Below are positions 1 to 64,000 of a stretch of DNA of 64,000 nt, piece by piece. The notes below the pieces were generated by a model. It worked only from the letters and a program-made list of their open reading frames with translations. It ran no database searches and had not been told where the DNA came from. Position 1 is the first letter of the stretch; each line of letters starts with the position of its first letter. Where the stretch lies: the NCBI RefSeq assembly GCF_004216915.1, contig NZ_SGXD01000002.1, positions 682,001 to 746,000 of the forward strand, written 5' to 3'. Both the position numbers and the translations under genes were made by a program. The stretch is from Motilibacter rhizosphaerae (GTDB lineage Bacteria > Actinomycetota > Actinomycetes > Motilibacterales > Motilibacteraceae).

Positions 1-499
1 CCTGGAGGATCCAGATCGCGAAGGCGAGGTTGAACGCCGCGTCCGTGAGGATCAGCGCGAGGTAGGTGTTGACCATCGTCGCCTCGAACCACTCGCGGTA
101 GATCCCGACGACGAGCGCGGTGGGCGAGAACATCTGCGTGACGAGGATGAGCAGGAGGAACGCCTTGCGGCCCCGGAAGCGGAACCGCGCGGCGTAGTAC
201 GCCGCCGGCACGCTCACGAGGAGCACGACCACCGTCGAGGCCAGCGACACGACCAGCGACGTCCGCAGCCAGTGGAGGAACCGCGTGTCGGTGATGACGT
301 CGCCGAACGACGCGGCGCTCCACGTGCGCGGCAGGATCGAGGGCGGCGTCGCGAGCACATCGCTCGCGGGGCGCAGCGCGTCGAGCACCATCACGGCGTA
401 CGGCGCGAGGAAGACCGCCGCGACGAGGAACCCGGCGAGCGAGAGCAGCGGGCCGCGCGCGGAGCGGGGGCGGCGGCGCACGGGCAGGGTGGCGCTCAT
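1..499 (-). CDS. Carbohydrate ABC transporter permease, MalG type (partial, runs off left edge)
   Basis: Inner-membrane subunit of a binding-protein-dependent sugar importer. The visible N-terminal 166 residues start with a basic stretch ([16 protein letters not shown]), then a first membrane helix (about residues 17-38), a periplasmic loop ending in FLHWLRTSLVVSL, and further helices with AAYYAARFRFRGRK, typical of MalG-like permeases. The EAA loop that contacts the ATPase lies outside the window. The ATG overlaps the TGA of the upstream MalF-type gene as TGATG, so the two are translationally coupled. Third gene of an operon with the binding protein at 1461-2768. Confidence 0.9.
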   Translation of the reverse strand, partial: MSATLPVRRRPRSARGPLLSLAGFLVAAVFLAPYAVMVLDALRPASDVLATPPSILPRTWSAASFGDVITDTRFLHWLRTSLVVSLASTVVVLLVSVPAAYYAARFRFRGRKAFLLLILVTQMFSPTALVVGIYREWFEATMVNTYLALILTDAAFNLAFAIWILQ

Positions 500-1458
500 C
501 AGTCCTCCACCTCGTCGCGCGCGACGAAGCGCAGGTAGACCGCGACGACGACGAGGATCAGCAGCACGTTGCCCACACCGGCGGCCGCTGACATCCCGAC
601 GTCGTGCTCCGAGCTCTTGAAGGCCAGCTTGTACATGAACGTGATGCTCGTGTCATGGCCGAACCCCGGGTTGCGGTCGTTGAGCGTGTAGACGATCGGG
701 AACGAGTTGAAGACGTAGATGATGTTGAGCACGGTCGCCACGAGCAGCGCCGGCCGCAGCAGCGGCAGCGTGATGCGGACGTACGTCTGCCAGCCGGTCG
801 CGCCGTCCATCCGGGCCGCCTCGTAGACGTCGCCCGGGATGGAGTTCAGCCCCGCGAGGAAGACGTACGCCGTGAACGGCACCGAGACGAACACCCCGAC
901 CGCGATCATCGAGGGCAGGATCCAGCTGTCGCTGCCGAGGAAGTCGACCGGGCTGCTGATGACGTGGAGGTCGAGCAGGATCTCGTTGACGACGCCGTGG
1001 TAGTAGTCGAGCAGCAGCGTGAACAGCCGCGCGGTGATGACGAGCGAGGCCGCCCACGGCACGATGACGGCCCACCGCACGAGCCGCCGGCCCCAGAAGT
1101 CCTTCGACAGCAGCTGGGCCACGGCGAGGCCGGCGAGGATCGTGAGGACGAGGACGCCGACCACCCAGATCGCCGTGTTGGACAGCACCCGCCCGAGGTC
1201 GGGGTGGTGGAGCACGCGCCGGTAGTCGCCGAAGCCGGCCGAGCCCGTGCGCAGGCCCGTGATCGAGTAGCGGGCGAGCGAGGCCCGGACCAGCGCGACC
1301 GCCGGGTAGACGACGACGGCGAGGATGAGCGCGAGGGCGGGCCCCAGCCAGAGCAGCGCCACCCAGCCGGGCGGGCCCGGCCGGCGCGGGCGACGCGAGG
1401 TCGCCCGCACCGGCTGGACCGCGGACCCGGAGGGCGGAGCGGTGGTCGCCTCCGGCAT
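499..1458 (-). CDS. Sugar ABC transporter permease, MalF type
   Basis: 319-residue inner-membrane permease. A Pro/Arg-rich cytoplasmic N-terminus (1-32) is followed by about six predicted membrane helices. The EAA motif ([11 protein letters not shown], about residue 220), which docks to the ATPase, is followed by ITLPLLRP as in MalF/UgpA-type permeases. It pairs with the downstream MalG-type subunit and follows the lipoprotein binding protein by 2 bp. No ATPase gene is in the visible operon; a shared MsmK/UgpC-type ATPase elsewhere is the usual actinobacterial arrangement (inference). The sugar is unknown. Confidence 0.93.
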
Positions 1459-1460
1459 GC

Positions 1461-2768
1461 TCAGCTACCCGCCTCCGCCTGCTGCTGCAGGCCGTCGAGG
1501 ACCTTCTTCGGGTCGCCGCTCGGGCCGACCGCGGCGCCGATGCCCTGCTGCACCGCGAGCTTCACCTTGTCCCAGGCGGGGTCGTCGGTGGGCGTGAGGT
1601 GCGTCTGCGGCAGCGTGTCCAGGTAGACCTTCAGCGAGGCCTCGCTGGCGAACGTCTGCACGCCGGACTTCGTCACCGGCAGGAAGCCCTCGGCCTTGAT
1701 GAAGGTGTTGACCTCGTCGGGCTGGTAGTAGAGCTGGTAGAAGGCCTTGACGGCGTCCTGGTTGCCGTTCTTCTTGAAGGCCATGAGGTAGTCGGTGACG
1801 CCGTACGTCTGCGGCGTGCTGCCGTCCGAGGTGGGCATCGGGGCGATGCCGTAGTCGACCTTCTTGTCCTTGTCGAGCTGGCCCTGCAGCGGGGAGAAGC
1901 CCACGACCATGCCGGCCTTGCCGCTGGAGAACAGCGCGAACGCGCCGTCCGTGCGGTTGGTCTTGCCGGGGTTGTTCTCGGTGACCTTGTCGGTGACGGC
2001 GAGCTTCTTGAGGAAGGTCAGCGTCTGGACGTTCTTGTCACTGTTGATCGTCCACTTGCCGTCGGTCTTCCAGTTGCCGCCGTTGTTGAACAGCCAGATG
2101 GAGAACTCCGCCTGCGCCTCCTCCGGGCCGAGCGGCATCGCGTAGCCCACGGTGCCCTTGCCGAGTGCGGAGACCTTCTTCGCGTCGGCCTCGAACTCGT
2201 CCCAGGTCTTCGGCGGCGCGCTGATGCCGGCCTGCTGGAACAGCGTCTTGTTGTAGAACAGCGCGCGGGCCGAGGACAGGTCCGGCATGCCGTAGAGCTT
2301 GCCCTGGTAGGTCCCGCTCTTGACGAACGCGTCGAGGACGTCGGACTTCACGGCGGGGTCGAGCACCTCGTCGCTGCTGTAGAGCAGCCCGTCCTTGGCG
2401 TAGCTCGCGTAGGCGTTGAGGTTGAGGATGTCCGGCGGGTTGCTGTTCTGGATCGCCGTGCTCGCCTGCTGGTCGATGTCGTCCCAGCTGACGACCTGCA
2501 CGTTGAGCTTGATGCCCGTCTTGGCCTGGTACTTCTGCGCGAAGTCGTTCCAGAACGCCGCCGTGTGGTCCTTGGAGTACTCCGCCGCCATGAGCGTGAT
2601 CGAGCTGACCTTGCCGCCGCCACCGCTGCCGCTGCTGGACGACGCTCCCCCGCCGGAGCCCGACGAGCTGCTCGACGCCCCCGTCCCGCCTCCGCAGGCC
2701 GCGAGGACGAGCGCGAGCGCGACGCCCCCTGCCAGTCCGGTGTGCCGCACGACGACTCTGCGCTCCAC
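1461..2768 (-). CDS. ABC transporter extracellular sugar-binding lipoprotein
   Basis: 435-residue solute-binding protein of the family-1 (MalE-like) type. The GTG start has an AGGAGGAG ribosome-binding site just upstream. The signal peptide ends in a lipobox (LAAC, Cys25), followed by a Gly/Ser-rich linker to about residue 52 and the SBP domain starting at [11 protein letters not shown]. Features such as [18 protein letters not shown] and [13 protein letters not shown] are typical of sugar-binding members. It is the first gene of the operon with the two permeases. An operator-like inverted repeat lies about 70 bp upstream (2840-2854). The substrate cannot be told from sequence alone. Confidence 0.93.
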
Positions 2769-2839
2769 GCGCTCCTCCTGCTGTCCCTGCCGCTGCGACC
2801 GGCGGCTCTCCGGCCACCGTGGCGCGCGGAAGGACCTGC

Positions 2840-2854
2840 GTCAAGAGTCTTTAC
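2840..2854. promoter_or_regulatory. Operator-like inverted repeat upstream of the sugar ABC operon
   Basis: GTCAAGA-G-TCTTTAC, two 7-bp arms matching at 6 of 7 positions around one central base. It lies in an unusually AT-rich patch (about 2841-2860) between the divergent ABC operon and the bL37 gene. The shape resembles ROK- or LacI-type sugar repressor sites. No regulator gene is adjacent within the window, so the partner is unknown. Confidence 0.4.
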
Positions 2855-2939
2855 ACAAATGCAACCCGCAATCCGGGCTCCGCCGCGATCCGGGGTAGGT
2901 TGCCCGGGATCGCCACGCAGCAGGGAGGGAGGACCGGAC

Positions 2940-3014
2940 ATGGGCAAGAACGGACGCCGCAGCCGCGCGCGCAAGAAGAAGAAGGCCAACCACGGCAAGC
3001 GCCCCAACTCCTGA
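2940..3014 (+). CDS. 50S ribosomal protein bL37 (24 residues)
   Basis: A very short gene encoding 24 residues: MGKNGRRSRARKKKK followed by ANHGKRPNS. The lysine/arginine-rich body and the ANHGKRPN ending are what I recall of bL37, a small actinobacterial large-subunit protein first seen in mycobacterial ribosome structures, where it sits in 23S rRNA. The ATG is preceded by GGGAGGA at proper spacing. It stands alone, divergent from the ABC operon and convergent with the tetR-like gene. Its length falls below most gene-calling cut-offs. The identification rests on recalled family sequence. Confidence 0.85.
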   Translation: MGKNGRRSRARKKKKANHGKRPNS

Positions 3015-3063
3015 GCCGGGCCGGCGGGCGCCCGGCCACGCTCCCCAGGGCCCCTGCCCGGGA

Positions 3064-3630
3064 TCAGCGGCCGGGCGCCGCCACCAGCGCCAGCACGCCC
3101 TCGACCGCCGCGGTGAAGCGCTCCGGGTCCTGGTGGGCGCGCGCGACGACGTAGCCGCCCTGCACGACCGACAGGATCATCGCGGCGACCTGGTCGGGGT
3201 CGATGCCGGCCCGCACCTCCCCGCTCTCCTGCCCCTCGCGCAGCAGGCCGGCGAGCACGCCGATGGTGCCGCTGAAGACCTCGTCGATGGGGCCGCGCAG
3301 CGCCTCGTCGTCGACGACCTCCTTGTCCTGCACGAGGCGCCCGATCCGGCAGCCGCGCAGGATGTCGCGCTCTCGGCGCAGCCACGCCTCCAGCCGCTCG
3401 AGCGGCGTCCCCGGCCCCGCGAGGACCGCGCGCCACCCGGGCAGGAACTCCTCCGTCGTCTGCCGGATCGCCGCGGCCGCGAGGTCACGCTTGCCGCTGA
3501 AGTGGTGGTACATGCTGCCCTGGCCCACGCCCGCGCGCTCCTGGATCGCCCGCGGGCTCGTGCCGGTGTAGCCCCGCTCCCACAGGAGCTCCTGGGTGCT
3601 CTCCAGCAGCCGGGAGCGCGCGTCGTCCAT
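3064..3630 (-). CDS. TetR/AcrR family transcriptional regulator
   Basis: 188-residue repressor-type protein. The N-terminal helix-turn-helix (about residues 8-55) includes SPRAIQERAGVGQGSMYHHFSGKRDL, the classical TetR signature with the Y-H-H-F tail. The C-terminal all-helical ligand domain (60-188) contains CRIGRLVQDKEV, reminiscent of the TetR subgroup with a conserved Cys at the ligand pocket. It is divergent from a glyceraldehyde-3-phosphate dehydrogenase gene with about 80 bp between starts, and an imperfect inverted repeat lies between them. It likely autoregulates and may control gap; the ligand is unknown. Confidence 0.92.
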   Translation of the reverse strand: MDDARSRLLESTQELLWERGYTGTSPRAIQERAGVGQGSMYHHFSGKRDLAAAAIRQTTEEFLPGWRAVLAGPGTPLERLEAWLRRERDILRGCRIGRLVQDKEVVDDEALRGPIDEVFSGTIGVLAGLLREGQESGEVRAGIDPDQVAAMILSVVQGGYVVARAHQDPERFTAAVEGVLALVAAPGR

Positions 3631-3658
3631 GGCGTTCGAGGATACGCGCGTGACAGCC

Positions 3659-3676
3659 GTACATACCAGTAGGTAC
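3659..3676. promoter_or_regulatory. Candidate TetR operator between tetR-like gene and gap
   Basis: TACC-AGTA-GGTA (3664-3675), inside a GTAC...GTAC frame at 3659-3676. It sits 29 bp upstream of the tetR-like ATG and 35 bp upstream of the chosen GTG of gap, where a regulator of one or both promoters would bind. Arms are only 4 bp when strictly paired, so this is a weak call made on position and AT content. Confidence 0.35.
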
Positions 3677-3710
3677 AGTGATGCTCGTCACCAACGAGAG
3701 GAGAGACGAC

Positions 3711-4709
3711 GTGCGCGTCGCCATCAACGGGTTCGGCCGCATCGGCCGCAGCTTCTTGCGCAGCGCCCTCGGCCGGGACGCGGCCTTCGAGGTCGTGGCC
3801 GTCAACGACCTCACGGCCCCGGCCGTGCTCGCCCACCTGCTGACCTACGACACCGCCTACGGCCGGCTCCCGCAGCCCGTCGAGGTCGACGGGGACCGCC
3901 TCCTCGTCGGCGGCCGCGAGATCCGCGTGCTGTCCTCGCGCGACCCCGGCTCGCTGCCCTGGGGCGAGCTCGGCGTGGACGTCGTCGTCGAGTCCACCGG
4001 CGTGTTCACCGACGCCGCCAAGGCCCGCGCGCACCTCCACGCGGGCGCCCGCAAGGTGCTCGTGTCGGCGCCCGCGACGGGCGACGACCTCACCATCGCG
4101 TACGGCATCAACTCCGACCGCTACGACCCCGCCGTGCACCACATCGTCTCGAACGCCTCGTGCACGACGAACTCCTTGGCGCCGCTGGCGAAGGTGCTCC
4201 ACGAGGCGGTCGGCATCGAGACGGGCCTGATGACGACGGTCCACGCGTTCACCCAGGACCAGATGCTGCAGGACGGCCCCCACAAGGACCTGCGCCGTGC
4301 CCGCGCCGCCTCGCAGAACATCGTGCCGACCTCCAGCGGGGCGGCCAAGGCGATCGGACGCGTGCTCCCCGAGCTCGACGGCCGGCTCAGTGGCTTCGCG
4401 CTGCGCGTGCCCGTGCTGACGGGCTCGATCACCGACCTCACGGTCACGGTCGCGCGGGACACGAGCGTCGAGGAGGTCAACGCGGCGTACGCGGCGGCCG
4501 CCGACGGCCCGCTCAAGGAGATCCTCGCCTACAGCGAGGCGCCGATCGTCTCCAGCGACATCGTCGGCAACCCGGCCTCGGCGATCTTCGACGCGCCGCT
4601 GACCGCGGTCAACGGCCGCACGGTGAAGGTGCTCGGCTGGTACGACAACGAGTGGGGATTCTCCAACCGCCTCGTCGACACCGTGGAGCTGCTCGGCGCC
4701 CGCACCTGA
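3711..4709 (+). CDS. gap: Glyceraldehyde-3-phosphate dehydrogenase, type I
   Basis: 332-residue phosphorylating GAPDH (G3P + NAD + Pi to 1,3-bisphosphoglycerate). The N-terminal Rossmann motif is INGFGRIGR (6-13), and Asp33 in the VNDLT motif is the residue expected for NAD preference. The catalytic Cys151 lies in SNASCTTN, with VPTSSGAAKAIG and WYDNEWGFSNR downstream as in active enzymes. I chose the GTG at 3711 because AGGAGAG precedes it and the protein then begins exactly like the family; an ATG at 3681 would add a non-homologous tail. It is isolated from other glycolytic genes and paired with a TetR regulator, so it may be a second, conditionally expressed copy (inference). Confidence 0.95.
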   Translation: MRVAINGFGRIGRSFLRSALGRDAAFEVVAVNDLTAPAVLAHLLTYDTAYGRLPQPVEVDGDRLLVGGREIRVLSSRDPGSLPWGELGVDVVVESTGVFTDAAKARAHLHAGARKVLVSAPATGDDLTIAYGINSDRYDPAVHHIVSNASCTTNSLAPLAKVLHEAVGIETGLMTTVHAFTQDQMLQDGPHKDLRRARAASQNIVPTSSGAAKAIGRVLPELDGRLSGFALRVPVLTGSITDLTVTVARDTSVEEVNAAYAAAADGPLKEILAYSEAPIVSSDIVGNPASAIFDAPLTAVNGRTVKVLGWYDNEWGFSNRLVDTVELLGART

Positions 4710-4728
4710 CGCACCGCGACCCTCCCCC

Positions 4729-4770
4729 GTGATCATGCACATCCTGGGGTCCCAGGATGTGCATGATCAC
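4729..4770. repeat. 42-bp perfect inverted repeat between convergent gap and ald
   Basis: Two perfect 20-bp arms (4729-4748 and 4751-4770) around a 2-bp centre. The outer part reads GTGATCATGCAC and the inner part ATCCTGGG. It lies exactly between two convergent stop codons. It could form a very stable hairpin and act as a bidirectional terminator, but it has no T-tract. Its form also fits a dispersed intergenic palindrome (REP-like) or a protein-binding site. No second full copy is in the window. Confidence 0.9.
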
Positions 4771-4797
4771 GAGCAAGGGGGGCGAGTCCCCGCAGGG

Positions 4798-5898
4798 CTA
4801 CAAGGTCGCGACCTCGAGGCCGTGGGCGGCCGCGACCTGCGGGTGCACGACCGCGCCGTCCACGACGTTGACGCCGCCGCGCAGGGCCGCGTCGGCCGCC
4901 ACCGCGTCGCGCCAGCCGCGGTCGGCGAGCTCCACGGCGTACGGCAGGGTGACGTTGGTCAGTGCCCGCGTCGAGGTCGCCGGGACCGCGCCCGGCATGT
5001 TGGCCACGCAGTAGAACAGGCTGTCGTGCACGGCGAACACCGGGTCGTCGTGGGTCGTCGCGTGCGACCCCTCGAAGCAGCCGCCCTGGTCGACCGCGAT
5101 GTCGACGAGCACGGAGCCCGGCAGCATCGAGGAGACCATCGCGTCGGTGACGAGCTTCGGCGCCGCGGCGCCCGGCACGAGCACCGCGCCGATGACGAGG
5201 TCCGCCTCCGCGACCAGCCGCTCGATCTCGTACGCGGTGGAGGCCACCGTCTTCACCCGCCCGCCGTAGACGCGGTCCGCGTCGCGCAGCTTCGGGACGT
5301 CGCGGTCGACCACGGTGACCTCGGCGCCGAGCCCGACGGCGATCTGCACCGCGCTCATGCCGCTGACACCGGCGCCGAGCACGACGACCTTGCCGGGCCG
5401 CACGCCCGGTACGCCGCCGAGCAGCACGCCGCGCCCGCCGTGGGCGCGCTCGAGGAAGTGCGCTCCGACCTGCGGGGCCATGCGGCCCGCGACCTCGCTC
5501 ATCGGGGCGAGCAGCGGCAGCGCGCCGTTCGGCAGCTGCACCGTCTCGTACGCGATGCCCGTCACGCCCGACGACACCAGGGCGTCGGTGCACTCGCGCG
5601 ACGCGGCGAGGTGGAGGTAGGTGAAGAGCACGAGCCCTTCGCGCAGGCGGTGGAACTCCTCCGCCACGGGCTCCTTGACCTTGAGCACGAGGTCCGCCTC
5701 GCCCCAGACGTCGTCCGCGGACTCGAGCACCTTCGCCCCGGCGGCGACGTAGTCGCTGTCCGGGATCGCGGAGCCCGCGCCCGCGTCCTGCTCCACGACC
5801 ACCTCGTGGCCGTGGGCGACCAGCTCGTGGACGCCGGCGGGGGTGGCGGCCACGCGGTACTCGTGGCGCTTCACCTCGCGCGGGATGCCGATCCTCAC
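4798..5898 (-). CDS. ald: Alanine dehydrogenase
   Basis: 366-residue NAD-dependent L-alanine dehydrogenase (alanine + NAD to pyruvate + ammonium). It starts IGIPREVKRHEYRVAATP and carries LKVKEP (substrate Lys), LFTYLHLAAS (catalytic His region) and the dinucleotide fold VVVLGAGVSGMSA; the length matches the family's usual ~370. The GTG overlaps the permease stop as GTGA, fixing the start. It is the last gene of the amine-catabolic operon. There it would recycle alanine made by the operon's aminotransferase if pyruvate is the amino acceptor (inference). It ends 27 bp before the long palindrome. Confidence 0.95.
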   Translation of the reverse strand: MRIGIPREVKRHEYRVAATPAGVHELVAHGHEVVVEQDAGAGSAIPDSDYVAAGAKVLESADDVWGEADLVLKVKEPVAEEFHRLREGLVLFTYLHLAASRECTDALVSSGVTGIAYETVQLPNGALPLLAPMSEVAGRMAPQVGAHFLERAHGGRGVLLGGVPGVRPGKVVVLGAGVSGMSAVQIAVGLGAEVTVVDRDVPKLRDADRVYGGRVKTVASTAYEIERLVAEADLVIGAVLVPGAAAPKLVTDAMVSSMLPGSVLVDIAVDQGGCFEGSHATTHDDPVFAVHDSLFYCVANMPGAVPATSTRALTNVTLPYAVELADRGWRDAVAADAALRGGVNVVDGAVVHPQVAAAHGLEVATL

Positions 5899-7457
5899 GG
5901 CAGCGCTCCTTCGCCTCGGGCCAACGGCATCTCGTCGACCATCGTCAGGACCTCCGGCTGCTCCCCGCCGACGGGCTCGAACGTGCGGCCGGTGAAGTAC
6001 GTCGGCGCCAGCGCGTTCCAGACGACCATGAGCACGACGCCGAGCACCAGGCCGCCGACCCCGAGCAGGAACACCCCGCCGACGCCGCCGAAGGACGTGT
6101 CGCCGTAGTCGGAGGCGAAGGTGTCCTTGCCGGTCTTGAGCATGGCGGCCAGGAGCAGCACACCGCCGATGAGCGGCATGACGACCTTCACCCAGGCGTC
6201 GCGCGCCCCCGACCGCACGGCGTCGCGGAACGTCCAGGCGCACGCGATGCCCGCCACGCCGAGGTAGAACGCGATGAACAGGCCCAGCGACGCGATCGAG
6301 TCCGCGAGCACGTTGCCCGAGATGAGCGTCAGCCCGACGTAGAAGACGATCGACACGCCGCCCATCAGCAGCGTGGAGAAGCCCGGGGTCTTGTAGCGCG
6401 GGTGGATCTGCGCCATCGCGTCGGGCGCCGCCTTGTACGCCGCCATCGACAGCGCGGTGCGCGCCGCCGGCAGGATCGTCGTCTGCGTCGAGGCCGCGGC
6501 GGACGAGAGCACCGCGATGATGAGCACCTTGGCGAGCGCCGAGCCGAGCACGGCGTCGCCGAGCACCGCGAAGACGTCACCGCTGTTGTCCGGGTTGGCG
6601 AGCCCGATGCCCTTGTCCCCCACCCCGGCGTACGACTGGGCGGCGACGGAGATGACGACGTAGGTCACGAGCAGCAGCACCGTCGAGATGACGGCGGCCC
6701 GGCCCGGGGTGCGGGTCTTGTCGGCGCTCTCCTCGTTGATGGAGACCGCGGTGTCCCAGCCCCAGTAGATGAAGACCGCGAGCAGGATGCCCTCGGACAG
6801 GGCGGAGAACGACGGGATGTCGAAGGGGTTGAACCACGACAGCGACGGGTGGATCGACCCCGCGGCCCCGTGCCCGCTGTAGACCTTGATGAGCGCTGTG
6901 GCGGCGAAGACCGCGAGCGTCAGCAGCTCCACGCCGAGCAGCGCCTGCTGGAAGCGCGCGGACACCTCGATGCCGCGGTAGCAGATGTAGGTCATGACCG
7001 CGATCCACAGGACGCCGGCCACGGTGGTCCAGAACGTGCTGGCCGCGAGGCCGTCCGCGCCGAACAGGAGGAAGCCGTACTGGCCGGCGATCTGCGCGAG
7101 GTTCGCCATGACGACGACGTCCGCGAGGATCTGCACCCAGCCGTTGAGCCACCCGCTGCGCGTCCCGAACGCGCGGGCCACCCACTTGAACCCCGTGCCG
7201 CAGTCGGGGTCGATCGCGTTGAGCTCGCGGTAGGCCACCGCGATGAGGTACATCGGGACGAACGCGAGCAGCATGATCACCGGCGACTGGAGGCCGACCG
7301 CCACGACGATGAAGCCCAGGGTGGCGGCGAGGCTGTAGCCGGGCGCCGTCGACGCCACGCCGATGACCACCGAGGACAGCAGTCCGAGTGCCCCGCCCTT
7401 CAGCCCCTTCGGGGAGCCGTCGGCGATCACGCCGGGGACGGACAGAGGTGCGGCCAT
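5895..7457 (-). CDS. APC superfamily amino acid/amine permease
   Basis: 520-residue membrane transporter with about 12 hydrophobic segments. The first helix holds the APC signature ASTAPGYSLAATLG, followed by QSPVIMLLAFVPMYLIAVAYRELN and DCGTGFKWVARAFG, typical of the amino acid permease branch used for putrescine, GABA or related amines. It lies between alanine dehydrogenase (4-bp overlap) and aminobutyraldehyde dehydrogenase in one operon, so import of the amine substrate of the pathway is likely. Exact specificity cannot be read from sequence. Confidence 0.92.
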   Translation of the reverse strand: MAAPLSVPGVIADGSPKGLKGGALGLLSSVVIGVASTAPGYSLAATLGFIVVAVGLQSPVIMLLAFVPMYLIAVAYRELNAIDPDCGTGFKWVARAFGTRSGWLNGWVQILADVVVMANLAQIAGQYGFLLFGADGLAASTFWTTVAGVLWIAVMTYICYRGIEVSARFQQALLGVELLTLAVFAATALIKVYSGHGAAGSIHPSLSWFNPFDIPSFSALSEGILLAVFIYWGWDTAVSINEESADKTRTPGRAAVISTVLLLVTYVVISVAAQSYAGVGDKGIGLANPDNSGDVFAVLGDAVLGSALAKVLIIAVLSSAAASTQTTILPAARTALSMAAYKAAPDAMAQIHPRYKTPGFSTLLMGGVSIVFYVGLTLISGNVLADSIASLGLFIAFYLGVAGIACAWTFRDAVRSGARDAWVKVVMPLIGGVLLLAAMLKTGKDTFASDYGDTSFGGVGGVFLLGVGGLVLGVVLMVVWNALAPTYFTGRTFEPVGGEQPEVLTMVDEMPLARGEGALP

Positions 7458-7505
7458 GTACCAGGCCTCCTTCGGAGGAGTGGGAGTCGGGGGGAGGGAG
7501 TCGCG

Positions 7506-8936
7506 CTACGCGAGGATGTTCGACATCACGTGCTTGACGCGCGTGTAGTCCTCGAAGCCGTACATCGAGAGGTCCTTGCCGTAGCCCGAGTGCTTGAAGC
7601 CGCCGTGCGGCATCTCGGCGACCAGCGGGATGTGGGTGTTGATCCAGACGCAGCCGAAGTCCAGCCGCTTGGCCATGCGCATCGCCCGGCCGTGGTCCTT
7701 GGTCCAGACGCTGGAGGCGAGACCGTACTGCGAGGCGTTGGCCCACGCGACGGCCTTGTCCTCGTCGTCGAAGCGCTGGACCGTGATGACCGGGCCGAAG
7801 ACCTCGTCGGTGACGATCTCGTCGCCCTGCTGCAGCCCGGAGACCACGGTGGGCGCGTAGAAGTAGCCCTGGTCCCCCACACGGGCACCACCGGCGTCGA
7901 CCGACGCGTGGTCGGGCAGCCGCTCGAGGAAGCCCGACACGCGGGCGAGCTGGCTCGCGTTGTTGAGCGGTCCGTACGCGGCGTCGGGGTCCTGGGGGCC
8001 GGCGGTCCGCGTCGCGCGAGCCTGCTCGGCCAGCGCGGCCACGACGTCGTCGTGCACGCCGGGGGCGACGAGGACCCGGGTAGCGGCCGTGCAGTCCTGG
8101 CCGGCGTTGAAGTAGCCCGCACCCGCGATGCCCTCGGCCGCGGCCTCGAGGTCGGCGTCGTCGAAGACGACGACGGGGGCCTTGCCGCCCAGCTCGAGGT
8201 GCACGCGCTTGAGGTCCTCGGCCGCGCCCTTCGCCACCTCCATGCCCGCCCGGACCGAGCCGGTGATCGAGGCCATCGCCGGCACGGGGTGCGCGACGAG
8301 CGCCCGGCCGGTGTCGCGGTCGCCGCACACGACGTTGAACACCCCCGGCGGCAGGAACTCCGCGAGGATCTCGCCCATGAGCGCGGTGGTGACCGGCGTC
8401 GTGTCGCTCGGCTTGAGCACCACCGCGTTGCCGGCGGCGATCGCGGGCGCCCACTTCCAGACCGCCATCATCATCGGGTAGTTCCACGGCGTCACCTGCG
8501 CGCAGACGCCGACCGGCTCCCGGCGGATGAAACTGGTGTGCCCGGCGAGGTACTCGCCCGCGGCGCGGCCCTCGAGGACGCGCGCCGCCCCGGCGAAGAA
8601 GCGGATCTGGTCGACCATCGGCGGCACCTCCTCGCTGGCGGTGAGGCCGCGGGGCTTGCCGGTGTTCTCGCACTCGAGCTCGACGAACTCGTCGGCCCGC
8701 GCCTCGATCGCGTCGGCGATGCGCAGGAGCGCGAGCTGCCGCTCGGAGGGCGTGGTGTCGCGCCACCCCTCGAACGCCTGCGCCGCAGCGGACACCGCCG
8801 CGTCGACATCGGCCTGGCTCGACAGCGGCGCCGTGCCGAAGACCTGGCCGGTGCTCGGGTCGAGGAGGTCGGTGGTCCGCCCGTCGGCCGCCGGCACCTG
8901 CTTGCCGCCGATGGTGTTGAGGACCTCTCGCGCCAT
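7506..8936 (-). CDS. Gamma-aminobutyraldehyde dehydrogenase
   Basis: 476-residue NAD-dependent aldehyde dehydrogenase oxidising 4-aminobutyraldehyde (from putrescine) to GABA. Visible are the cofactor motif [13 protein letters not shown], the general-base Glu in LELGGKAP, and the catalytic Cys in GQDCTAATR, a signature shared with PatD/Prr enzymes. The ATG has CAGGAG upstream. Downstream of the MMSDH-like gene by 17 bp and upstream of the permease by 48 bp, it belongs to the amine operon. A betaine-aldehyde-type substrate cannot be excluded, but the neighbourhood favours aminobutyraldehyde. Confidence 0.93.
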
Positions 8937-8953
8937 GGGAGTCGTCTCCTGTC

Positions 8954-10459
8954 TCAGCTGCTGCGGGGGAAGCCGAGGTCGAGGCCGCGTGCGCCACCGG
9001 GTTCCGGCCAGCGCGTGGTGACGACCTTGCCACGGGTGAAGAAGCGGACGCCGTCGGGGCCGTAGGCGTGGAGGTCGCCGAACAACGAGGACTTCCAGCC
9101 ACCGAAGGAGAACTGCGCCACGGGCACGGGGATCGGCACGTTGACGCCGACCATGCCGACCTCGACCTCGTGCTCGAAGCGCCGCGCGGCGCCGCCGTCG
9201 TTGGTGAAGATCGCGACGCCGTTGCCGTAGGGGTTGGCGTCGACGAGGTCGACGGCCTCCTGGTACGTCGCGGCGCGCACCACGCTGAGCACCGGGCCGA
9301 AGATCTCGTCGGTGTAGACGCTCATCTCCGGCCGCACGCCGTCCAGCAGCGTGGGGCCGAGGAAGAAGCCGTCGCCGTCGGCATCGGGCTCGACCTGCCG
9401 GCCGTCCAGCACGACCTTCGCGCCGTCGGCCTCGCCCGCCGCGACGTACGCCGCCACCCGGTCGCGGTGCTCGCGGGTCACCAGCGGGCCCATCTCGCAC
9501 GAGCGGCGCCCGTCGCCGACGCGGATCGTGCGCGCCCGCTCGGCGATCCGCGCGACGAGGTCGTCGGCCACGGGCTCGACCGCCACGACGACGCTCACGG
9601 CCATGCAGCGCTCGCCGGCGGAGCCGAAGCCCGCGTTGACCGCCGCGTCGGCCGCGAGGTCGAGGTCGGCGTCGGGCAGCACCACCATGTGGTTCTTGGC
9701 GCCGCCCAGCGCCTGCACGCGCTTGCCGGCCGCGGTGGCCGTCTCGTAGACGTGCCGGGCGACCGGGGTGGAGCCGACGAACGACACGGAGCGCACCCGG
9801 GGGTGCGCGAGCAGGCGGTCGACGGCGACGCGGTCGCCCTGCACGACGTTGAGGACGCCGTCGGGCAGCCCGGCCTCCTGCCAGAGCCGGGCCAGGAACA
9901 GCGACGCGGACGGGTCCTTCTCGCTCGGCTTGAGCACGACGGTGTTGCCGCACGCGATCGCGACGGGCACGAACCACAGCGGCACCATGGCCGGGAAGTT
10001 GAACGGGCTGATGACCGCGCACACCCCCACCGGCTGGCGCAGCGAGTGCACGTCGACGCCGGTGGAGACGCCCTCGGCGTGCTCGCCCTTGAGCAGGTGG
10101 CCGAGCCCGCAGGCGAACTCCACCACCTCGAGGCCGCGGGCGATCTCGCCCTGGGCGTCGTCGAGCACCTTGCCGTGCTCGGCGGTGATGATCGCGGCCA
10201 GCTCGTCCCGGCGGGTCGCGAGCAGCTCGCGGAACGCGAAGAGCACCGCGGTGCGCCTGCTCAGCGAGGTGTCCCGCCACGCCGTACGCGCCGCGTCCGC
10301 CGCCGCGACCGCCGCATCGACGTCGGCCTCCTCGGCGAACGCCACCTGGCGGCGCACCTCCCCGGTCGCGGGGTCGTAGACGTCCCCTCGACGCTCCCCG
10401 CTCCCGGGGAGGTGCTTCCCCTCCACCCAGTGGCCGACCAGTCCCTCGAGGGCCGTCAC
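8954..10459 (-). CDS. mmsA: CoA-acylating methylmalonate-semialdehyde dehydrogenase family protein
   Basis: 501-residue aldehyde dehydrogenase of the MmsA/IolA branch. It carries [13 protein letters not shown], the catalytic Cys in [11 protein letters not shown], and the branch hallmark QALGGAKNH, where the usual catalytic Glu of aldehyde dehydrogenases is replaced by Asn. The family forms acyl-CoA from methylmalonate or malonate semialdehyde. The GTG overlaps the aminotransferase stop as GTGA. In this amine operon it stands where a succinate-semialdehyde dehydrogenase might be expected, so it may act on malonate semialdehyde from beta-alanine or on succinate semialdehyde (inference). Confidence 0.92.
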
Positions 10460-11868
10460 AGGCGCGACCACGCCTCGGTCAGCGTGGCCCGCAGGATCTG
10501 CTCGATCTCGTCGAAGTGCGACTGGTCGCAGATCAGCGGCGGTGCGAGCTGGACCACGGGGTCGCCGCGGTCGTCGGCCCGGCAGTAGAGCCCGTTCTCG
10601 AACAGCGCCCGCGAGAGGAACCCGCGCAGCAGCCGCTCGGACTCGTCGTCGTCGAAGGTCTCCTTGGTGGCCTTGTCCTTGACGAGCTCGATGCCGTAGA
10701 AGTACCCGTCGCCGCGGACGTCGCCGACGATCGGCAGGTCGTTGAGCTTCTCCAGCGTCGCGCGGAACGCGCCCTCGTTCTTGAGGACGTTCTCGTTCAG
10801 CCCCTCGCGGTCGAAGATGTCGAGGTTCTCCAACGCGACCGCCGCGGAGACGGGGTGGCCGCCGAAGGTGTAGCCGTGCGGGAAGTAGTTCTGCCCCTGC
10901 AGGAACGGCTCCATGATGCGGTCGGTCGCGATCATCGCGCCGATGGGCGAGTAGCCCGACGTCATGCCCTTCGCGCAGGTGATCATGTCCGGGACGTAGC
11001 CGAGCTTCTCGCAGGCGAAGGTCGTGCCGAGTCGGCCGAACGCGCAGATGACCTCGTCGGAGACGAGCAGCACGTCGTACTGGTCGCAGATCTCGCGCAC
11101 CCGGGCGAAGTAGCCGGGCGGCGGCGGGAAGCAGCCGCCGGAGTTCTGCACCGGCTCGAGGAAGACCGCGGCCACGGTGTCGGGGCCCTCGAACAGGATC
11201 GCCTGCTCGATCTGGTCGGCGGCCCACCGGCCGAAGGCCTCGAGGTCGTCGCCGTGCTCGGTCGCGCGGTAGAAGTTCGTGTTGGGCACCTTGACCGCGC
11301 CCGGGACGAGGGGCTCGAAGTACTTCTTGGCGTCCGGGATGCCGGTGATGGACAGGGCCCCGTGCGGCGTGCCGTGGTAGGCCACAGCGCGCGAGATGAC
11401 CTTGTGCTTCATCGGCTTGCCGGTGTACTTGAAGTACTGCTTCGCGACCTTCCACGCGGTCTCGACGGCCTCGCCGCCGCCCGTCGTGAAGAAGACGCGG
11501 TTCAGGTCACCGGGGGCGGCCTCGGCGAGGCGCTCCGCGAGCCTGATCGCGCCGGGGTGCGCGTAGCTCCACACCGGGAAGAAGGCGAGCTCGGAGGCCT
11601 GGCGCGCGGCGGCCTCGGCCAGCTCGCGGCGCCCGTGGCCGGCCTGGACGACGAAGAGCCCCGCGAGCCCGTCGAGGTAGCGGCGGCCGTGCGCGTCCCA
11701 GATGTACGCGCCCTCGCCGCGCGTGATGATGGGGACCTCGGCCTGCTGGTAGGTCGACATCCGGGTGAAGTGCATCCAGAGGTGGTCGCGCGCGGAGGCG
11801 GACAGGCGCGCGGCCTCACCGCCCAGGTCCGTCGGGCTCTCGTCCACCAGCTGCTCGGTCACGGTCAT
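10456..11868 (-). CDS. Class III (omega-type) aminotransferase
   Basis: 470-residue PLP enzyme of the aspartate aminotransferase family, class III. Features are [26 protein letters not shown] near the N-terminus, the phosphate-binding [26 protein letters not shown], the cofactor Asp in [11 protein letters not shown], and the Schiff-base Lys in [11 protein letters not shown]. It resembles beta-alanine/GABA/putrescine:pyruvate aminotransferases. The ATG at 11868 has GGGAG upstream. First gene of the five-gene minus-strand operon, divergent from the FAD oxidase. Pyruvate use would couple it to alanine dehydrogenase in the same operon. Confidence 0.93.
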
Positions 11869-11999
11869 GCGGTCTCGATCTCCCTCGGTGCGCCGGACCC
11901 GTCCTTTATCGCAGACCAGTCCGGCGGAATCAAGGGAATCCATCGCAAGGAGCGGTGTCGCGCTACGGTTTGCATCGCCGAAACACACCTGAGGTAGGG
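11869..11999. promoter_or_regulatory. Divergent promoter region of the amine-catabolic cluster
   Basis: 131 bp between the minus-strand operon and the FAD oxidase gene. It holds a GTTT...AAAC interrupted symmetry (11968-11984) and three ATCGC occurrences (near 11918, 11942 and 11974), possible contacts for the Lrp-type regulator encoded two genes away. No convincing -35/-10 pair stands out. Confidence 0.35.
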
Positions 12000-13385
12000 A
12001 TGCCGCTCGTGACCGACGCACACCCCCTCGCCGTCCCACTGTGGCACGACGACGAGCCCGGCGCACGCACCCCCCGCCCGCCGCTCCACGGCGCCGTCGA
12101 GGCCGACGTCGCGGTCGTCGGGGCCGGCTTCACCGGGCTGTGGACGGCGCACTCCCTGCTCGCCGCCGACCCCTCGCTGCGCGTCGTCGTCGTCGAGGCC
12201 GAGACCGTCGGGTTCGGGGCCAGCGGCCGCAACGGCGGCTGGTGCTCGGCGCTGTGGCCGCAGTCCTCCGCGGCCGTCGCCGCCCGCCACGGCGAGGCGG
12301 CCGCCCGCGACCTCGCGGCCGCGCTGCGCGAGACCGTGGACGCCGTGCTCGACACCGCCCGCGCCGAGGGCATCGACGCGCGCGCGGCCAAGGGCGGCAC
12401 GGTCGTCGTGGCGCGTACGCCGGTGCAGCTGGCCCGCGCGCGCGAGCACGCGGCCGAGGCGCAGCGCTGGGGCGAGCAGGTCGAGCTGCTCTCGGCGGCC
12501 GGGACCCGCGAGCGCGTCTGCATGAGCGGCGCCCTCGGCGGGACCTGGACCCCCGACTGCGCCGCGCTGCACCCGGGCCGGCTCGTCCGCGGGCTGGCCG
12601 AGGCCGTCGAGCGCCGCGGCGCGGTCATCCACGAGCACTCCCCCGCCACCGCGCTCGAGCCCGGCGTCGTGCGCACCTCCGGCGGTGAGGTGCGCGCCCG
12701 CTGGGTCGTCCGCGCCACCGAGGGCTTCACCGCGCGGCTGCCCGGGCAGCGCCGCCGGCTCGCGCCGGTCTACTCGCTCATGGTGGCGACCGAGCCCCTG
12801 CCCGAGGCGGTGTGGGAGCAGATCGGCCTGCAGCAGCGCGAGACCTTCAGCGACTACCGCCACCTCATCATCTACGGCCAGCGCACCGCCGACGGGCGGC
12901 TGGCGTTCGGCGGACGGGGGGCGCCGTACCACTTCGGGTCGCGGATCTCCCCGCGCTACGACCGGGACGACCGGACGCACGACGCCCTGCAGCGCACGCT
13001 GGTCGAGCTCTTCCCGGCGGTGCGGGGCGCGCGCTTCACCCACCGCTGGGGCGGACCGCTCGGCATCGCCCGTGACTGGGCGCCCTCCGTCGGCCTCGAC
13101 CGCGCCACCGGCACGGCCTGGGCGGGCGGCTACGTCGGCGACGGCGTCGCCGCGGCGAACCTCGCCGGCCGCACCCTCGCCGACCTGCTGCTCGGGCGCG
13201 ACACGGCCCTGACCCGGCTGCCCTGGGTGGGCCACGTGTCGCGGTCGTGGGAGCCGGAGCCACTGCGCTGGGCGGAGGTCAACGCCGGGCTGCGCACCAT
13301 GACGATGGCCGACGGCGAGGAGCTGCGCACGGGGCGGTCGTCCCTGCTGGCCAGGGCGTTCGGCACACTGAGCGGGCACTCGTGA
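12000..13385 (+). CDS. FAD-dependent amine/amino acid oxidoreductase (PuuB/DadA type)
   Basis: 461-residue flavoprotein of the DAO family. The Rossmann FAD motif VAVVGAGFTGLWTAHSLL lies near residue 36, followed by GASGRNGGWCSALWPQ, typical of gamma-glutamylputrescine oxidase-like enzymes, and a C-terminal FAD-closing motif GYVGDGVAAANLAGRTL. It would oxidise an amine to aldehyde plus ammonia and peroxide. The ATG at 12000 follows GAGGTAGGG. It is divergent from the aminotransferase operon and 14 bp ahead of the Lrp regulator. The precise amine is not determinable; no glutamylputrescine synthetase is in the window. Confidence 0.88.
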   Translation: MPLVTDAHPLAVPLWHDDEPGARTPRPPLHGAVEADVAVVGAGFTGLWTAHSLLAADPSLRVVVVEAETVGFGASGRNGGWCSALWPQSSAAVAARHGEAAARDLAAALRETVDAVLDTARAEGIDARAAKGGTVVVARTPVQLARAREHAAEAQRWGEQVELLSAAGTRERVCMSGALGGTWTPDCAALHPGRLVRGLAEAVERRGAVIHEHSPATALEPGVVRTSGGEVRARWVVRATEGFTARLPGQRRRLAPVYSLMVATEPLPEAVWEQIGLQQRETFSDYRHLIIYGQRTADGRLAFGGRGAPYHFGSRISPRYDRDDRTHDALQRTLVELFPAVRGARFTHRWGGPLGIARDWAPSVGLDRATGTAWAGGYVGDGVAAANLAGRTLADLLLGRDTALTRLPWVGHVSRSWEPEPLRWAEVNAGLRTMTMADGEELRTGRSSLLARAFGTLSGHS

Positions 13386-13399
13386 GGAGAGGACGTCTC

Positions 13400-13936
13400 G
13401 TGCCCACCGCTCGCACCGACAGCACCGCCCGCAGCCGCACCGACAGCAGCTCGCGCAGCCGCACCGACAGCAGCTCGCGCAGCAGGGGCCTCGACGCCAT
13501 CGACCGTGCCCTCATCGCGCACCTGCAGACCGACGGCCGGGCGTCGTACGCCGCCCTGGCCAAGCTCGTCGGGCTGTCGGAGGCCGCCGCGCGCCAGCGG
13601 GTGCAGCGGCTGCTCGCCTCCGGTGTCATGCAGATCGTCGCGGTGACCGACCCCCTCACCGTCAACCTGGCCCGGCAGGCCATGGTCGGCATCCGCGTCG
13701 ACGGCGACACCCGCGAGGTCGCCCGCCACCTCGCGGAGATCGAGGAGGTCGACTACGTCGTGCTGTCCGCCGGCACGTTCGACGTCCTGTGCGAGATCAC
13801 CTGCCAGGACGACGACCAGCTCATCGAGCTGCTCAACACCCACATCCGCACGATCCCCGGCATCCGCGGGACCGAGACCTTCGTCTACCTCAAGCTCGTC
13901 AAGCAGACCTACGCCTGGGGCCAGCCGCCCGAGTAG
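13400..13936 (+). CDS. Lrp/AsnC family transcriptional regulator with repetitive Ser/Arg-rich N-terminus
   Basis: 178-residue regulator. Residues 1-30 are a low-complexity tail built from three RTDSxxRS units; an AsnC-type helix-turn-helix follows (GLDAIDRALIAHLQTDGRASYAALAKLVGLSEAAARQRVQRL in pieces, about residues 31-72), then the ligand-binding RAM domain (about 80-170). The GTG is preceded by GGAGAGGA. It is co-directional with the FAD oxidase and likely senses an amino acid or amine to control the divergent cluster. The tail is not part of the usual ~150-residue family. Its last 28 bp overlap the 3' end of the convergent beta-glucuronidase gene. Confidence 0.92.
   Translation: MPTARTDSTARSRTDSSSRSRTDSSSRSRGLDAIDRALIAHLQTDGRASYAALAKLVGLSEAAARQRVQRLLASGVMQIVAVTDPLTVNLARQAMVGIRVDGDTREVARHLAEIEEVDYVVLSAGTFDVLCEITCQDDDQLIELLNTHIRTIPGIRGTETFVYLKLVKQTYAWGQPPE
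13412..13483 (+). repeat. Three 24-bp tandem repeats inside the lrp-like gene
   Basis: Units at 13412-13435, 13436-13459 and 13460-13483, each beginning CGCACCGACAGC. The second and third are identical; the first differs over five bases in its middle. Period 24 keeps frame and encodes RTDSxxRS. Confidence 0.95.
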
Positions 13937-15690
13937 CCGCCGCGCCACTGCTCGCGCAGCCAGTGGGCGACCTGCTTCGGCTCGCGGTCGCGGGTGAAGA
14001 CCCCCTTGCGGTTGCCGACCACGCGGTGGAACTGCTGCGCCGTCGCGAAGTCGGCGAAGTTCCACACGTGCTCGCCGATGACGCCGTCGACCCGGCGCAG
14101 CACCCGCAGTGTCATGGCCAGCAGCTCGCGCTGGTACTCCTCGCTCCACATCCGGGCGTGCAGCGAGTGCAGCCCGGCGACCGCGTCCGCGCCGAGCTCG
14201 CTGAGCAGGACGGGCTTGTCGTACGCCGCGCGCCAGGCCCGCAGCTCCGCCTCGAGGTGCGCCTCGGCGGCGGCGAGGTCGCCCTGGTCGACGTACCAGC
14301 CGTAGTAGCGGTTGAGGCACAGCAGGTCCGCCAGCCCGCTCACCGTGCAGACGTCGGGCCCGGCGCCGGCGACGTTGGCGAAGGTCACCGGCCGCGTCGG
14401 GTCGAGCCGGCGCGCCTCGGCGAACAGCGGGGCGAAGTAGTCGCGCGCCTCCGGCACCCGGGTGTCCGGCTCGTTGGCGATCGACCACGCGATGACGCAC
14501 GGGTGGTTGCGGTCCCGCTCGACCAGCTCGCGCACGGCCTGCAGGTGAGCCCGCTGCGTCACCTCGTCGATCGCGCCGGGCCCGAAGGTGCTCTCACCGC
14601 GGATCGTCACTCCCGTCATCAGCGAGAGGTGCAGCCCGACCGCTGCCGTCTCGGAGATGACGAGCACGCCCTCCCGGTCGGCCAGGTCGAGGACCTCCTC
14701 GGCGTACGGGTAGTGCGAGGTGCGGAAGGAGTTGGCCCCGATCCAGCGCAGCAGCGCGAAGTCGCGCACCATCCGGGCGTCGTCGTGGCCCTTGCCGCGC
14801 AGCGCGACGTCCTCGTGCATGCCGAAGCCGTGCAGCTCCACGGGCTCGTCGTTGACGAGCAGCCGCGCGCCCTCGACGCGGACCGTGCGGATGCCGACGG
14901 CGAGCGGGTAGACGTCCTCGCCGTGGCGGACCTCGAGGGTGTAGAGGTATGCCGCTCCCGGCCGCCACGGCACCGCCCCGGGGACGACCAGCTCGCCGCT
15001 CGCGCCCTCTTGCGCCGCCACCTGCGCGCCGTCCGCGTCCAGCAGCCGGACCGACGTCCGGCCCTCGCCGACCGTCGTCACGTCGTACGCGACGGTGCCC
15101 GCCCCGCCCGCGAGCCCGGTGCGCACGACCACGTCCGCGACGTACGCCGTCGGTGTGGTCAGCAGCCAGACCGGGCGGTGCAGCCCGGAGTAGTTCTCGA
15201 AGTCGTGGAACCACACCTGGCGCGGCGGGCGCCCCTCTTCCTCGACGAGCACGCCCGGCGGGATCGTGTGCAGCGAGAGGCGGTTGTCGACGCAGACCGT
15301 GACCCGCACGGTCTCGCGGCCGTGGACGAGCCCGGTCACCTCGGCCTCGAACGGCGTGTAGCCGCCCTCGTGCCGCGCGACCTCGGTGCCGTCGACCCAG
15401 ACGGTCGCGGCGTGGGTGGCGGCGTCGAGGCGCAGCACCGTACGCCGCCCAGCGGACGCGCGCGGCACGCGCACCTCGCGCTGGTACCAGACCTCGCCGG
15501 CGTGCTCGCGCTCGTCCCGGTCGGTCACGAGGTCGTTCCAGCTGGCCGGCACCGGCATCGGCCGGGCACCCGGCAGCGGACCGCGCTCCCAGTGCTCGGC
15601 CCGACCGCGGCCGTCGCGGTCGAGGGCGAAGTCCCACAGCCCGTCCAGCCGCCGGTGCTCCCGGCTCGTCGACTCCCGCGGCGCCAGCAC
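13909..15690 (-). CDS. uidA: Beta-glucuronidase, glycoside hydrolase family 2
   Basis: 593-residue GH2 enzyme. A jelly-roll sugar-binding domain comes first (about 12-180), then an Ig-like domain (180-270), then the catalytic barrel. The acid/base is Glu407 in SIANEPD and the probable nucleophile is Glu498 in SELGAD. The N-x-K motif that recognises the glucuronate carboxylate is present (Asn560, Lys562 in GNRKGVFTRDR), which separates beta-glucuronidases from beta-galactosidases. Length equals that of the family (~600). No signal peptide, so cytoplasmic. The GTG start lacks a strong ribosome-binding site. No uronate transporter is adjacent. Confidence 0.92.
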   Translation of the reverse strand: MLAPRESTSREHRRLDGLWDFALDRDGRGRAEHWERGPLPGARPMPVPASWNDLVTDRDEREHAGEVWYQREVRVPRASAGRRTVLRLDAATHAATVWVDGTEVARHEGGYTPFEAEVTGLVHGRETVRVTVCVDNRLSLHTIPPGVLVEEEGRPPRQVWFHDFENYSGLHRPVWLLTTPTAYVADVVVRTGLAGGAGTVAYDVTTVGEGRTSVRLLDADGAQVAAQEGASGELVVPGAVPWRPGAAYLYTLEVRHGEDVYPLAVGIRTVRVEGARLLVNDEPVELHGFGMHEDVALRGKGHDDARMVRDFALLRWIGANSFRTSHYPYAEEVLDLADREGVLVISETAAVGLHLSLMTGVTIRGESTFGPGAIDEVTQRAHLQAVRELVERDRNHPCVIAWSIANEPDTRVPEARDYFAPLFAEARRLDPTRPVTFANVAGAGPDVCTVSGLADLLCLNRYYGWYVDQGDLAAAEAHLEAELRAWRAAYDKPVLLSELGADAVAGLHSLHARMWSEEYQRELLAMTLRVLRRVDGVIGEHVWNFADFATAQQFHRVVGNRKGVFTRDREPKQVAHWLREQWRGGYSGGWPQA

Positions 15691-15782
15691 GGCGCCACTC
15701 TCGCACCGGTCCGGGACGTTCAGCGGCCGGGGGTCGTTGCCGATGGGAGACAGGACACCCGAGCGAGAGGGAGGGGGCTGGC

Positions 15783-15893
15783 ATGCCTCGACGGACGCGA
15801 CCGGTCAGCACCCGCACCTGCGGCTGCCCCCGCTCGTGCTGGCACGCGGTGGCGGAGGCCGACCCCCGCCCGGCGGCTACGCCAGCACGTTGA
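15783..15893 (+). CDS. Candidate small Cys-rich protein (36 residues)
   Basis: An ATG with a strong purine-rich site (GAGGGAGGGGG, about 5 nt before the start) opens a 36-codon frame. It starts MPRRTRPVST and contains RTCGCPRSCWHAV, three cysteines in a C-x-C-x3-C pattern that could bind metal. It fills the otherwise empty 186-bp gap between uidA and the PiT gene and overlaps the latter's 3' end by 17 bp on the opposite strand. I do not recognise a family. Support is the ribosome-binding site and clustered cysteines only, so it may be chance. Confidence 0.33.
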   Translation: MPRRTRPVSTRTCGCPRSCWHAVAEADPRPAATPAR

Positions 15894-16863
15894 CGACGGC
15901 GTAGGCCAGCGCCCCCGCGAGCCCAGCGGCCGGCAGCGTGACGACCCAGGCCACGACGATGCCGCCGGCGATGTTCCAGCGCACCGCCGAGAGGCTGCGC
16001 GTCGCGCCCACGCCGGTGAGCGAGCTCGTCACCACGTGGGTGGTCGAGACCGGCAGCCCCCAGTGCGAGGTCGCGTACAGCACGCCCGAGGCGACCGTCT
16101 GCGCGGCGAACCCCGACGTGCTGTCGAGCTTGAACACTCGACGCCCGAGCGTGCGCATGATCCGGTAGCCGCCGGCGTACGTCCCGGCGCTGAGCGAGAG
16201 CGCGCACGCCAGCACGACCCAGAACGGCACCGCGAAGTGCGACAGGTGCCCGGTCGTCACGAGCGCCAGCGTGATGACGCCCATCGTCTTCTGCGCGTCC
16301 TGCAGCCCGTGCCCGAGCGACATCGCGGCGGCCGCGACGATCTGGCCCACCCGGAAGCCGCGCTTGGCCCGGTGCGGGTTGACCGGCTTGAACAGCCAGA
16401 GCAGCAGCAGCATGAACGCGAAGCCCAGCACGGCGCCGACGACGGGTGAGACCACCATCGGCACGAGGACCTTCTTCTGGATCGCGTGCCAGTGCACGCC
16501 CGCGCCGCCCGCCAGCGCGGCCCCGACGAGCCCGCCGATGAGCGCGTGCGAGCTCGAGGACGGGATGCCGAACCACCACGTGACGAGGTTCCACGCGATC
16601 GCGCCGAGCACCCCGGCCGCGACGAGCGCGAGGCCGTGGCTGCCGGCAGGGGGCGAGATGACCCCGCCGACGGTGTTGGCGACGGCGGTCGAGATGTGCG
16701 CACCGAGCAGGTTCATGACGGCGGCGAGCGCCAGCGCCGTACGCGGTCGCAGCGCCCGCGTCGACACCGTCGTCGCGATCGCGTTGGCCGCGTCGTGGAA
16801 GCCGTTGGTGTAGTCGAAGCCCAGGGCGACGACGATGAAGACCACCAGGCCGAAGGTCTCCAC
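15877..16863 (-). CDS. pit: Inorganic phosphate transporter, PiT family
   Basis: 328-residue membrane protein with about ten hydrophobic segments. Two inverted PiT signatures are visible: GFDYTNGFHDAANAIATTVS near the N-terminus, and ALSLSAGTYAGGYRIMRTLG with STTHVVTSSLTGVG in the C-terminal half; GHGLQDAQKTMGVI lies between. It imports phosphate (or divalent metal-phosphate) by proton or cation symport. It starts with GTG 4 bp after the DUF47 gene, the standard pit-DUF47 pair, so the two are co-transcribed. Confidence 0.94.
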   Translation of the reverse strand: METFGLVVFIVVALGFDYTNGFHDAANAIATTVSTRALRPRTALALAAVMNLLGAHISTAVANTVGGVISPPAGSHGLALVAAGVLGAIAWNLVTWWFGIPSSSSHALIGGLVGAALAGGAGVHWHAIQKKVLVPMVVSPVVGAVLGFAFMLLLLWLFKPVNPHRAKRGFRVGQIVAAAAMSLGHGLQDAQKTMGVITLALVTTGHLSHFAVPFWVVLACALSLSAGTYAGGYRIMRTLGRRVFKLDSTSGFAAQTVASGVLYATSHWGLPVSTTHVVTSSLTGVGATRSLSAVRWNIAGGIVVAWVVTLPAAGLAGALAYAVVNVLA

Positions 16864-16867
16864 GTGC

Positions 16868-17488
16868 TCAGGACTCCTTGGCGACCACGGTCTGCACCGC
16901 GTCCGCGACGTGCTCCAGCGCGTCGGCGGCAGCCTCCAGGGTGTCGAGCACCTCCTTGACCTTCATCACGTGCAGGGCGTCGGCCCCGCTGCGGAACAGG
17001 TCGCCGATCATGTCGCGGTAGAGCCGGTCGGCCTCGTTCTCGAGCCGGTTGACCTCGATCCAGTACGACTCGAGCCCCTTCATCGACCGCAGCCGCGGCA
17101 GTGCGTCCGCCGTCTGCTCCGAGGCGGCGAGCAGCACGTCCGCGACCTCCCGGGTCTTGGCGGGCAGCCCGTCGACGTCGTAGAGCACGACCCGGTCGCC
17201 GGCTTCCTCCATGAGGTCGAGCACGTCGTCGATGCGGCTGGCGAGGGCGTAGATGTCCTCACGGTCGAACGGCGTGACGAAGCTCGTGTTGACCTTCTTG
17301 AGGATGCGGTGGGTGACGTCGTCGCCCGCGTGCTCGACCTCACGGAGCCGTTCGACGACGCCGGCCCGCTCCGCCGGCGGCGCCGACGCGAGCTCCTGGA
17401 CCAGCCGGGCCGCCACGACGAGGTTGCGGCCGGCTTCGCCGAACAGGTCGTAGAACTCTGGCTCCTGGGGCCGCAGCCGGAACGCCAT
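16868..17488 (-). CDS. DUF47 family PhoU-like phosphate transport accessory protein
   Basis: 206-residue all-helical protein. It starts MAFRLRPQEPEFYDLFGEAG and carries EVEHAGDDVTHRILKKVNTSFVTPFDREDIYALASRIDDVLDLMEEA (about residues 48-95, quoted in parts), the PhoU-like motif with E/D-x4-D metal ligands. The family modulates the partner PiT transporter. It precedes pit by 4 bp in the same direction. 78 bp without other features separate its start from the helicase gene's stop. Confidence 0.93.
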   Translation of the reverse strand: MAFRLRPQEPEFYDLFGEAGRNLVVAARLVQELASAPPAERAGVVERLREVEHAGDDVTHRILKKVNTSFVTPFDREDIYALASRIDDVLDLMEEAGDRVVLYDVDGLPAKTREVADVLLAASEQTADALPRLRSMKGLESYWIEVNRLENEADRLYRDMIGDLFRSGADALHVMKVKEVLDTLEAAADALEHVADAVQTVVAKES

Positions 17489-17566
17489 GCGTCGTTTCCC
17501 TCCTGTTCACCTGCCTGTGCCCGCACAGCCTGGCACGAAGCGGGAGCGGAGCGGACCAGGCGCCCG

Positions 17567-19333
17567 TCAGGCGAGCCGGCGCCCCTTGGCGTGCCATCCG
17601 CGGATCGTGTCGATCCGCTGCTGGACCTGCTCGGCGGAGGCCGTCGAGCTGGGCGGGCCGCCGCAGGTGCGGCGCAGCTCGCCGTGGATGACGCCGTGCG
17701 GCTGGCCGGTGCGGTGGTGCCAGGCGGCGACCAGCGCGTTGAGCTCCTTGCGCAGCCCGGCGAGCGCGTCGGCCGCGATCGGCGCGGCAGCGGGCTCGGG
17801 GACCGGGGCGGGGCGCTTCGCGATCTGCTTGGCCTGGCGCTGGCGCAGCAGCACGCTGACCTGGTCCGGCTCGAGCAGCCCGGGCAGCCCGAGGTAGTCC
17901 TGCTCCTCGTCGGAGCCCACCTCGGCCTGCATGCCGAACTCGCCACCGTCGAAGAGCACCCGGTCGAAGGTCGCCTCGGCCTCGAGCGCCTCGAAGGGCA
18001 GCGCGTCGGCGCCGCCGTCCGGGCTGTCGCGCCGCCGGTTCGCCTCCTGCAGCAGCCCTGCCTCGGGGTCGAAGTCCCCCTCCTCGACCGGCCTGTCCAG
18101 GGCATGGTCGCGCTCCAGCTCGAGGTTGGCCGCGTGCTCCATGAGCACGGGCACCGTCGGCAGGAACACGCTCGCCGTCTCGCCGCGGCGCCGGGCGCGG
18201 ACGAAGCGGCCGACGGCCTGGGCGAAGAACAGCGGCGTGCTCGTGCTCGTCGCGTAGACGCCGACCGCGAGGCGCGGCACGTCGACGCCCTCGGAGACCA
18301 TGCGGACCGCGACCATCCAGCGGCTGGTGCCCGCCGCGAACTCCCCGATCCGCTTGCTCGCCGTCGGGTCGTCGCTCAGCACGACCGCGGGAGCCTCGCC
18401 GCAGATCGCCCGCAGCCGAGCGGCGTAGGCCCGCGCGGTCGTGTGGTCCGTGGCGATGACGAGGCCCGCCGCGTCGGGGACGTGGCGGCGTACCTCCGTG
18501 AGGCGCTTGTCCGCCGCCGCGAGCACCTGCGGCACCCAGTTGCCGTACGGGTCGAGCGCCGTCCGCCACGCCTGGCTGGTCAGGTCCTTGGTGAGCGGGT
18601 CCGCGCCGAGCGTCGCCGCGATCTCGTCGCCCGCGCTGGTGCGCCAGCGCATGTTGCCGCCGTACGCCAGGAAGATCACGGGGCGGACGACCCCGTCGCG
18701 CAGCGCCTCGCCGTAGCCGTAGGTGTAGTCCGCGAGCGAGCGGCGCACGCCGTCGGTGCCGCGGGCGTAGGTGACGAACGGGATCGGCGCGGTGTCCGAG
18801 CGGAACGGCGTCCCCGTCAGCGCCAGCCGCCGCCGGGCGGGCTCGAAGGCCTCGCGCACCGCCTCTCCCCACGACAGCGCGTCGCCGCCGTGGTGCACCT
18901 CGTCGAGGATGACGAGGGTCGGGCGGGCCTCGGTGCGCGCGCGGTGCAGCAGCGGGGCCATGGCCACCTGCGCGTACGTCACGGCGACGCCGGTCAGCCC
19001 GGCCGCGTGCGCACCCTGGGCGTTCCTGAACTCGGGGTCGAGCTCGATGCCGACGCGGTGCGCGGCCTCGGCCCACTGCCGCTTGAGGTGCTCCGTGGGC
19101 GCGACGACCGTCACCGCGCGGATGACGCCCTGCTGCAGCAGGTCTGTGGCGAGGCGCAGCGCGAACGTCGTCTTGCCGGCGCCGGGCGTCGCGACCGCGA
19201 GGAAGTCGCGCGGGCCCCGCTCGTGGTACGCGTCCAGCGCGGCCTGCTGCCAGGCGCGGAGCTTGGGAGCGGTGCCCCAGGGGGCCCGGCCGGGGTACGC
19301 GGGCGGGAGCGAGGAGGCGGCGGTGGTGCTCAT
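17567..19333 (-). CDS. DEAD/DEAH box helicase (superfamily 2)
   Basis: 588-residue SF2 helicase. It has Walker A ATPGAGKTT (about residue 47), motif II DEVHHGG, motif III LTGTPFRSD, and helicase C motifs RMVSEGVDVPRL and QAVGRFVRARR (motif VI). The C-terminal 150 residues are less conserved and hold an LRKELNALVAAW stretch near the end. This is a conserved actinobacterial type of unknown role, related to the ATPase core of restriction/repair helicases. The ATG at 19333 begins MSTTAASSLPP; a longer in-frame start would add a non-homologous tail. No nuclease partner is adjacent. The 169 bp upstream hold nothing recognisable. Confidence 0.9.
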   Translation of the reverse strand: MSTTAASSLPPAYPGRAPWGTAPKLRAWQQAALDAYHERGPRDFLAVATPGAGKTTFALRLATDLLQQGVIRAVTVVAPTEHLKRQWAEAAHRVGIELDPEFRNAQGAHAAGLTGVAVTYAQVAMAPLLHRARTEARPTLVILDEVHHGGDALSWGEAVREAFEPARRRLALTGTPFRSDTAPIPFVTYARGTDGVRRSLADYTYGYGEALRDGVVRPVIFLAYGGNMRWRTSAGDEIAATLGADPLTKDLTSQAWRTALDPYGNWVPQVLAAADKRLTEVRRHVPDAAGLVIATDHTTARAYAARLRAICGEAPAVVLSDDPTASKRIGEFAAGTSRWMVAVRMVSEGVDVPRLAVGVYATSTSTPLFFAQAVGRFVRARRRGETASVFLPTVPVLMEHAANLELERDHALDRPVEEGDFDPEAGLLQEANRRRDSPDGGADALPFEALEAEATFDRVLFDGGEFGMQAEVGSDEEQDYLGLPGLLEPDQVSVLLRQRQAKQIAKRPAPVPEPAAAPIAADALAGLRKELNALVAAWHHRTGQPHGVIHGELRRTCGGPPSSTASAEQVQQRIDTIRGWHAKGRRLA

Positions 19334-19502
19334 GGGCGAGGACGAGGCTAACCCGAGCGCCGGGCCGACATGCCCGGGCGACCGCGCGCTGCGGCGAGTC
19401 CGCGGAGCCGTGGTATCGCGTGTCGGGCAGTCGTCCCGGCCCACCACGCTGAGCGACCCGCCGCCGCGCGGAGCGCAGTCCCTCCCCGTCGCAGCGCGTC
19501 GC

Positions 19503-20465
19503 TCAGCGCTGTGACCTCGTACGCGCCGCGGCCGCCCGCTCCAGCCGGTCCGCCAGCAGTCCGTGCTGACCGAGGTCGCGCCACCGGACGCGCACGAACG
19601 CCCACCCCGCGAGCCGCAGGTCGTCCTCGCGGTCCTTCTCCGCCAGCAGCGCGGCCCGCTCGTCGTACTTCACCGCGCCGTCGAACTCCACCAGGACGCG
19701 CGAGGCAGGCAGGCCGATGTCCGCGCGGTACCAGCGGCCGGAGGCGCCCTGCACCGGCAGCTGCAGCACGAGGTCGTGGTGCCCCAGCGCGAGCAGGTCC
19801 AGCCGGGTCAGCGTCTCCCCCGCGGACTCGGCCAGCCCGTCGGCCAGGCCCACGACACGCGCGGCAGCGCGGGCGCCGGGCCACCGCTGCCCCACCGCCA
19901 GGACCTCGGCGACGTCCTCCGGCGCGGCGAGCCGGCGGTGCAGGACGGCGTCGGCCACCACGAGGGCCTCCTCCACGGGTGCGCGGCGGGCGAGGTCGAC
20001 GAGGGTGCGCGCGGGACTCGTCACCAGGACGCCCTCGGCATCGGTCGTCACGTGCCCCTCGGGGAGCGGGCGGTGCCAGACCCGCAGCTCGGTGCGCCGC
20101 CGCGCCGCCGCTGTCGCGCTCGTGAGCTCGACCTGCGTGGGTGGCGTGAGCAGCGGAAGCCCGAGCAGGTGCGCGGCCGACGCAGCGCTCGCCGGAGCGT
20201 CACCGGCCAAGCGGGTCTGGTGGGCGAGGACGTCGAGCCGGTGCCGGGCCGCGCCCTGGGCTGCCTCGTGCACGGCGGAGGGCAGCAGGGCCCCGTGACG
20301 CAGCCGCACCCAGCGGCCGGCGCGCACCTCGCGCGCGATCTCACGGTCGCTCCAGCCCGCGCGCAGGGCCTCGGCGCGGGTGAAGGGTCGGCGCTCGTCG
20401 AGCAGCTGCGTACGGGGCACCCGGGGAGTGTGGCCGCCCGACGACCCCTGCAGGGCGTCATCCAC
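19503..20465 (-). CDS. AbiEi-like N-terminal / DUF559 endonuclease-like protein
   Basis: 320-residue protein. The N-terminal winged-helix region (about 18-65, FTRAEALRAGWSDREIAREVRAGRWVRLRHG) resembles the AbiEi antitoxin/DUF4095 module. The C-terminal part (about 225-320) has the DUF559/Vsr-like nuclease fold signature RVLVEFDGAVKYDE followed by EKDREDDLRLAGWAFVRVRW, with acidic residues placed as in very short patch repair-type nucleases. Such solitary proteins are common in actinobacteria, with no known function. No AbiEii-type toxin gene is adjacent, so I do not call a toxin-antitoxin system. The start is uncertain (GTG 20465 or GTG 20420). Confidence 0.8.
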   Translation of the reverse strand: MDDALQGSSGGHTPRVPRTQLLDERRPFTRAEALRAGWSDREIAREVRAGRWVRLRHGALLPSAVHEAAQGAARHRLDVLAHQTRLAGDAPASAASAAHLLGLPLLTPPTQVELTSATAAARRRTELRVWHRPLPEGHVTTDAEGVLVTSPARTLVDLARRAPVEEALVVADAVLHRRLAAPEDVAEVLAVGQRWPGARAAARVVGLADGLAESAGETLTRLDLLALGHHDLVLQLPVQGASGRWYRADIGLPASRVLVEFDGAVKYDERAALLAEKDREDDLRLAGWAFVRVRWRDLGQHGLLADRLERAAAARTRSQR

Positions 20466-20582
20466 AGCCCCCGCTCGGCGGCCAGCACGCCGCGGTGAGC
20501 AACGCGCCGCGGCAGGGAGGAGATGTCGTCCGCGTCGCGGCGGGTCGCTCCCCGTCGTGGCCCGGGACGCGACGAGCGGCCC

Positions 20583-21194
20583 CTACGCCGCGAGCACCAG
20601 CTCCCGCCGCGCCGCCACCCGCGGCCGGCCCAGCAGCAGCACCAGCCCGGTGAGGGCGAGCAGCGCGCAGTACCCCGCGGACGCGGCGACGAGGGGGCGG
20701 CCGACGACGAGCCAGTACGCCGCCCAGCACGTGCCCGCACCCAGCGAGAGCAGGTACGTCCCCGGCGCCACGCCCGCGGCGTCGGGGGTGCGGACCAGCC
20801 GGAGGAGCTGCGGGAGGCCGACGAGCAGGCCGAGCACGGCGCCGGTGCGGGCCAGCAGGTCCGCCTGGGCGCTCAGCGCCGCGGCCGCCCACAGCGCCCA
20901 GAGGACGAGCACGCCGAGGTCGAGCCGGCGGGGGACGGGGGCGCCGCTGTGCCGGCGGTGGGCGCGGGCCGTGAGCACGCCGAAGGTGACGAGCAGCGCG
21001 TTGCAGCCGAGCTGCGCGCCGTCGTGGGCAGCCACGCCGTACCCCATCCAGAGCCCGTTCGCCGTCATCCCCATGCGGACGCCGAGCGCCGAGAGCCCGG
21101 CCGTCTGTCGGCGCACGACGGTGCGCAGGAGCTGGGGCAGCTGGGTGCAGAGCCCGAAGGAGAAGCCGGAGACGAGCAGGACGGTCGCGAGCAC
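20583..21194 (-). CDS. PQ-loop repeat (SWEET-like) membrane protein
   Basis: 203-residue protein with about seven hydrophobic segments and two PQ-loop motifs: CTQLPQLLRTVVRRQTAGLS near residue 17 and LLVGLPQLLRLVRTPDAAGV near 126. This two-repeat, seven-helix layout is that of SWEET-type sugar transporters, fusing two SemiSWEET units; lysosomal-type PQ-loop amino acid transporters are the alternative. The GTG at 21194 follows GAAGGGCAGG. Function unproven. The gap to the AbiEi-like gene (20466-20582) and the upstream gap (21195-21422) show nothing I can name. Confidence 0.75.
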   Translation of the reverse strand: MLATVLLVSGFSFGLCTQLPQLLRTVVRRQTAGLSALGVRMGMTANGLWMGYGVAAHDGAQLGCNALLVTFGVLTARAHRRHSGAPVPRRLDLGVLVLWALWAAAALSAQADLLARTGAVLGLLVGLPQLLRLVRTPDAAGVAPGTYLLSLGAGTCWAAYWLVVGRPLVAASAGYCALLALTGLVLLLGRPRVAARRELVLAA

Positions 21195-21422
21195 CCCTGC
21201 CCTTCGGCAGGCTCCCCGCGAGCAGGCAGGCAGTGTGCGGCTCCTCACGCCCCGCGGCACCTAGGACCACCCGGACGGAGGACCACGGCGCTCGGGGACG
21301 AGGGAGCCGGTCCGCCGGGGAGGGATCGCGCGGTTGCCCGCCGCCGCCTGCTCCGAAACGCTTAACCTGCTGGTCTGTCCCTCCGATGGGCAGACCGAGA
21401 CCCCGACCGGAAGGAGCAGGCC

Positions 21423-21725
21423 GTGACGCTCGCCCTGGACGCGCTGACGCTGGCCGCGATCACCGCCGCCGTCGCCGCGCTGACCGCGCCGGCCTTCGCC
21501 TGGCTGGACGGGCGCAGCTCGGGCATCACCGCCCAGCACTCGCGCACCTCGTCCGCCGTGCAGGGCGTCGTGACGACGGTCGCCTTCACCGTCGCCTACG
21601 CCTGCACCGAGCACGTGCCGGCGTTCGCCGTGCTCGCCGGCATCGCGGTGCTGCTCGGGCTCGCGCTCGGCGGCGAGATCCAGGCCGAGCGCCTGCACCG
21701 CCGCGCCGCCCGCATCACCGGCTAG
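21423..21725 (+). CDS. Hypothetical membrane protein (100 residues)
   Basis: Small protein with hydrophobic segments at about 5-27 and 52-85 and a charged C-terminus (EIQAERLHRRAARITG). The GTG start has GAAGGAGC upstream. No family recognised. It is alone on the plus strand between minus-strand genes, 32 bp before the DUF3039 stop, with only 228 bp of leader space shared with the PQ-loop gene. Confidence 0.65.
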   Translation: MTLALDALTLAAITAAVAALTAPAFAWLDGRSSGITAQHSRTSSAVQGVVTTVAFTVAYACTEHVPAFAVLAGIAVLLGLALGGEIQAERLHRRAARITG

Positions 21726-21757
21726 CCACGACCAGCACCGGCCGAGGCGGACGGGCC

Positions 21758-22054
21758 CTACGAGTCCCGGTCGCCGCTGCCGTCGTCGCCCGTGGGGAGC
21801 CCCTCGTAGATCTCCTTGCACGTGGGGCACACGGGGTAGCGCTTGGGGTCGCGGCTCGGCACCCAGACCTTGCCGCACAGCGCCGTCACCGGGCTGCCGG
21901 TGACCATGGCCTCGGTGATCTTGTCCTTCGGCGCGTAGTGCGCGAAGCGCTCGTGGTCGCCGTCGTCGTTGCTCGTCCGGTGGACGGTCTCGACCTCCTG
22001 CTCGAGCAGGGTGCCGGTGCCGCCGCCGGGCTCGTCCAGACCAGGTGCGCTCAT
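21758..22054 (-). CDS. DUF3039 domain-containing protein
   Basis: 98-residue acidic protein with the DUF3039 core DGDHERFAHYAPKDKITEAMV then SPVTALCGKVWVPSRDP and YPVCPTCKEIYEGL. The cysteines (C-x-n-C-x-x-C) suggest a small metal-binding site. The family is nearly universal in actinobacteria and uncharacterised. Two in-frame ATGs (22054 and 22063) have no clear ribosome-binding site; I chose the inner one to match the family's usual short N-terminus. Confidence 0.9.
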   Translation of the reverse strand: MSAPGLDEPGGGTGTLLEQEVETVHRTSNDDGDHERFAHYAPKDKITEAMVTGSPVTALCGKVWVPSRDPKRYPVCPTCKEIYEGLPTGDDGSGDRDS

Positions 22055-22110
22055 GGCGGTCATCGTACGCACGGGCCGGCCGCCCGCGGCGTCGCTCCGG
22101 CGGACACCGC

Positions 22111-22713
22111 TCAGTTGAGCGTCGGGTCCGCCGTCCACCCCGAGAGCAGCGACACCGGCCCGCGCTGGCGCCGCAGCACCCGGCGCCAGAGCTGCTCGGG
22201 CGCGGCCGGGAGGACGTCGTCGTACGTCGCGTCGACGACCACCCAGGCGTCGGCCGCGATCTCGCCCTCGAGCTGCCCCGGCCCCCACCCCGCGTAGCCG
22301 GCGAAGACCCGGAACCCCGCGAGCGAGCCGGCGAGCACGCTGGGCTCGGTGTCGAGGTCGACCAGCCCGACGGCGCCGCTCACCTCGCGCCAGCCCGGCG
22401 GCTCCTCCTGCCCGATGCGGGGGGCGGCGTGCAGCAGGCCGAGGGCCAGGGCGTTCTCCGGCGCGACCGGCCCGCCCTCGAACACCCGCGGCAGCGGCTC
22501 GCACAGCGCGGCCCACGCGGGCAGCACGCTCGCGACCTCGATCTCGCTCGTGCGGTTGAGGATGACGCCGAGCGCGCCGGACTCGTCGGCGTCGATGACG
22601 AGGACGACCGTGCCCGCGAAGCTCGGGTCGACCAGCGAGGGCGCGGCCACCAGCAGCCGCCCCGTCAGCGCTCGCGAGAGCGCGGCTCCCCGACCGTGCT
22701 CGTCGCCCGCCAC
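22111..22713 (-). CDS. YqgE/AlgH family protein (DUF179)
   Basis: 200-residue protein. The family opening LTGRLLVAAPSLVDPSFAGTVVLVIDADESGALGVILNRTS (in parts) is present, as are FEGGPVAPENALALG and FAGYAGWGPGQLEGEI, the most conserved motif. The function of the family is unknown; it is often encoded near metabolic housekeeping genes. The GTG at 22713 is preceded by GAGGGGG. It overlaps the 3' end of the VanZ gene by about 49 bp in the same direction; a longer in-frame start (22764) would deepen the overlap. Confidence 0.92.
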   Translation of the reverse strand: MAGDEHGRGAALSRALTGRLLVAAPSLVDPSFAGTVVLVIDADESGALGVILNRTSEIEVASVLPAWAALCEPLPRVFEGGPVAPENALALGLLHAAPRIGQEEPPGWREVSGAVGLVDLDTEPSVLAGSLAGFRVFAGYAGWGPGQLEGEIAADAWVVVDATYDDVLPAAPEQLWRRVLRRQRGPVSLLSGWTADPTLN

Positions 22714-23068
22714 CCCGACCCCCTCGCTCCGCTGCGCCGGACCCCTCTCCTCGCCGCCCACCATCCCACTCCCACGCCGACGAGGTCCGCAAGGGCGTCG
22801 TCCCAGCCGCCGTCGCGGTGCGGCAGGACGAGCGCCTGGAGCAGCTCGCTGACCGGGGCGTGCACGACGAGCACCGGCAGCAGCCAGCGCGCGGGCAGGC
22901 CGGCCAGCAGCCCGAGGAGGGCCGGCGCGGCGAAGATCGTGAGGTGCACGACCTTGTCGACGTACGGCACGCCCCCCTCGCTGGGCGCGCGCGGCGCGTA
23001 GACCGCGACGAGCTGGACCGCGACCGCGAGGGCGAACCCCGCGAGCAGCAGCGGGCGCGCGCGCAGCA

Positions 23069-23069
<1 letters not shown>
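22665..23069 (-). CDS. VanZ family membrane protein
   Basis: 134-residue protein with about four hydrophobic segments. It holds the VanZ-type pattern YVDKVVHLTIFAAPALLGLLAG followed by APVSELLQAL and WDDALADLVGVGVGWW. VanZ proteins confer low-level teicoplanin resistance in enterococci, but most actinobacterial members have no known role. The ATG overlaps the malic enzyme stop as TGATG, so expression is coupled to that gene. Confidence 0.85.
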
Positions 23070-24466
<1,397 letters not shown>

Positions 24467-24532
24467 GGCCCGATGCTGCCACCGAGGAGCCGCGACCGTC
24501 TGGATCTCCCCGGGGCGGGTAGGGCTCGCGGC

Positions 24533-25495
24533 GTGCAGACCTTCCTCCCCCACCCCGGCTTCGTCGCGAGCGCGCGGGTCCTCGACGACCGCCGCCTCGG
24601 CAAGCAGCGCGTGGAGACGTTCCAGGTCCTGCGCGCCCTGACCTGGCCGGACTACGGGTGGAAGAACCACCCGGTCAGCAGGATGTGGCGGGGCTTCGTG
24701 CCGGCGCTGGTCTGCTACGGCCTGGCCTGCATCGAGGCGTGGGAGCGGCGCGGGCGGGTCGACGCGACCCGCGGGCTGCTGCTGGAGTTCACCGGCGGGC
24801 GCGTCCCGGAGTGGGGCGAGCTGCGCGACACCGGGCAGCTGCCGCCCTGGCTCGGTGACGAGGCCGTGCACCGCAGTCACCGCTCACGGCTGGTCGCGAA
24901 GGAGCCGGAGTCGTACGCCGCGGTCTTCCCCGGCGAGGCTCCCGACCTCGACTACGTGTGGCCCGGCGCCTCGGTCCCCCGGTGGCCGCTGCCGGTCGGG
25001 CAGGGGCTCGCCGTCGCGCAGGCCGCGGCCGAGCTCGGCCTGGCCGAGGTGGACGACGAGCAGCTCGCCGCGGTGCTCGACCTGCAGGAGGGCGGGGACG
25101 CCGTGGTGCACCTGCCACACGACGCCGGCCCCGCGTCGACCGGCCTGCTCGCGGCGCTCTGCACGTCCGGGAGCACGGCGTGGGTGACGCCGGGGACGCC
25201 GCCGCCCGCGCACCCGGGCGAGCCGGAGGAGCCCCGCCCGACCGTCGAGGCCTCGAAGCTCGCCGCGTCGATCGCCCGACCGCCCTCCCCCGAGGCGGCG
25301 GCCGCCGTGCGCGCGCAGGCCGCGGCCCAGCAGGACCCTCGCCTGGCCTGGGTGCGCCCCTCCCAGCTCGCCACGCTCGCCGGCCTGCGCCCGGACCTCG
25401 CGCTGGTCGTGCTCGAGGGGACCGAGGAGCAGGAGGAGCAGCTGCCGCGCCCGGAGCTCGGCGTCCCGGTGCTGCGGCTGGTCCGCTCAGGCTGA
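24533..25495 (+). CDS. MSMEG_6728 family protein (pyrimidine dimer glycosylase-like fold) with long C-terminal extension
   Basis: 320 residues. The N-terminal ~145 carry the family pattern: TFLPHPGFVASARVLDDRRLGKQRVET, GWKNHPVSRMWRGF, CIEAWERRGR and HRSHRSRLVAKEPESY (each in part), resembling the Pyr_excise (T4 endonuclease V-like) fold. Residues about 170-320 form a separate Ala/Pro-rich region with AWVRPSQLATLAGL, which I cannot assign. A repair role is suggested only by the fold. The GTG start has weak ribosome-binding signals. The stop overlaps the convergent SpoIIE regulator's stop by 9 bp. Confidence 0.82.
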   Translation: MQTFLPHPGFVASARVLDDRRLGKQRVETFQVLRALTWPDYGWKNHPVSRMWRGFVPALVCYGLACIEAWERRGRVDATRGLLLEFTGGRVPEWGELRDTGQLPPWLGDEAVHRSHRSRLVAKEPESYAAVFPGEAPDLDYVWPGASVPRWPLPVGQGLAVAQAAAELGLAEVDDEQLAAVLDLQEGGDAVVHLPHDAGPASTGLLAALCTSGSTAWVTPGTPPPAHPGEPEEPRPTVEASKLAASIARPPSPEAAAAVRAQAAAQQDPRLAWVRPSQLATLAGLRPDLALVVLEGTEEQEEQLPRPELGVPVLRLVRSG

Positions 25496-27913
25496 GCCGC
25501 CGCCGAGCCCGAGCGCGAACCAGACGACCTTGCCCGCGGGCAGCGGGCGCGCGCCCCAGCTGCGGGCGAGCGCCTGCACGAGGGCGAGCCCGCGCCCGCC
25601 CTCGTCCTCCAGCGTCGCGTGGCGCAGCCGCGGGATCCGGGTGTCGGCGTCCTCGACCTCGACGTGCACGGCCCGCTCCCCCAGCCGGACCGTGAGCCCG
25701 ACCTCGCCGCGCGCGTAGCGGATCGCGTTGGTCACCACCTCGCTGACCAGCAGCTCCCCCACCGTCGCCGCGTCGTCGTCGTGGAGCCCCCAGCGGCGCA
25801 GCGCCTCCGCGAAGGCCGCGCGGGCCGGTGCGACGGCGGCGGGGTCCGGGGGCAGCCGCAGCGTGACTACGCTCCCCGGCGGCGTCCCGGTGGCGCGCAC
25901 CAGGAGGAGCGCGACGTCGTCGGGGTGCCCCGGCACATGGGGTACGCCGGCGGCGAGCGCCCGCTCGCAGGTCTCCTCGAGGTCGTCCCACGCCCGCTCG
26001 CCGAGCGCCGCGACGAGCCCCGCGATGCCGGCGTCGATGTCCTGCCCCGGGGACTCGACGAGCCCGTCGGTGTAGAGCGCGAGCCCCGCTCCCGCCGGGA
26101 GCGGCACCTCGACGTCCTCGTAGCCCAGCCCCGCCCGCACGCCCAGCGGCACGCCCACGGGGAGGCCCTGCTCGGCGCCGAGGACCACGGGGACGCCCTC
26201 CGGGCGAACGAGCACCGGCGGCACGTGGCCCGCGCTCGCGATGCGCAGGCTGCTGCGCGCGGGGTCGAAGACGGCGTACGCGCAGGTCACGAGCTGTCCC
26301 TCGGCGAGATCGGCCACGGCGACGTCGAGCGCCCGCAGCACCTCGGCCGGCGGCGGGTCCTGGTGGGCGAGCACGCGCAGCGCGGTGCGCACCTGGCCCA
26401 TGACCGCTGCGGCGCGCAGCCCGCGGCCCATGACGTCGCCGACCACGACCGCGGTGCGCCCGCTGGGCAGCGGGAGGACGTCGGCCCAGTCACCGCCGAC
26501 CTGGGTCCCGGTCGCTCCCGGGAGGTAGCGCCAGGCGACGTCGAGCCCCTCCACCGAGCGGAGCACCTTGGGCAGCAGGCCGAGCTGGAGGGCCACGGCG
26601 GCGGAGCGCTGCTGCTCGTACGACAGCGCGTTGGAGACGGCGACCGCCGCCCTGCTCACGAGGTCGCGCGCGAGGGCGGCCTCCGCCTCGTCGTAGTGCC
26701 GGCCGCTGGCGGAGAACAGGAGGCTGACGACGCCGACGACCCGCCGGGCGACGAGCATCGGCAGGACCAGGACGCTGGTGACGCCCTGCGTGCGGACGAA
26801 CTCGCGGTCGGCGCCCTCCGGCACGGCCCCGAGGCCGGCGACGGCGTCGACGAGCAGCCAGGGCCGGCCCGTACGCGCCGCGACCTCGACCGGGTGCCCC
26901 TCCGGGTAGTCCGCGAGCGCGCCGGACGGCCGTCCCGCGGGCGGGACGCCGGTGTGGCGGGACGCGCGGCGCCGCAGGCGGCCCGAGTCCTCGAGCAGGT
27001 CGACCACGACGTGGTCGGCGACGGCCGGGACCGCCAGCCGGCAGAGCACGTCGAGCACGGCCTCGGTCTCGAGCGACGCGGCGAGCTGCTCGCCGGCCGC
27101 GACGGTGAAGGCGAGCCGGCCGGCGGCGGCGGCGCGCTCGCGCTCGGCCGCGCGCTGGTCGGTCACGTCGCGGACGACGTCACCCGCCCCCACGACCTGC
27201 CCGCCGTGCTCCAGGCGGAACAGCGAGTGCACCCAGGTGCGCTCCCCCTCGCCGGTGGTGCCCGGGGCCGTCCCGGTCAGCTCGACGTCGGGAGCGGGCT
27301 CGCCCGTCGCGAGCACCCGCCCGAGCACCGCGTCGAGGGTGTCCCCGAGGACCGGCAGCAGCTCCGGCATGCGCCGGCCCGCGATCTCGCCGCCGGGGCG
27401 GCCGTCGATCTGCTCCATGGAGCGGTTGACCCGCGTGACCCGGCGCTCGGCGTCGTAGACGGTGAGGCCCACGGGCGCCTCGCGGAACAGCGCGTCGAGC
27501 AGGGCCGCGTCCCGGCGGGCCGCCTGCCGCGAGGAGGTGTCCTCGACGATCGCCACGGCGCCGACGCGCGTGCCGTCCGCGGCGACGAGCGGACTGGCCT
27601 TCCAGGACAGCGAGCGCCACCCGCCGTCACCGAGGCGCACCCGCGTCTCCCGGGCCACGGGGTCACCGGCGAGCAGCCGCCCGACGGCGCGGACGAAGGT
27701 CGGGTCCTGCCCCTCGAGGATGGAGAGCCCCGCCCAGTCCGGCGGCAGGCGCAGCAGCGACTCGGCCAGTGCGTTGCAGGCCAGCACGGCGCCGGTGGGG
27801 TCGAGCACGAGGGTCGCGACGGGGACGGCGTCGAGCACGCTGGAGAGCAGCTCGGGAGGCAGGGCAGCCGGGACCCCTGCCGCCGGCTGCGTCCCCCGGA
27901 CCCCCCCGTCCAC
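25487..27913 (-). CDS. PAS-PAS-GAF-SpoIIE phosphatase-HATPase signalling protein
   Basis: 808-residue regulator with domains in order: PAS (about 15-130, LDAVPVATLVLDPTGAVLACN), PAS (140-260, FREAPVGLTVYDAERRVTRVN), GAF (275-425), SpoIIE/PP2C phosphatase (435-655, with GGDWADVLPL, VVGDVMGRG and the HPDDVALLLVR metal motif), and an RsbW-like ATPase (675-800, with SEVVTNAIRYA and EGGRGLALVQALA). This layout belongs to partner-switching networks controlling alternative sigma factors: it dephosphorylates an anti-anti-sigma factor and may phosphorylate it. No STAS partner is adjacent. The GTG at 27913 is the most likely start but lacks a strong ribosome-binding site. Confidence 0.9.
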   Translation of the reverse strand: MDGGVRGTQPAAGVPAALPPELLSSVLDAVPVATLVLDPTGAVLACNALAESLLRLPPDWAGLSILEGQDPTFVRAVGRLLAGDPVARETRVRLGDGGWRSLSWKASPLVAADGTRVGAVAIVEDTSSRQAARRDAALLDALFREAPVGLTVYDAERRVTRVNRSMEQIDGRPGGEIAGRRMPELLPVLGDTLDAVLGRVLATGEPAPDVELTGTAPGTTGEGERTWVHSLFRLEHGGQVVGAGDVVRDVTDQRAAERERAAAAGRLAFTVAAGEQLAASLETEAVLDVLCRLAVPAVADHVVVDLLEDSGRLRRRASRHTGVPPAGRPSGALADYPEGHPVEVAARTGRPWLLVDAVAGLGAVPEGADREFVRTQGVTSVLVLPMLVARRVVGVVSLLFSASGRHYDEAEAALARDLVSRAAVAVSNALSYEQQRSAAVALQLGLLPKVLRSVEGLDVAWRYLPGATGTQVGGDWADVLPLPSGRTAVVVGDVMGRGLRAAAVMGQVRTALRVLAHQDPPPAEVLRALDVAVADLAEGQLVTCAYAVFDPARSSLRIASAGHVPPVLVRPEGVPVVLGAEQGLPVGVPLGVRAGLGYEDVEVPLPAGAGLALYTDGLVESPGQDIDAGIAGLVAALGERAWDDLEETCERALAAGVPHVPGHPDDVALLLVRATGTPPGSVVTLRLPPDPAAVAPARAAFAEALRRWGLHDDDAATVGELLVSEVVTNAIRYARGEVGLTVRLGERAVHVEVEDADTRIPRLRHATLEDEGGRGLALVQALARSWGARPLPAGKVVWFALGLGGGSA

Positions 27914-27933
27914 GGCGCCAGGGTAGCGGGGCC

Positions 27934-28140
27934 TCAGCCCGGCGGGAGGGAGGGCGGAGGGGGGACGGGCGGCGGCGCAGCGTCCGGCGAGGGCTCCACG
28001 GGGGCCGGCGGGAGCTCGGTCGGGTCGTCCGGCAGGAGCGGCCCGGGGTCGTCCGGGACCGGCGTGCTCGGGTCGAGCGGCGGCGCCTCGGGGACGGGCA
28101 GGGCGGCGGACCCCCACGCGTGGTCGAGCTGGTCGCGCAT
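27934..28140 (-). CDS. Small proline-rich hypothetical protein (68 residues)
   Basis: Starts MRDQLDHAWGSAALPVPEAPP and continues as a Pro/Asp/Glu-rich low-complexity chain (about 40% proline), probably disordered. An exact AGGAGG lies 5 nt upstream of the ATG, the best ribosome-binding site nearby, which supports real translation. It sits between the pirin and SpoIIE genes on the same strand, 20 bp before the latter. No family recognised. Confidence 0.55.
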   Translation of the reverse strand: MRDQLDHAWGSAALPVPEAPPLDPSTPVPDDPGPLLPDDPTELPPAPVEPSPDAAPPPVPPPPSLPPG

Positions 28141-28168
28141 GACGGCCTCCTGCCCGCCCCCTCCCCCG

Positions 28169-29161
28169 CTAGTCCTCCGTGCTGCGCACCCCGCCGGCGC
28201 CGTGCGGGAGCAGCGCGTCGGCCGGGATGGTCCCGAGCCGGCCGGCCTGGTAGTCCTCGAACGCCTTCATGACCTCGGCGCGGGTGCTCATGACGAACGG
28301 GCCGTACTGCACGACGGGCTCGCGCAGCGGCTGGCCGCCGAGCAGCAGCACCTCGAGCGCGGGGTGCCGGGCGTCCTGGGTGGCGTCGGCGCGGACCGTG
28401 AGGTCGTCGCCCTCGCCGAGGACGGCGAGCTGGCCCGTACGGACCGGGCGGCGCTCCGGGCCGACGGTGCCCTCGCCGGCGAGGACGTAGACCAGCGCGT
28501 TGAAGCCGGTCGGCCAGGGCAGGCGCAGCTGCGCGCCGGGCAGGACGGTCGCGTGCGCCACGGCGATCGGCGTGTGCGTGGCACCCGGGCCGCGGACGCC
28601 GGCCACCTCACCGGCGATGACGCGGAGCAGCGCGCCCGCGTCGGAGGAGGCGGTGAGCGCGACCGAGCCGCCCTCGAGGTTCTGGTAGCGCGGCTGCGTC
28701 ATCTTCTGCGCCCGCGGCAGGTTGACCCACAGCTGGACGCCGTGGAAGAGCCCGCCGGACATGACGAGCTCCTCGGGCGGGGTCTCGATGTGGAGGATGC
28801 CCGCACCGGCCGTCATCCACTGGGTGCCGCCGTCGGTGATGACGCCGCCACCCCCGTGGGAGTCCTGGTGGAGGAACGTGCCGTCGATCATGTACGTCAC
28901 GGTCTCGAACCCGCGGTGCGGGTGCCACGGCGTCCCCTTGGGCTCGCCCGGTGCGTAGTCGACCTCGCCCATCTGGTCCATGTGGATGAAGGGGTCGAGG
29001 TCGCGCAGGTCGACGCCGGCGAAGGCGCGGCGGACGGGGAAGCCCTCGCCCTCGTAGCCCTGCGGCGCGGTCGTCACCGAGCGCACGCGGCGCTGGCGCG
29101 AGGCTGCCGGCACGGCGGCGACGCGGGGCAGGGTCAGCAGGTCGGCGGACACGGCAGGCAC
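28169..29161 (-). CDS. Pirin family protein
   Basis: 330-residue bicupin. The N-terminal cupin carries the metal ligands HPHRGFETVTYMI and GILHIETPPEE (H-x-H ... H-x-E pattern), DPFIHMDQMGEVDY in the first motif, and the C-terminal pirin domain contains VLLLGGQPLREPVV and GPFVMST. Bacterial pirins act as quercetin-type dioxygenases or redox sensors. I placed the start at GTG 29161 because GAGGAGG precedes it by 5 nt; an in-frame ATG at 29191 has no such site and lies inside the operator-like motif. Divergent from a nitroreductase. Confidence 0.92.
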   Translation of the reverse strand: MPAVSADLLTLPRVAAVPAASRQRRVRSVTTAPQGYEGEGFPVRRAFAGVDLRDLDPFIHMDQMGEVDYAPGEPKGTPWHPHRGFETVTYMIDGTFLHQDSHGGGGVITDGGTQWMTAGAGILHIETPPEELVMSGGLFHGVQLWVNLPRAQKMTQPRYQNLEGGSVALTASSDAGALLRVIAGEVAGVRGPGATHTPIAVAHATVLPGAQLRLPWPTGFNALVYVLAGEGTVGPERRPVRTGQLAVLGEGDDLTVRADATQDARHPALEVLLLGGQPLREPVVQYGPFVMSTRAEVMKAFEDYQAGRLGTIPADALLPHGAGGVRSTED

Positions 29162-29185
29162 GGGAGCCTCCTCGGGAGCGGGTAG

Positions 29186-29197
29186 TTGCATTCTCAA
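29186..29197 (-). promoter_or_regulatory. Operator-like motif TTGAGAATGCAA upstream of pirin
   Basis: On the minus strand reads TTGAGAATGCAA, inside a longer imperfect inverted repeat (GGTAGTTG-6-CAACCACC, 29181-29202, arms 7 of 8). It lies 25 bp ahead of the pirin GTG and matches the motif at 29292-29303 at 10 of 12 positions. Fits a MarR/HxlR-type redox regulator site; no such regulator is encoded nearby. Confidence 0.5.
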
Positions 29198-29291
29198 CCA
29201 CCTCGGCGCCCCGGTCAACTGTGAGCGGGGCCACGCGATTCCCGCCGCTCTCCGGCGTGCGGGCCGGGAACAGACCGGGCAGGCTCGTTGC

Positions 29292-29303
29292 TTGAGAGTT
29301 CAA
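29292..29303 (+). promoter_or_regulatory. Operator-like motif TTGAGAGTTCAA upstream of nitroreductase
   Basis: Core of a perfect inverted repeat TGCTTGA-GAGT-TCAAGCA (29289-29306) located 20 bp ahead of the nitroreductase ATG. It shares TTGAGANTNCAA with the site in front of the divergent pirin gene, implying joint control by one dimeric repressor. Confidence 0.55.
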
Positions 29304-29325
29304 GCACCACCGGAAGGATGACGCC

Positions 29326-29895
29326 ATGACCTCGACCCCGCAGCTCCACCCGCTCCTGCTGGAGCGGCGCAGCCCCCGTGCGTACGACGCCGTGAGCCGG
29401 CTCGACGGAGACGTCGTCACACGCCTGCTCGAGGCCGCCCGCTGGGCGCCGAGCGCGATGAACCGCCAGCCCTGGCGCTTCCTCGTCGGACTGCGCGACG
29501 ACGAGACGTTCAAGGGCGTCTTCGACGCGCTCGCGCCCGGCAACCAGACCTGGGCCGGCTCAGCGGGCGCGCTCGTCGTCGCGCTCGCCCCCGTGACGGA
29601 GGGCGACAAGTGGACGGCGTACGAGCTCGGCCTCGCCGTCGGCCAGCTCACCGTCCAGGCGCACGCCGAGGGCCTGTTCGTGCACCAGATGGGCGGCTTC
29701 GACGCCGCGCAGGTGAAGGAGGGCTTCGGCGTGCCCGAGGGCTACGAGGCGTACGCCGTGCTGGCCGTCGGCACGCTGGGCGACGTCGCTGAACTCCCCG
29801 AGCACCTCCAGGAGCGCGAGGTCGCCCCGCGCGAGCGCCTCCCCCTCGGGGAGATCGCGTTCTCGGGCAGCTGGGGCTCGCCGCTCGCGGCCTGA
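29326..29895 (+). CDS. Nitroreductase family protein
   Basis: 189-residue FMN-dependent oxidoreductase. Family motifs are LLERRSPRAYD near residue 12 (FMN phosphate contacts), EAARWAPSAMNRQPWRF (about 36-52), GLAVGQLTVQAHAEGLFVHQMGGFD (103-127), and a C-terminal PRERLPLGE. It reduces nitro, quinone or similar acceptors with NAD(P)H. The ATG has GGAAGG 9 nt upstream. It is divergent from pirin with a shared operator motif; a perfect hairpin follows the stop. Confidence 0.93.
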   Translation: MTSTPQLHPLLLERRSPRAYDAVSRLDGDVVTRLLEAARWAPSAMNRQPWRFLVGLRDDETFKGVFDALAPGNQTWAGSAGALVVALAPVTEGDKWTAYELGLAVGQLTVQAHAEGLFVHQMGGFDAAQVKEGFGVPEGYEAYAVLAVGTLGDVAELPEHLQEREVAPRERLPLGEIAFSGSWGSPLAA

Positions 29896-29910
29896 CCCCC
29901 TCCCCTCCGC

Positions 29911-29952
29911 GCACGAGAGCCGGGCCCCTGCGACGGGGCCCGGCTCTCGTGC
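29911..29952. terminator. Bidirectional terminator hairpin
   Basis: Perfect 18-bp arms (29911-29928 and 29935-29952; outer part GCACGAGAGCC, inner GGGCCCC) with a 6-nt loop TGCGAC. It lies 16 bp after the nitroreductase stop and 25 bp before the convergent gene's stop. No T-tract, as usual in high-GC actinobacteria. Confidence 0.88.
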
Positions 29953-29976
29953 TGTGCGGCTAGTGGGACTGCACGG

Positions 29977-30279
29977 CTAGTGGGAGGACGGCCGGTCGGT
30001 GTCGACCTCGTCGGGGTCCGGCGCCTTGTTCGGGCTGAGCCGCATCCACAGCAGGAACAGCGCGCCGACGACCAGCATGGCGATGCCGGACCAGAGGTTG
30101 ATGTCGACCCCCTGGGCCTTCTTCTTCGCGCCGTCGCCGTCGACGAGCCCGGCGACGGTGAGCAGCACGCCGTAGACGACGAACAGCCCCCCGATGATGC
30201 GCCGCACGTCGAACAGCCGCGCCGCGCTGGCGGACTCCGCCTGCACCTCGCTCTGGTCCTGCCTGGTGTCGTCTGCCAT
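29977..30279 (-). CDS. Small membrane protein next to SSS symporter
   Basis: 100 residues with a charged N-terminus (MADDTRQDQSEVQAES), two hydrophobic segments (about 27-46, IIGGLFVVYGVLLTVAGL; and 61-83, NLWSGIAMLVVGALFLLWM), and an acidic tail. GGAAGG lies upstream of the ATG. It follows the sodium:solute symporter by 32 bp in the same direction, so it is probably co-expressed with the transporter. It could be an accessory subunit, as small partner proteins are known for some SSS carriers (inference). Confidence 0.78.
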   Translation of the reverse strand: MADDTRQDQSEVQAESASAARLFDVRRIIGGLFVVYGVLLTVAGLVDGDGAKKKAQGVDINLWSGIAMLVVGALFLLWMRLSPNKAPDPDEVDTDRPSSH

Positions 30280-30311
30280 GTCGGTCGACCTTCCTGCGCC
30301 CGGAGCCGGGC

Positions 30312-31952
30312 TCACGCGAACGGGATGTAGAGCAGGAGCGAGATGGCGACCGCGACCCCGCCGAGCAGGGCGGGCTTGCGGTACCACGCCTCGTCGCCGC
30401 TGGCGAGGTCGGCGGCCGCCTCGCGGGTGCCGGCGCCGTAGGTGAGGCCGCGCAGCTCGGAGTCGGGCTTGGGCGCCGTGACCATGCTCACCACCACCGA
30501 GACGACCACGTCGGAGAGGAACGCCGCGCCGGCGCCGTAGAACGACTCCTCGAGGTCGGAGCCGAAGTCGAAGATGCCCCAGAACTTGTAGCCCAGGTAG
30601 ACGAACAGACCGACGAACGTGCCGGTGAGCAGCCCCCAGAAGCCGGCCTTCGGGGTCATCCGCTTCCAGAACATGCCGACGATGAACGTCGCGAAGAGCG
30701 GGGAGTTGAAGACCGAGAACAGCGCCTGCAGGTAGTTCATGATGTTGCTGAACCCGGCGGCGATGAACGCGGTGCCGATGCCGATGACGACGCCGACCGC
30801 GGTGACGACGCGGCCGACCTTGAGGTAGTACTCGTCCTCGCGGTCCTTGGCGATGTACTGCTGCCAGATGTCGTAGGTGAAGACCGTGTTGAAGCTCGAG
30901 ACGTTCGCCGCCATGCCGGCCATGAAGGCCGCGAGCAGGCCGGTCACGGCCACGCCGAGGATGCCGCTCGGGAGGTAGCGCTCGATGAGGTACGGGATGG
31001 CGTTGTTGTAGCCGCCGTCCGGGGTGTCCTTGAGGTTCTTCACCACGACCAGCGCGATGAGGCCGGGGATGACGGTCAGCGCCGGGATGAACAGCTTCGG
31101 GAAGGCTCCGATGAGCGGGGTGCGCCGCGCCGCGCTGGTGTTGCGGGCGGAGAGCGCGCGCTGCACCTCGGCGAAGTTGGTCGTCCAGTAGCCGAACGAC
31201 AGCACGAAGCCCAGGCCGAACACGATGCCGATCCAGTTGGCGCCGATCGCGTTGGTGACGCTGCCGACCCCGGTGCCCTGCAGCGCGTGCAGGTGGTTCT
31301 CCCCGCCGCCCTGTGCCGTGCGCACGCGCTTCTCCAGGCCGCCCCAGCCCCCCATCTCCTTCAGGCCGAGGATGACCACCGGGATCAGCCCGGCCAGGAT
31401 GACGAAGAACTGCAGGACCTCGTTGTAGATCGCCGAGGAGAGCCCGCCCAGCGTGATGTAGACGAGGACGAAGGCCGCGGCGATGACGATCGAGAACCAC
31501 AGCTGCCAGCCCAGCATCGCGCGCATGACGATGGCCAGCGCGTAGAGGTTGACGCCGGCGATGAGCACCGCGCTCAGCGCGAAGATGATGCTGTTGAGCA
31601 GGTGCGTGGAGTCGTTGAAGCGCAGCCGCAGGAACTCCGGCACGCTGCGCACCTTGGCGCCGTAGTAGAACGGCATCATGACGATGCCGAGGAAGACCAT
31701 CGCCGGGATCGCGCCGATCCAGTAGTAGTGGACCGTCGCGATGCCGTACTGCGCGCCGTTGGCCGCCATCCCGAGGATCTCGGTGGCCCCGAGGTTGGCC
31801 GCGATGAACGCGAGCCCGGTGACCCAGGCGGGCAGCGAGCGTCCCGACAGCAGGAAGTCGAGGCTCGTCTTGATGCTCCGGCGGGCGGCGAAGCCGATCC
31901 CGAGCACCCCGAGGAAGTAGATCGCGAGGATCACGTAGTCGAGGAGGCTCAT
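30312..31952 (-). CDS. Sodium:solute symporter (SSS family)
   Basis: 546-residue carrier with about 14 hydrophobic helices. It has the SSS opening DYVILAIYFLGVLGIGFAA, the sodium-site region AANLGATEILGMAANGAQYG, and YITLGGLSSAIYNEVLQFFVIL. The overall pattern resembles the sugar-type SglT/SGLT-like branch (VKNLKDTPDGGYNNAIPYL, FSNIMNYLQALFSVFNSPLFATF), so import of a sugar or polyol is likely but not certain. Divergent from the second SpoIIE regulator. The 145-bp gap between them (31953-32097) shows only the -10-like TAGGAT noted for that gene. Confidence 0.92.
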   Translation of the reverse strand: MSLLDYVILAIYFLGVLGIGFAARRSIKTSLDFLLSGRSLPAWVTGLAFIAANLGATEILGMAANGAQYGIATVHYYWIGAIPAMVFLGIVMMPFYYGAKVRSVPEFLRLRFNDSTHLLNSIIFALSAVLIAGVNLYALAIVMRAMLGWQLWFSIVIAAAFVLVYITLGGLSSAIYNEVLQFFVILAGLIPVVILGLKEMGGWGGLEKRVRTAQGGGENHLHALQGTGVGSVTNAIGANWIGIVFGLGFVLSFGYWTTNFAEVQRALSARNTSAARRTPLIGAFPKLFIPALTVIPGLIALVVVKNLKDTPDGGYNNAIPYLIERYLPSGILGVAVTGLLAAFMAGMAANVSSFNTVFTYDIWQQYIAKDREDEYYLKVGRVVTAVGVVIGIGTAFIAAGFSNIMNYLQALFSVFNSPLFATFIVGMFWKRMTPKAGFWGLLTGTFVGLFVYLGYKFWGIFDFGSDLEESFYGAGAAFLSDVVVSVVVSMVTAPKPDSELRGLTYGAGTREAAADLASGDEAWYRKPALLGGVAVAISLLLYIPFA

Positions 31953-32097
31953 CTTCAGGCGTAGGTCCACGGGCTTCGTGATCTCCGCGCCGGGTTGCTC
32001 TAAACGCGCGAGGGTGGTGGACGGTTCCCGCCCCGCTCGCGACGACCCCCGGGTGGGGGGAGCGCGTCCGCGGACCACGGCGCCTAGGATCGGCCCC

Positions 32098-34149
32098 GTG
32101 CAGGTCAGCGCCCTCCTCGACGCCACCGACTGGGCGTCGACGCCGCTGGGCGAGCCGGCGACCTGGCCGGCGGGGCTGCACGCCGTCGTCAGCACGGTGC
32201 TCGGGTCCCCCCTGCCCATGGCCCTCGCGCTGGGCCCGGAGGCGGTGCTCGTCTACAGCGACGCGTACGCCGCCCTCCTCGGCGCCAAGCACCCGGAGTG
32301 CTGGGCGCGCCCGGCGCGCGAGGTCTTCCCCGAGAACTGGGACCTGCCCGGCCATGGTGACGTCGTCGAGCGCGTGCGGCTGACCGGGGAGGCCTTCAGC
32401 GAGACGAGCACGCTGCTGCCGGTGCGCCGGCAGGGGCCCGACGGGCCGGTCGAGCACGTCCACTTCGCGCGCGCGTACACGCCCGCGCGGTCGGACGACG
32501 GCGAGGTGCTCGGCGTGCTCAGCGTGGTCGTGGAGAGCTCGGAGTCGGCCCGCGCCGTGCGCACCGTCGCCGAGCTCGCCAGCCGGCTGTCCTCCGCCGC
32601 CTCCGTCGACGACGTCGCCCGGGAGGCGCTGCGCCACGCCGTCGAGGCGGTCGCCAGCGACCACGCCCGCGTCGTGCTGCTCGAGGGCACGGCGCTGCGC
32701 ATCACCCGGCGCGCGGGGATCGAGGAGCAGGACGAGAGCACCCGGCGCCTGCCGCTGCTCTGGTCGCGGCTGTCGGCGAGCGCCGCGCTCCCCTCGGTCG
32801 AGGTGTCGCGCACCGGCCGGCCGATGTGGCTGGCGGCGGGCGACCTCGACGCGTACCCCTCGCTGCGCGACGAGCCGCTGAGCGCCCCGCTGCGCTCCGT
32901 CGCCTGCGTCCCGCTCTCGAGCTCGGAGGTCCAGGGGGCCCTCTCCCTGGGCTGGGAGCAGGACCGGGTGCTCACCACCGAGGAGCAGGCGGCCCTGCTC
33001 ACGGCGGCGAGCCTCGTGGGGCAGGCCCTCGCCCGGGCGCAGCGCTTCGACGAGCAGCGCGGCAACGCCGAGCTGCTCCAGCGCAGCATGCTGCCCGCGG
33101 AGATGCCGCACGTGCCGGGGCTCAGCATCGGCGCCCGCTACGTCCCGAGCGCCCCGGGCACGAGCGCCGGCGGGGACTTCTACGACGCCTTCTCGCTGGC
33201 CGACGGGCGGCTGCTGCTCGCGATCGGCGACGTCGTCGGCCACGGCGTGCTCGCCGCGACCGTCATGGGCCAGGTACGCGCCGCCCTCCGCGTCGTCGCG
33301 CTGCGCGAGGACGAGCCGACGGGGATCCTCGCCGCCCTCGACCCCTTCGTCACCAGCCTGGGCCCCGAGACCTTCGTGACCGCGTTCGTCGCCGTGCTCG
33401 ACCCGGCGACGGGAGCGCTGCGCGCCGCGACCGCCGGGCACCCGCCTCCCCTGCTCCGCCGGGCGCAGGGCGGGCGGGGCGGGGAGTTCCTCGACGTCCC
33501 CGCCGGTCCGCCGCTGGGCCTCCCGGCACCCCGCGCCGCCACCGACGTCGTGCTCCGCGACGGCGACCTGCTGCTGATGTTCACCGACGGGCTCGTCGAG
33601 GTCCCCGGCCAGCACCTCGACCTCGGGCTGGACCGGCTGCGCGAGACCGTCGCCGGGCTCGAGGCGTACGCCGACCCCCGCCGCGCGTGCGCCCGGGTGC
33701 TCGACGAGATGGGCGCCGGGACCGACGACATCGCCCTGGTCGCCGTCGGGGTGGAGCCGGGCGAGCGGCGCGTCGGCCGTGTGGAGCTGCCCGCGGAGAG
33801 CACGTCCGCCGGCCAGGCCCGCTCCTGGCTGCGCCGCACGCTCACCGCGATCGAGCTGCCCGAGTCCGTGGTCGAGGTGGCCCTGCTCTGCACGAGCGAG
33901 CTCGTCACCAACGCGCTGCTGCACGCGCGCAGCGGGGCGACCGTCGAGGCCGACGTCGATCCGCACCGCCTGCTCGTGCTCGTGAGCGACCAGGGGATGT
34001 CGACCCTCCCGGCGGCGCAGGCGGCCGAGCCGGCCGCGGTGCGCGGGCGCGGGCTCGCGCTCGTGGAGGCGCTCGCGGACGCCTGGGGCACCGAGCGGAC
34101 GTCGCGCGGGACGACCGTCTGGTTCGAGCTCGGGCGCCCGGGGCGGTAG
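32098..34149 (+). CDS. PAS-GAF-SpoIIE phosphatase-HATPase signalling protein
   Basis: 683-residue regulator: a PAS-like sensor opening DWASTPLGEPATWPAGL (1-160), GAF (about 165-330), SpoIIE/PP2C phosphatase (345-545, with GGDFYDAFSL, AIGDVVGHG and GTDDIALVAV), and an RsbW-like ATPase (560-683, CTSELVTNALLHA and GRGLALVEALAD). It shares its catalytic halves with the protein at 25487-27913 but has a different sensor part. The GTG begins only 7 bp after a TAGGAT (32085-32090), so a leaderless transcript is possible. Its effectors (anti-anti-sigma factors) are not in the window. Confidence 0.9.
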   Translation: MQVSALLDATDWASTPLGEPATWPAGLHAVVSTVLGSPLPMALALGPEAVLVYSDAYAALLGAKHPECWARPAREVFPENWDLPGHGDVVERVRLTGEAFSETSTLLPVRRQGPDGPVEHVHFARAYTPARSDDGEVLGVLSVVVESSESARAVRTVAELASRLSSAASVDDVAREALRHAVEAVASDHARVVLLEGTALRITRRAGIEEQDESTRRLPLLWSRLSASAALPSVEVSRTGRPMWLAAGDLDAYPSLRDEPLSAPLRSVACVPLSSSEVQGALSLGWEQDRVLTTEEQAALLTAASLVGQALARAQRFDEQRGNAELLQRSMLPAEMPHVPGLSIGARYVPSAPGTSAGGDFYDAFSLADGRLLLAIGDVVGHGVLAATVMGQVRAALRVVALREDEPTGILAALDPFVTSLGPETFVTAFVAVLDPATGALRAATAGHPPPLLRRAQGGRGGEFLDVPAGPPLGLPAPRAATDVVLRDGDLLLMFTDGLVEVPGQHLDLGLDRLRETVAGLEAYADPRRACARVLDEMGAGTDDIALVAVGVEPGERRVGRVELPAESTSAGQARSWLRRTLTAIELPESVVEVALLCTSELVTNALLHARSGATVEADVDPHRLLVLVSDQGMSTLPAAQAAEPAAVRGRGLALVEALADAWGTERTSRGTTVWFELGRPGR

Positions 34150-34236
34150 TCGTCCCGGCCGCACCTCACTCGTCCGGGTGAGCCCGCGGCCACTCAGCGC
34201 GCGGACCTCCGGACCTCCGTGGCACTGTGTGACAGC

Positions 34237-34285
34237 GAGGTCCTGGGCCGTTGGTCCGATCAGGCGAAATCGGGCCTAGGACCTC
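34237..34285 (+). promoter_or_regulatory. Nested stem-loop in the leader of the secreted beta-helix gene
   Basis: Outer stem: GAGGTCCT (34237-34244) with AGGACCTC (34278-34285), 8 bp, perfect. Inner stem: GGTCCGAT (34253-34260) with ATCGGGCC (34269-34276), 8 bp with one G-T pair, closing an 8-nt loop CAGGCGAA. An 8-nt bulge lies on the left and one base on the right. It lies 43 bp upstream of the gene's GTG, which itself has no purine-rich ribosome-binding site and lies against a small CGAC/GTCG hairpin (34313-34329). Could be a riboswitch, protein-binding leader or DNA operator; no known class recognised. Confidence 0.5.
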
Positions 34286-34328
34286 AGACCCACTGAAGAC
34301 CGGCTGCTGCAGCGACGAAACCTCTGTC

Positions 34329-35765
34329 GTGCGCAGATCCCTCCTCCTGATGACGACCGCTGCCGGTACCGCTCTCGGTGCCGCCGCCACGCTCGGCCTG
34401 CCCGCTGCGGCCTCCGCCGACGTGCCCTCGACGACCACGCCCCTGGTGGCGCTGGCCGCGCTGAACGGCTCCACCGAGCCGACGACCTTCCGCCTCGACG
34501 TGCCCGCCGGCGCGTACAAGCTCGTGGTGGACGGGAACTTCCTCGGCTCGGGCCTCACCGCCGACCCCGCGACCATCAGCGTCGCGGCGCCGGGCGCCCA
34601 CAAGCTGCGGATCGAGACCGCGAGCGGGCGCGTCGACGCCTCGTGGACCACGTCGGTCGTCGGCACGACGCCGACGCCGCCGTCCCCGCCCGCGTCGACG
34701 GCCCCCGCCCCGAGCTCCCCCGCGACGCCGCCGAGCACCGGCACCCCCTCCGCGCCGCCCGCTCCGGGCAGCCCCGCCCCCGGCACCTCGGCGCCCTCGA
34801 CCGGCGTCCCCACCACGCCGGTCGGCACCGGCGTCGCGCGCCCCGCGGACGGCCACTGGACCGTCAGCACCGAGGCCGAGATCCGTGCGGCGCTGACCAC
34901 CGCCCACCCGGGCGACGTCATCACCCTCACCGACGGCGAGCACCTGGCGCGCAGCCGGTACGAGGCCACCGCGAGCGGCACCGCCACTGCGCCGATCACC
35001 CTGCAGGGCACCCGCGCCGCCATGCTGCGGACCAAGAACGCCTCGGGTGACTACGGTCTCCACATCACCGGCAGCTACTGGCACATCACCGGCATCACCG
35101 TCGCCCACGGCTCGAAGGGCATCGTGCTCGACGGGTCGCACGGCACCGTGCTCGACGGCGTCGAGGTCTTCGACGTCGGCGACGAGGGCGTCCACTTCCG
35201 CTCGTGCACGACCGACAGCGTGCTCGAGAACTCCTACGTGCACGACACCGGCATCAACAACCCGCAGTACGGCGAGGGCGTCTACGTCGGCTCGGCGAAC
35301 TCCAACTGGGCCAAGTACAACTGCACCGACGGCCGCGACAACTCGGAGCGGAACCTCGTCCAGGGCAACGTCTTCCGCAACATCCCCGCCGAGGGCGCGG
35401 ACCTCAAGGAGGGCACCGACTCCGGCACCCTGCGCAACAACCTCTTCGACGGCACCGGCTTCTCCGGCAAGAACTCGGCCGACTCGGCCGTCGACGTCAA
35501 GGGCAACAACTGGCTCATCGAGGGCAACACCGTGCGCAACCCGCAGGGCGCCGACCTCGACGGCTTCCAGGTGCACAGCGTCTACACGGGCTACGGCAAC
35601 GGCAACACCTTCAAGGGCAACGTCGTCCAGGGCCTGTGGGCGGGCTGGGGCATCGCGCTCTACCCGCTGGGCACCGGCAACGTCATCGGCTGCGACGACG
35701 CGGCGCCGGGCGCGAAGCTCGGCCTGGCGGGCGCGAACACGCACTCGCTGACCTGCAAGCCGTAG
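34329..35765 (+). CDS. Secreted right-handed parallel beta-helix protein
   Basis: 478 residues. A Sec signal peptide (RRSLLLMTTAAGTALGAAA..., likely cleavage after ASA near residue 29) is followed by a small beta-rich domain (about 35-108), a Pro/Ser/Thr linker (about 112-175), and a pectate-lyase-like beta-helix (about 185-470). The helix has repeated turns such as HITGSYWHITGITVAHGSKG and NLVQGNVFRNIPAEGADLKEG. It resembles chondroitinase/polysaccharide lyase-type beta-helices acting on extracellular glycans, but I cannot identify the catalytic residues with confidence. The stop directly abuts the convergent LacI stop. Confidence 0.85.
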   Translation: MRRSLLLMTTAAGTALGAAATLGLPAAASADVPSTTTPLVALAALNGSTEPTTFRLDVPAGAYKLVVDGNFLGSGLTADPATISVAAPGAHKLRIETASGRVDASWTTSVVGTTPTPPSPPASTAPAPSSPATPPSTGTPSAPPAPGSPAPGTSAPSTGVPTTPVGTGVARPADGHWTVSTEAEIRAALTTAHPGDVITLTDGEHLARSRYEATASGTATAPITLQGTRAAMLRTKNASGDYGLHITGSYWHITGITVAHGSKGIVLDGSHGTVLDGVEVFDVGDEGVHFRSCTTDSVLENSYVHDTGINNPQYGEGVYVGSANSNWAKYNCTDGRDNSERNLVQGNVFRNIPAEGADLKEGTDSGTLRNNLFDGTGFSGKNSADSAVDVKGNNWLIEGNTVRNPQGADLDGFQVHSVYTGYGNGNTFKGNVVQGLWAGWGIALYPLGTGNVIGCDDAAPGAKLGLAGANTHSLTCKP

Positions 35766-36809
35766 CTAGGCGCGGAGGCCCGCGCTCGACTCGCGGATGA
35801 CGAGCCGGTGCGGCACGACGACGGCCCGGGGTGGCGCGCTTCCAGGCGCGCCCCCCGGGCCGTCGCCGCGTCCGGCGGCGAGCCGCTGCTCCAGGCAGTC
35901 GGCCGCGGCGCGGGCGATCGCGGGCAGGTCGGGCGCGACCGTCGTCAGCGTCGGGATCGAGTAGCGGCCGTCCTCGATGTCGTCGAAGCCGACCAGCGCG
36001 ACGTCCTCGGGCACCCGCACCCCGCCCTCGTGGAGGGCGCGCAGGGCGCCGAGGGCGAGCTCGTCGGTGGAGCAGAACAGCGCGTCCACCGGCGTACGGG
36101 CCGCCAGCAGGGCGCGCACGGCCTCGGCCCCGGCCGCGCGGTGCAGCGAGGCGACGGGGAGCTCGAGCGCCGGGTCGCGCGGGAGCCCGGCGGCGGTGAG
36201 GGCGCGGGCCCAGCCCTCGAGGCGCAGCGCGGCGGTCTGCGTGCCGTACGCCGACCGGGCCCCCAGCGCGGCCACCCGGCGGCGCCCGCGCGCGACGAGG
36301 TGCGCCGTCGCCTCCTCGGCGGCGGCGACGTTGTCGACGACGACGTGGTCCGCGACGCGGGCGTCGCCCTGCTCGCCGAGCAGGACGAGCGGCGCGGGGT
36401 CCTGCCGGTCGCGCAGCTCGTCCGCGCCGAGGCCCCACGGGCTGAAGACGACCCCGTCGACGAGCTGGGCGCGGACGCCGTCGAGCAGCCGCCGCTCGCG
36501 CTGCGGGTCGCCGTGGGTCTGCTCGACGAGCAGCGTCCACCCGCGCTGCTCCGCCACTTCGCTGAGCTCGGCGGCCAGTGCGGAGAAGTACGGCGAGTCC
36601 ACCTCGGGCACCACGAGCGCCACGAGCCCGGAGCGGCCGCGCCGCAAGCTGCGCGCGGCGGCGTTCGGCCGGAACCCCAGCTCGCGCATCGCCTGCTCGA
36701 CGCGGGCGCGGGTCGCGGCCGCGACGTAGGGCGCGTCGTTGACGACGTTGGAGACGGTGCGGGGCGAGACCCCCGCCCGCTCGGCGACGTCGCGCATGCT
36801 CGGTCCCAC
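35766..36809 (-). CDS. LacI family transcriptional regulator
   Basis: 347-residue repressor. The DNA-binding head (MRDVAERAGVSPRTVSNVVNDAPYV, residues 5-29) and hinge helix NAAARSLRRG are followed by a periplasmic-binding-like sensor domain (about 62-347, GLVALVVPEVDSPYFSALAAEL). The GTG at 36809 has GGGAGGGGG upstream; an ATG lies four codons later. It is divergent from a phytanoyl-CoA dioxygenase-like gene, with a double palindromic operator between them, so it probably represses that gene and itself. Its sequence is close to the LacI protein at 46392-47402 (both read LVDGxxFSPxGxG), suggesting paralogues. Confidence 0.93.
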   Translation of the reverse strand: MGPSMRDVAERAGVSPRTVSNVVNDAPYVAAATRARVEQAMRELGFRPNAAARSLRRGRSGLVALVVPEVDSPYFSALAAELSEVAEQRGWTLLVEQTHGDPQRERRLLDGVRAQLVDGVVFSPWGLGADELRDRQDPAPLVLLGEQGDARVADHVVVDNVAAAEEATAHLVARGRRRVAALGARSAYGTQTAALRLEGWARALTAAGLPRDPALELPVASLHRAAGAEAVRALLAARTPVDALFCSTDELALGALRALHEGGVRVPEDVALVGFDDIEDGRYSIPTLTTVAPDLPAIARAAADCLEQRLAAGRGDGPGGAPGSAPPRAVVVPHRLVIRESSAGLRA

Positions 36810-36856
36810 CCGCCACCCCCTCCCGCCGTCGCGCCCATCGTGCCAGGCCGCCGCCT

Positions 36857-36885
36857 CTTGCCACGTGGCAATACCACGTGGCAAG
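36857..36885. promoter_or_regulatory. Tandem CACGTG-centred LacI operator
   Basis: CTTGCCACGTGG-CAATA-CCACGTGGCAAG: two perfect 12-bp arms around a 5-bp spacer. The left arm with its next bases forms TTGCCACGTGGCAA (36859-36872), a complete 14-bp palindrome with the central CG expected for LacI-family sites. The right arm repeats CCACGTGGCAA. Lies 47 bp from the LacI start and 34 bp from the dioxygenase start. Confidence 0.8.
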
Positions 36886-36919
36886 GTAGAGGGACCGCGA
36901 CCGAGGAGGAGCCCCGCCG

Positions 36920-37834
36920 ATGAGCGCACCGACCGTGCCCAGCGAGACCGTGCCTAGCGAGACCGTGCCCAGCGTGACCGTGACCCGCACCACGACCGAG
37001 CTCCCCGTCCCGCCGGGGGCCGACGACGAGGCGCGCGAGATCGTCCGGGCGCTCTACACCGACGGCATCACGGCGAAGAAGGGGGCCTTCAGCCGCGAGG
37101 CGACGGAGCGCATGCGCGAGGACATCGGCGTGGCGTTCGAGGAGGCGCGCAGCCGTCCCGGCGGAGCGGTCGGTCGCGGCCCCAAGCGCTACTACGTCGA
37201 GATCCACCCCGAGCAGCTGCGCGGCTTCGTCGAGATCGTCGACCACCCGTGGTTCCGCAAGGTCTCCGAGTCGGTGCTCGGCCCGGACTACCAGATCGTC
37301 GAGGTCGGCTTCGACATCCCGTTCGCGGGCGCGGTCAACCAGCCGTGGCACCGCGACTTCCCCATGCCGGACGCGACGCGGTTCGAGGGCCGGCTCACCA
37401 GCCTCGCCTTCAACCTCACCGCGGTCGACACCGAGGAGGACATGGGCCCCTTCGAGATCGCGCCGGGCACGCAGTGGGACTGGGCCGAGGACTTCGGCCA
37501 CGAGATGTTCCCGCCCAAGCCGTACTACCCGCGCTACGAGGAGCGGGCCGTGCGCAAGTACCCGCAGATGGGCGACATCTCCGCCCGCTCGGCGCTGACG
37601 ATCCACCGCGGCACCAAGAACTTCTCGGAGAAGTGGCGCCCGGTCCTCGTCATCGGCGTCGACGCCCCCGGCGCGGGCAACGCCGAGCACCACGACCTCG
37701 CGGTCACCCACGACTACTGGGAGCAGCTCCCCCCGTCGGTGCGCCAGCACCTCGGCTGCCCGGTCGTCGACGAGCTGACCCCGATCACGCAGAAGCACAC
37801 CATCGAGGGCCTGGTCATGGGCGAGGCCGACTAG
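36920..37834 (+). CDS. Phytanoyl-CoA dioxygenase family (PhyH) protein
   Basis: 304-residue Fe(II)/2-oxoglutarate-dependent oxygenase. The facial triad is His144 and Asp146 (QPWHRDFPMP) and His229 (ALTIHRGTKN), with Arg240 (EKWRPVL) for the 2-oxoglutarate carboxylate. Family members hydroxylate varied small molecules; the substrate is unknown here. Control by a LacI-type regulator hints at a sugar-like or sugar-derived inducer (inference). The N-terminal 22 residues consist of a VPSET repeat. The ATG follows GAGGAGGAG. Confidence 0.9.
   Translation: MSAPTVPSETVPSETVPSVTVTRTTTELPVPPGADDEAREIVRALYTDGITAKKGAFSREATERMREDIGVAFEEARSRPGGAVGRGPKRYYVEIHPEQLRGFVEIVDHPWFRKVSESVLGPDYQIVEVGFDIPFAGAVNQPWHRDFPMPDATRFEGRLTSLAFNLTAVDTEEDMGPFEIAPGTQWDWAEDFGHEMFPPKPYYPRYEERAVRKYPQMGDISARSALTIHRGTKNFSEKWRPVLVIGVDAPGAGNAEHHDLAVTHDYWEQLPPSVRQHLGCPVVDELTPITQKHTIEGLVMGEAD
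36935..36979 (+). repeat. Three 15-bp tandem repeats at the start of the PhyH-like gene
   Basis: Units GTGCCCAGCGAGACC (36935-36949), the same with one change (36950-36964), and again with one change (36965-36979). Encodes VPSET-VPSET-VPSVT, in frame, in the non-conserved N-terminal tail. Confidence 0.95.
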
Positions 37835-37905
37835 GGGTCGGTGGGCGGACTGCCGGCTGCTCGAGGACGCTCCCCAGGAGATCGCCGAGGAGATCTTGTC
37901 CTGGC

Positions 37906-37932
37906 TGTCGATCCGGCGGCAGGCTGTTCGTC
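37906..37932 (+). promoter_or_regulatory. Candidate ECF42-type promoter ahead of the DGPF gene
   Basis: TGTCGA (37906-37911), 17 bp, then CGTC (37929-37932). This matches the bipartite consensus I recall for ECF42 sigma factors (TGTCGA at -35 and CG[A/T]C at -10). It lies 56 bp upstream of the DGPF-domain gene whose downstream neighbour encodes an ECF42-like sigma factor, the expected autoregulated target. The rest of the 154-bp gap (37835-37988) holds the CAGGAGG ribosome-binding site and nothing else I can name. Confidence 0.65.
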
Positions 37933-37988
37933 GTCGCTGGTGACGAGCCGGACAGGCCGGCCCGTGACCCAGTGCAGGAGGCACCGCC

Positions 37989-38348
37989 ATGGCCAAGTAC
38001 GCGATCCTCATCTACGACGACCCGGCCGGCTACGCGAGCATGTCGCCCGAGGCGTGGAGCGCGGTGGTCGATGCGCACAGCGTGTTCGTCAAGCAGGTCT
38101 TCGAGCTCGGTGGGTCCCTGGCGGGCGGGGAGGCACTGGCTAACACGACGACGGCCACCTCGATCAGGGGCGGGAGCACGGTCACGGACGGCCCCTTCCT
38201 CGAGACCAAGGAGGCCCTCGGCGGCTTCTACGTCGTCGAAGCCCGCGACCTCGACCACGCCCTGGAGATCGCCAAGGGGTGCCCGGCCCCCTTCGGGGGC
38301 GTCGAGGTCCGCCCGGTCGTGGACCCGACGCAGGCCAACCCGTTCTGA
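37989..38348 (+). CDS. YciI/DGPF-domain protein
   Basis: 119-residue protein starting MAKYAILIYDDPAGYASMSPE and containing VTDGPFLETKEALGGFYVVEARDLDHALEIA, the DGPF signature of the YCII-related family. These small alpha/beta proteins are typical targets and neighbours of ECF42 sigma factors; their biochemical role is unknown. CAGGAGG precedes the ATG. It overlaps or abuts the sigma factor gene downstream. Confidence 0.93.
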   Translation: MAKYAILIYDDPAGYASMSPEAWSAVVDAHSVFVKQVFELGGSLAGGEALANTTTATSIRGGSTVTDGPFLETKEALGGFYVVEARDLDHALEIAKGCPAPFGGVEVRPVVDPTQANPF

Positions 38349-39643
38349 CCGCTCCTCGCGACGAGCCGACCGCGTCCGCCGGACAGGCGGACGCGGTCGC
38401 TGCCGCGCTCGCGCAGGCCCACCGCTCCGAGTGGGCCTTCGTGCTGTCCGCCACGGTGCGCGTCGCCGGCGACCTCGACCTCGCGGAGGAGTGCGCGCAG
38501 GAGGCGTACGTCAGCGCGCTGCGGTCCTGGACCCGGGACGGCGTCCCGGCGCGGCCCGGCGCGTGGCTCACCACGGCGGCGCGGAACCAGGCGCTGGACC
38601 GGTTGCGGCGCGACGCCACCCTGCGGCGCAAGCTCCCGCTGCTCGTGGAGCCGGCGAGCGTCGACCCGGACGACGCTGACGAGCTGGACCGGCCCGACGA
38701 CGCGGTGCCCGACGACCGGCTCCGGCTGGTGTTCACCTGCTGCCACCCCGCCCTCGCCCCCGAGGCCCGGGTCGCCCTCACCCTGCGCCTGGTGTGCGGC
38801 GTCCCCACGTCGGACGTCGCCCGGGCCTTCCTCGTGCCCGAGCCGACGATGGCGGCGCGGATCACCCGGGCCAAGAAGAAGATCGCCGCCGCCCGGATCC
38901 CCTACCGAGTGCCCGGCCGGGCAGAGCTGCCCGAGCGCCTGGACAGCGTGCTCACCGCCGTGCACCTGCTCTTCAGCACCGGCCACACCGCCGGCCAGGG
39001 GGACGCTCTCGTCCGCGAGGAGCTCTGCGACCGGGCCCTGCACTTGGCGCGCGCTCTCGCCGCCCTGCTCCCCGAGCAGGCCGAGGCCCGCGGCCTGCTG
39101 GGCCTGCTGCTCCTCACCGACGCGCGCCGCGCCACGCGGACCGACGAGCAGGGCCGTCTGCTCCTCCTCGCCGACCAGGACCGCACGCGCTGGGACCAGC
39201 GCGCGGTCCTCGAGGGGCTCACGGTGACGGCCGGTGCGCTGGCGTCCGGCCCGCCGGGGCGGTTCACCCTCCAGGCGGCGATCGCCGGCGTGCACGCGGT
39301 CGCGCCGTCTCTGGAGCAGACCGACTGGCCGCGCGTCGTGCACCTCTACGACCGGCTGCTGGCGGTGTGGGGCACGCCGGTGGTCGCGCTCAACCGGGCC
39401 GCGGCCGTGGCCTTCGCCGACGGTCCGGCCGCCGCCCTGCCGCTCCTCGACGAGCTGGCGACGGACCCCCGGCTCGCCGACTACCCGTACCTCCCCGCCA
39501 CCCGCGCCGACCTGCTTCGCCGCCTCGGCGACGCCGCCGGCGCGGCCGTCGCCTACCGGCGCGCGCTCGAGCTCACGGCGAACGCCGCGGAGCGCGCCTT
39601 CCTGCGGCAGCGCCTGGCCGAGGTCAGCAGCGCGGAGCGGTGA
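38279..39643 (+). CDS. ECF-type sigma factor, ECF42 group (long C-terminal TPR-like extension)
   Basis: Sigma region 2 (from about 38400, HRSEWAFVLSATVRVAGDLDLAEECAQEAYVSAL) and region 4 (TLRLVCGVPTSDVARAFLVPEPTMAARITRAKKKI) are followed by a 200-residue helical extension with VHLLFSTGH, LLLLTDARRATR, and a terminal ALNRAAAVAFADG repeat-like part, the ECF42 hallmark. There is no anti-sigma gene. The start is uncertain: GTG 38279 overlaps the DGPF gene by 70 bp and adds a Gly/Arg/Pro tail that looks non-coding; a CTG at 38345, overlapping the TGA, is the alternative. It should direct transcription of the DGPF gene. Confidence 0.88.
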   Translation: MPGPLRGRRGPPGRGPDAGQPVLTAPRDEPTASAGQADAVAAALAQAHRSEWAFVLSATVRVAGDLDLAEECAQEAYVSALRSWTRDGVPARPGAWLTTAARNQALDRLRRDATLRRKLPLLVEPASVDPDDADELDRPDDAVPDDRLRLVFTCCHPALAPEARVALTLRLVCGVPTSDVARAFLVPEPTMAARITRAKKKIAAARIPYRVPGRAELPERLDSVLTAVHLLFSTGHTAGQGDALVREELCDRALHLARALAALLPEQAEARGLLGLLLLTDARRATRTDEQGRLLLLADQDRTRWDQRAVLEGLTVTAGALASGPPGRFTLQAAIAGVHAVAPSLEQTDWPRVVHLYDRLLAVWGTPVVALNRAAAVAFADGPAAALPLLDELATDPRLADYPYLPATRADLLRRLGDAAGAAVAYRRALELTANAAERAFLRQRLAEVSSAER

Positions 39644-41481
39644 CGCGCCTCTCCTCCGGCATCGCGCGGCGCGATGCGGGTACGCCCCCGCCCGTGACCC
39701 GACCCCGCCGTGACGCCGACGGCTACGCACCGCTGCGCTCGTACGCCGGGATCGGGGACGGTCGCTCGGTCGCCCTCATCGCCCTCGACGGCAGCGTCGA
39801 CTGGTGGGCGGTGCCCGGCATGGACGGCATCCTCGCCTGCGCGGCCCTGCTCGACCCCGAGCACGGCGGCCGGTTCCTGCTGGCCCCGCTGGACGACTAC
39901 GAGGCCGAGCGCGAGCACGTCGGGGACACCAACGTCGTCAGCACGACGTACACCACGGCCGGGGGCACGGTGCGGGTCACCGACGCGATGAACACCGGCG
40001 TGGCCGGCCGCCTGCCGTGGGCGGAGCTCGCCCGGCGGGTCGAGGGCCTCAGCGGGCGCGTGCGCATGGGCTGGCGGTTCGAGCCGGGGACCTCGCTCGG
40101 CACGCTGAGCCCGTGGTCGGAGGTCCGCAGCGGTGACGTCCTCGTGCACCTCGACGACCTCGTCCTGGGCCTGCGCTGCGGCGACGTCGGCGAGCCCGAG
40201 GCCGGGGACCGCCTCGTGCAGGGCGGGTTCGAGACGAGCGAGGGCTCGCGCCACCTGCTGGCCGTCGTGGGGACGCAGGGCGAGCCGACCCACCTGCCGG
40301 ACCCGCGCGCCGTCGACGAGCGGATCGACCGGACCGTGCGCGGCTGGCAGGACTGGTCGCGCTCCGTGCACTGGGACGGGCCCTGGCCCGACGCCGTGCA
40401 GCGCAGCCTGCTCGCGCTCAAGCTGCTCGTGTCCGCGCCGACGGGCGCCATCGCCGCGGCCGCCACGCTCGGGCTGCCGGAGCGCGTCGGCGGGGACAAG
40501 AACTACGACTACCGCTACACGTGGGTGCGGGACGCGGCGTACACCCTCGACGCCTTCCTGCGCTGCGGGCTCGCGGAGGAGGTCCACGCCGCGGTCGCGT
40601 GGCTGCTCGCCACCGTCGAGCGCCACCGGCCGGAGCTGCGGCCGTTCTACACCCTCGCCGGCGAGCCGCCCGGCGGCAGCGCGGTGCGCGACGTGCCCGG
40701 CTACCGCCGCAGCACCCCGGTCAAGCAGGGCAACGACGCGCGTACGCAGCTGCAGCTCGGGCCGTACGGCGACCTGTTCCAGACGGTCTTCCTCTGCGTC
40801 GACGACGGCCACGTCCTGGACGTGGGGACCGCACGGCTGCTCGCCGACCTCGCCGACCGCTGCTGCGACCTGTGGCAGCGCCCGGACGCGGGGATGTGGG
40901 AGCTCCACGAGGAGCAGCACTTCACCCTGTCGAAGATGAGCTGCTGGCAGGCGCTCGACCGCGCCGCCCGCCTCGCCGAGCGCGGGGAGCTGGCGGGCAG
41001 CGGGGAGCGGTGGCGCCGGGAGGCCGACCGGGTCCGTGCCTGGGTCGACGAGCACTGCTGGTCGGAGGAGCGCGGCGCGTACGTCATGGCGGCCGGCTCG
41101 GACGAGCTCGACGCCGGGATCCTGCTGGGAGCGCGCTTCGGCTTCGACCGGGGCCCCCGGATGCGCTCGACCGTGGACGCCGTCCTCGCCGAGCTGGGCA
41201 GCGGGCCGTGGGTGCACCGCTACACCTCCGCCAGTGACGAGGAGGGCGCGTTCCTCGCCTGCACGTTCTGGGTGGTGGAGGCCCTCGCCCTCACCGGGGA
41301 CGTCCCCCGGGCGCGCGCGCTGATGGACCGCACGCTGGGCGAGCTCGACGGGACCTGGCTGCTCGCGGAGATGGTCGACCCGCGGACCGGCGACTACCTC
41401 GGGAACCTGCCGCAGGCCCTCTCGCACCTCGCGCTGATCAACGCGGCGAGCGCCGTGCGGGAGGCCGAGGAGGGGCGCTGA
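39640..41481 (+). CDS. Glycoside hydrolase family 15 protein (glucoamylase/trehalase-like)
   Basis: 613 residues. An N-terminal beta-sandwich (about 25-270; YAPLRSYAGIGDGRSVALIALDGSVDWWAVP in parts) precedes the (alpha/alpha)6 catalytic barrel, with DYRYTWVRDAAYTLDAFL (substrate-contact Trp-Val-Arg-Asp) and WELHEEQHFTLSKMSCWQALDRA (catalytic Glu region). Members of this cytoplasmic bacterial branch include trehalases and isomaltose-type enzymes. I give the GTG that overlaps the sigma factor stop as GTGA; the GTG at 39694 is an alternative, closer to the conserved start. Its link to the ECF42 unit is positional. The 3' end overlaps the convergent PAP2 gene by 44 bp. Confidence 0.9.
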   Translation: MTRLSSGIARRDAGTPPPVTRPRRDADGYAPLRSYAGIGDGRSVALIALDGSVDWWAVPGMDGILACAALLDPEHGGRFLLAPLDDYEAEREHVGDTNVVSTTYTTAGGTVRVTDAMNTGVAGRLPWAELARRVEGLSGRVRMGWRFEPGTSLGTLSPWSEVRSGDVLVHLDDLVLGLRCGDVGEPEAGDRLVQGGFETSEGSRHLLAVVGTQGEPTHLPDPRAVDERIDRTVRGWQDWSRSVHWDGPWPDAVQRSLLALKLLVSAPTGAIAAAATLGLPERVGGDKNYDYRYTWVRDAAYTLDAFLRCGLAEEVHAAVAWLLATVERHRPELRPFYTLAGEPPGGSAVRDVPGYRRSTPVKQGNDARTQLQLGPYGDLFQTVFLCVDDGHVLDVGTARLLADLADRCCDLWQRPDAGMWELHEEQHFTLSKMSCWQALDRAARLAERGELAGSGERWRREADRVRAWVDEHCWSEERGAYVMAAGSDELDAGILLGARFGFDRGPRMRSTVDAVLAELGSGPWVHRYTSASDEEGAFLACTFWVVEALALTGDVPRARALMDRTLGELDGTWLLAEMVDPRTGDYLGNLPQALSHLALINAASAVREAEEGR

Positions 41482-42157
41482 GCGCCTCGCGCACCGAGGC
41501 GCGGTCCTGTCGCACGGCCGGCAGGAGGAGCAGCCCGGTCGTCGACCCCAGCCAGAGCAGCCCGAGCAGCCCGCCGGCGAGCACGTCGCTCAGGTGGTGG
41601 AAGCCGCGGTACATCCGGCAGAGGCCGACCGCGGGCGGCAGCACGACCGCGAGCCCCGTCAGCACGACCTGGAGCCAGCGCAGGCGGGTGAGCACGAGGG
41701 CGAGGACCGCGAGGCCGCCGTAGAAGCAGATGGAGGCCGCCACGTGCCCGGAGGGGTAGCTCGCGTGCGGGTCCCCGACGCCGAGCCGCGGGATGCTCGG
41801 GCGGTCGCGCGGGACGAACGTGCTCGCGACGAAGTAGATCCCGCTCTCGACGCCGACGGTCAGCGCGAGGAACAGCGGGGGCAGCACCCTCCGCGTCGCC
41901 ACCGCCAGCGCGACGACGAGCACGACCAGGGCGACCTCGATGGTCGTGGGCTCCGCGAGCTGGGTGCCGGCGTAGGTGAGGGAGTCCCACGTCGGGGTGC
42001 GGTGGTGCAGGAGCGCGCGCTCGATCGCGTCGTCGGTCCGGCCCACCCACCCGTGGACCAGGACGTGGGTGAGCAGCTCGCCCAGCACCAGCACCAGCAC
42101 GAACACCGCGACCGCGGCGCCGGCCAGGCGGGCGGCGACCCGCACCCGGGCGCTCAC
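41438..42157 (-). CDS. PAP2 family phosphatase (first)
   Basis: 239-residue membrane phosphatase with about six hydrophobic segments. The three lipid-phosphatase motifs are RDRPSIP (C1), YPSGHVAAS (C2, catalytic His) and RMYRGFHHLSDVLAG (C3, catalytic His-Asp). Probable substrates are phosphatidic acid, phosphatidylglycerol phosphate or undecaprenyl pyrophosphate. The GTG overlaps the stop of the second PAP2 gene (GTGA). Last gene of the DUF1206-DAG kinase-PAP2-PAP2 operon. Confidence 0.9.
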   Translation of the reverse strand: MSARVRVAARLAGAAVAVFVLVLVLGELLTHVLVHGWVGRTDDAIERALLHHRTPTWDSLTYAGTQLAEPTTIEVALVVLVVALAVATRRVLPPLFLALTVGVESGIYFVASTFVPRDRPSIPRLGVGDPHASYPSGHVAASICFYGGLAVLALVLTRLRWLQVVLTGLAVVLPPAVGLCRMYRGFHHLSDVLAGGLLGLLWLGSTTGLLLLPAVRQDRASVREALSAPPRPPARRSPR

Positions 42158-42906
42158 CGCTGCACCTCGCGGCGTACGGGCTCGCCGGCTTCGAGCCCCT
42201 CCGTCAGGGGGCGCACGGGGGCGTGCAGGTCGCGGCGCCAGGCGCGGAAGGCGGCGGTGGTCGCCGCCAGCCACGACGCGCCCAGCAGCCAGCCGCCGAC
42301 GACGTCGCTCACGTAGTGCACCCCCAGGGCGATGCGGGCGAAGCCCACGAGGAGCACGACGGCGACGCCGAGCGCGATGAGCGGGCGCCGAGCGCGCCGC
42401 GGCACGGCGGGCAGGCCGACGAGCAGCAGCGCCCCGACGCCGACGACCGAGCCGAGGGCGTGGCCCGAGGGGAAGCTCCAGCTGTGCAGGACGAGGACCG
42501 GGTGGTCGAAGCTCGGCCGCGAGCGCCGCACGAGCTCCTTGACCAGCGTGTCCAGGGGGTCGCTGAGCAGGACCGTCAGCGCGAGCCACAGGGCCAGCCG
42601 GGGCGCCCGGCGCAGCAGCAGGACGACCGCCACGACGACCGCGACCACCTCGAAGGAGGTCGGGCTGAAGACGTCGGACACCCCCTCGAGGAAGCGCACG
42701 AGCGCCCGCGAGCCCACCGCCTGCCGGTGCAGGCCGGAGGCGACGTCGAGGTCCAGCCGCCGCAGCGGGCTCCACCGGTCGCGCACCGCCAGCAGCGCCA
42801 GGGCGAACGGCACGAGCACGACGAAGGCCGCGGCCACGGCGAGCGTGAGGCGCAGCCCGCCGCGCGAGTCGGGGTCGAGGCGGGCGCCCAGCCTCGTCGA
42901 TCTCAC
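42154..42906 (-). CDS. PAP2 family phosphatase (second)
   Basis: 250-residue membrane phosphatase. Motifs are KELVRRSRPSF (C1), SFPSGHALGS (C2) and RIALGVHYVSDVVGG (C3), with about six hydrophobic segments and an active site facing outward by family topology. It differs enough from its neighbour to suggest distinct substrates, not a recent duplication. It lies 10 bp after the diacylglycerol kinase-like gene and is coupled to the next PAP2 gene. Confidence 0.92.
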   Translation of the reverse strand: MRSTRLGARLDPDSRGGLRLTLAVAAAFVVLVPFALALLAVRDRWSPLRRLDLDVASGLHRQAVGSRALVRFLEGVSDVFSPTSFEVVAVVVAVVLLLRRAPRLALWLALTVLLSDPLDTLVKELVRRSRPSFDHPVLVLHSWSFPSGHALGSVVGVGALLLVGLPAVPRRARRPLIALGVAVVLLVGFARIALGVHYVSDVVGGWLLGASWLAATTAAFRAWRRDLHAPVRPLTEGLEAGEPVRREVQR

Positions 42907-42916
42907 AGCGTCGACC

Positions 42917-43795
42917 TCACGGCGCCGGCACCATGACGACCAGCGCGCCCGGCCGGAGCGCGACCTCGATCCTGGCGGCCTCCCCGAGCACCTCGCCGTC
43001 GGCCTCGGTGGCGAGCGGCTCGGAGCTCGTGACGACGACGCGCTCGGCGCGGAACGTCTCCAACCGGCGCGGGTCCGGCCGGCGCAGCACGACCGAGGCG
43101 GCGAGCAGCGCCCAGCTGGCGAGTCCCCGGGCGCGGATGACGGCGACGTCGAGCGCGCCGTCGTCGGGCTCCGCGTCCGGCAGGACCGGGAGGCCGCCCT
43201 GGAGCCGGCCCACGTTGCCGATGAGCACCCCGCGGCCCCGGCGGCGCACGGGCGCCCGGTCGTCGAGCGCGAGCGTGAAGGTCCGGCGCCGCTCGAGCAG
43301 GTGCCGCGACGCCGAGACGACGTACGCCGGCCAGCCGAGCGCGCCCTTGAGCGCCGCCGGGGCGTCCGCGAGCATCGCCGCGTCGAAGCCCGTGCCCGCC
43401 ATGACGACGAAGGGCCGTCCGTCGAGCGTCCCGACGTCGATCGCGCGCTGCCGGCCGTGCGCGGCCACCTCGACCGCCCCCTGGACGTCGCGCGGGATGC
43501 CGAGGTTGCGCGCGAGCAGGTTGCCGGTGCCGGCGGGGATCACGGCGAGCGGGACGCCGCTGCCGGCGAGCGCGCCGGCGCAGGCCATGACGGTCCCGTC
43601 GCCCCCGCAGACGAGCACGAGCTCGGCGCCCTGCTCGAGAGCGGAGCGCGCCTGCTGGGCGCCCGGCTCCTCCGGGGTCGTCTCGAACCACGCGGGGGCG
43701 GCGTACCCCTGCGCCTCCAGCGCGGCCACGACCTCGCGACGGTGCGCCTCGGGCTCCTTCGCCGAGCTGGGGTTGCAGACGACGGCGGCGCGCAT
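42917..43795 (-). CDS. Diacylglycerol kinase family (YegS/LCB5-type) lipid kinase
   Basis: 292-residue soluble lipid kinase. It has CGGDGTVMACAGAL (nucleotide-binding GGDGT, about residue 64), IPAGTGNLLARNLGI (86-100), and the C-terminal EADGEVLGE motif. It phosphorylates diacylglycerol or a related lipid to phosphatidate. The ATG overlaps the DUF1206 stop as TGATG. Together with the two PAP2 phosphatases it could cycle phosphatidate and diacylglycerol. Confidence 0.92.
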   Translation of the reverse strand: MRAAVVCNPSSAKEPEAHRREVVAALEAQGYAAPAWFETTPEEPGAQQARSALEQGAELVLVCGGDGTVMACAGALAGSGVPLAVIPAGTGNLLARNLGIPRDVQGAVEVAAHGRQRAIDVGTLDGRPFVVMAGTGFDAAMLADAPAALKGALGWPAYVVSASRHLLERRRTFTLALDDRAPVRRRGRGVLIGNVGRLQGGLPVLPDAEPDDGALDVAVIRARGLASWALLAASVVLRRPDPRRLETFRAERVVVTSSEPLATEADGEVLGEAARIEVALRPGALVVMVPAP

Positions 43796-44676
43796 CACCG
43801 GGAGAGCGCCCCCCGCGCGCGGTCGGCCCCCGGCAGGTGGCCGGGGGAGAGCCGGCCCTCCTTGCCGGTCCGGCGCCAGCGCGCCTCGCACCACGAGTAG
43901 AGCCCGAACGCCAGCAGCCCCAGCGCGATGGCGACGAGGACCGCACGCCCTCCGCCGTGGCCCACGAGCTCGCGCAGCGACTGGTCGAGCCCCTCCGCCT
44001 TCTTCGGGTCGAAGGTGCGTGCGGCGTCGAGGAAGAACCAGCCGATGACGGCGAAGACCACGCCGCGCCCGGTCGTGCCGACGATGCCGACGGCCTCGAC
44101 GACCCGTCGCGTGCGCGGGCCCATCTGGCCGGTCTTGAGGTGCTTCTCGAAGCGGCGCGTGATGCCGCTCGCGACCTGCGCGACGCCGCCGATGACGAGC
44201 CCCGCGCCGATCGCCGCGACGAGCCACCGGCCGTAGGAGTGCTGCATGAGGCCGGCGCCGCTGCCCTCCCCCGCCGACGAGCTGCGGTGCTGGAGCACCG
44301 CCCACGCGCCGTAGGTCAGCACGGCGTACGCGCCGGCGCGGAAGGCCGAGCCGACGCGCTTCGCGACGCGCTTCTTGGCGTCGGGCTCGCCCCGCCCGCC
44401 CCAGACCGCGTCGACGAGCCGGTAGACCGCGTAGCAGGCGAGGCCGACCACCAGCAGCCAGAGCAGCGCCGGGCCGTCGGGCTGCTGCGCGAGCTCCTGG
44501 AACGCGCCCTTCTGGTTGGCCTGCTGGCGCGGGTGGTGCCCCAGGCCGAGCTGCAGGGCGATCCACCCCATCAGCAGGTACGTCGTGCCGCGGGCCGCGA
44601 AGCCGACGCGGGCGACCCGGTCCACGACCGGGGAGTCGGCGGCGCGCCGGGCGGCGCCGGCGGGGTCTGCGTCCAT
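43795..44676 (-). CDS. DUF1206 domain-containing membrane protein
   Basis: 293 residues with about six hydrophobic helices arranged as three two-helix DUF1206 repeats. Each begins with an R-x-G-x-x-A/G-R-G-like element (VDRVARVGFAARGTTYLLMG near 20, KRVGSAFRAGAYAVLTYG near 105, EAVGIVGTTGRGVVFAVIG near 190). Function unknown. The ATG at 44676 has AGGAGGG upstream. First gene of the lipid operon and divergent from the phospholipase D-like gene. Confidence 0.9.
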   Translation of the reverse strand: MDADPAGAARRAADSPVVDRVARVGFAARGTTYLLMGWIALQLGLGHHPRQQANQKGAFQELAQQPDGPALLWLLVVGLACYAVYRLVDAVWGGRGEPDAKKRVAKRVGSAFRAGAYAVLTYGAWAVLQHRSSSAGEGSGAGLMQHSYGRWLVAAIGAGLVIGGVAQVASGITRRFEKHLKTGQMGPRTRRVVEAVGIVGTTGRGVVFAVIGWFFLDAARTFDPKKAEGLDQSLRELVGHGGGRAVLVAIALGLLAFGLYSWCEARWRRTGKEGRLSPGHLPGADRARGALSR

Positions 44677-44774
44677 GGGTCCCTCCTCGTTGATCATCTG
44701 TGCCCCTACAGACGCTCGTCGAACCGGCCCGACCGGCGGTGGTGCCCCGGCCACCGGTCGTGCATGATCCACGG

Positions 44775-46385
44775 ATGGGCCGGGCCGACGACCGCAGCGT
44801 CGACGGCTGGTTCCTCACCGCTGAGGAGCGCGGCACCCCGGCCTCGACCGTGCGGGCCTGGACCGCGGGCAACCTCGTGCGGGCGCACGTCCACGGCCGG
44901 TCCTACTTCGCGCGGCTGCACGAGGTCGTCGAGGCGATGGGACGCGGCGACGAGCTGGCGCTGCTGGCGTTCCGCGTCGACGGCGACGAGCTGCTGCTGC
45001 AGCGGCCGGGCTCCGCGGTCGCGGAGACGTTCTGCCGCGCGGTGCGCCGGGGGGTGGCCGTGCGCGGCCTGGTGTGGCGCTCCCAGCCCCACGCCCTGGA
45101 GCAGAGCGAGGAGGAGAACGCCGCCTTCGTCCGCGAGCTGCAGCAGGTGGGCGGCGACCTCCTGCTCGACGCCCGGACCCGGCGGGGCGGGTCGCACCAC
45201 CAGAAGCTCGTCGTCGCCCAGCACCCGCGGGAGCCGCAGCGCGACGTGGCGTTCCTCGGCGGGATCGACCTCGCGCGCAGCCGCAACGACGACGCCGACC
45301 ACGCCGGAGACCCGCAGCCGATGCCGTTCCCGGCGGTCTTCGGGGAGCGGCCGCCGTGGCACGACGTGCAGGTGGAGGTGCAGGGCCCGGCCGTCGGCGA
45401 CCTGTCCCTGACCTTCCGCGAGCGCTGGGACGGCAGCTCGCCGCTCGACCTGCCGAGCCCGCTGCGCATGCTGTGGGACCGGACCTGGCACGCGGGGGTC
45501 GTCACGGGCAGCGCGCTGCCGGACCCGCTGCCGGACCCGCCGGAGGCCGGCCCGCACCTCGTGCAGGTCCTGCGGACCTACCCCGCCCGCTGGCGGCGCT
45601 ACCCGTTCGCCCCGCTGGGCGAGCGGAGCATCGCCGCGGCCTACCGCAAGGTGCTCGCGCGCGCGCACCGGCTGGTCTACGTCGAGGACCAGTACCTCTG
45701 GGCGCCCGGCGTGGCGCGCCTGCTCGCGCACGCGCTGCGCAGCGACCCCGAGCTCCACCTCGTGGCCGTGGTCCCGCGCTGGGCCGACAAGGAGGGCAGG
45801 CAGGCGCTCCCGAGTCTCATCGGCCGCGAGCGCGCCATCGACGTCTGCCGGGCGGCGGGGCGGGACCGCTTCGCGATCTACGACGTCGAGAGCCCCGAGG
45901 GCGTCCCCGTCTACGTGCACGCGAAGGTCGTCGTGGTCGACGACACCTGGGCGATGGTCGGGTCGGACAACCTCAACCGCCGCTCGTGGACCCACGACAG
46001 CGAGCTGTCCTGCGCCGTGCTCGACGAGACCAGGGACGAGCGGGAGCCGCGGGACCCGAGCGGGCGCGGCGACGGGGCCCGCGCCTTCGCCCGCGACCTG
46101 CGCCTCACGCTGTGGCGCGAGCACCTCGAGCGCGCCGCGGACGGCTCGGAGGACGACGACCTGCTCGACCCCCGGTCCGCCTTCCTCGCCGCTCGCGCCT
46201 CCGCCGAGGCGCTCGACGCGTGGTACGCCGGAGGCCGTACGGGGCCGCGCCCCGCGGGCCGGCTGCGGGCGCACGTCCCCGAGCGGGTGCGCCGCAGGGA
46301 CCGCGCCTGGGCCGTCCCCGTCTCGCGGCTGGTCTACGACCCCGACGGCAGGGCGTGGCGCGACCGTCTGCGGCACCGCCGGTAG
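44775..46385 (+). CDS. Phospholipase D-like phosphodiesterase/phosphatidyltransferase
   Basis: 536-residue PLD-superfamily enzyme with two HKD half-sites: GSHHQKLVV followed by VAFLGGIDLARSRND (about 148-185), and VYVHAKVVVVDD followed by AMVGSDNLNRRSWTHDSE (about 380-415). It carries no signal peptide and resembles cardiolipin-synthase/PLD proteins, including RLVYVEDQYLW before the second site. It may hydrolyse or transfer phosphatidyl groups. No ribosome-binding site precedes the ATG; CATGAT lies 7 bp upstream. Divergent from the DUF1206-kinase-PAP2 operon. Only 6 bp separate its stop from the convergent LacI stop. Confidence 0.9.
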   Translation: MGRADDRSVDGWFLTAEERGTPASTVRAWTAGNLVRAHVHGRSYFARLHEVVEAMGRGDELALLAFRVDGDELLLQRPGSAVAETFCRAVRRGVAVRGLVWRSQPHALEQSEEENAAFVRELQQVGGDLLLDARTRRGGSHHQKLVVAQHPREPQRDVAFLGGIDLARSRNDDADHAGDPQPMPFPAVFGERPPWHDVQVEVQGPAVGDLSLTFRERWDGSSPLDLPSPLRMLWDRTWHAGVVTGSALPDPLPDPPEAGPHLVQVLRTYPARWRRYPFAPLGERSIAAAYRKVLARAHRLVYVEDQYLWAPGVARLLAHALRSDPELHLVAVVPRWADKEGRQALPSLIGRERAIDVCRAAGRDRFAIYDVESPEGVPVYVHAKVVVVDDTWAMVGSDNLNRRSWTHDSELSCAVLDETRDEREPRDPSGRGDGARAFARDLRLTLWREHLERAADGSEDDDLLDPRSAFLAARASAEALDAWYAGGRTGPRPAGRLRAHVPERVRRRDRAWAVPVSRLVYDPDGRAWRDRLRHRR

Positions 46386-46391
46386 CTCCCC

Positions 46392-47402
46392 CTAGCGCGG
46401 GCGCGTGCTCCCGCGCTCGACGAGCCGCATGCCGGCCGTGTGCAGCACCCGCCCCTCCGGCCCGGTCCCCTGCAGCCGCTGCCACAGCAGGTCGACGGCC
46501 ACCCGGGCGACCTCCTGGCGCCCCGGGTCCACGGTCGTGAGCGCCGGCAGGGTGAAGCGCGAGTCCTCGGTGTCGTCGAAGCCCACGACCGCGACGTCGT
46601 CCGGGACGCGCAGGCCGCGTACCTGCAGCTCGTGCATGGCGCCGATCGCGAGCGCGTCGTTGAACGCGACGACCCCGTCGGGGCGCACCCCGGTCTCGAG
46701 CACGCCGGCGATGCCCCTGGCCCCGTGCCCGCGGCGCCAGCCCTCGTCGGTCCAGGCCACCAGCCGCTCGTCGACCTCGAGGCCCGCGGCCGCGAGCGCG
46801 GAGCAGTAGCCCTGGTAGCGCAGGACCGACGTGCCGCCGGGGTTCTCGTGGGGGGCGCCGAGCACGGCGATGCGCCGGCACCCCGTCTCCAGCAGCAGCT
46901 CGGTCGCCGCGCGCGCCCCCTCGACGTTGTGCATCGTCACGTGGTCCAGCGCGGGCGAGAACAGCTGCTCCCCCAGGAGCACGAGGGGGTAGTCCACCTC
47001 GAGCAGCGCGACGTCCTCGGGGCCCATGCCCACGGGGCTGAAGAGCAGGCCGTCGACCAGGCGCTGGCGGGCGGCGGACAGCACCGCGAGCTCGTTCGCC
47101 CGGGAGAACCCCGTGGGCTCCACCACGACCTTGAGCCCGCGCTGCCGTGCCGCCGCGAGCACCTCGTCCGCGAGCTCGGCGAAGTACGGCTGCCCGATCT
47201 CCGGCACGACCAGCCCGATGACGCCGGTACGGCCGGAGCGCAGGCTCCGCGCGGAGGCGTTGATCTGGTAGCCGAGAGCGGCGACCGCCTCGAGCACCCG
47301 GTCCCGGGTCTGGGCGCGGATGTAGGGGTAGTCGTTGAGGACGTTGGAGACCGTCTTCGTGGAGACACCGGCCAGCCGGGCGACGTCGGCCATCGTCGCC
47401 AC
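46392..47402 (-). CDS. LacI family transcriptional regulator of the arabinoside operon
   Basis: 336-residue repressor. The head MADVARLAGVSTKTVSNVLNDYPYI (residues 4-28), hinge INASARSLRSG, and sugar-binding sensor domain (about 60-336) are all intact. The GTG at 47402 follows GAGGGGGGTGG. Last gene of the operon with ABC importer, GH3 and GH51 (62 bp after GH51), so it likely represses this operon and responds to arabinose or an arabinoside. It is a close paralogue of the LacI at 35766-36809. Confidence 0.93.
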   Translation of the reverse strand: MATMADVARLAGVSTKTVSNVLNDYPYIRAQTRDRVLEAVAALGYQINASARSLRSGRTGVIGLVVPEIGQPYFAELADEVLAAARQRGLKVVVEPTGFSRANELAVLSAARQRLVDGLLFSPVGMGPEDVALLEVDYPLVLLGEQLFSPALDHVTMHNVEGARAATELLLETGCRRIAVLGAPHENPGGTSVLRYQGYCSALAAAGLEVDERLVAWTDEGWRRGHGARGIAGVLETGVRPDGVVAFNDALAIGAMHELQVRGLRVPDDVAVVGFDDTEDSRFTLPALTTVDPGRQEVARVAVDLLWQRLQGTGPEGRVLHTAGMRLVERGSTRPR

Positions 47403-47464
47403 CGTCCACCCCCCTCGACCGCCCGCGCCCATCGTCGCACGCACCGGGAGGCGGGCCGGCGGGG

Positions 47465-48985
47465 TCAGCTCGCGGACAGCACCGCGAAGGCGTGCGGCGG
47501 CAGGGTGAGCCGGACCCCCGCCGCCGTCGGCACGAGCGCGTCGTCCACCGCACGGGGCACGACCGCGTCCGGCCGCTGCGCGGTGTTGTGCGCGACCCCG
47601 GCGTCCGCGGCGAGCAGCCGCGCCGAGAAGGTCCGGACCGCGCTCCCGCGCAGGTCGAGCTCGACGTCGAGCGGCTCGGCCGAGAGGTTCGACACGGACA
47701 CGTGGCAGCGGCCGTCGCGCACGCTCGCCGACGCCGACACCGTGCGGACAGCGGTGCCGTCCACGTCGCGCTCGCCCGTCGGCGCGGCCACGTGCACCGG
47801 CACCGCGACGGCGTCGTGGTGCACGGTGCTCATCTCGAAGACGTGGAACGTCGGGGTCCGCACCAGTGCGCCGGTCTGCTCGTCCACGAGCAGCATCGCC
47901 TGCAGCACGTTGACGGTCTGGGCGATGTTGGCCATGACGACGCGCTCGGCCAGCCGGTGGAAGACGTCGAACGTCAGCGAGGCCACCAGGGCGTCGCGCA
48001 TCGTCCCCTGCTGGAAGAGGAACCCCGGATTGGTGCCGGGCTCGACGTCCCACCACGTCCCCCACTCGTCGACGACGAGGCCGACCTCGCGGTCGGGGTC
48101 GTAGCGGTCCATGACCGCGATGTGCTGGCGCAGCAGGGGTTCGATGCGCTGCGCGGCCCGGATGGTGCGCCAGTAGTCGTCCTCGTCGAACTCGGTGGCG
48201 CTGCCCTTCGCCGTCCAGGTGCCGCCGATCGTGTAGTAGTGCACCGAGACCGCCTGGAACGGCAGCGCGGGGAACGGGCCCGTCCGCAGCTCCGCGACGG
48301 CGCGCATGAGCGCCTCGGTCCAGGCGACGTCGTCCTCCGAAGCGCCGGCCGCGACCCGGTAGAGCACGTTGTCGCCGTAGTCGCGGCAGAACGTCGCGTA
48401 CTGGCGGGCGAGGTCGGCGTACGCCTCGGGGCGCATGTGACCTCCGCACCCCCACGGCTCGTTGCCGATCCCCCAGAAGCGCACGGGCCACGGCTCGTCC
48501 CGGCCGTTCTGCCTGCGCAGCTCGACCATGGGCGAGGAACCGCTGCGGGTGAGGTACTCCACCCACTCGCTCATCTCGCGGACGCTGCCGGAGCCGACGT
48601 TGCCGGCGACGTAGGCCTCGGCGCCGAGCAGCTCGCACAGGGCCATGAACTCGTGCGTGCCGAAGGAGTTGTCCTCCTCGACGCCACCCCAGTGCGTGTT
48701 GACCATGCGCGGGCGGGCTTCCCGCGGCCCGACGCCGTCACGCCAGTGGTACTCGTCGGCGAAGCAGCCGCCGGGCCAGCGCAGGTTGGGGATGGCCAGC
48801 TCGCGCAGGGCGTCCACGACGTCCTTGCGGATGCCGCCGACGTGCGGGGTCTCCGCGTCCTCGCCGACCCAGAACCCGCCGTAGATGCAGCGCCCCAGGT
48901 GCTCGGCGAAGTGGCCGTAGACGTGGCGGCTGATGGTCGGGCCGGGGATGTCGGCGTTGACGATGATCCTGGCGGCAGCGGGCAC
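47465..48985 (-). CDS. Alpha-L-arabinofuranosidase, glycoside hydrolase family 51
   Basis: 506-residue intracellular GH51 enzyme releasing arabinose from arabino-oligosaccharides. It opens RIIVNADIPGPTISRHVYGHFAEHLGRCIYGG (in parts). The acid/base is Glu176 (WGIGNEPWG) and the nucleophile Glu307 (VVDEWGTWW), and the catalytic barrel is followed by a C-terminal beta-sandwich (about 385-506). Length is typical (~500). The GTG start follows AGAGGAG. No signal peptide, so its substrates must be imported, consistent with the ABC genes upstream. Confidence 0.95.
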   Translation of the reverse strand: MPAAARIIVNADIPGPTISRHVYGHFAEHLGRCIYGGFWVGEDAETPHVGGIRKDVVDALRELAIPNLRWPGGCFADEYHWRDGVGPREARPRMVNTHWGGVEEDNSFGTHEFMALCELLGAEAYVAGNVGSGSVREMSEWVEYLTRSGSSPMVELRRQNGRDEPWPVRFWGIGNEPWGCGGHMRPEAYADLARQYATFCRDYGDNVLYRVAAGASEDDVAWTEALMRAVAELRTGPFPALPFQAVSVHYYTIGGTWTAKGSATEFDEDDYWRTIRAAQRIEPLLRQHIAVMDRYDPDREVGLVVDEWGTWWDVEPGTNPGFLFQQGTMRDALVASLTFDVFHRLAERVVMANIAQTVNVLQAMLLVDEQTGALVRTPTFHVFEMSTVHHDAVAVPVHVAAPTGERDVDGTAVRTVSASASVRDGRCHVSVSNLSAEPLDVELDLRGSAVRTFSARLLAADAGVAHNTAQRPDAVVPRAVDDALVPTAAGVRLTLPPHAFAVLSAS

Positions 48986-49031
48986 CGAGGCGCTCCTCTG
49001 GACTCGTGGTGGGCTCAGCGGTGGGCGGTGG

Positions 49032-51359
49032 TCAGGCCGGCGCGCCGAGCGCGTCGAGCGCGGTGGTGCTGACCTCCACGAGCCGCGGGTCCCCGGACGT
49101 CACGACGTGCACGGCACCGGTGAGCTCGAGGGACGCCTCGACCTCGCGGTGGGCGCAGCTGCTGCCGACCCAGAGGTCGACCGGTCCGGGCTCGACGACC
49201 CGCACCATCGACCGGTCGCTCAGGGCCAGGCGCGTGGTGGGCACGGAGAAGACCACCTCGGCGGCCGCGCCGGCGGCGAGCTCCACCCGCGCGTACGCCA
49301 GCAGCTGGGCGACGGGCCGGACCACGCTGGCGTCGCGGTCGTGGGCGTAGAGCTGCACGACGTCCGCGCCGTCGCGGCTGCCCGTGTTGGTGACGCGCAC
49401 GCGGGCGACGAACGAGCCACCCGCCTCGACGGTCGGGTCCACGACGAGGTCGCGGTGCTCGAAGGTGGTGTAGGACAGGCCGAACCCGAAGGGCCGCACC
49501 GGCGTGCTGTCCGTGCTCGTGATCTCGGAGGGCCCGGCGAGGAACGGGTGGAGGTACGAGTACGGCTGGGACCCGGCGCTGCGCGGGAGGCTCACGGGCA
49601 GCCGCCCGGAGGGCGTGGTGCGCCCGCAGAGGACCTGCGCCAGGGCGACGGCCCCCTCCTCCCCGGGGAAGAACGCCTGCACAGCAGCGGCGACGGCGCC
49701 CTCGCCGTCGAGGGCCCAGCCGAGGGCGTACGGACGGCCGGTCAGCACGACGAGCACGACCGGCGTCCCCGTCGCCACGAGGGCCTCGACGAGCTCGCGC
49801 TGCACCCCCGGCAGCTCGAGGGACTCGGCGTCGTTGCCCTCCCCGACGGTGCCGCGGCCGAAGAGCCCGGCCTGGTCCCCGACGACGACCACCGCGACCT
49901 CCGCGCCGCGGGCCGCCTCCACCGCGCCCGGGAAGCCGGAGCGGTCGTCCCCCTCGACGGTGCAGCCGGCGGCGTGCACCACCTCGGCGGACGGCAGCTC
50001 GGCGCGCAGCGCCTCGAGCACCGTGGGGATGGCGATCCCCGTCGGCACCTCGGGGTGGTGGGCCAGCACGTGGTTGACGAACGAGTAGCAGCCGAGCAGC
50101 GCCTCGGGACGGTCGGCGTTCGGACCGATGACGGCGATGCGGCGCGGGGCGACGAGCGGCAGGGTGCCGTCGTTCGCCAGCAGCACCAGGGACTCGGCGG
50201 CCAGGTCGCGCGCGAGGTCCCGGTGCTCCTGGGAGTCCAGGTCCGGAGCGGCCGGCGGCTCGCCCGCGAACGTCTCGTCCAGCAGCCCGAGCTCCTCCTT
50301 CTGCGCGAGGACGCGCAGCACCGCGCGGTCGACGTACGCCTCGTCCACGTCGCCGTCGCGGACGGCACCGGCGAGCGGCTCGAGGTACGCGTCGCCCGTC
50401 GGCAGCTCGACGTCGATGCCCGCCTGCAGCGCGAGCCCCGCGGCGCGGGCCTTGTCCGCGGCGAGCTGCTGGGTCACGTGGAGGAAGTCCACGGCGAAGT
50501 AGTCCGCGACGACGACGCCCGTGAACCCCCAGCGCTCGCGCAGGACCTCGGTGAGGTAGTGCGGGTCGGAGGCGAGCGGCACGCCGTCCACCGCGACGTA
50601 CGCGTTCATGACCGAGCGCGCCCCGCCGTCGAGCAGCGCCATCTCGAACGGCGGCAGGAAGACGTCGGCGATCTCCCGCGGCCCCGCGCTCACCGGGGCG
50701 TGGTTCCGTCCCGCGACCGAGGCGGAGTAGCCCACGAAGTGCTTGAGCGTCGCGTGGACGCCGGCGGACTGCAGGCCGCGGACGTACGCCGTCCCCACCG
50801 TGCCGACGAGGTACGGGTCCTCGCCGACGCACTCGTCCACCCGGCCCCAGCGCGCGTCGCGGACGACGTCGAGGACGGGGGCGAGGCCCTGGTGGACGCC
50901 CAGCTGCCGCATGGAGCCGCCGATCGCCCGCGCCGCGCGCTCGACGAGGTCGGGGTCGAACGACGCGCCCCACGCCAGCGGAGTCGGGTACGTCGCGGCT
51001 CGCCACGCCGCCAGGCCGGTCAGGCACTCCTCGTGCACCAGCGCGGGGATGCCCAGGCGGGTCTCCTCGACGAGCCGCCGCTGCTGGCGCCACAGCCACG
51101 CCACCCGCTCCCCCGGGTCGACGGGACGCGTCCCGTAGACCCGGGTGAGGTGGCCGAGTCCGTGGCGGGTGGCCGCGCGGAGCTCCTCCGACGTGGCCGG
51201 GTCCTGGGTGCCCGTCATCGCGTCCTGCATGGGGGCGACGGCACCGCCCCCCTGGTCCACCCAGAACCCCACCAGCTGGGCCAGCTTCTCCTCGAGGGTC
51301 ATCCGCGCGTGGAGCGCGTGCACGCGCGGCGACACGTCCGGGACGGCAGGCAGGGGCAT
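49032..51359 (-). CDS. Glycoside hydrolase family 3 beta-xylosidase/arabinosidase/glucosidase
   Basis: 775-residue GH3 enzyme. The TIM-barrel domain (about 20-325) has the probable nucleophile Asp286 in VVADYFAVDFLH; the second domain holds LLANDGTLPLV and GRPYALGW; and a fibronectin-like C-terminal domain (about 640-740) is present. The overall pattern (HEECLTG, KHFVGYSASVAGRNHAP) is like bifunctional xylosidase/arabinosidase members. No signal peptide. AAGGAG lies upstream of the ATG. In this operon it likely trims imported xylo- or arabino-oligosaccharides together with GH51. Confidence 0.93.
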   Translation of the reverse strand: MPLPAVPDVSPRVHALHARMTLEEKLAQLVGFWVDQGGGAVAPMQDAMTGTQDPATSEELRAATRHGLGHLTRVYGTRPVDPGERVAWLWRQQRRLVEETRLGIPALVHEECLTGLAAWRAATYPTPLAWGASFDPDLVERAARAIGGSMRQLGVHQGLAPVLDVVRDARWGRVDECVGEDPYLVGTVGTAYVRGLQSAGVHATLKHFVGYSASVAGRNHAPVSAGPREIADVFLPPFEMALLDGGARSVMNAYVAVDGVPLASDPHYLTEVLRERWGFTGVVVADYFAVDFLHVTQQLAADKARAAGLALQAGIDVELPTGDAYLEPLAGAVRDGDVDEAYVDRAVLRVLAQKEELGLLDETFAGEPPAAPDLDSQEHRDLARDLAAESLVLLANDGTLPLVAPRRIAVIGPNADRPEALLGCYSFVNHVLAHHPEVPTGIAIPTVLEALRAELPSAEVVHAAGCTVEGDDRSGFPGAVEAARGAEVAVVVVGDQAGLFGRGTVGEGNDAESLELPGVQRELVEALVATGTPVVLVVLTGRPYALGWALDGEGAVAAAVQAFFPGEEGAVALAQVLCGRTTPSGRLPVSLPRSAGSQPYSYLHPFLAGPSEITSTDSTPVRPFGFGLSYTTFEHRDLVVDPTVEAGGSFVARVRVTNTGSRDGADVVQLYAHDRDASVVRPVAQLLAYARVELAAGAAAEVVFSVPTTRLALSDRSMVRVVEPGPVDLWVGSSCAHREVEASLELTGAVHVVTSGDPRLVEVSTTALDALGAPA

Positions 51360-51408
51360 CGGAGGGATCTCCTTCGGTGGGGGAGGCGGCCCGGCTCGCG
51401 GCCGGTGC

Positions 51409-52290
51409 TCAGCCCTTCACGGCTCCCGTGAGGCCTCCGACGATGCGCCGCTCGAACAGGCTGAAGAACGCCAGGGCCGGCAGCATCGAGAGCGAGGTGA
51501 AGGCCAGGACCTTCGCGGTGTCCACGGAGTACTCCGAGGCGAAGGCCTGCACGCCGAGGGGCAGGGTGTACGACGAGTCGTTGTTGAGGATGAACAGCGG
51601 CAGCAGGTAGCTGTTCCAGCTGGCGATGAAGGCGAGGATGCCGACGGTGATGACACCGGCCTTCGACAGCGGCAGCACCATGCGCCAGAAGAACCCGAGC
51701 CGGCTGCACCCGTCGACCTCGGCGGCCTCCTGCAGCTCCGCGGGGATGGCCCGCAGGAACGGCACGAGGATGATGACCGTCGTGGGCAGCCCGAAGCCGA
51801 TCTGCGGGAGGATCACCCCGGCGAGGCTGTTCATCAGCCCCAGGTCCTTGACCAGGATGTAGAGCGGCGTGATGGCGACCGTCATCGGGAACATCAGCCC
51901 CGAGGCGAACAGCGCGTACATCACCCCGCGCCCGCGGAAGTGGTAGCGGGCGAGCACGAAGCTCACCATGAGCCCGAAGGCGACGACACCGAGGGTCGTG
52001 AGCGTCGCGGCGACCGCGGAGTTCCACGCCTCGTGCCAGAAGGTGCTGCCGGTGAGCACGTCGACGTAGTTGGAGAAGACCCAGGGGTGCGGCAGGCCCG
52101 AGGGGTCGTTGGTGATCTGCGAGTTCGTCCGGAAGCCGCCGAGGATGATGTAGATGACGGGCGCCAGCATCACCCCGACGAGCAGCAGCGCGACGAAGTA
52201 GACCGACGGGCTGCCCCACCCGGGGCGGCCGGACCGGCGCGGCTGCGGGGCGACGGGCGCCGGCGCAGCCTGGACGGCGACGGCGGACAT
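51409..52290 (-). CDS. Carbohydrate ABC transporter permease, MalG type
   Basis: 293-residue permease with about six helices, the first preceded by an Ala/Pro-rich tail. The EAA motif is ELQEAAEVDGCSRLGFFWRMVLPL (about 205, in parts), followed by IASWNSYLLPLFILNN, conserved in this subfamily. The ATG overlaps the partner permease's TGA (TGATG). Member of the arabinoside operon; 49 bp before GH3. Confidence 0.93.
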   Translation of the reverse strand: MSAVAVQAAPAPVAPQPRRSGRPGWGSPSVYFVALLLVGVMLAPVIYIILGGFRTNSQITNDPSGLPHPWVFSNYVDVLTGSTFWHEAWNSAVAATLTTLGVVAFGLMVSFVLARYHFRGRGVMYALFASGLMFPMTVAITPLYILVKDLGLMNSLAGVILPQIGFGLPTTVIILVPFLRAIPAELQEAAEVDGCSRLGFFWRMVLPLSKAGVITVGILAFIASWNSYLLPLFILNNDSSYTLPLGVQAFASEYSVDTAKVLAFTSLSMLPALAFFSLFERRIVGGLTGAVKG

Positions 52291-53309
52291 CAGCGACCAC
52301 CTCCGGTGAGGGCGCCCTGCGTGTCGCGCCGCAGCACGAAGCGCTGGTAGATGAGGGCGACGACGAGCGAGATCAGGAAGAGCACGACGGCGACGGCGTT
52401 GCCGTAGCCGAAGGCGCCGGCGTTGCGGCCGTTGGAGACCATGTACGTCGCCATCGTCGAGGTGCCGGCGGTCGAGGAGATGTACTGGCCCCAGACGATG
52501 TACGTGAGGTCGAACAGCTGCAGGGCGCCGATGATCGAGAGGAACGCCCAGATGCGCAGCGTGGGCCCGAGCAGCGGCAGCGTGATGCGCCGCTGGATCT
52601 GCCAGTAGCTCGCGCCGTCGATCGCGGCCGCCTCGTTGAGCTCGGTGGGGATGCCCTGCAGGCCGGCGAGCATGATGATGACGGCGAAGCCGACGTACTT
52701 CCACGTGATGATGCCGATGAGCGTCCAGATCGCCACCGACGGGCTGGAGAGCCAGTCGGTCTTCAGGGCGGTGAAGCCCGCCTTCTGCAGCAGGCCGTTC
52801 ACCGCGCCGTCGGTCTGCAGCATCAGCGACCAGCCGGTGCCGACGACGACCTCGGCGATGACGTACGGCACGAAGAGCAGCACGCGCAGCAGGGACTGCC
52901 CGCGCATCCTGCGGTTGAGCAGCAGCGCCAGGAGGATCGAGAGCGGACCCTGGATGACGAGCGAGAACACCACGATGAGCCCGTTGTGCAGCAGGGCGCT
53001 ATGGAAGTCGGGGTCCTCCAGGATGGTCGTGTAGTTCCTGAAGCCGACGAAGTCGGTCGCCTTGCCGTAGCCGTGCCAGTCGAAGAAGCCGTAGTAGGCG
53101 GCCATAGCGACCGGGAAGATGACGAAGGCGAGGAAGACGACCAGCGCGGGGGCGGACAGGAGCGCGATCTCGAGCCGGGCGCGCCAGCTGCCGCTCCCCC
53201 GGCTGCGGCGGCGGGCCGGGGGCAGCGCGACCGCCGCGCTGCCCCCGCCCCCTACCACGCCCGTGCGAGTCGGCGCCGCAGCGCTCGTGCCCTCACTGTG
53301 GGCTGCCAT
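52290..53309 (-). CDS. Sugar ABC transporter permease, MalF type
   Basis: 339-residue permease. A long low-complexity cytoplasmic N-terminus (1-45, Gly/Ala/Arg-rich) precedes six predicted helices. The EAA motif is ELNEAAAIDGASYWQI followed by ITLPLLGP (about 227-250). The bases before the ATG read CTCCTCC, not a ribosome-binding site, so translation probably depends on coupling to the binding-protein gene that ends 9 bp upstream. Member of the arabinoside operon. Confidence 0.92.
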   Translation of the reverse strand: MAAHSEGTSAAAPTRTGVVGGGGSAAVALPPARRRSRGSGSWRARLEIALLSAPALVVFLAFVIFPVAMAAYYGFFDWHGYGKATDFVGFRNYTTILEDPDFHSALLHNGLIVVFSLVIQGPLSILLALLLNRRMRGQSLLRVLLFVPYVIAEVVVGTGWSLMLQTDGAVNGLLQKAGFTALKTDWLSSPSVAIWTLIGIITWKYVGFAVIIMLAGLQGIPTELNEAAAIDGASYWQIQRRITLPLLGPTLRIWAFLSIIGALQLFDLTYIVWGQYISSTAGTSTMATYMVSNGRNAGAFGYGNAVAVVLFLISLVVALIYQRFVLRRDTQGALTGGGR

Positions 53310-53318
53310 CGGAGGAGC

Positions 53319-54653
53319 TCAGGCCTTCTTCGCAGCCGCGGAGACCGCCTTCACGACGCCCGCCGGGTCGGTCTTGCCCGCGAGCAGGTCCACGACCGCG
53401 ACGTTCAGCGCGTTGCCGACGTTCTGCCCGTAGACGGTGTCCAGCCACTCCGAGACGAAGGGCGCCGACGAGTAGGCCTTGACGACGTTCTTCAGGTACG
53501 GCTCGGTCACCACGGCCTGCGCCTCGGTGTTCACGGGCGGGGCGGCGAAGGCCTTGTAGTAGCCCTCCTGCACCGGCGTGGTGGCGATGTAGTTCATGAA
53601 GTCGCCGCAGGCCTGCTTGTCGGCCTTCGCCGAGCAGGAGTAGCCGTCGATGCCGCCGAGGATGGAGCCGGGCTTGCCCTGGCCGCCGGAGACCTCCGGG
53701 AAGGGGAACCAGTCCAGGTCGGCGAGCGGCTTCTTGTCGGGGGTGAGCGAGCCGATCACGCCCGGGTCCCAGGCGCCCATGAGCTCCATGGCCGCCTTGT
53801 GGTTGGCGACGAGGCCCGCGGACGAGCCGGCGCCCTGCTGCGCGGAGGTGGTGAGGAAGCCGGGGTTGTACGGCTTGGTCGCGGCGAAGGACTGCAGGTC
53901 CTGCCCGGCCTTCAGCCAGCACGGGTCGTCGAACGTCATCGACGACGCCGCCTTGCTCAGGGTGTCCGGGCTGCACTCCCGCAGCGCGAAGAAGTAGTAC
54001 CAGTGCGCAGCCGGCCAGGCGTCCTTCGCGCCGAGCGCGATGGCGGACGTGCCAGCCCCCTTGATCTTCTGGACGTCGGCCTGGAGCTCGGCGACCGTGG
54101 TGGGGTTCGTGGTGATGCCGGCCTTCTTGAAGACGTCCTTGCTGTACCAGAAGCCGCCCGGCAGGACGGCGACCGGCATCGCGTAGGTCTTCCCGTCGAT
54201 CGAGTTGGCCGCGAGCGCGGCGTCGGGGATGACCTTCTTGGTGGCGTCGGTGATGACGCCGGTGATGTCCATCAGCTGACCGGCCTTGGCCATCGCCGCC
54301 ATCTTGCCGCCGCCGCGCTGGAGGAAGATGTCCGGCCCGGAGCCGGCGTTCAGCGCCGTCTGCAGCTTGCCGTCCAGGTCCTCGTTCTGGATCGCCTGGA
54401 CCTTGATCTTGACGTTGGGGTGGGCGGCGGTGAAGTCCGCCGCGGTCTTGTCCCAGAACGCCTTGCCTGCGCCGGTGGTCGAGTTGTGCCAGAAGGTCAG
54501 CGTCACCGACTTGCCGCTGCCGCCACCACTCCCCCCGGCTGCGCCCGAGGCCGCCGCGCTCGAGCTGCTCGAGCCGCTGCTGCCGCCGCACGCTGCGGCG
54601 AGCGCCAGCACGCCGACCAGGGCACTGGACTTCACCACGACGGACGTCTTCAT
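53319..54653 (-). CDS. ABC transporter extracellular sugar-binding lipoprotein
   Basis: 444-residue binding protein. The signal peptide ends in a lipobox (AAAC, Cys22), then a Ser/Gly/Ala linker (23-47) and the SBP domain with VTLTFWHNSTTGAGKAFWDK, LQRGGGKMAAMAKAGQL and GGFWYSKDVFKKAGI. The context (GH3, GH51, LacI) suggests arabino- or xylo-oligosaccharides as ligands. I chose the ATG at 54653 because GAGG lies 6 nt upstream; an ATG two codons earlier is possible. First gene of the operon, with about 170 bp between it and the proposed promoter. Confidence 0.92.
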   Translation of the reverse strand: MKTSVVVKSSALVGVLALAAACGGSSGSSSSSAAASGAAGGSGGGSGKSVTLTFWHNSTTGAGKAFWDKTAADFTAAHPNVKIKVQAIQNEDLDGKLQTALNAGSGPDIFLQRGGGKMAAMAKAGQLMDITGVITDATKKVIPDAALAANSIDGKTYAMPVAVLPGGFWYSKDVFKKAGITTNPTTVAELQADVQKIKGAGTSAIALGAKDAWPAAHWYYFFALRECSPDTLSKAASSMTFDDPCWLKAGQDLQSFAATKPYNPGFLTTSAQQGAGSSAGLVANHKAAMELMGAWDPGVIGSLTPDKKPLADLDWFPFPEVSGGQGKPGSILGGIDGYSCSAKADKQACGDFMNYIATTPVQEGYYKAFAAPPVNTEAQAVVTEPYLKNVVKAYSSAPFVSEWLDTVYGQNVGNALNVAVVDLLAGKTDPAGVVKAVSAAAKKA

Positions 54654-54830
54654 GCTCATCCTCGTTCCGTTCTCCGTTGACTGCTGCGAGGTCGTGCAAG
54701 AGCGCGAGCGGCCGCGGGCCCGCGGCAGCTCCCCCCGCACCGGAGTCCGCCGCGGCTGCGCCACGAGCGGTCTACATCGATGAAGAGCCGAGGGGCCCGT
54801 CCATCGGTCCGGCGTATCGGGGATGCCTGG

Positions 54831-54859
54831 ACCTTGCCACCGGCACCGAGGTGTGTCAA
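54831..54859 (-). promoter_or_regulatory. Candidate promoter with embedded operator for the arabinoside operon
   Basis: On the minus strand: TTGACA (54859-54854), 17 bp, CAAGGT (54836-54831). The spacer contains an inverted TGCC-ACC-GGCA (54835-54845) that resembles half of the TTGCCACGTGGCAA site of the paralogous LacI. Direct repeats ACCGTT at 54859-54864 and 54871-54876 lie just upstream. The remainder of the 356-bp gap 54654-55009 holds a terminator (54949-54987) and no convincing gene. Confidence 0.4.
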
Positions 54860-54948
54860 CCGTTGTCGATACCGTTTTCCAATCGTGACCTTCGGGCTTC
54901 CGAGGCGCTCCGTCCCGCCGCGCACCGCCCCTCCCCGAGGACGACGAC

Positions 54949-54987
54949 GGCCCCGGTCGGCCCGCGGGGAGCGGGCCGGCCGGGGCC
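54949..54987 (-). terminator. Terminator hairpin after the 55010-55564 gene
   Basis: GC-rich inverted repeat with 17-bp arms (54949-54965 and 54971-54987), 16 paired plus one G-T, loop GGGGA. Begins 23 bp past the stop of the minus-strand gene at 55010. Confidence 0.7.
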
Positions 54988-55009
54988 GGGGTACGGGCGT
55001 CGGGCGGGG

Positions 55010-55564
55010 TCAGCCGACGGGCAGCAGGCGCTTCACGACGCCCGTCTTCACCTCGGTCTCGCGCTGCTGCTCCCCGGCGTACGCGCTCACGACGACGAGC
55101 GCGCCGGTGATCGCGGGGACCGCCCACTGCAGCGCGCTCAGCTGGCGCTGCGCGGACGCCACCTCGGGCGGGGTCGACCCGGACGGCGTGGTCCCGTCCT
55201 CGGCGGGCACGGCGTGCAGGGAGGAGACCCTCGAGCCGAGCACGCGGCTGTACGCCGTGACGCCGAGCGCCGCCGCGGTGAGGCCGGTCTTGACCACGGC
55301 CATGCTCGCGACGCCCTGCTGGCCGGCGACCCGGCCCTTGTTGCCGGCGAGCTGGAGGACGGAGCCGACGAGGTGGGCGCCGATCGCGGCGGCGTTGACC
55401 GGCGTCCAGCGGTCCCAGCCGGCATTGGCGACCGCACCGCTGCGCGAGCTCGAGCCCGCCTCCCCGGCCGCCGGGTTGAGGGCGACCGCGTTGGCGAGCG
55501 TGCCGCCGAACCACGCGGCGAGTCCGAGGTCGTGCAGGGAGCGGGAGAGGGTGTCGCGAGCCAT
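55010..55564 (-). CDS. Hypothetical membrane protein (184 residues)
   Basis: Starts MARDTLSRSLHDLGLAAWFGGTLANAVALNPAAG and has about four weakly hydrophobic segments (near 12-30, 58-80, 88-105 and 145-165), with a Ser/Gly stretch between. GGAGG lies 7 nt before the ATG. The LHDLGLAAWFGGTLAN opening is familiar from uncharacterised actinobacterial membrane proteins, but I cannot attach a function. It is followed by a strong hairpin and appears monocistronic. Confidence 0.75.
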   Translation of the reverse strand: MARDTLSRSLHDLGLAAWFGGTLANAVALNPAAGEAGSSSRSGAVANAGWDRWTPVNAAAIGAHLVGSVLQLAGNKGRVAGQQGVASMAVVKTGLTAAALGVTAYSRVLGSRVSSLHAVPAEDGTTPSGSTPPEVASAQRQLSALQWAVPAITGALVVVSAYAGEQQRETEVKTGVVKRLLPVG

Positions 55565-55775
55565 GGGGGTCCTCCGAAGGTGGGGATGAGCCGGTATGGG
55601 CGTCTTGTCCGTGTCCCCCTCCCGTCCCCGGCCCCGGGGCGCGCCACACCGGCGCAGCCGCCCCAGCCCGGGGGACCCGCGTCACAGCGGCCCCGCGTAC
55701 CGGCCGTGTGACGGTTGCGCAACGACCCGCTGCACGCCCTTGACCGCGGCTCGGGGACCTCCTACGGTCCCTGAC

Positions 55776-55797
55776 TAGAAGGAAGGTTTCCTAACTA
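55776..55797. promoter_or_regulatory. Candidate ROK operator ahead of the GH4 operon
   Basis: TAG-A-AGGAA-GGT-TTCCT-AA-CTA: a 13-bp core (AGGAA/TTCCT, 55780-55792) inside further symmetric bases, in an AT-rich island 17 bp before the ROK gene's GTG. The form agrees with ROK repressor sites (TTAGGAAA...TTTCCTAA-like). A second short palindrome GTTGCGCAAC lies at 55714-55723. The rest of 55565-55813 shows nothing clear. Confidence 0.55.
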
Positions 55798-55813
55798 CCG
55801 GCAGGAGGAGCGC

Positions 55814-56986
55814 GTGACGACGGAGCCCGCCCCCGCGACGCCGAGCCTCCTGCGCACCCTCAACGACCGGGCCGCGCTCGACCTCCTCCTCCTCCGGGGC
55901 CCGCTGTCCCGTACGCAGCTCGGTGCCCTGACCGGGCTGTCCAAGCCCACCTGCGGCCAGCTGCTCACCCGGCTGTCGCAGGCCGGGCTCGTGCGCAGCG
56001 TCGGCCACAGCACCGGGAGCCCCGGCCCTGCGGCGGAGCTCTTCGAGGTCGACCCCACCGCGGGGCGGGCCGGCGCGCTCGACGTGCGCCCCGGACGCGT
56101 CACCGCCGCCGTCGTCGACCTCCACGGCAACGAGCTCGGGCGTGCGGTCGTGAAGGTGACCCGCCGTGGGCCCGACGCCGTCGGCTCGGTGACCCGCGCG
56201 CTCGACTCCGCGGCCGCGGCCGCGGGCACGACCCGCGCGGACCTCGACGCCGTCGTCGCGGGCACCCCGGGCTCCTTCGACCCCGAGACGGGGGAGCTCC
56301 GCTACGCCAAGCACCTGCTCGGCTGGCACGAGCCCGGTCTCGTCGACCGGCTCCGCTCCGCGGTCGGCGTGCCCTTCGCCCTGGAGAACGACGTCAACCT
56401 CGTCGCCCTGGCCGAGCGGCGCGCGGGCGCCGGGCGCGACGTCGAGGACTTCTTCCTGCTGTGGAACGACGACGGCTTCGGCGCAGCGGTCGTGCTCGGG
56501 GGCCGGCTCCACCAGGGCGCGAGCGGTGGCGCGGGCGAGGTCAGCTTCCTGCCCGTCCCCGGCGCCCCGCTCGTGCGGCACGTGACGCGGAGCAACACCG
56601 GCGGCTTCGTCAAGCTCGCCGGCTCGCCCGCCGTGCTCGAGCTGGCGGAGGAGCACGGGATCCCCGGGCGGACCGCACCGGCCGTCGTCGCCAGGGCGGC
56701 AGCAGAGCCTGCTGCTGCAGAGTTCCTCGACGAGCTCGCCGAGCGCCTCGCCACCGGGCTCGCTGCCGTGATCGCCGTCCTCGACCCTCAGGCCGTCGTC
56801 CTGTCGGGCAGCATCCTCGCCGCCGGCGGCGAACCGCTCCGCACGTCCGTCGAGCGCAAGCTCGGCGACCTCGCCATGACCGTCCCCCTCGTCCGCACCG
56901 GCCTCGTCGTCGAGGACCCCGTGCTCACCGGCGCGCAGCACGCCGCTCTCGACGCTGCGCGCGACGCGGTCTTCGCGTCGCGCTAG
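55814..56986 (+). CDS. ROK family transcriptional regulator
   Basis: 390 residues. The winged-helix DNA-binding domain (about 12-68, LSRTQLGALTGLSKPTCGQLLTRLSQAGLV in parts) is followed by a ROK sugar-kinase-like fold with ALENDVNLVALAERRAG and GGRLHQGASGGAGEVSF. The histidine of the usual GEIGH motif is replaced (GEVSF), and the zinc-binding cysteine cluster of the family is absent (the region reads RSNTGGFVKL). It is therefore a regulator without kinase activity and with unusual ligand chemistry. GTG with AGGAGGAG upstream. First gene of the GH4 operon, with an operator-like site just ahead. Confidence 0.92.
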   Translation: MTTEPAPATPSLLRTLNDRAALDLLLLRGPLSRTQLGALTGLSKPTCGQLLTRLSQAGLVRSVGHSTGSPGPAAELFEVDPTAGRAGALDVRPGRVTAAVVDLHGNELGRAVVKVTRRGPDAVGSVTRALDSAAAAAGTTRADLDAVVAGTPGSFDPETGELRYAKHLLGWHEPGLVDRLRSAVGVPFALENDVNLVALAERRAGAGRDVEDFFLLWNDDGFGAAVVLGGRLHQGASGGAGEVSFLPVPGAPLVRHVTRSNTGGFVKLAGSPAVLELAEEHGIPGRTAPAVVARAAAEPAAAEFLDELAERLATGLAAVIAVLDPQAVVLSGSILAAGGEPLRTSVERKLGDLAMTVPLVRTGLVVEDPVLTGAQHAALDAARDAVFASR

Positions 56987-57013
56987 CCCCGCTCCCCTTC
57001 CCAGGAGGTCCCC

Positions 57014-58384
57014 GTGCCGTGGTCCCGCTCCGGCGTCCGCGCCACCGCCATCACCGCGCTCGCCGCGGCTCCCCTCGTGCTCACCGGGTGCACCGGCCAG
57101 CCGGCGCAGAGCAGCAGCAGCGGCAGTGGCAGTGCCGCGACGACGCAGACGTCGGTCGCGCCCCAGCAGCACGTGACGATCTCGTTCTGGCACGGGTGGA
57201 GCCAGCCCCACGAGCTGGCGGCGATCAACCAGACCATCGCGGCCTTCGAGAAGGCCCACCCGAACATCACCGTCAAGGCGACGGGCAACATCACGGACGA
57301 CAAGATCCTGCAAGGGATCCGCTCGGGCCACGGCCCCGACGTGGTGTCGTCATTCACGACCGACAACGTCGGCGCGTTCTGCAAGGCCGCCCTGGTCGAC
57401 CTGGGCCCGATGCTCACCGCCTCGCACATCGACAAGGACACGACGTTCGTCAAGACGATGGTGCAGTACACGCAGTACAAGGGCGTGCAGTGCGCCCTGC
57501 CGCTGCTCGGTGACGCGTACGGCCTCTACTACAACAAGAAGATGTTCGCCGCAGCAGGGATCTCGCGGCCACCGCGTACCTTCTCCGAGCTGCAGGCTGA
57601 CGCGGTGAAGCTCACCAAGCAGACCTCGTCGGGCTACTCCCAGCTCGGGTTCATGCCGGTCTACCACATGTACGAGACCCCTCCCTCGCACTGGATGTCG
57701 CAGTACGGCGTCACCTGGCAGGACGCGTCCGGGAAGTCGAACCTCAGCAAGGACCCGCACGTCGCTCAGTTCCTGGCCTACCAGCAGGGTCTGGTGTCCG
57801 CGCTCGGAGGCTTCGCCAAGCTCGAGAAGTACCGCAGCACCTTCGGTGACGAGTTCTCGGCGCAGAACCCCTTCGAGGTCGGCAAGGTCGCGATGGCGCT
57901 CGACGGCGAGTGGCGGGTCGCGTCCATCGCCTCGGACAAGGCCGCCGTCGACTACGCGACGGCACCGTTCCCGGTGCCCGACGACATGGCGAGCACGTAC
58001 GGCCGCGGCTACCTCACCGGCACGATCGTCGGCATCTCGCGGACCTCGAAGCAGCAGGCGGCCGCGTGGGAGTTCACGCGGTTCCTCACGACCGACACCA
58101 CCTCGCTCGTCGGCTTCGCCAACGCCATCAACAACGTGCCGTCCACGCAGGCGGCGCTCCAGTCCCCCGCGCTGACGAAGGACCCGGCGTTCCAGACCTT
58201 CCTCTCCGTCGCGCGCAACCCCGAGTCCAGCACGACGCCGGCCAGCCCGAACGGCGGGCAGTACCAGGTGCTGTTCCAGGACTTCGCCTACGACGTCGAG
58301 GCCGGGAAGGTCAAGGACGTCGCGGCCGGGCTGCGCCAGGTCGACTCCCAGATCGACCGGGCCGCGGCCCAGGCGGCGGGCTGA
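57014..58384 (+). CDS. ABC transporter extracellular sugar-binding lipoprotein
   Basis: 456-residue binding protein. The signal peptide ends in a lipobox (LTGC, Cys26), followed by a Ser/Gly/Gln linker and the SBP domain from VTISFWHGWSQPHELAAINQTIAAFE, through GHGPDVVSSFTTDN and GLYYNKKMFAAAGI. GTG with AGGAGG upstream, 27 bp after the ROK gene. It delivers the sugar that the operon's GH4 and kinase process; the operon suggests a beta-linked disaccharide or an amino sugar oligomer (inference). Confidence 0.93.
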   Translation: MPWSRSGVRATAITALAAAPLVLTGCTGQPAQSSSSGSGSAATTQTSVAPQQHVTISFWHGWSQPHELAAINQTIAAFEKAHPNITVKATGNITDDKILQGIRSGHGPDVVSSFTTDNVGAFCKAALVDLGPMLTASHIDKDTTFVKTMVQYTQYKGVQCALPLLGDAYGLYYNKKMFAAAGISRPPRTFSELQADAVKLTKQTSSGYSQLGFMPVYHMYETPPSHWMSQYGVTWQDASGKSNLSKDPHVAQFLAYQQGLVSALGGFAKLEKYRSTFGDEFSAQNPFEVGKVAMALDGEWRVASIASDKAAVDYATAPFPVPDDMASTYGRGYLTGTIVGISRTSKQQAAAWEFTRFLTTDTTSLVGFANAINNVPSTQAALQSPALTKDPAFQTFLSVARNPESSTTPASPNGGQYQVLFQDFAYDVEAGKVKDVAAGLRQVDSQIDRAAAQAAG

Positions 58385-58387
58385 CGC

Positions 58388-59350
58388 GTGGCGCAGCCCC
58401 TCGCAGCGCCGCTGCCCCTCGCCCGCCGGCGGCCGCGGCGGGGCCGGGAGCGGATGGTCATCCTGGCGTTCCTGTCGCCCTGGCTCATCGGCACTACGGT
58501 CTTCTTCGTCTACCCGCTGCTGTCGACGGTGTGGTTCTCCTTCCTGCACTACGACCAGATCACGCCGGCGACGTGGGTGGGCCTGCGCAACTGGACCTAC
58601 GTGCTGACGGAGTACGACGGGTTCTGGCAGGCGCTGCGCAACACCCTCTGGTTCGTCGCCGCCATGGTGACCTCGCGGGTGGTCTTCGGCATCGGGCTCG
58701 GCCTGCTCGTGACCAAGGTCAAGACGGGGACCAGGACGTTCCGCACGCTGTTCTACCTGCCCTACCTCGCGCCTCCGGTAGCGGCGACCATCGCCTTCGC
58801 CTTCCTGCTCAACCCTGGTACCGGCGCGGTCAACACGATCCTCGGGGCCGTGGGGATCCCCACACCGGGCTGGTTCAACGACGAGCACTGGGCCAAGCCG
58901 GCCCTGACCCTGCTCGCCCTCTGGGGCGTGGGCGACCTCATGGTCATCTTCATGGCGGCGCTGCTCGACGTCCCGCGCGAGCTCTACGAGGCCGCGGAGC
59001 TGGACGGTGCGGGTGCGGTCCGCCGCTTCCGGTGGGTGACGCTGCCGATGATCCGACCGATCGTGCTCTTCGCCGTCGTCACCGGCGTCATCCAGACCAT
59101 GCAGTACTACACACAAGCGGTCGTCGCCGGGAAGGTCGCGAGCGGCATCGTCGACGCCCCGGGCACGAGCTTCGAACCGGGCTACCCGCACGGCTCGACG
59201 CTGACGCTGCCGCAGCTGGTCTACTCGCTGGGCTTCCAGCGCTTCGACACCGGCTCGGCCTGCGTGGTGGCCCTCGTGCTCTTCGCCCTCGCCATGGCCT
59301 TCACGTCACTGCTGCTCCGCCGCCGCGCGGGCCTGCTCGGGGAGGACTGA
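58388..59350 (+). CDS. Sugar ABC transporter permease, MalF type
   Basis: 320-residue permease with six predicted helices. The first has FLSPWLIGTTVFFVYPLLSTVWFSF. EAA motif ELYEAAELDGAGAVRRFRWVTLPM (about 203-226, in parts). The GTG is 3 bp after the binding-protein stop, consistent with translational coupling. Pairs with the next gene. Confidence 0.93.
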   Translation: MAQPLAAPLPLARRRPRRGRERMVILAFLSPWLIGTTVFFVYPLLSTVWFSFLHYDQITPATWVGLRNWTYVLTEYDGFWQALRNTLWFVAAMVTSRVVFGIGLGLLVTKVKTGTRTFRTLFYLPYLAPPVAATIAFAFLLNPGTGAVNTILGAVGIPTPGWFNDEHWAKPALTLLALWGVGDLMVIFMAALLDVPRELYEAAELDGAGAVRRFRWVTLPMIRPIVLFAVVTGVIQTMQYYTQAVVAGKVASGIVDAPGTSFEPGYPHGSTLTLPQLVYSLGFQRFDTGSACVVALVLFALAMAFTSLLLRRRAGLLGED

Positions 59351-59353
59351 GCC

Positions 59354-60244
59354 ATGGGGAGCACCCTCGTCGCACCGGCAGTGGCCGACGCCCCCGCTCT
59401 GGAGCGCCCGCACCGCACGCCACGCGCACGGCTGGAGTGGATCGCGGTGCACAGCCTGGCCGTGGGCCTGGCGCTGCTGTTCGTCCTGCCCTTCGTCTTC
59501 CTGCTGCTCACCTCGCTGATGAGCGACCACCAGGCGCTGACCACGGACCTGTGGCCGCGGACCTGGCGGGTGCAGAACTACGTCGACGTGCTGCGGGCCG
59601 ACGGCTTCCTCACCTGGTGGAAGAACTCCCTCGAGTACGCCGTGCTCGGCACCGTGCTGACGCTGCTGAGCAGCATCCCCGTGGCGTACGCGCTGGCGCG
59701 CTTCCGCTTCCGGCTGCGCCGGCTCGCGCTCACGGTCGTCATCGCGACGATGATGCTGCCGCCGCAGGTGGTCATCGTGCCGATGTACCTCGTGTGGGCG
59801 CGCCAGCTCCACCTCGACGGCACGCTGTGGCCGCTCATCATCCCGATGGCGTTCGGCGACGCGTACAGCATCTTCCTGCTGCGCCAGTTCCTCCTCACCA
59901 TCCCCTCCGAGTACGTCGACGCCGCTCGCGTCGACGGCTGCGGCGAGCTGCGGACCCTGCTGCGCGTCGTCCTCCCGATGGCCCGCCCGGCCGTCGTGGC
60001 CGTCGGCCTGTTCCAGTTCTTCTACTGCTGGAACGACTACTTCGGTCCGCAGATCTACGCGAGCGAGAACCCCAGTGCCTGGACGCTCTCCTACGGCCTG
60101 GAGACGTTCAAAGGGGCGCACCACGCCAACTGGAACCTCGCGATGGCGGCCACGATCCTCGTGATGGCGCCCGTCGTCATCATCTTCTTCTTCGCCCAGA
60201 AGGCCTTCGTCGAGGGCGTCACGCTGACAGGAGTCAAGGGATGA
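59354..60244 (+). CDS. Carbohydrate ABC transporter permease, MalG type
   Basis: 296-residue permease with six helices. The EAA motif reads EYVDAARVDGCGELRTLLRVVLPM (about 193, in parts). GGAGGAC precedes the ATG. Its TGA overlaps the GH4 gene start as ATGA, so transport and hydrolysis genes are coupled. No ATPase gene lies in the operon. Confidence 0.93.
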   Translation: MGSTLVAPAVADAPALERPHRTPRARLEWIAVHSLAVGLALLFVLPFVFLLLTSLMSDHQALTTDLWPRTWRVQNYVDVLRADGFLTWWKNSLEYAVLGTVLTLLSSIPVAYALARFRFRLRRLALTVVIATMMLPPQVVIVPMYLVWARQLHLDGTLWPLIIPMAFGDAYSIFLLRQFLLTIPSEYVDAARVDGCGELRTLLRVVLPMARPAVVAVGLFQFFYCWNDYFGPQIYASENPSAWTLSYGLETFKGAHHANWNLAMAATILVMAPVVIIFFFAQKAFVEGVTLTGVKG

Positions 60245-61506
60245 AGATCGCCGTCATCGGAGGCGGTTCGACCTACACGCCCGAGCTGGTGGACGGCTTC
60301 GCGCGGCTCCAGACGGTCCTGCCGGTCGACGAGCTGGTGCTGATGGACCCGGCCGGCGAACGGCTCGAGCCGGTGTCCGCGCTGGCGGGGCGCATCTTCG
60401 CGGCCCAGGGGCACCCGGGTCGGGTCACCGCGACGAGCGACCTGGCCGCAGCGGTCGACGGGGCGGACGCCGTCCTGCTGCAGCTGCGGGTCGGCGGGCA
60501 GGCCGCCCGGCACCAGGACGAGACGTGGCCGCTGGAGTGCGGCTGCGTCGGGCAGGAGACGACGGGCGCCGGCGGACTGGCCAAGGCACTGCGGACCGTC
60601 CCGGTCGTCCGCTCCATCGCCGAGGAGGTGCGCCGCCGCAGCCCCGAGGCCTGGATCGTCGACTTCACCAACCCGGTCGGCATCGTCACCCGCTCGCTGC
60701 TGCAGGAGGGCCACCGCGCGGTGGGCCTGTGCAACGTCGCGATCGGCCTGCAGCGGACCTTCGCCCAGCTGCTCGGCGTCCCGGCCGACGGCGTGCGCCT
60801 CGACCACGTCGGCCTCAACCACCTCACCTGGGAGCGGGGCGTGCGCCTCGCGGACGGCACCGAGGCCCTGCCGCGGCTGCTCGAGGAGCACGGCGCCGCG
60901 CTCGCCGAGCGGCTCGAGCTGCCGCTCGACGCCATCCGGCTCGTGGGGGCGGTCCCGAGCTACTACCTGCGCTACTACTACGCCCACGACGAGGTCGTGG
61001 AGGAGCTGCGCCACTCCCCCTCGCGGGCCGAGACGGTCGCGGCGATGGAGCGCGAGCTGCTGGAGATGTACGCCGACCCGGGGCTCACGGAGAAGCCGGC
61101 GCTGCTGGAGAAGAGGGGCGGCGCGTACTACTCCGAGGCCGCGGTCGCGCTGGTGCGCAGCCTCCTGCTCGACGGAGGGGACGAGCAGGTCGTCAACGCC
61201 CGCAACGACGGCACGCTGCCGTTCCTGCCGGACGACGCGGTGGTCGAGGTGCAGGCGGTGGTCGACGCGAAGGGGGCGCACCCGTCTCCCCTCACCTCGC
61301 CGCTGGACCCGCTCATGGCCGGTCTCGTCGCGCACGTCACGGCGTACGAGGACCTCGCGCTGCAGGCGGCGGTGCACGGCGGTCGCGAGCGGGTCGAGCG
61401 CGCGCTGCTCGCGCACCCGCTCGTCGGCCAGTACGCCCTGGCGCAGCAGCTCACCGACCGGCTGCTCGCCGCCAACGGTGCGCACCTGCCATGGGCACGG
61501 GCGTGA
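60241..61506 (+). CDS. Glycoside hydrolase family 4 (6-phospho-beta-glucosidase-like)
   Basis: 421-residue NAD- and metal-dependent glycosidase that works by oxidation-elimination. It opens IAVIGGGSTYTPELVDGF (NAD fold), then DFTNPVGIVTRSLL, LCNVAIGLQRTF (metal-ligand Cys), GLNHLTW (metal-ligand His) and YYLRYYYAHDE. This pattern is that of 6-phospho-beta-glucosidases rather than alpha-glucosidases or galacturonidases. The substrate arrives by an ABC importer, not a PTS, so a phosphorylated substrate would have to be made inside, perhaps by the downstream kinase, or the enzyme acts on an unphosphorylated sugar. Confidence 0.9.
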   Translation: MKIAVIGGGSTYTPELVDGFARLQTVLPVDELVLMDPAGERLEPVSALAGRIFAAQGHPGRVTATSDLAAAVDGADAVLLQLRVGGQAARHQDETWPLECGCVGQETTGAGGLAKALRTVPVVRSIAEEVRRRSPEAWIVDFTNPVGIVTRSLLQEGHRAVGLCNVAIGLQRTFAQLLGVPADGVRLDHVGLNHLTWERGVRLADGTEALPRLLEEHGAALAERLELPLDAIRLVGAVPSYYLRYYYAHDEVVEELRHSPSRAETVAAMERELLEMYADPGLTEKPALLEKRGGAYYSEAAVALVRSLLLDGGDEQVVNARNDGTLPFLPDDAVVEVQAVVDAKGAHPSPLTSPLDPLMAGLVAHVTAYEDLALQAAVHGGRERVERALLAHPLVGQYALAQQLTDRLLAANGAHLPWARA

Positions 61507-62498
61507 GGACGGTCCTCGCGGTCGACGGCGGCAACAGCAAGACCGACGTCCTGGCGGTCAGCGGGTCGGGCGAGGTCCTCGCGCGGGCACGGACGGCGGG
61601 GTTCGCCCCGCACGGCGCCGGCGCGGCCGCGGCACTGCGCGAGCTGGAGCCGGCCGTCGCGCAGGTGCTGGCCGAGGTGGGCAACCCCGTGGACCACGTG
61701 GCGGCCTACCTCGCCAACGTGGACCTCCCGGTCGAGGAGGAGGAGGTCCACGCGCTGGTCGAGGCGGCGGGCTGGGGGCGGACGTCGACGGTGGCGAACG
61801 ACACCTTCGCGGTGCTGCGCGCCGGCTGCGGCGAGCCCCGGGGGGTCGCGGTGGTCTGCGGCGCGGGGATCAACTGCGCGGGACTGCTCCCCGACGGCCG
61901 GCAGGCGCGCTTCGCGGCGCTCGGCACCTCGACGGGCGACTGGGGCGGCGGGGGCGGCCTCGCGGCGGAGGTGCTCTGGTGGTCGACGCGCGCCGAGGAC
62001 GGGCGGGGGCGCGCGACGCTGCTGGCGGAGCTCACCGCGGCGCACTTCGGGCGTGCGACGGCGCTCGACGTCGCCCAGGACGTCCACCTCGGCCGCCTCG
62101 ACCGCGAGCGGCTGCACGAGCTCGTCCCCGTCCTCTTCCGCGCCGCACGCGCGGGAGACGACGTCGCGCTCGACCTGCTCGCCCGGCAGGCGGCGGAGAT
62201 CGCGACGATGGCGCGGGTCGCGCTCGGCCGGCTCGGGCTGCTGGACGAGCCCGCACCCGTCGTCCTCGGCGGCGGGGTCCTCGCGGCGCGCGAGCCGCTG
62301 CTCGAGGACGCGGTCGTGCGCGAGCTCAAGGAGGTCGCGCCGTACGCGACGGCGCGCGTCGTCAGCGACCCCCCGGTGCTCGGCGCGGCCCTGCTCGGGC
62401 TCGACGCGCTCGTGGCCTCTGGCAGGCTCGCGGCGCACGAGCTGCCGGCGGCGGAGGGGCGGCTGCGGACGGCCGTGTCTGGGAGACTGCCGGGGTGA
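61503..62498 (+). CDS. BadF/BadG/NagK-type sugar kinase
   Basis: 331-residue ASKHA-fold kinase. It has the phosphate-1 motif VLAVDGGNSKTDVLAVS, adenosine/phosphate-2 elements VVCGAGINCAG and GTSTGDWGGGGGLA, and a C-terminal VVLGGGVLAA, as in N-acetylglucosamine kinases of the BadF family. It probably phosphorylates the sugar released or imported by this operon. The GTG overlaps the GH4 stop (GTGA); an ATG at 61491 is an alternative start. Confidence 0.9.
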   Translation: MRTVLAVDGGNSKTDVLAVSGSGEVLARARTAGFAPHGAGAAAALRELEPAVAQVLAEVGNPVDHVAAYLANVDLPVEEEEVHALVEAAGWGRTSTVANDTFAVLRAGCGEPRGVAVVCGAGINCAGLLPDGRQARFAALGTSTGDWGGGGGLAAEVLWWSTRAEDGRGRATLLAELTAAHFGRATALDVAQDVHLGRLDRERLHELVPVLFRAARAGDDVALDLLARQAAEIATMARVALGRLGLLDEPAPVVLGGGVLAAREPLLEDAVVRELKEVAPYATARVVSDPPVLGAALLGLDALVASGRLAAHELPAAEGRLRTAVSGRLPG

Positions 62499-62740
62499 GC
62501 GCGATGGATGCGGCCGTCGGCGGGACCGCCCTCGTCCTCGTCTTCGTCGGCGTGGTCCTCGCGCGGGCGGGCCGGGCGAGGGCGCGCGAGGGCGACCGGG
62601 CGGTCCTGCTCGGCTACGTCGGGCTCGTCGTCATGGCGGTCGGGCTGTTCTTCGCCATGAACGTCTCGCTCTGGCTCATCCTCGCCGCGATGGCCGTCGC
62701 CGAGGCGGCCCGGCGGCTCTCGGTGCGCGCCGGCCGCTAG
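62495..62740 (+). CDS. Small membrane protein at the end of the GH4 operon
   Basis: 81 residues with two hydrophobic helices (about 8-24, GTALVLVFVGVVLARAG; and 38-62, VLLGYVGLVVMAVGLFFAM) and a basic end. The GTG overlaps the kinase stop (GTGA). No family recognised. Its TAG overlaps the convergent eutC stop by 4 bp through the palindrome CTAG. Confidence 0.65.
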   Translation: MSAMDAAVGGTALVLVFVGVVLARAGRARAREGDRAVLLGYVGLVVMAVGLFFAMNVSLWLILAAMAVAEAARRLSVRAGR

Positions 62741-63516
62741 CGGAGCTGCTCCTGCCCGGTCTGCTGGACGGGGCGTGCGGCGACGGCGTCGAGGACCGCC
62801 TCGGCCGCGCGTCCGGCGGGGAGCCCCTGGCGGTGCGCGGCACTGATGCCCGAGAGCACGACCCGGTCGGCGTCGGTCTGCCCCGGCTGCGGCGCCCAGG
62901 CGAGGTACGCCGAGAGGCTCTCGGCGTACGCGAGGCCGGGTCGTTCTCCCACGAGCAGCACCGCCGCCCGCGGTCGCAGCAGCGCGCCCACGTCGTTGAG
63001 GATCCCCACCCGGCAGCGCTGCACGAGCAGCGGGCGGCCGACGGACCAGCCGCGGGCCCGGGCGAGCTCGAGCAGCCGCGGCAGCACGACGGGGACGTGC
63101 GCGGCCACGGCCGCCGCCGACAGCCCGTCGCCCACGAGCACCTGGAGGTCGGCGCCGTGCTGGCACTCGGCGGCCACGCGGTCGCGGTCCACCTCGGCGA
63201 GGAGCCGCCCGAGGTCGGGGCGGCGCAGGTGCTCGGGCAGCGTACGGGCCCGCGAGGAGACGACGAGGGCTCCCGTCGCGCGCACGACCTCGGCGAGCGG
63301 GCCGTCGGCGAGGTCCAGGGGCGCGGTCACCGCGTCGCGCGCGACCGCGTGGTCGGCGCGCAGGGCGAGCAGCGTCCGCGTCGGGTAGGACGTGCCGGCG
63401 CGGCCGACGAGCAGCCGGGCCGGCGTCACCTCCGCGACCCGGGCCCGCAGCTCGGCGGTGGCGGCGTCCGCGTCGAGGGGGTGCCGCTCCCCCGGCACCG
63501 GCTCGAGCGCGGTCAC
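62737..63516 (-). CDS. eutC: Ethanolamine ammonia-lyase small subunit
   Basis: 259-residue EutC, light chain of the adenosylcobalamin-dependent enzyme converting ethanolamine to acetaldehyde and ammonia. Recognisable parts are PARLLVGRAGTSYPTRTLLALRADHAVARDAV, LQVLVGDGLSAAAVAAH, LLVQRCRVGILNDVG, VLLVGERPGLAYAESLSAYL and DRVVLSGISAAHRQGL (each in part). The GTG overlaps the eutB stop (GTGA), the usual eutBC coupling. No microcompartment genes are visible in the window. Confidence 0.93.
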   Translation of the reverse strand: MTALEPVPGERHPLDADAATAELRARVAEVTPARLLVGRAGTSYPTRTLLALRADHAVARDAVTAPLDLADGPLAEVVRATGALVVSSRARTLPEHLRRPDLGRLLAEVDRDRVAAECQHGADLQVLVGDGLSAAAVAAHVPVVLPRLLELARARGWSVGRPLLVQRCRVGILNDVGALLRPRAAVLLVGERPGLAYAESLSAYLAWAPQPGQTDADRVVLSGISAAHRQGLPAGRAAEAVLDAVAARPVQQTGQEQLR

Positions 63517-64000
63517 GCCGTCAGCTCCGCGAGCATGCCGCCGAGCCGCGGGTCCGGGATGCGCGGCGAGCCGGCCTCGAGCAGCGTCCCGTCGGCCCAC
63601 AGCCCGACCCGCTCGAGCCACGCCTCGAGCTCCGGTCCCGGCCGGAGCCCGAGCACCCGGCGCGCGGTGGCGACGTCGTGGTAGCTCGTGGACTGGTAGT
63701 GCAGCATCACGTCGTCCGCGGCGGGGACGCCCATGACGAACGTGCACCCCGCGCTGGCGAGCAGGAGCAGCAGGTCGTCGTTGGTGTCCTGGTCGGCGTC
63801 GACGTGGTTCGTGTAGCAGACGTCGCAGCCCATCGGCAGCCCCATGAGCTTGCCGACGAAGTGGTCCTCGAGACCGGCCCGGGTGATCTGCCGGGCATCG
63901 GCGAGGTACTCCGGCCCGATGAAGCCGACCACGGAGTTCACGAGGAAGGGGTCGAACAGACGTGCCACGCCCTGGGCGCGCGCCTCGCAGACGAGCTGGT
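63513..64000 (-). CDS. eutB: Ethanolamine ammonia-lyase large subunit (partial, cut by right edge)
   Basis: C-terminal ~162 residues of EutB. Family motifs are NSVVGFIGPEYLADARQITRAGLEDHFVGKLMGLPMGCDVCYTNH (in parts; includes the cobalamin/substrate region), DQDTNDDLLLLLASAGC and MGVPAADDVMLHYQSTSYHD, ending PRLGGMLAELTA. The reading frame is open to the window edge; the N-terminal two thirds lie outside. Coupled to eutC. Confidence 0.93.
   Translation of the reverse strand, partial: QLVCEARAQGVARLFDPFLVNSVVGFIGPEYLADARQITRAGLEDHFVGKLMGLPMGCDVCYTNHVDADQDTNDDLLLLLASAGCTFVMGVPAADDVMLHYQSTSYHDVATARRVLGLRPGPELEAWLERVGLWADGTLLEAGSPRIPDPRLGGMLAELTA

Follow-up and report, generated by a model that had tools for sequence, protein, structure and literature searches.

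The locus examined here raises the question of whether a predicted ECF42 promoter, the DGPF and sigma factor genes behind it and a glycosidase gene that follows on the same strand belong to one regulatory unit, and how such a unit would have come to lie in the genome of Motilibacter rhizosphaerae. We addressed this in a window of 64,000 nucleotides of contig NZ_SGXD01000002.1, in the coordinates of which the features are given (Table 1). ECF42 promoters are said, after Liu et al. in 2018, to follow the consensus TGTCGA / CGWC with a spacer of 16-17 nt, and ECF42 sigma factors reportedly have a DGPF protein as their partner.

A preliminary description of this DNA had reported TGTCGA-N17-CGTC in front of a DGPF-ECF42 pair; the motif was present as described, and both genes were confirmed by Pfam. 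The sigma factor had the class features of ECF42, namely PF04542 and PF08281 above cut-off and no further sigma region, followed by a C-terminal extension of about 250 residues past region 4 that matched DUF6596 (E 6.4e-29). No anti-sigma gene was located beside the sigma gene, the neighbors being the PhyH, YCII and GH15 genes and two PAP2 genes, and beyond the PhyH gene on the left Pfam identified a LacI-type regulator gene.

Table 1. Features of the DGPF-ECF42 locus and its neighbors, in window coordinates.
Feature	Position	Strand	Remarks
Predicted ECF42 promoter TGTCGATCCGGCGGCAGGCTGTTCGTC	37906-37932	+	Spacer 17; 83 bp 5′ of DGPF ATG
-35 element TGTCGA of predicted ECF42 promoter	37906-37911	+	Invariant in 8/8 block copies
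17-nt spacer	37912-37928	+	Invariant columns 10/17 across 8 copies
-10 element CGTC	37929-37932	+	Invariant in 8/8 copies
Predicted 5′ untranslated region; ribosome-binding site GGAGG	37933-37988	+	Invariant columns 37/57 (8 copies)
DGPF / YCII-domain protein, 119 aa	37989-38348	+	PF03795, E 2.2e-19
ECF42-type sigma factor	38345-39643	+	Sigma70_r2, Sigma70_r4_2, DUF6596; CTG start most likely
DNA block common to other actinobacteria	37891-39633	+	88-91% identity, flanks unrelated
GH15 glycosidase gene	39694-41481	+	PF00723, E 3.4e-48; alternative start GTG 39640
PhyH-family dioxygenase, left neighbor	36920-37834	+	PF05721, E 3e-9

The most likely start of the sigma gene, the CTG at 38345, overlaps the DGPF stop codon (CTGA), with a GTG at 38279 as the alternative. 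CTG was found at this junction in the window copy and in all but one of the six named copies in its group, while in a survey of 72 named loci (3 further were set aside as odd) NTGA overlaps between the sigma frame and the DGPF stop occurred in 52 pairs, comprising 24 GTG, 7 ATG and 21 CTG. Additionally, no in-frame ATG, GTG or TTG was present close before the conserved N-terminus in L136, L142, L145, L150, L155, L156, L158, L163, L166 and L174. These arrangements point to a sigma factor whose translation would start at CTG in coupling with the DGPF stop, or that would arise from a frameshift fusion, and the recurrent CTG/TGA junction bears on how the sigma factor is made.

With respect to the motif, counts alone gave no significance and were rejected as an argument, being near expectation in the window, where TGTCGA-N16/17-CGWC occurred 3 times against 1.75 expected (25 of 100 shuffles reached 3), and below the reversed control in the whole genome, where TGTCGN-N17-CGWC gave 39 matches against 51. 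So common a pattern is what one would expect had the motif arisen by chance, with the DGPF-ECF42 pair transcribed from another promoter. Its significance derives instead from its position before DGPF genes. Four of the 39 genome matches preceded YCII genes, and 3 of these 4 lay before DGPF-ECF42 pairs; the fourth such pair in the genome, which encoded four DUF6596 sigma factors in total, each adjoining one of seven YCII matches, had TGTCGT-N17-CGTG upstream. The search before other DGPF genes that had been proposed at the outset revealed the motif again across five genomes of the order, with TGTCG[A/T]-N17-CG[A/T]N located 71-103 bp 5′ of the DGPF start in all 15 testable pairs. A 16th pair, outside the scripted test because its protein was without the DGP motif, read TGTCGA-N17-CGCT by eye.

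The same position specificity held among named actinobacteria, for which 75 of the 80 loci from the genome scan were counted, having a DGPF match and sufficient upstream DNA (4 without a DGPF match and 1 truncated locus were dropped). TGTCGN-N16..18-CGWC was found at -115..-20 in 53 of these 75 pairs, compared with 3 of 742 control windows placed further upstream, and a slightly wider pattern with N17 in a 200-bp window was found in 41 of 75 compared with 4 of 516 controls; the motif as searched was absent from 22 of the 75. Moreover, in an alignment of eight copies of the DNA block described below, all 10 columns of the promoter elements were invariant, while the spacer varied and third codon positions were invariant in 268 of 420 cases, a level at which the 5′ untranslated stretch was about as conserved. 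Ahead of the -35 element, only 9 of 85 columns were invariant in the two stretches between -95 and -10, which, set against the invariant promoter, indicates that the homology common to all copies starts at the promoter. Both the recurrence at one position before DGPF genes and the invariance of the two elements argue against a chance match, which we consider very improbable; from these comparisons the predicted promoter before the DGPF-sigma pair is very probably real.

Several further observations concerned motif variants and other sites. At named loci with a spacer of 16, CGAC was the -10 element in 9 of 10 (L110, L111, L114, L116, L119, L122, L130, L140 and L144, with L147 as the exception), and at those with a spacer of 17 CGTC was present in 40 of 41. 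Spacer length and the -10 element may therefore co-vary with sigma subgroup, yet pairs with N17 and CGAC exist in the family. An orphan YCII gene elsewhere in the genome (C5:260871-261270, locus L022) had TGTCGA-N17-CGAC in front and no DUF6596 sigma gene nearby, and is a candidate for regulation in trans by one of the four ECF42 factors. For other TGTCG-N17-CGWC sites in the genome, 12 of 20 stretches were gene-called, and all but one site fell inside crudely called genes; since the three accepted promoter sites also fall inside such calls, the script cannot judge further targets.

Identity among the sigma factors set the window copy and a few others apart. Its six closest named relatives, from Cryobacterium adonitolivorans, C. 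aureum, Nocardioides zhouii, Mycolicibacterium hodleri, Rhodococcus sp. IEGM 1381 and Kineococcus rubinsiae, were 90-92% identical as proteins, and the next best was 69% identical. The DNA common to the window and each named copy comprised only about 37887-39649, at 88-91% identity, while the two Cryobacterium, the Nocardioides and the Mycolicibacterium copies had among themselves a block of about 1.92-1.99 kb at 93-96%. Flanks were unrelated in every copy, and the two Cryobacterium copies were also without common flanks. A congener (G001) carried 37891-39633 at 89%; the only other homology to the window within the surrounding 19.5 kb was a second, distant ECF42 pair. The two pairs face each other within about 5 kb (L061 6233-11200), and the sigma factor of the second is about 50% identical to that of the block copy. 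In that genome the LacI-PhyH pair, the DGPF-ECF42 block and the nearest GH15 relative were on three different contigs, and homology to the window on the PhyH side ended at the PhyH stop codon, 37834. The block was rare. In a class sample of 393 genomes it was present in 2, which both belong to the genus of the window, at identities of at least 89%, and in a phylum sample of 396 the only carriers were the window's own genome, at high identity, and a genome from a different class, at 75%, the latter again having TGTCGATCC with N17 and CGAC.

Divergence at fourfold sites showed that the copies share a common ancestor younger than the separation of the two congeners. Identity between the window sigma gene and the six foreign copies at these sites was 0.79-0.85 (0.76 to the congener's copy), compared with 0.66, 0.62 and 0.59 between the congeners for PhyH, LacI and GH15, respectively; to the nearest other named sigma gene and to its own nearest paralogue it was 0.52-0.53. 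That foreign copies are more alike than neighboring genes of congeners argues for a recently transferred, self-contained unit. When 96 sigma factors were placed in a tree by a quick method, the eight copies grouped as a single long-stemmed clade (SH-aLRT 100), within which the window and congener copies were not each other's nearest; the Rhodococcus record was tagged with a cyanobacterial family, which was taken as a name clash. Copies of about 90% identity could be thought to stem from vertical inheritance with strong conservation, or from contamination of the assemblies, all hosts being actinobacteria and the sigma protein being constrained (second codon positions invariant in 386 of 420 cases). 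The fourfold-site identities, far above those between congeneric neighbors, are at odds with this, as are the named copies, which lie between unrelated flanks on contigs ranging from 36 kb to 2.1 Mb and differ from one another by 4-12%, and we hold either explanation to be highly improbable. Rather, promoter, DGPF gene and sigma factor gene appear to have moved as one small unit between distantly related soil bacteria. The earlier promoter reading of the DGPF-ECF42 pair was supported by comparison, while the transferred nature of the block was not visible from the sequence alone.

We then considered block ends and possible carriers. Block ends varied from copy to copy; no terminal repeats matched them among the longest repeat pairs listed for four copies, no target-site duplications were found there by eye, and the block contained only the DGPF and sigma genes, with no transposase of its own. 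Some flanks do suggest mobile DNA. That of C. aureum encoded HipA, a helix-turn-helix protein, an ArdC-type domain and a TraG/TraD coupling-protein domain, that of Nocardioides an IS110-type transposase, and in Mycolicibacterium and Rhodococcus fragments of an rve_3 integrase-core transposase were located on opposite sides of the block, no further than about 0.3 kb from it, the match in Rhodococcus being just below the curated cut-off. As DNA, these two fragments (L098 7632-7997 and L099 5174-5461) were 88% identical.

Phages and plasmids as carriers of the block were rejected. No copy was present in viral_contigs, phages giving two distant matches, and plasmids had none at about 90%, with one record at 80-90% in its best place, 73 at 60-80%, and plasmid-encoded proteins at most about 60% identical among the matches listed. 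Our guess is that transfer could have occurred by plasmid- or IS-assisted recombination. A literature search among open-licence papers returned none on ECF42 transfer, which may be described elsewhere, apart from a general proposal, in PMC11119718, of horizontal transfer as the route by which DUF6596 sigma factors spread out of Actinobacteria; the term 'ECF42' in PMC12206764 designates a strain, not the sigma group. The proposal likewise suggests transfer of the DUF6596 domain, but the portion available concerns the level of the domain and exchange between phyla, and has no unit, promoter or recent event.

In the case of the GH15 gene, a domain match of 165 bits to PF00723 (cut-off 22) identified the family. 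An assignment as an archaeal TreH1/TreH2-type trehalase equivalog was discarded, scores against the NCBIfam models being far under the cut-offs (229.9 bits against 820 for TreH1, 183.8 against 1000 for TreH2), and phmmer gave no match to the PDB. It had been claimed that this gene overlaps the sigma stop and extends the DGPF-ECF42 unit, which was taken as a hint of a carbohydrate link. The overlap holds only if GTG 39640 is the start, GTG 39694 being equally possible; DNA homology with three GH15 relatives starts only at 39700-39718. No support emerged for such a link. A survey of GH15 genes beside ECF42, also proposed in the preliminary description, gave no tblastn match at the 80 named loci, covered with flanks of 6 kb where present, or in 15 family stretches (14 with other ECF42 pairs and one, L022, with the orphan YCII gene), in a search that detects only fairly close GH15 relatives, as it missed a Pfam GH15 gene in L022 (C5:256155); more distant GH15 genes possibly lie beside ECF42 elsewhere. 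GH15 relatives were located apart from ECF42 in all three family genomes that have them, the congener among these. For a conserved GH15 member of an ECF42 carbohydrate-response unit to be inferred, there is adjacency on the same strand in one genome, set against the empty survey and the separate relatives in three genomes, and we regard this explanation as extremely improbable. The GH15 gene is best read as a chance neighbor where the block landed, or as a later arrival.

Arrival beside the unit could nevertheless have consequences for the gene, in that sigma-dependent read-through might have made GH15 a new ECF42 target here, a capture that is compatible with recent transfer of the unit. The same orientation, the gap of 0-50 bp and the 3′ end of the unit, trimmed within the last sigma codons relative to the other copies, are consistent with this, as is a simple scan of 36800-42200 in which no terminator-like site was found, although GC-rich DNA makes such a scan crude. 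Relatives of GH15 in other places have no ECF42 beside them, and the read-through is a prediction from sequence; capture is a tentative proposal that we consider somewhat unlikely.

Taken as a whole, the locus is with high probability a self-contained, self-activating ECF42 unit that recently moved between orders of Actinomycetes and landed beside GH15. RNA polymerase with the ECF42 sigma factor would recognize TGTCGA-N17-CGTC at 37906-37932, and transcription of the DGPF and sigma genes from that promoter would constitute a positive feedback loop, with translation of the sigma factor probably coupled to that of DGPF. The C-terminal extension, not an anti-sigma factor, would set sigma activity, basal expression being amplified once a signal reaches the extension, probably through contact with a protein. 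Since the promoter, its target and the sigma gene all lie within 1.75 kb, the unit could work wherever it lands, and it would have been inserted here, after a recent move between orders of Actinomycetes, between the PhyH and GH15 genes. A bolder version, in which 1.75 kb of DNA that needs only the host core RNA polymerase acts as a portable feedback switch and turns the gene behind it (here GH15) into an ECF42 target, we consider doubtful and unlikely.

Characterized ECF42 systems resemble this scheme in part. Among them are Sven_0747, Sven_4377 and Sven_7131 of Streptomyces venezuelae, and for the group as a whole PMC8999054 states that activity requires the C-terminal extension and that control is proposed to act by protein interaction. 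The window locus has in common with these Sigma2/sigma4 regions with a long C-terminal extension, a DGPF neighbor, the TGTCGA/CGWC promoter with a spacer of 16-17 and the lack of an anti-sigma gene, but differs in that its group retains about 90% DNA identity across several orders with unrelated flanks. In Sinorhizobium meliloti, a YCII gene (SMc01151) likewise precedes the gene for an ECF42 factor, RpoE10, and has a similar motif, and RpoE10 targets carry TGTCGG-N17-CGTC (PMC6180224, Table 1); agreement with these motifs, together with the comparisons above, supports well the earlier claim of an ECF42 promoter placed for DGPF autoregulation. In contrast to the window, however, the S. meliloti motif overlaps the putative SMc01151 start, and, in the results available from that paper, RpoE10 overexpression did not raise SMc01151, while glyoxalase-like genes elsewhere were among the responsive targets (PMC6180224). 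Autoregulation may thus fail even where the motif is present.

A second mobile arrangement was seen on plasmids of Pseudomonas and Acinetobacter (L207 and L208), where an ECF42 gene, two YciI genes, and VOC-family and MATE efflux genes were colocated, with a recombinase gene adjoining in L207 and the same protein accessions in the two genera. Here too ECF42 and YciI genes lie together, on a mobile carrier, but the proteins are about 51% identical to those of the window, the sigma gene comes first, and the cluster is a larger one with VOC and efflux genes.

ECF42 sigma factors are abundant and poorly understood. The locus cautions against inferring their function from the genes that adjoin such units. 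The transfer argues that the DGPF product brings a benefit of its own, independent of host context, and the move of a unit between orders, promoter included, amounts to a natural test, in different hosts, that its three parts are sufficient for function.
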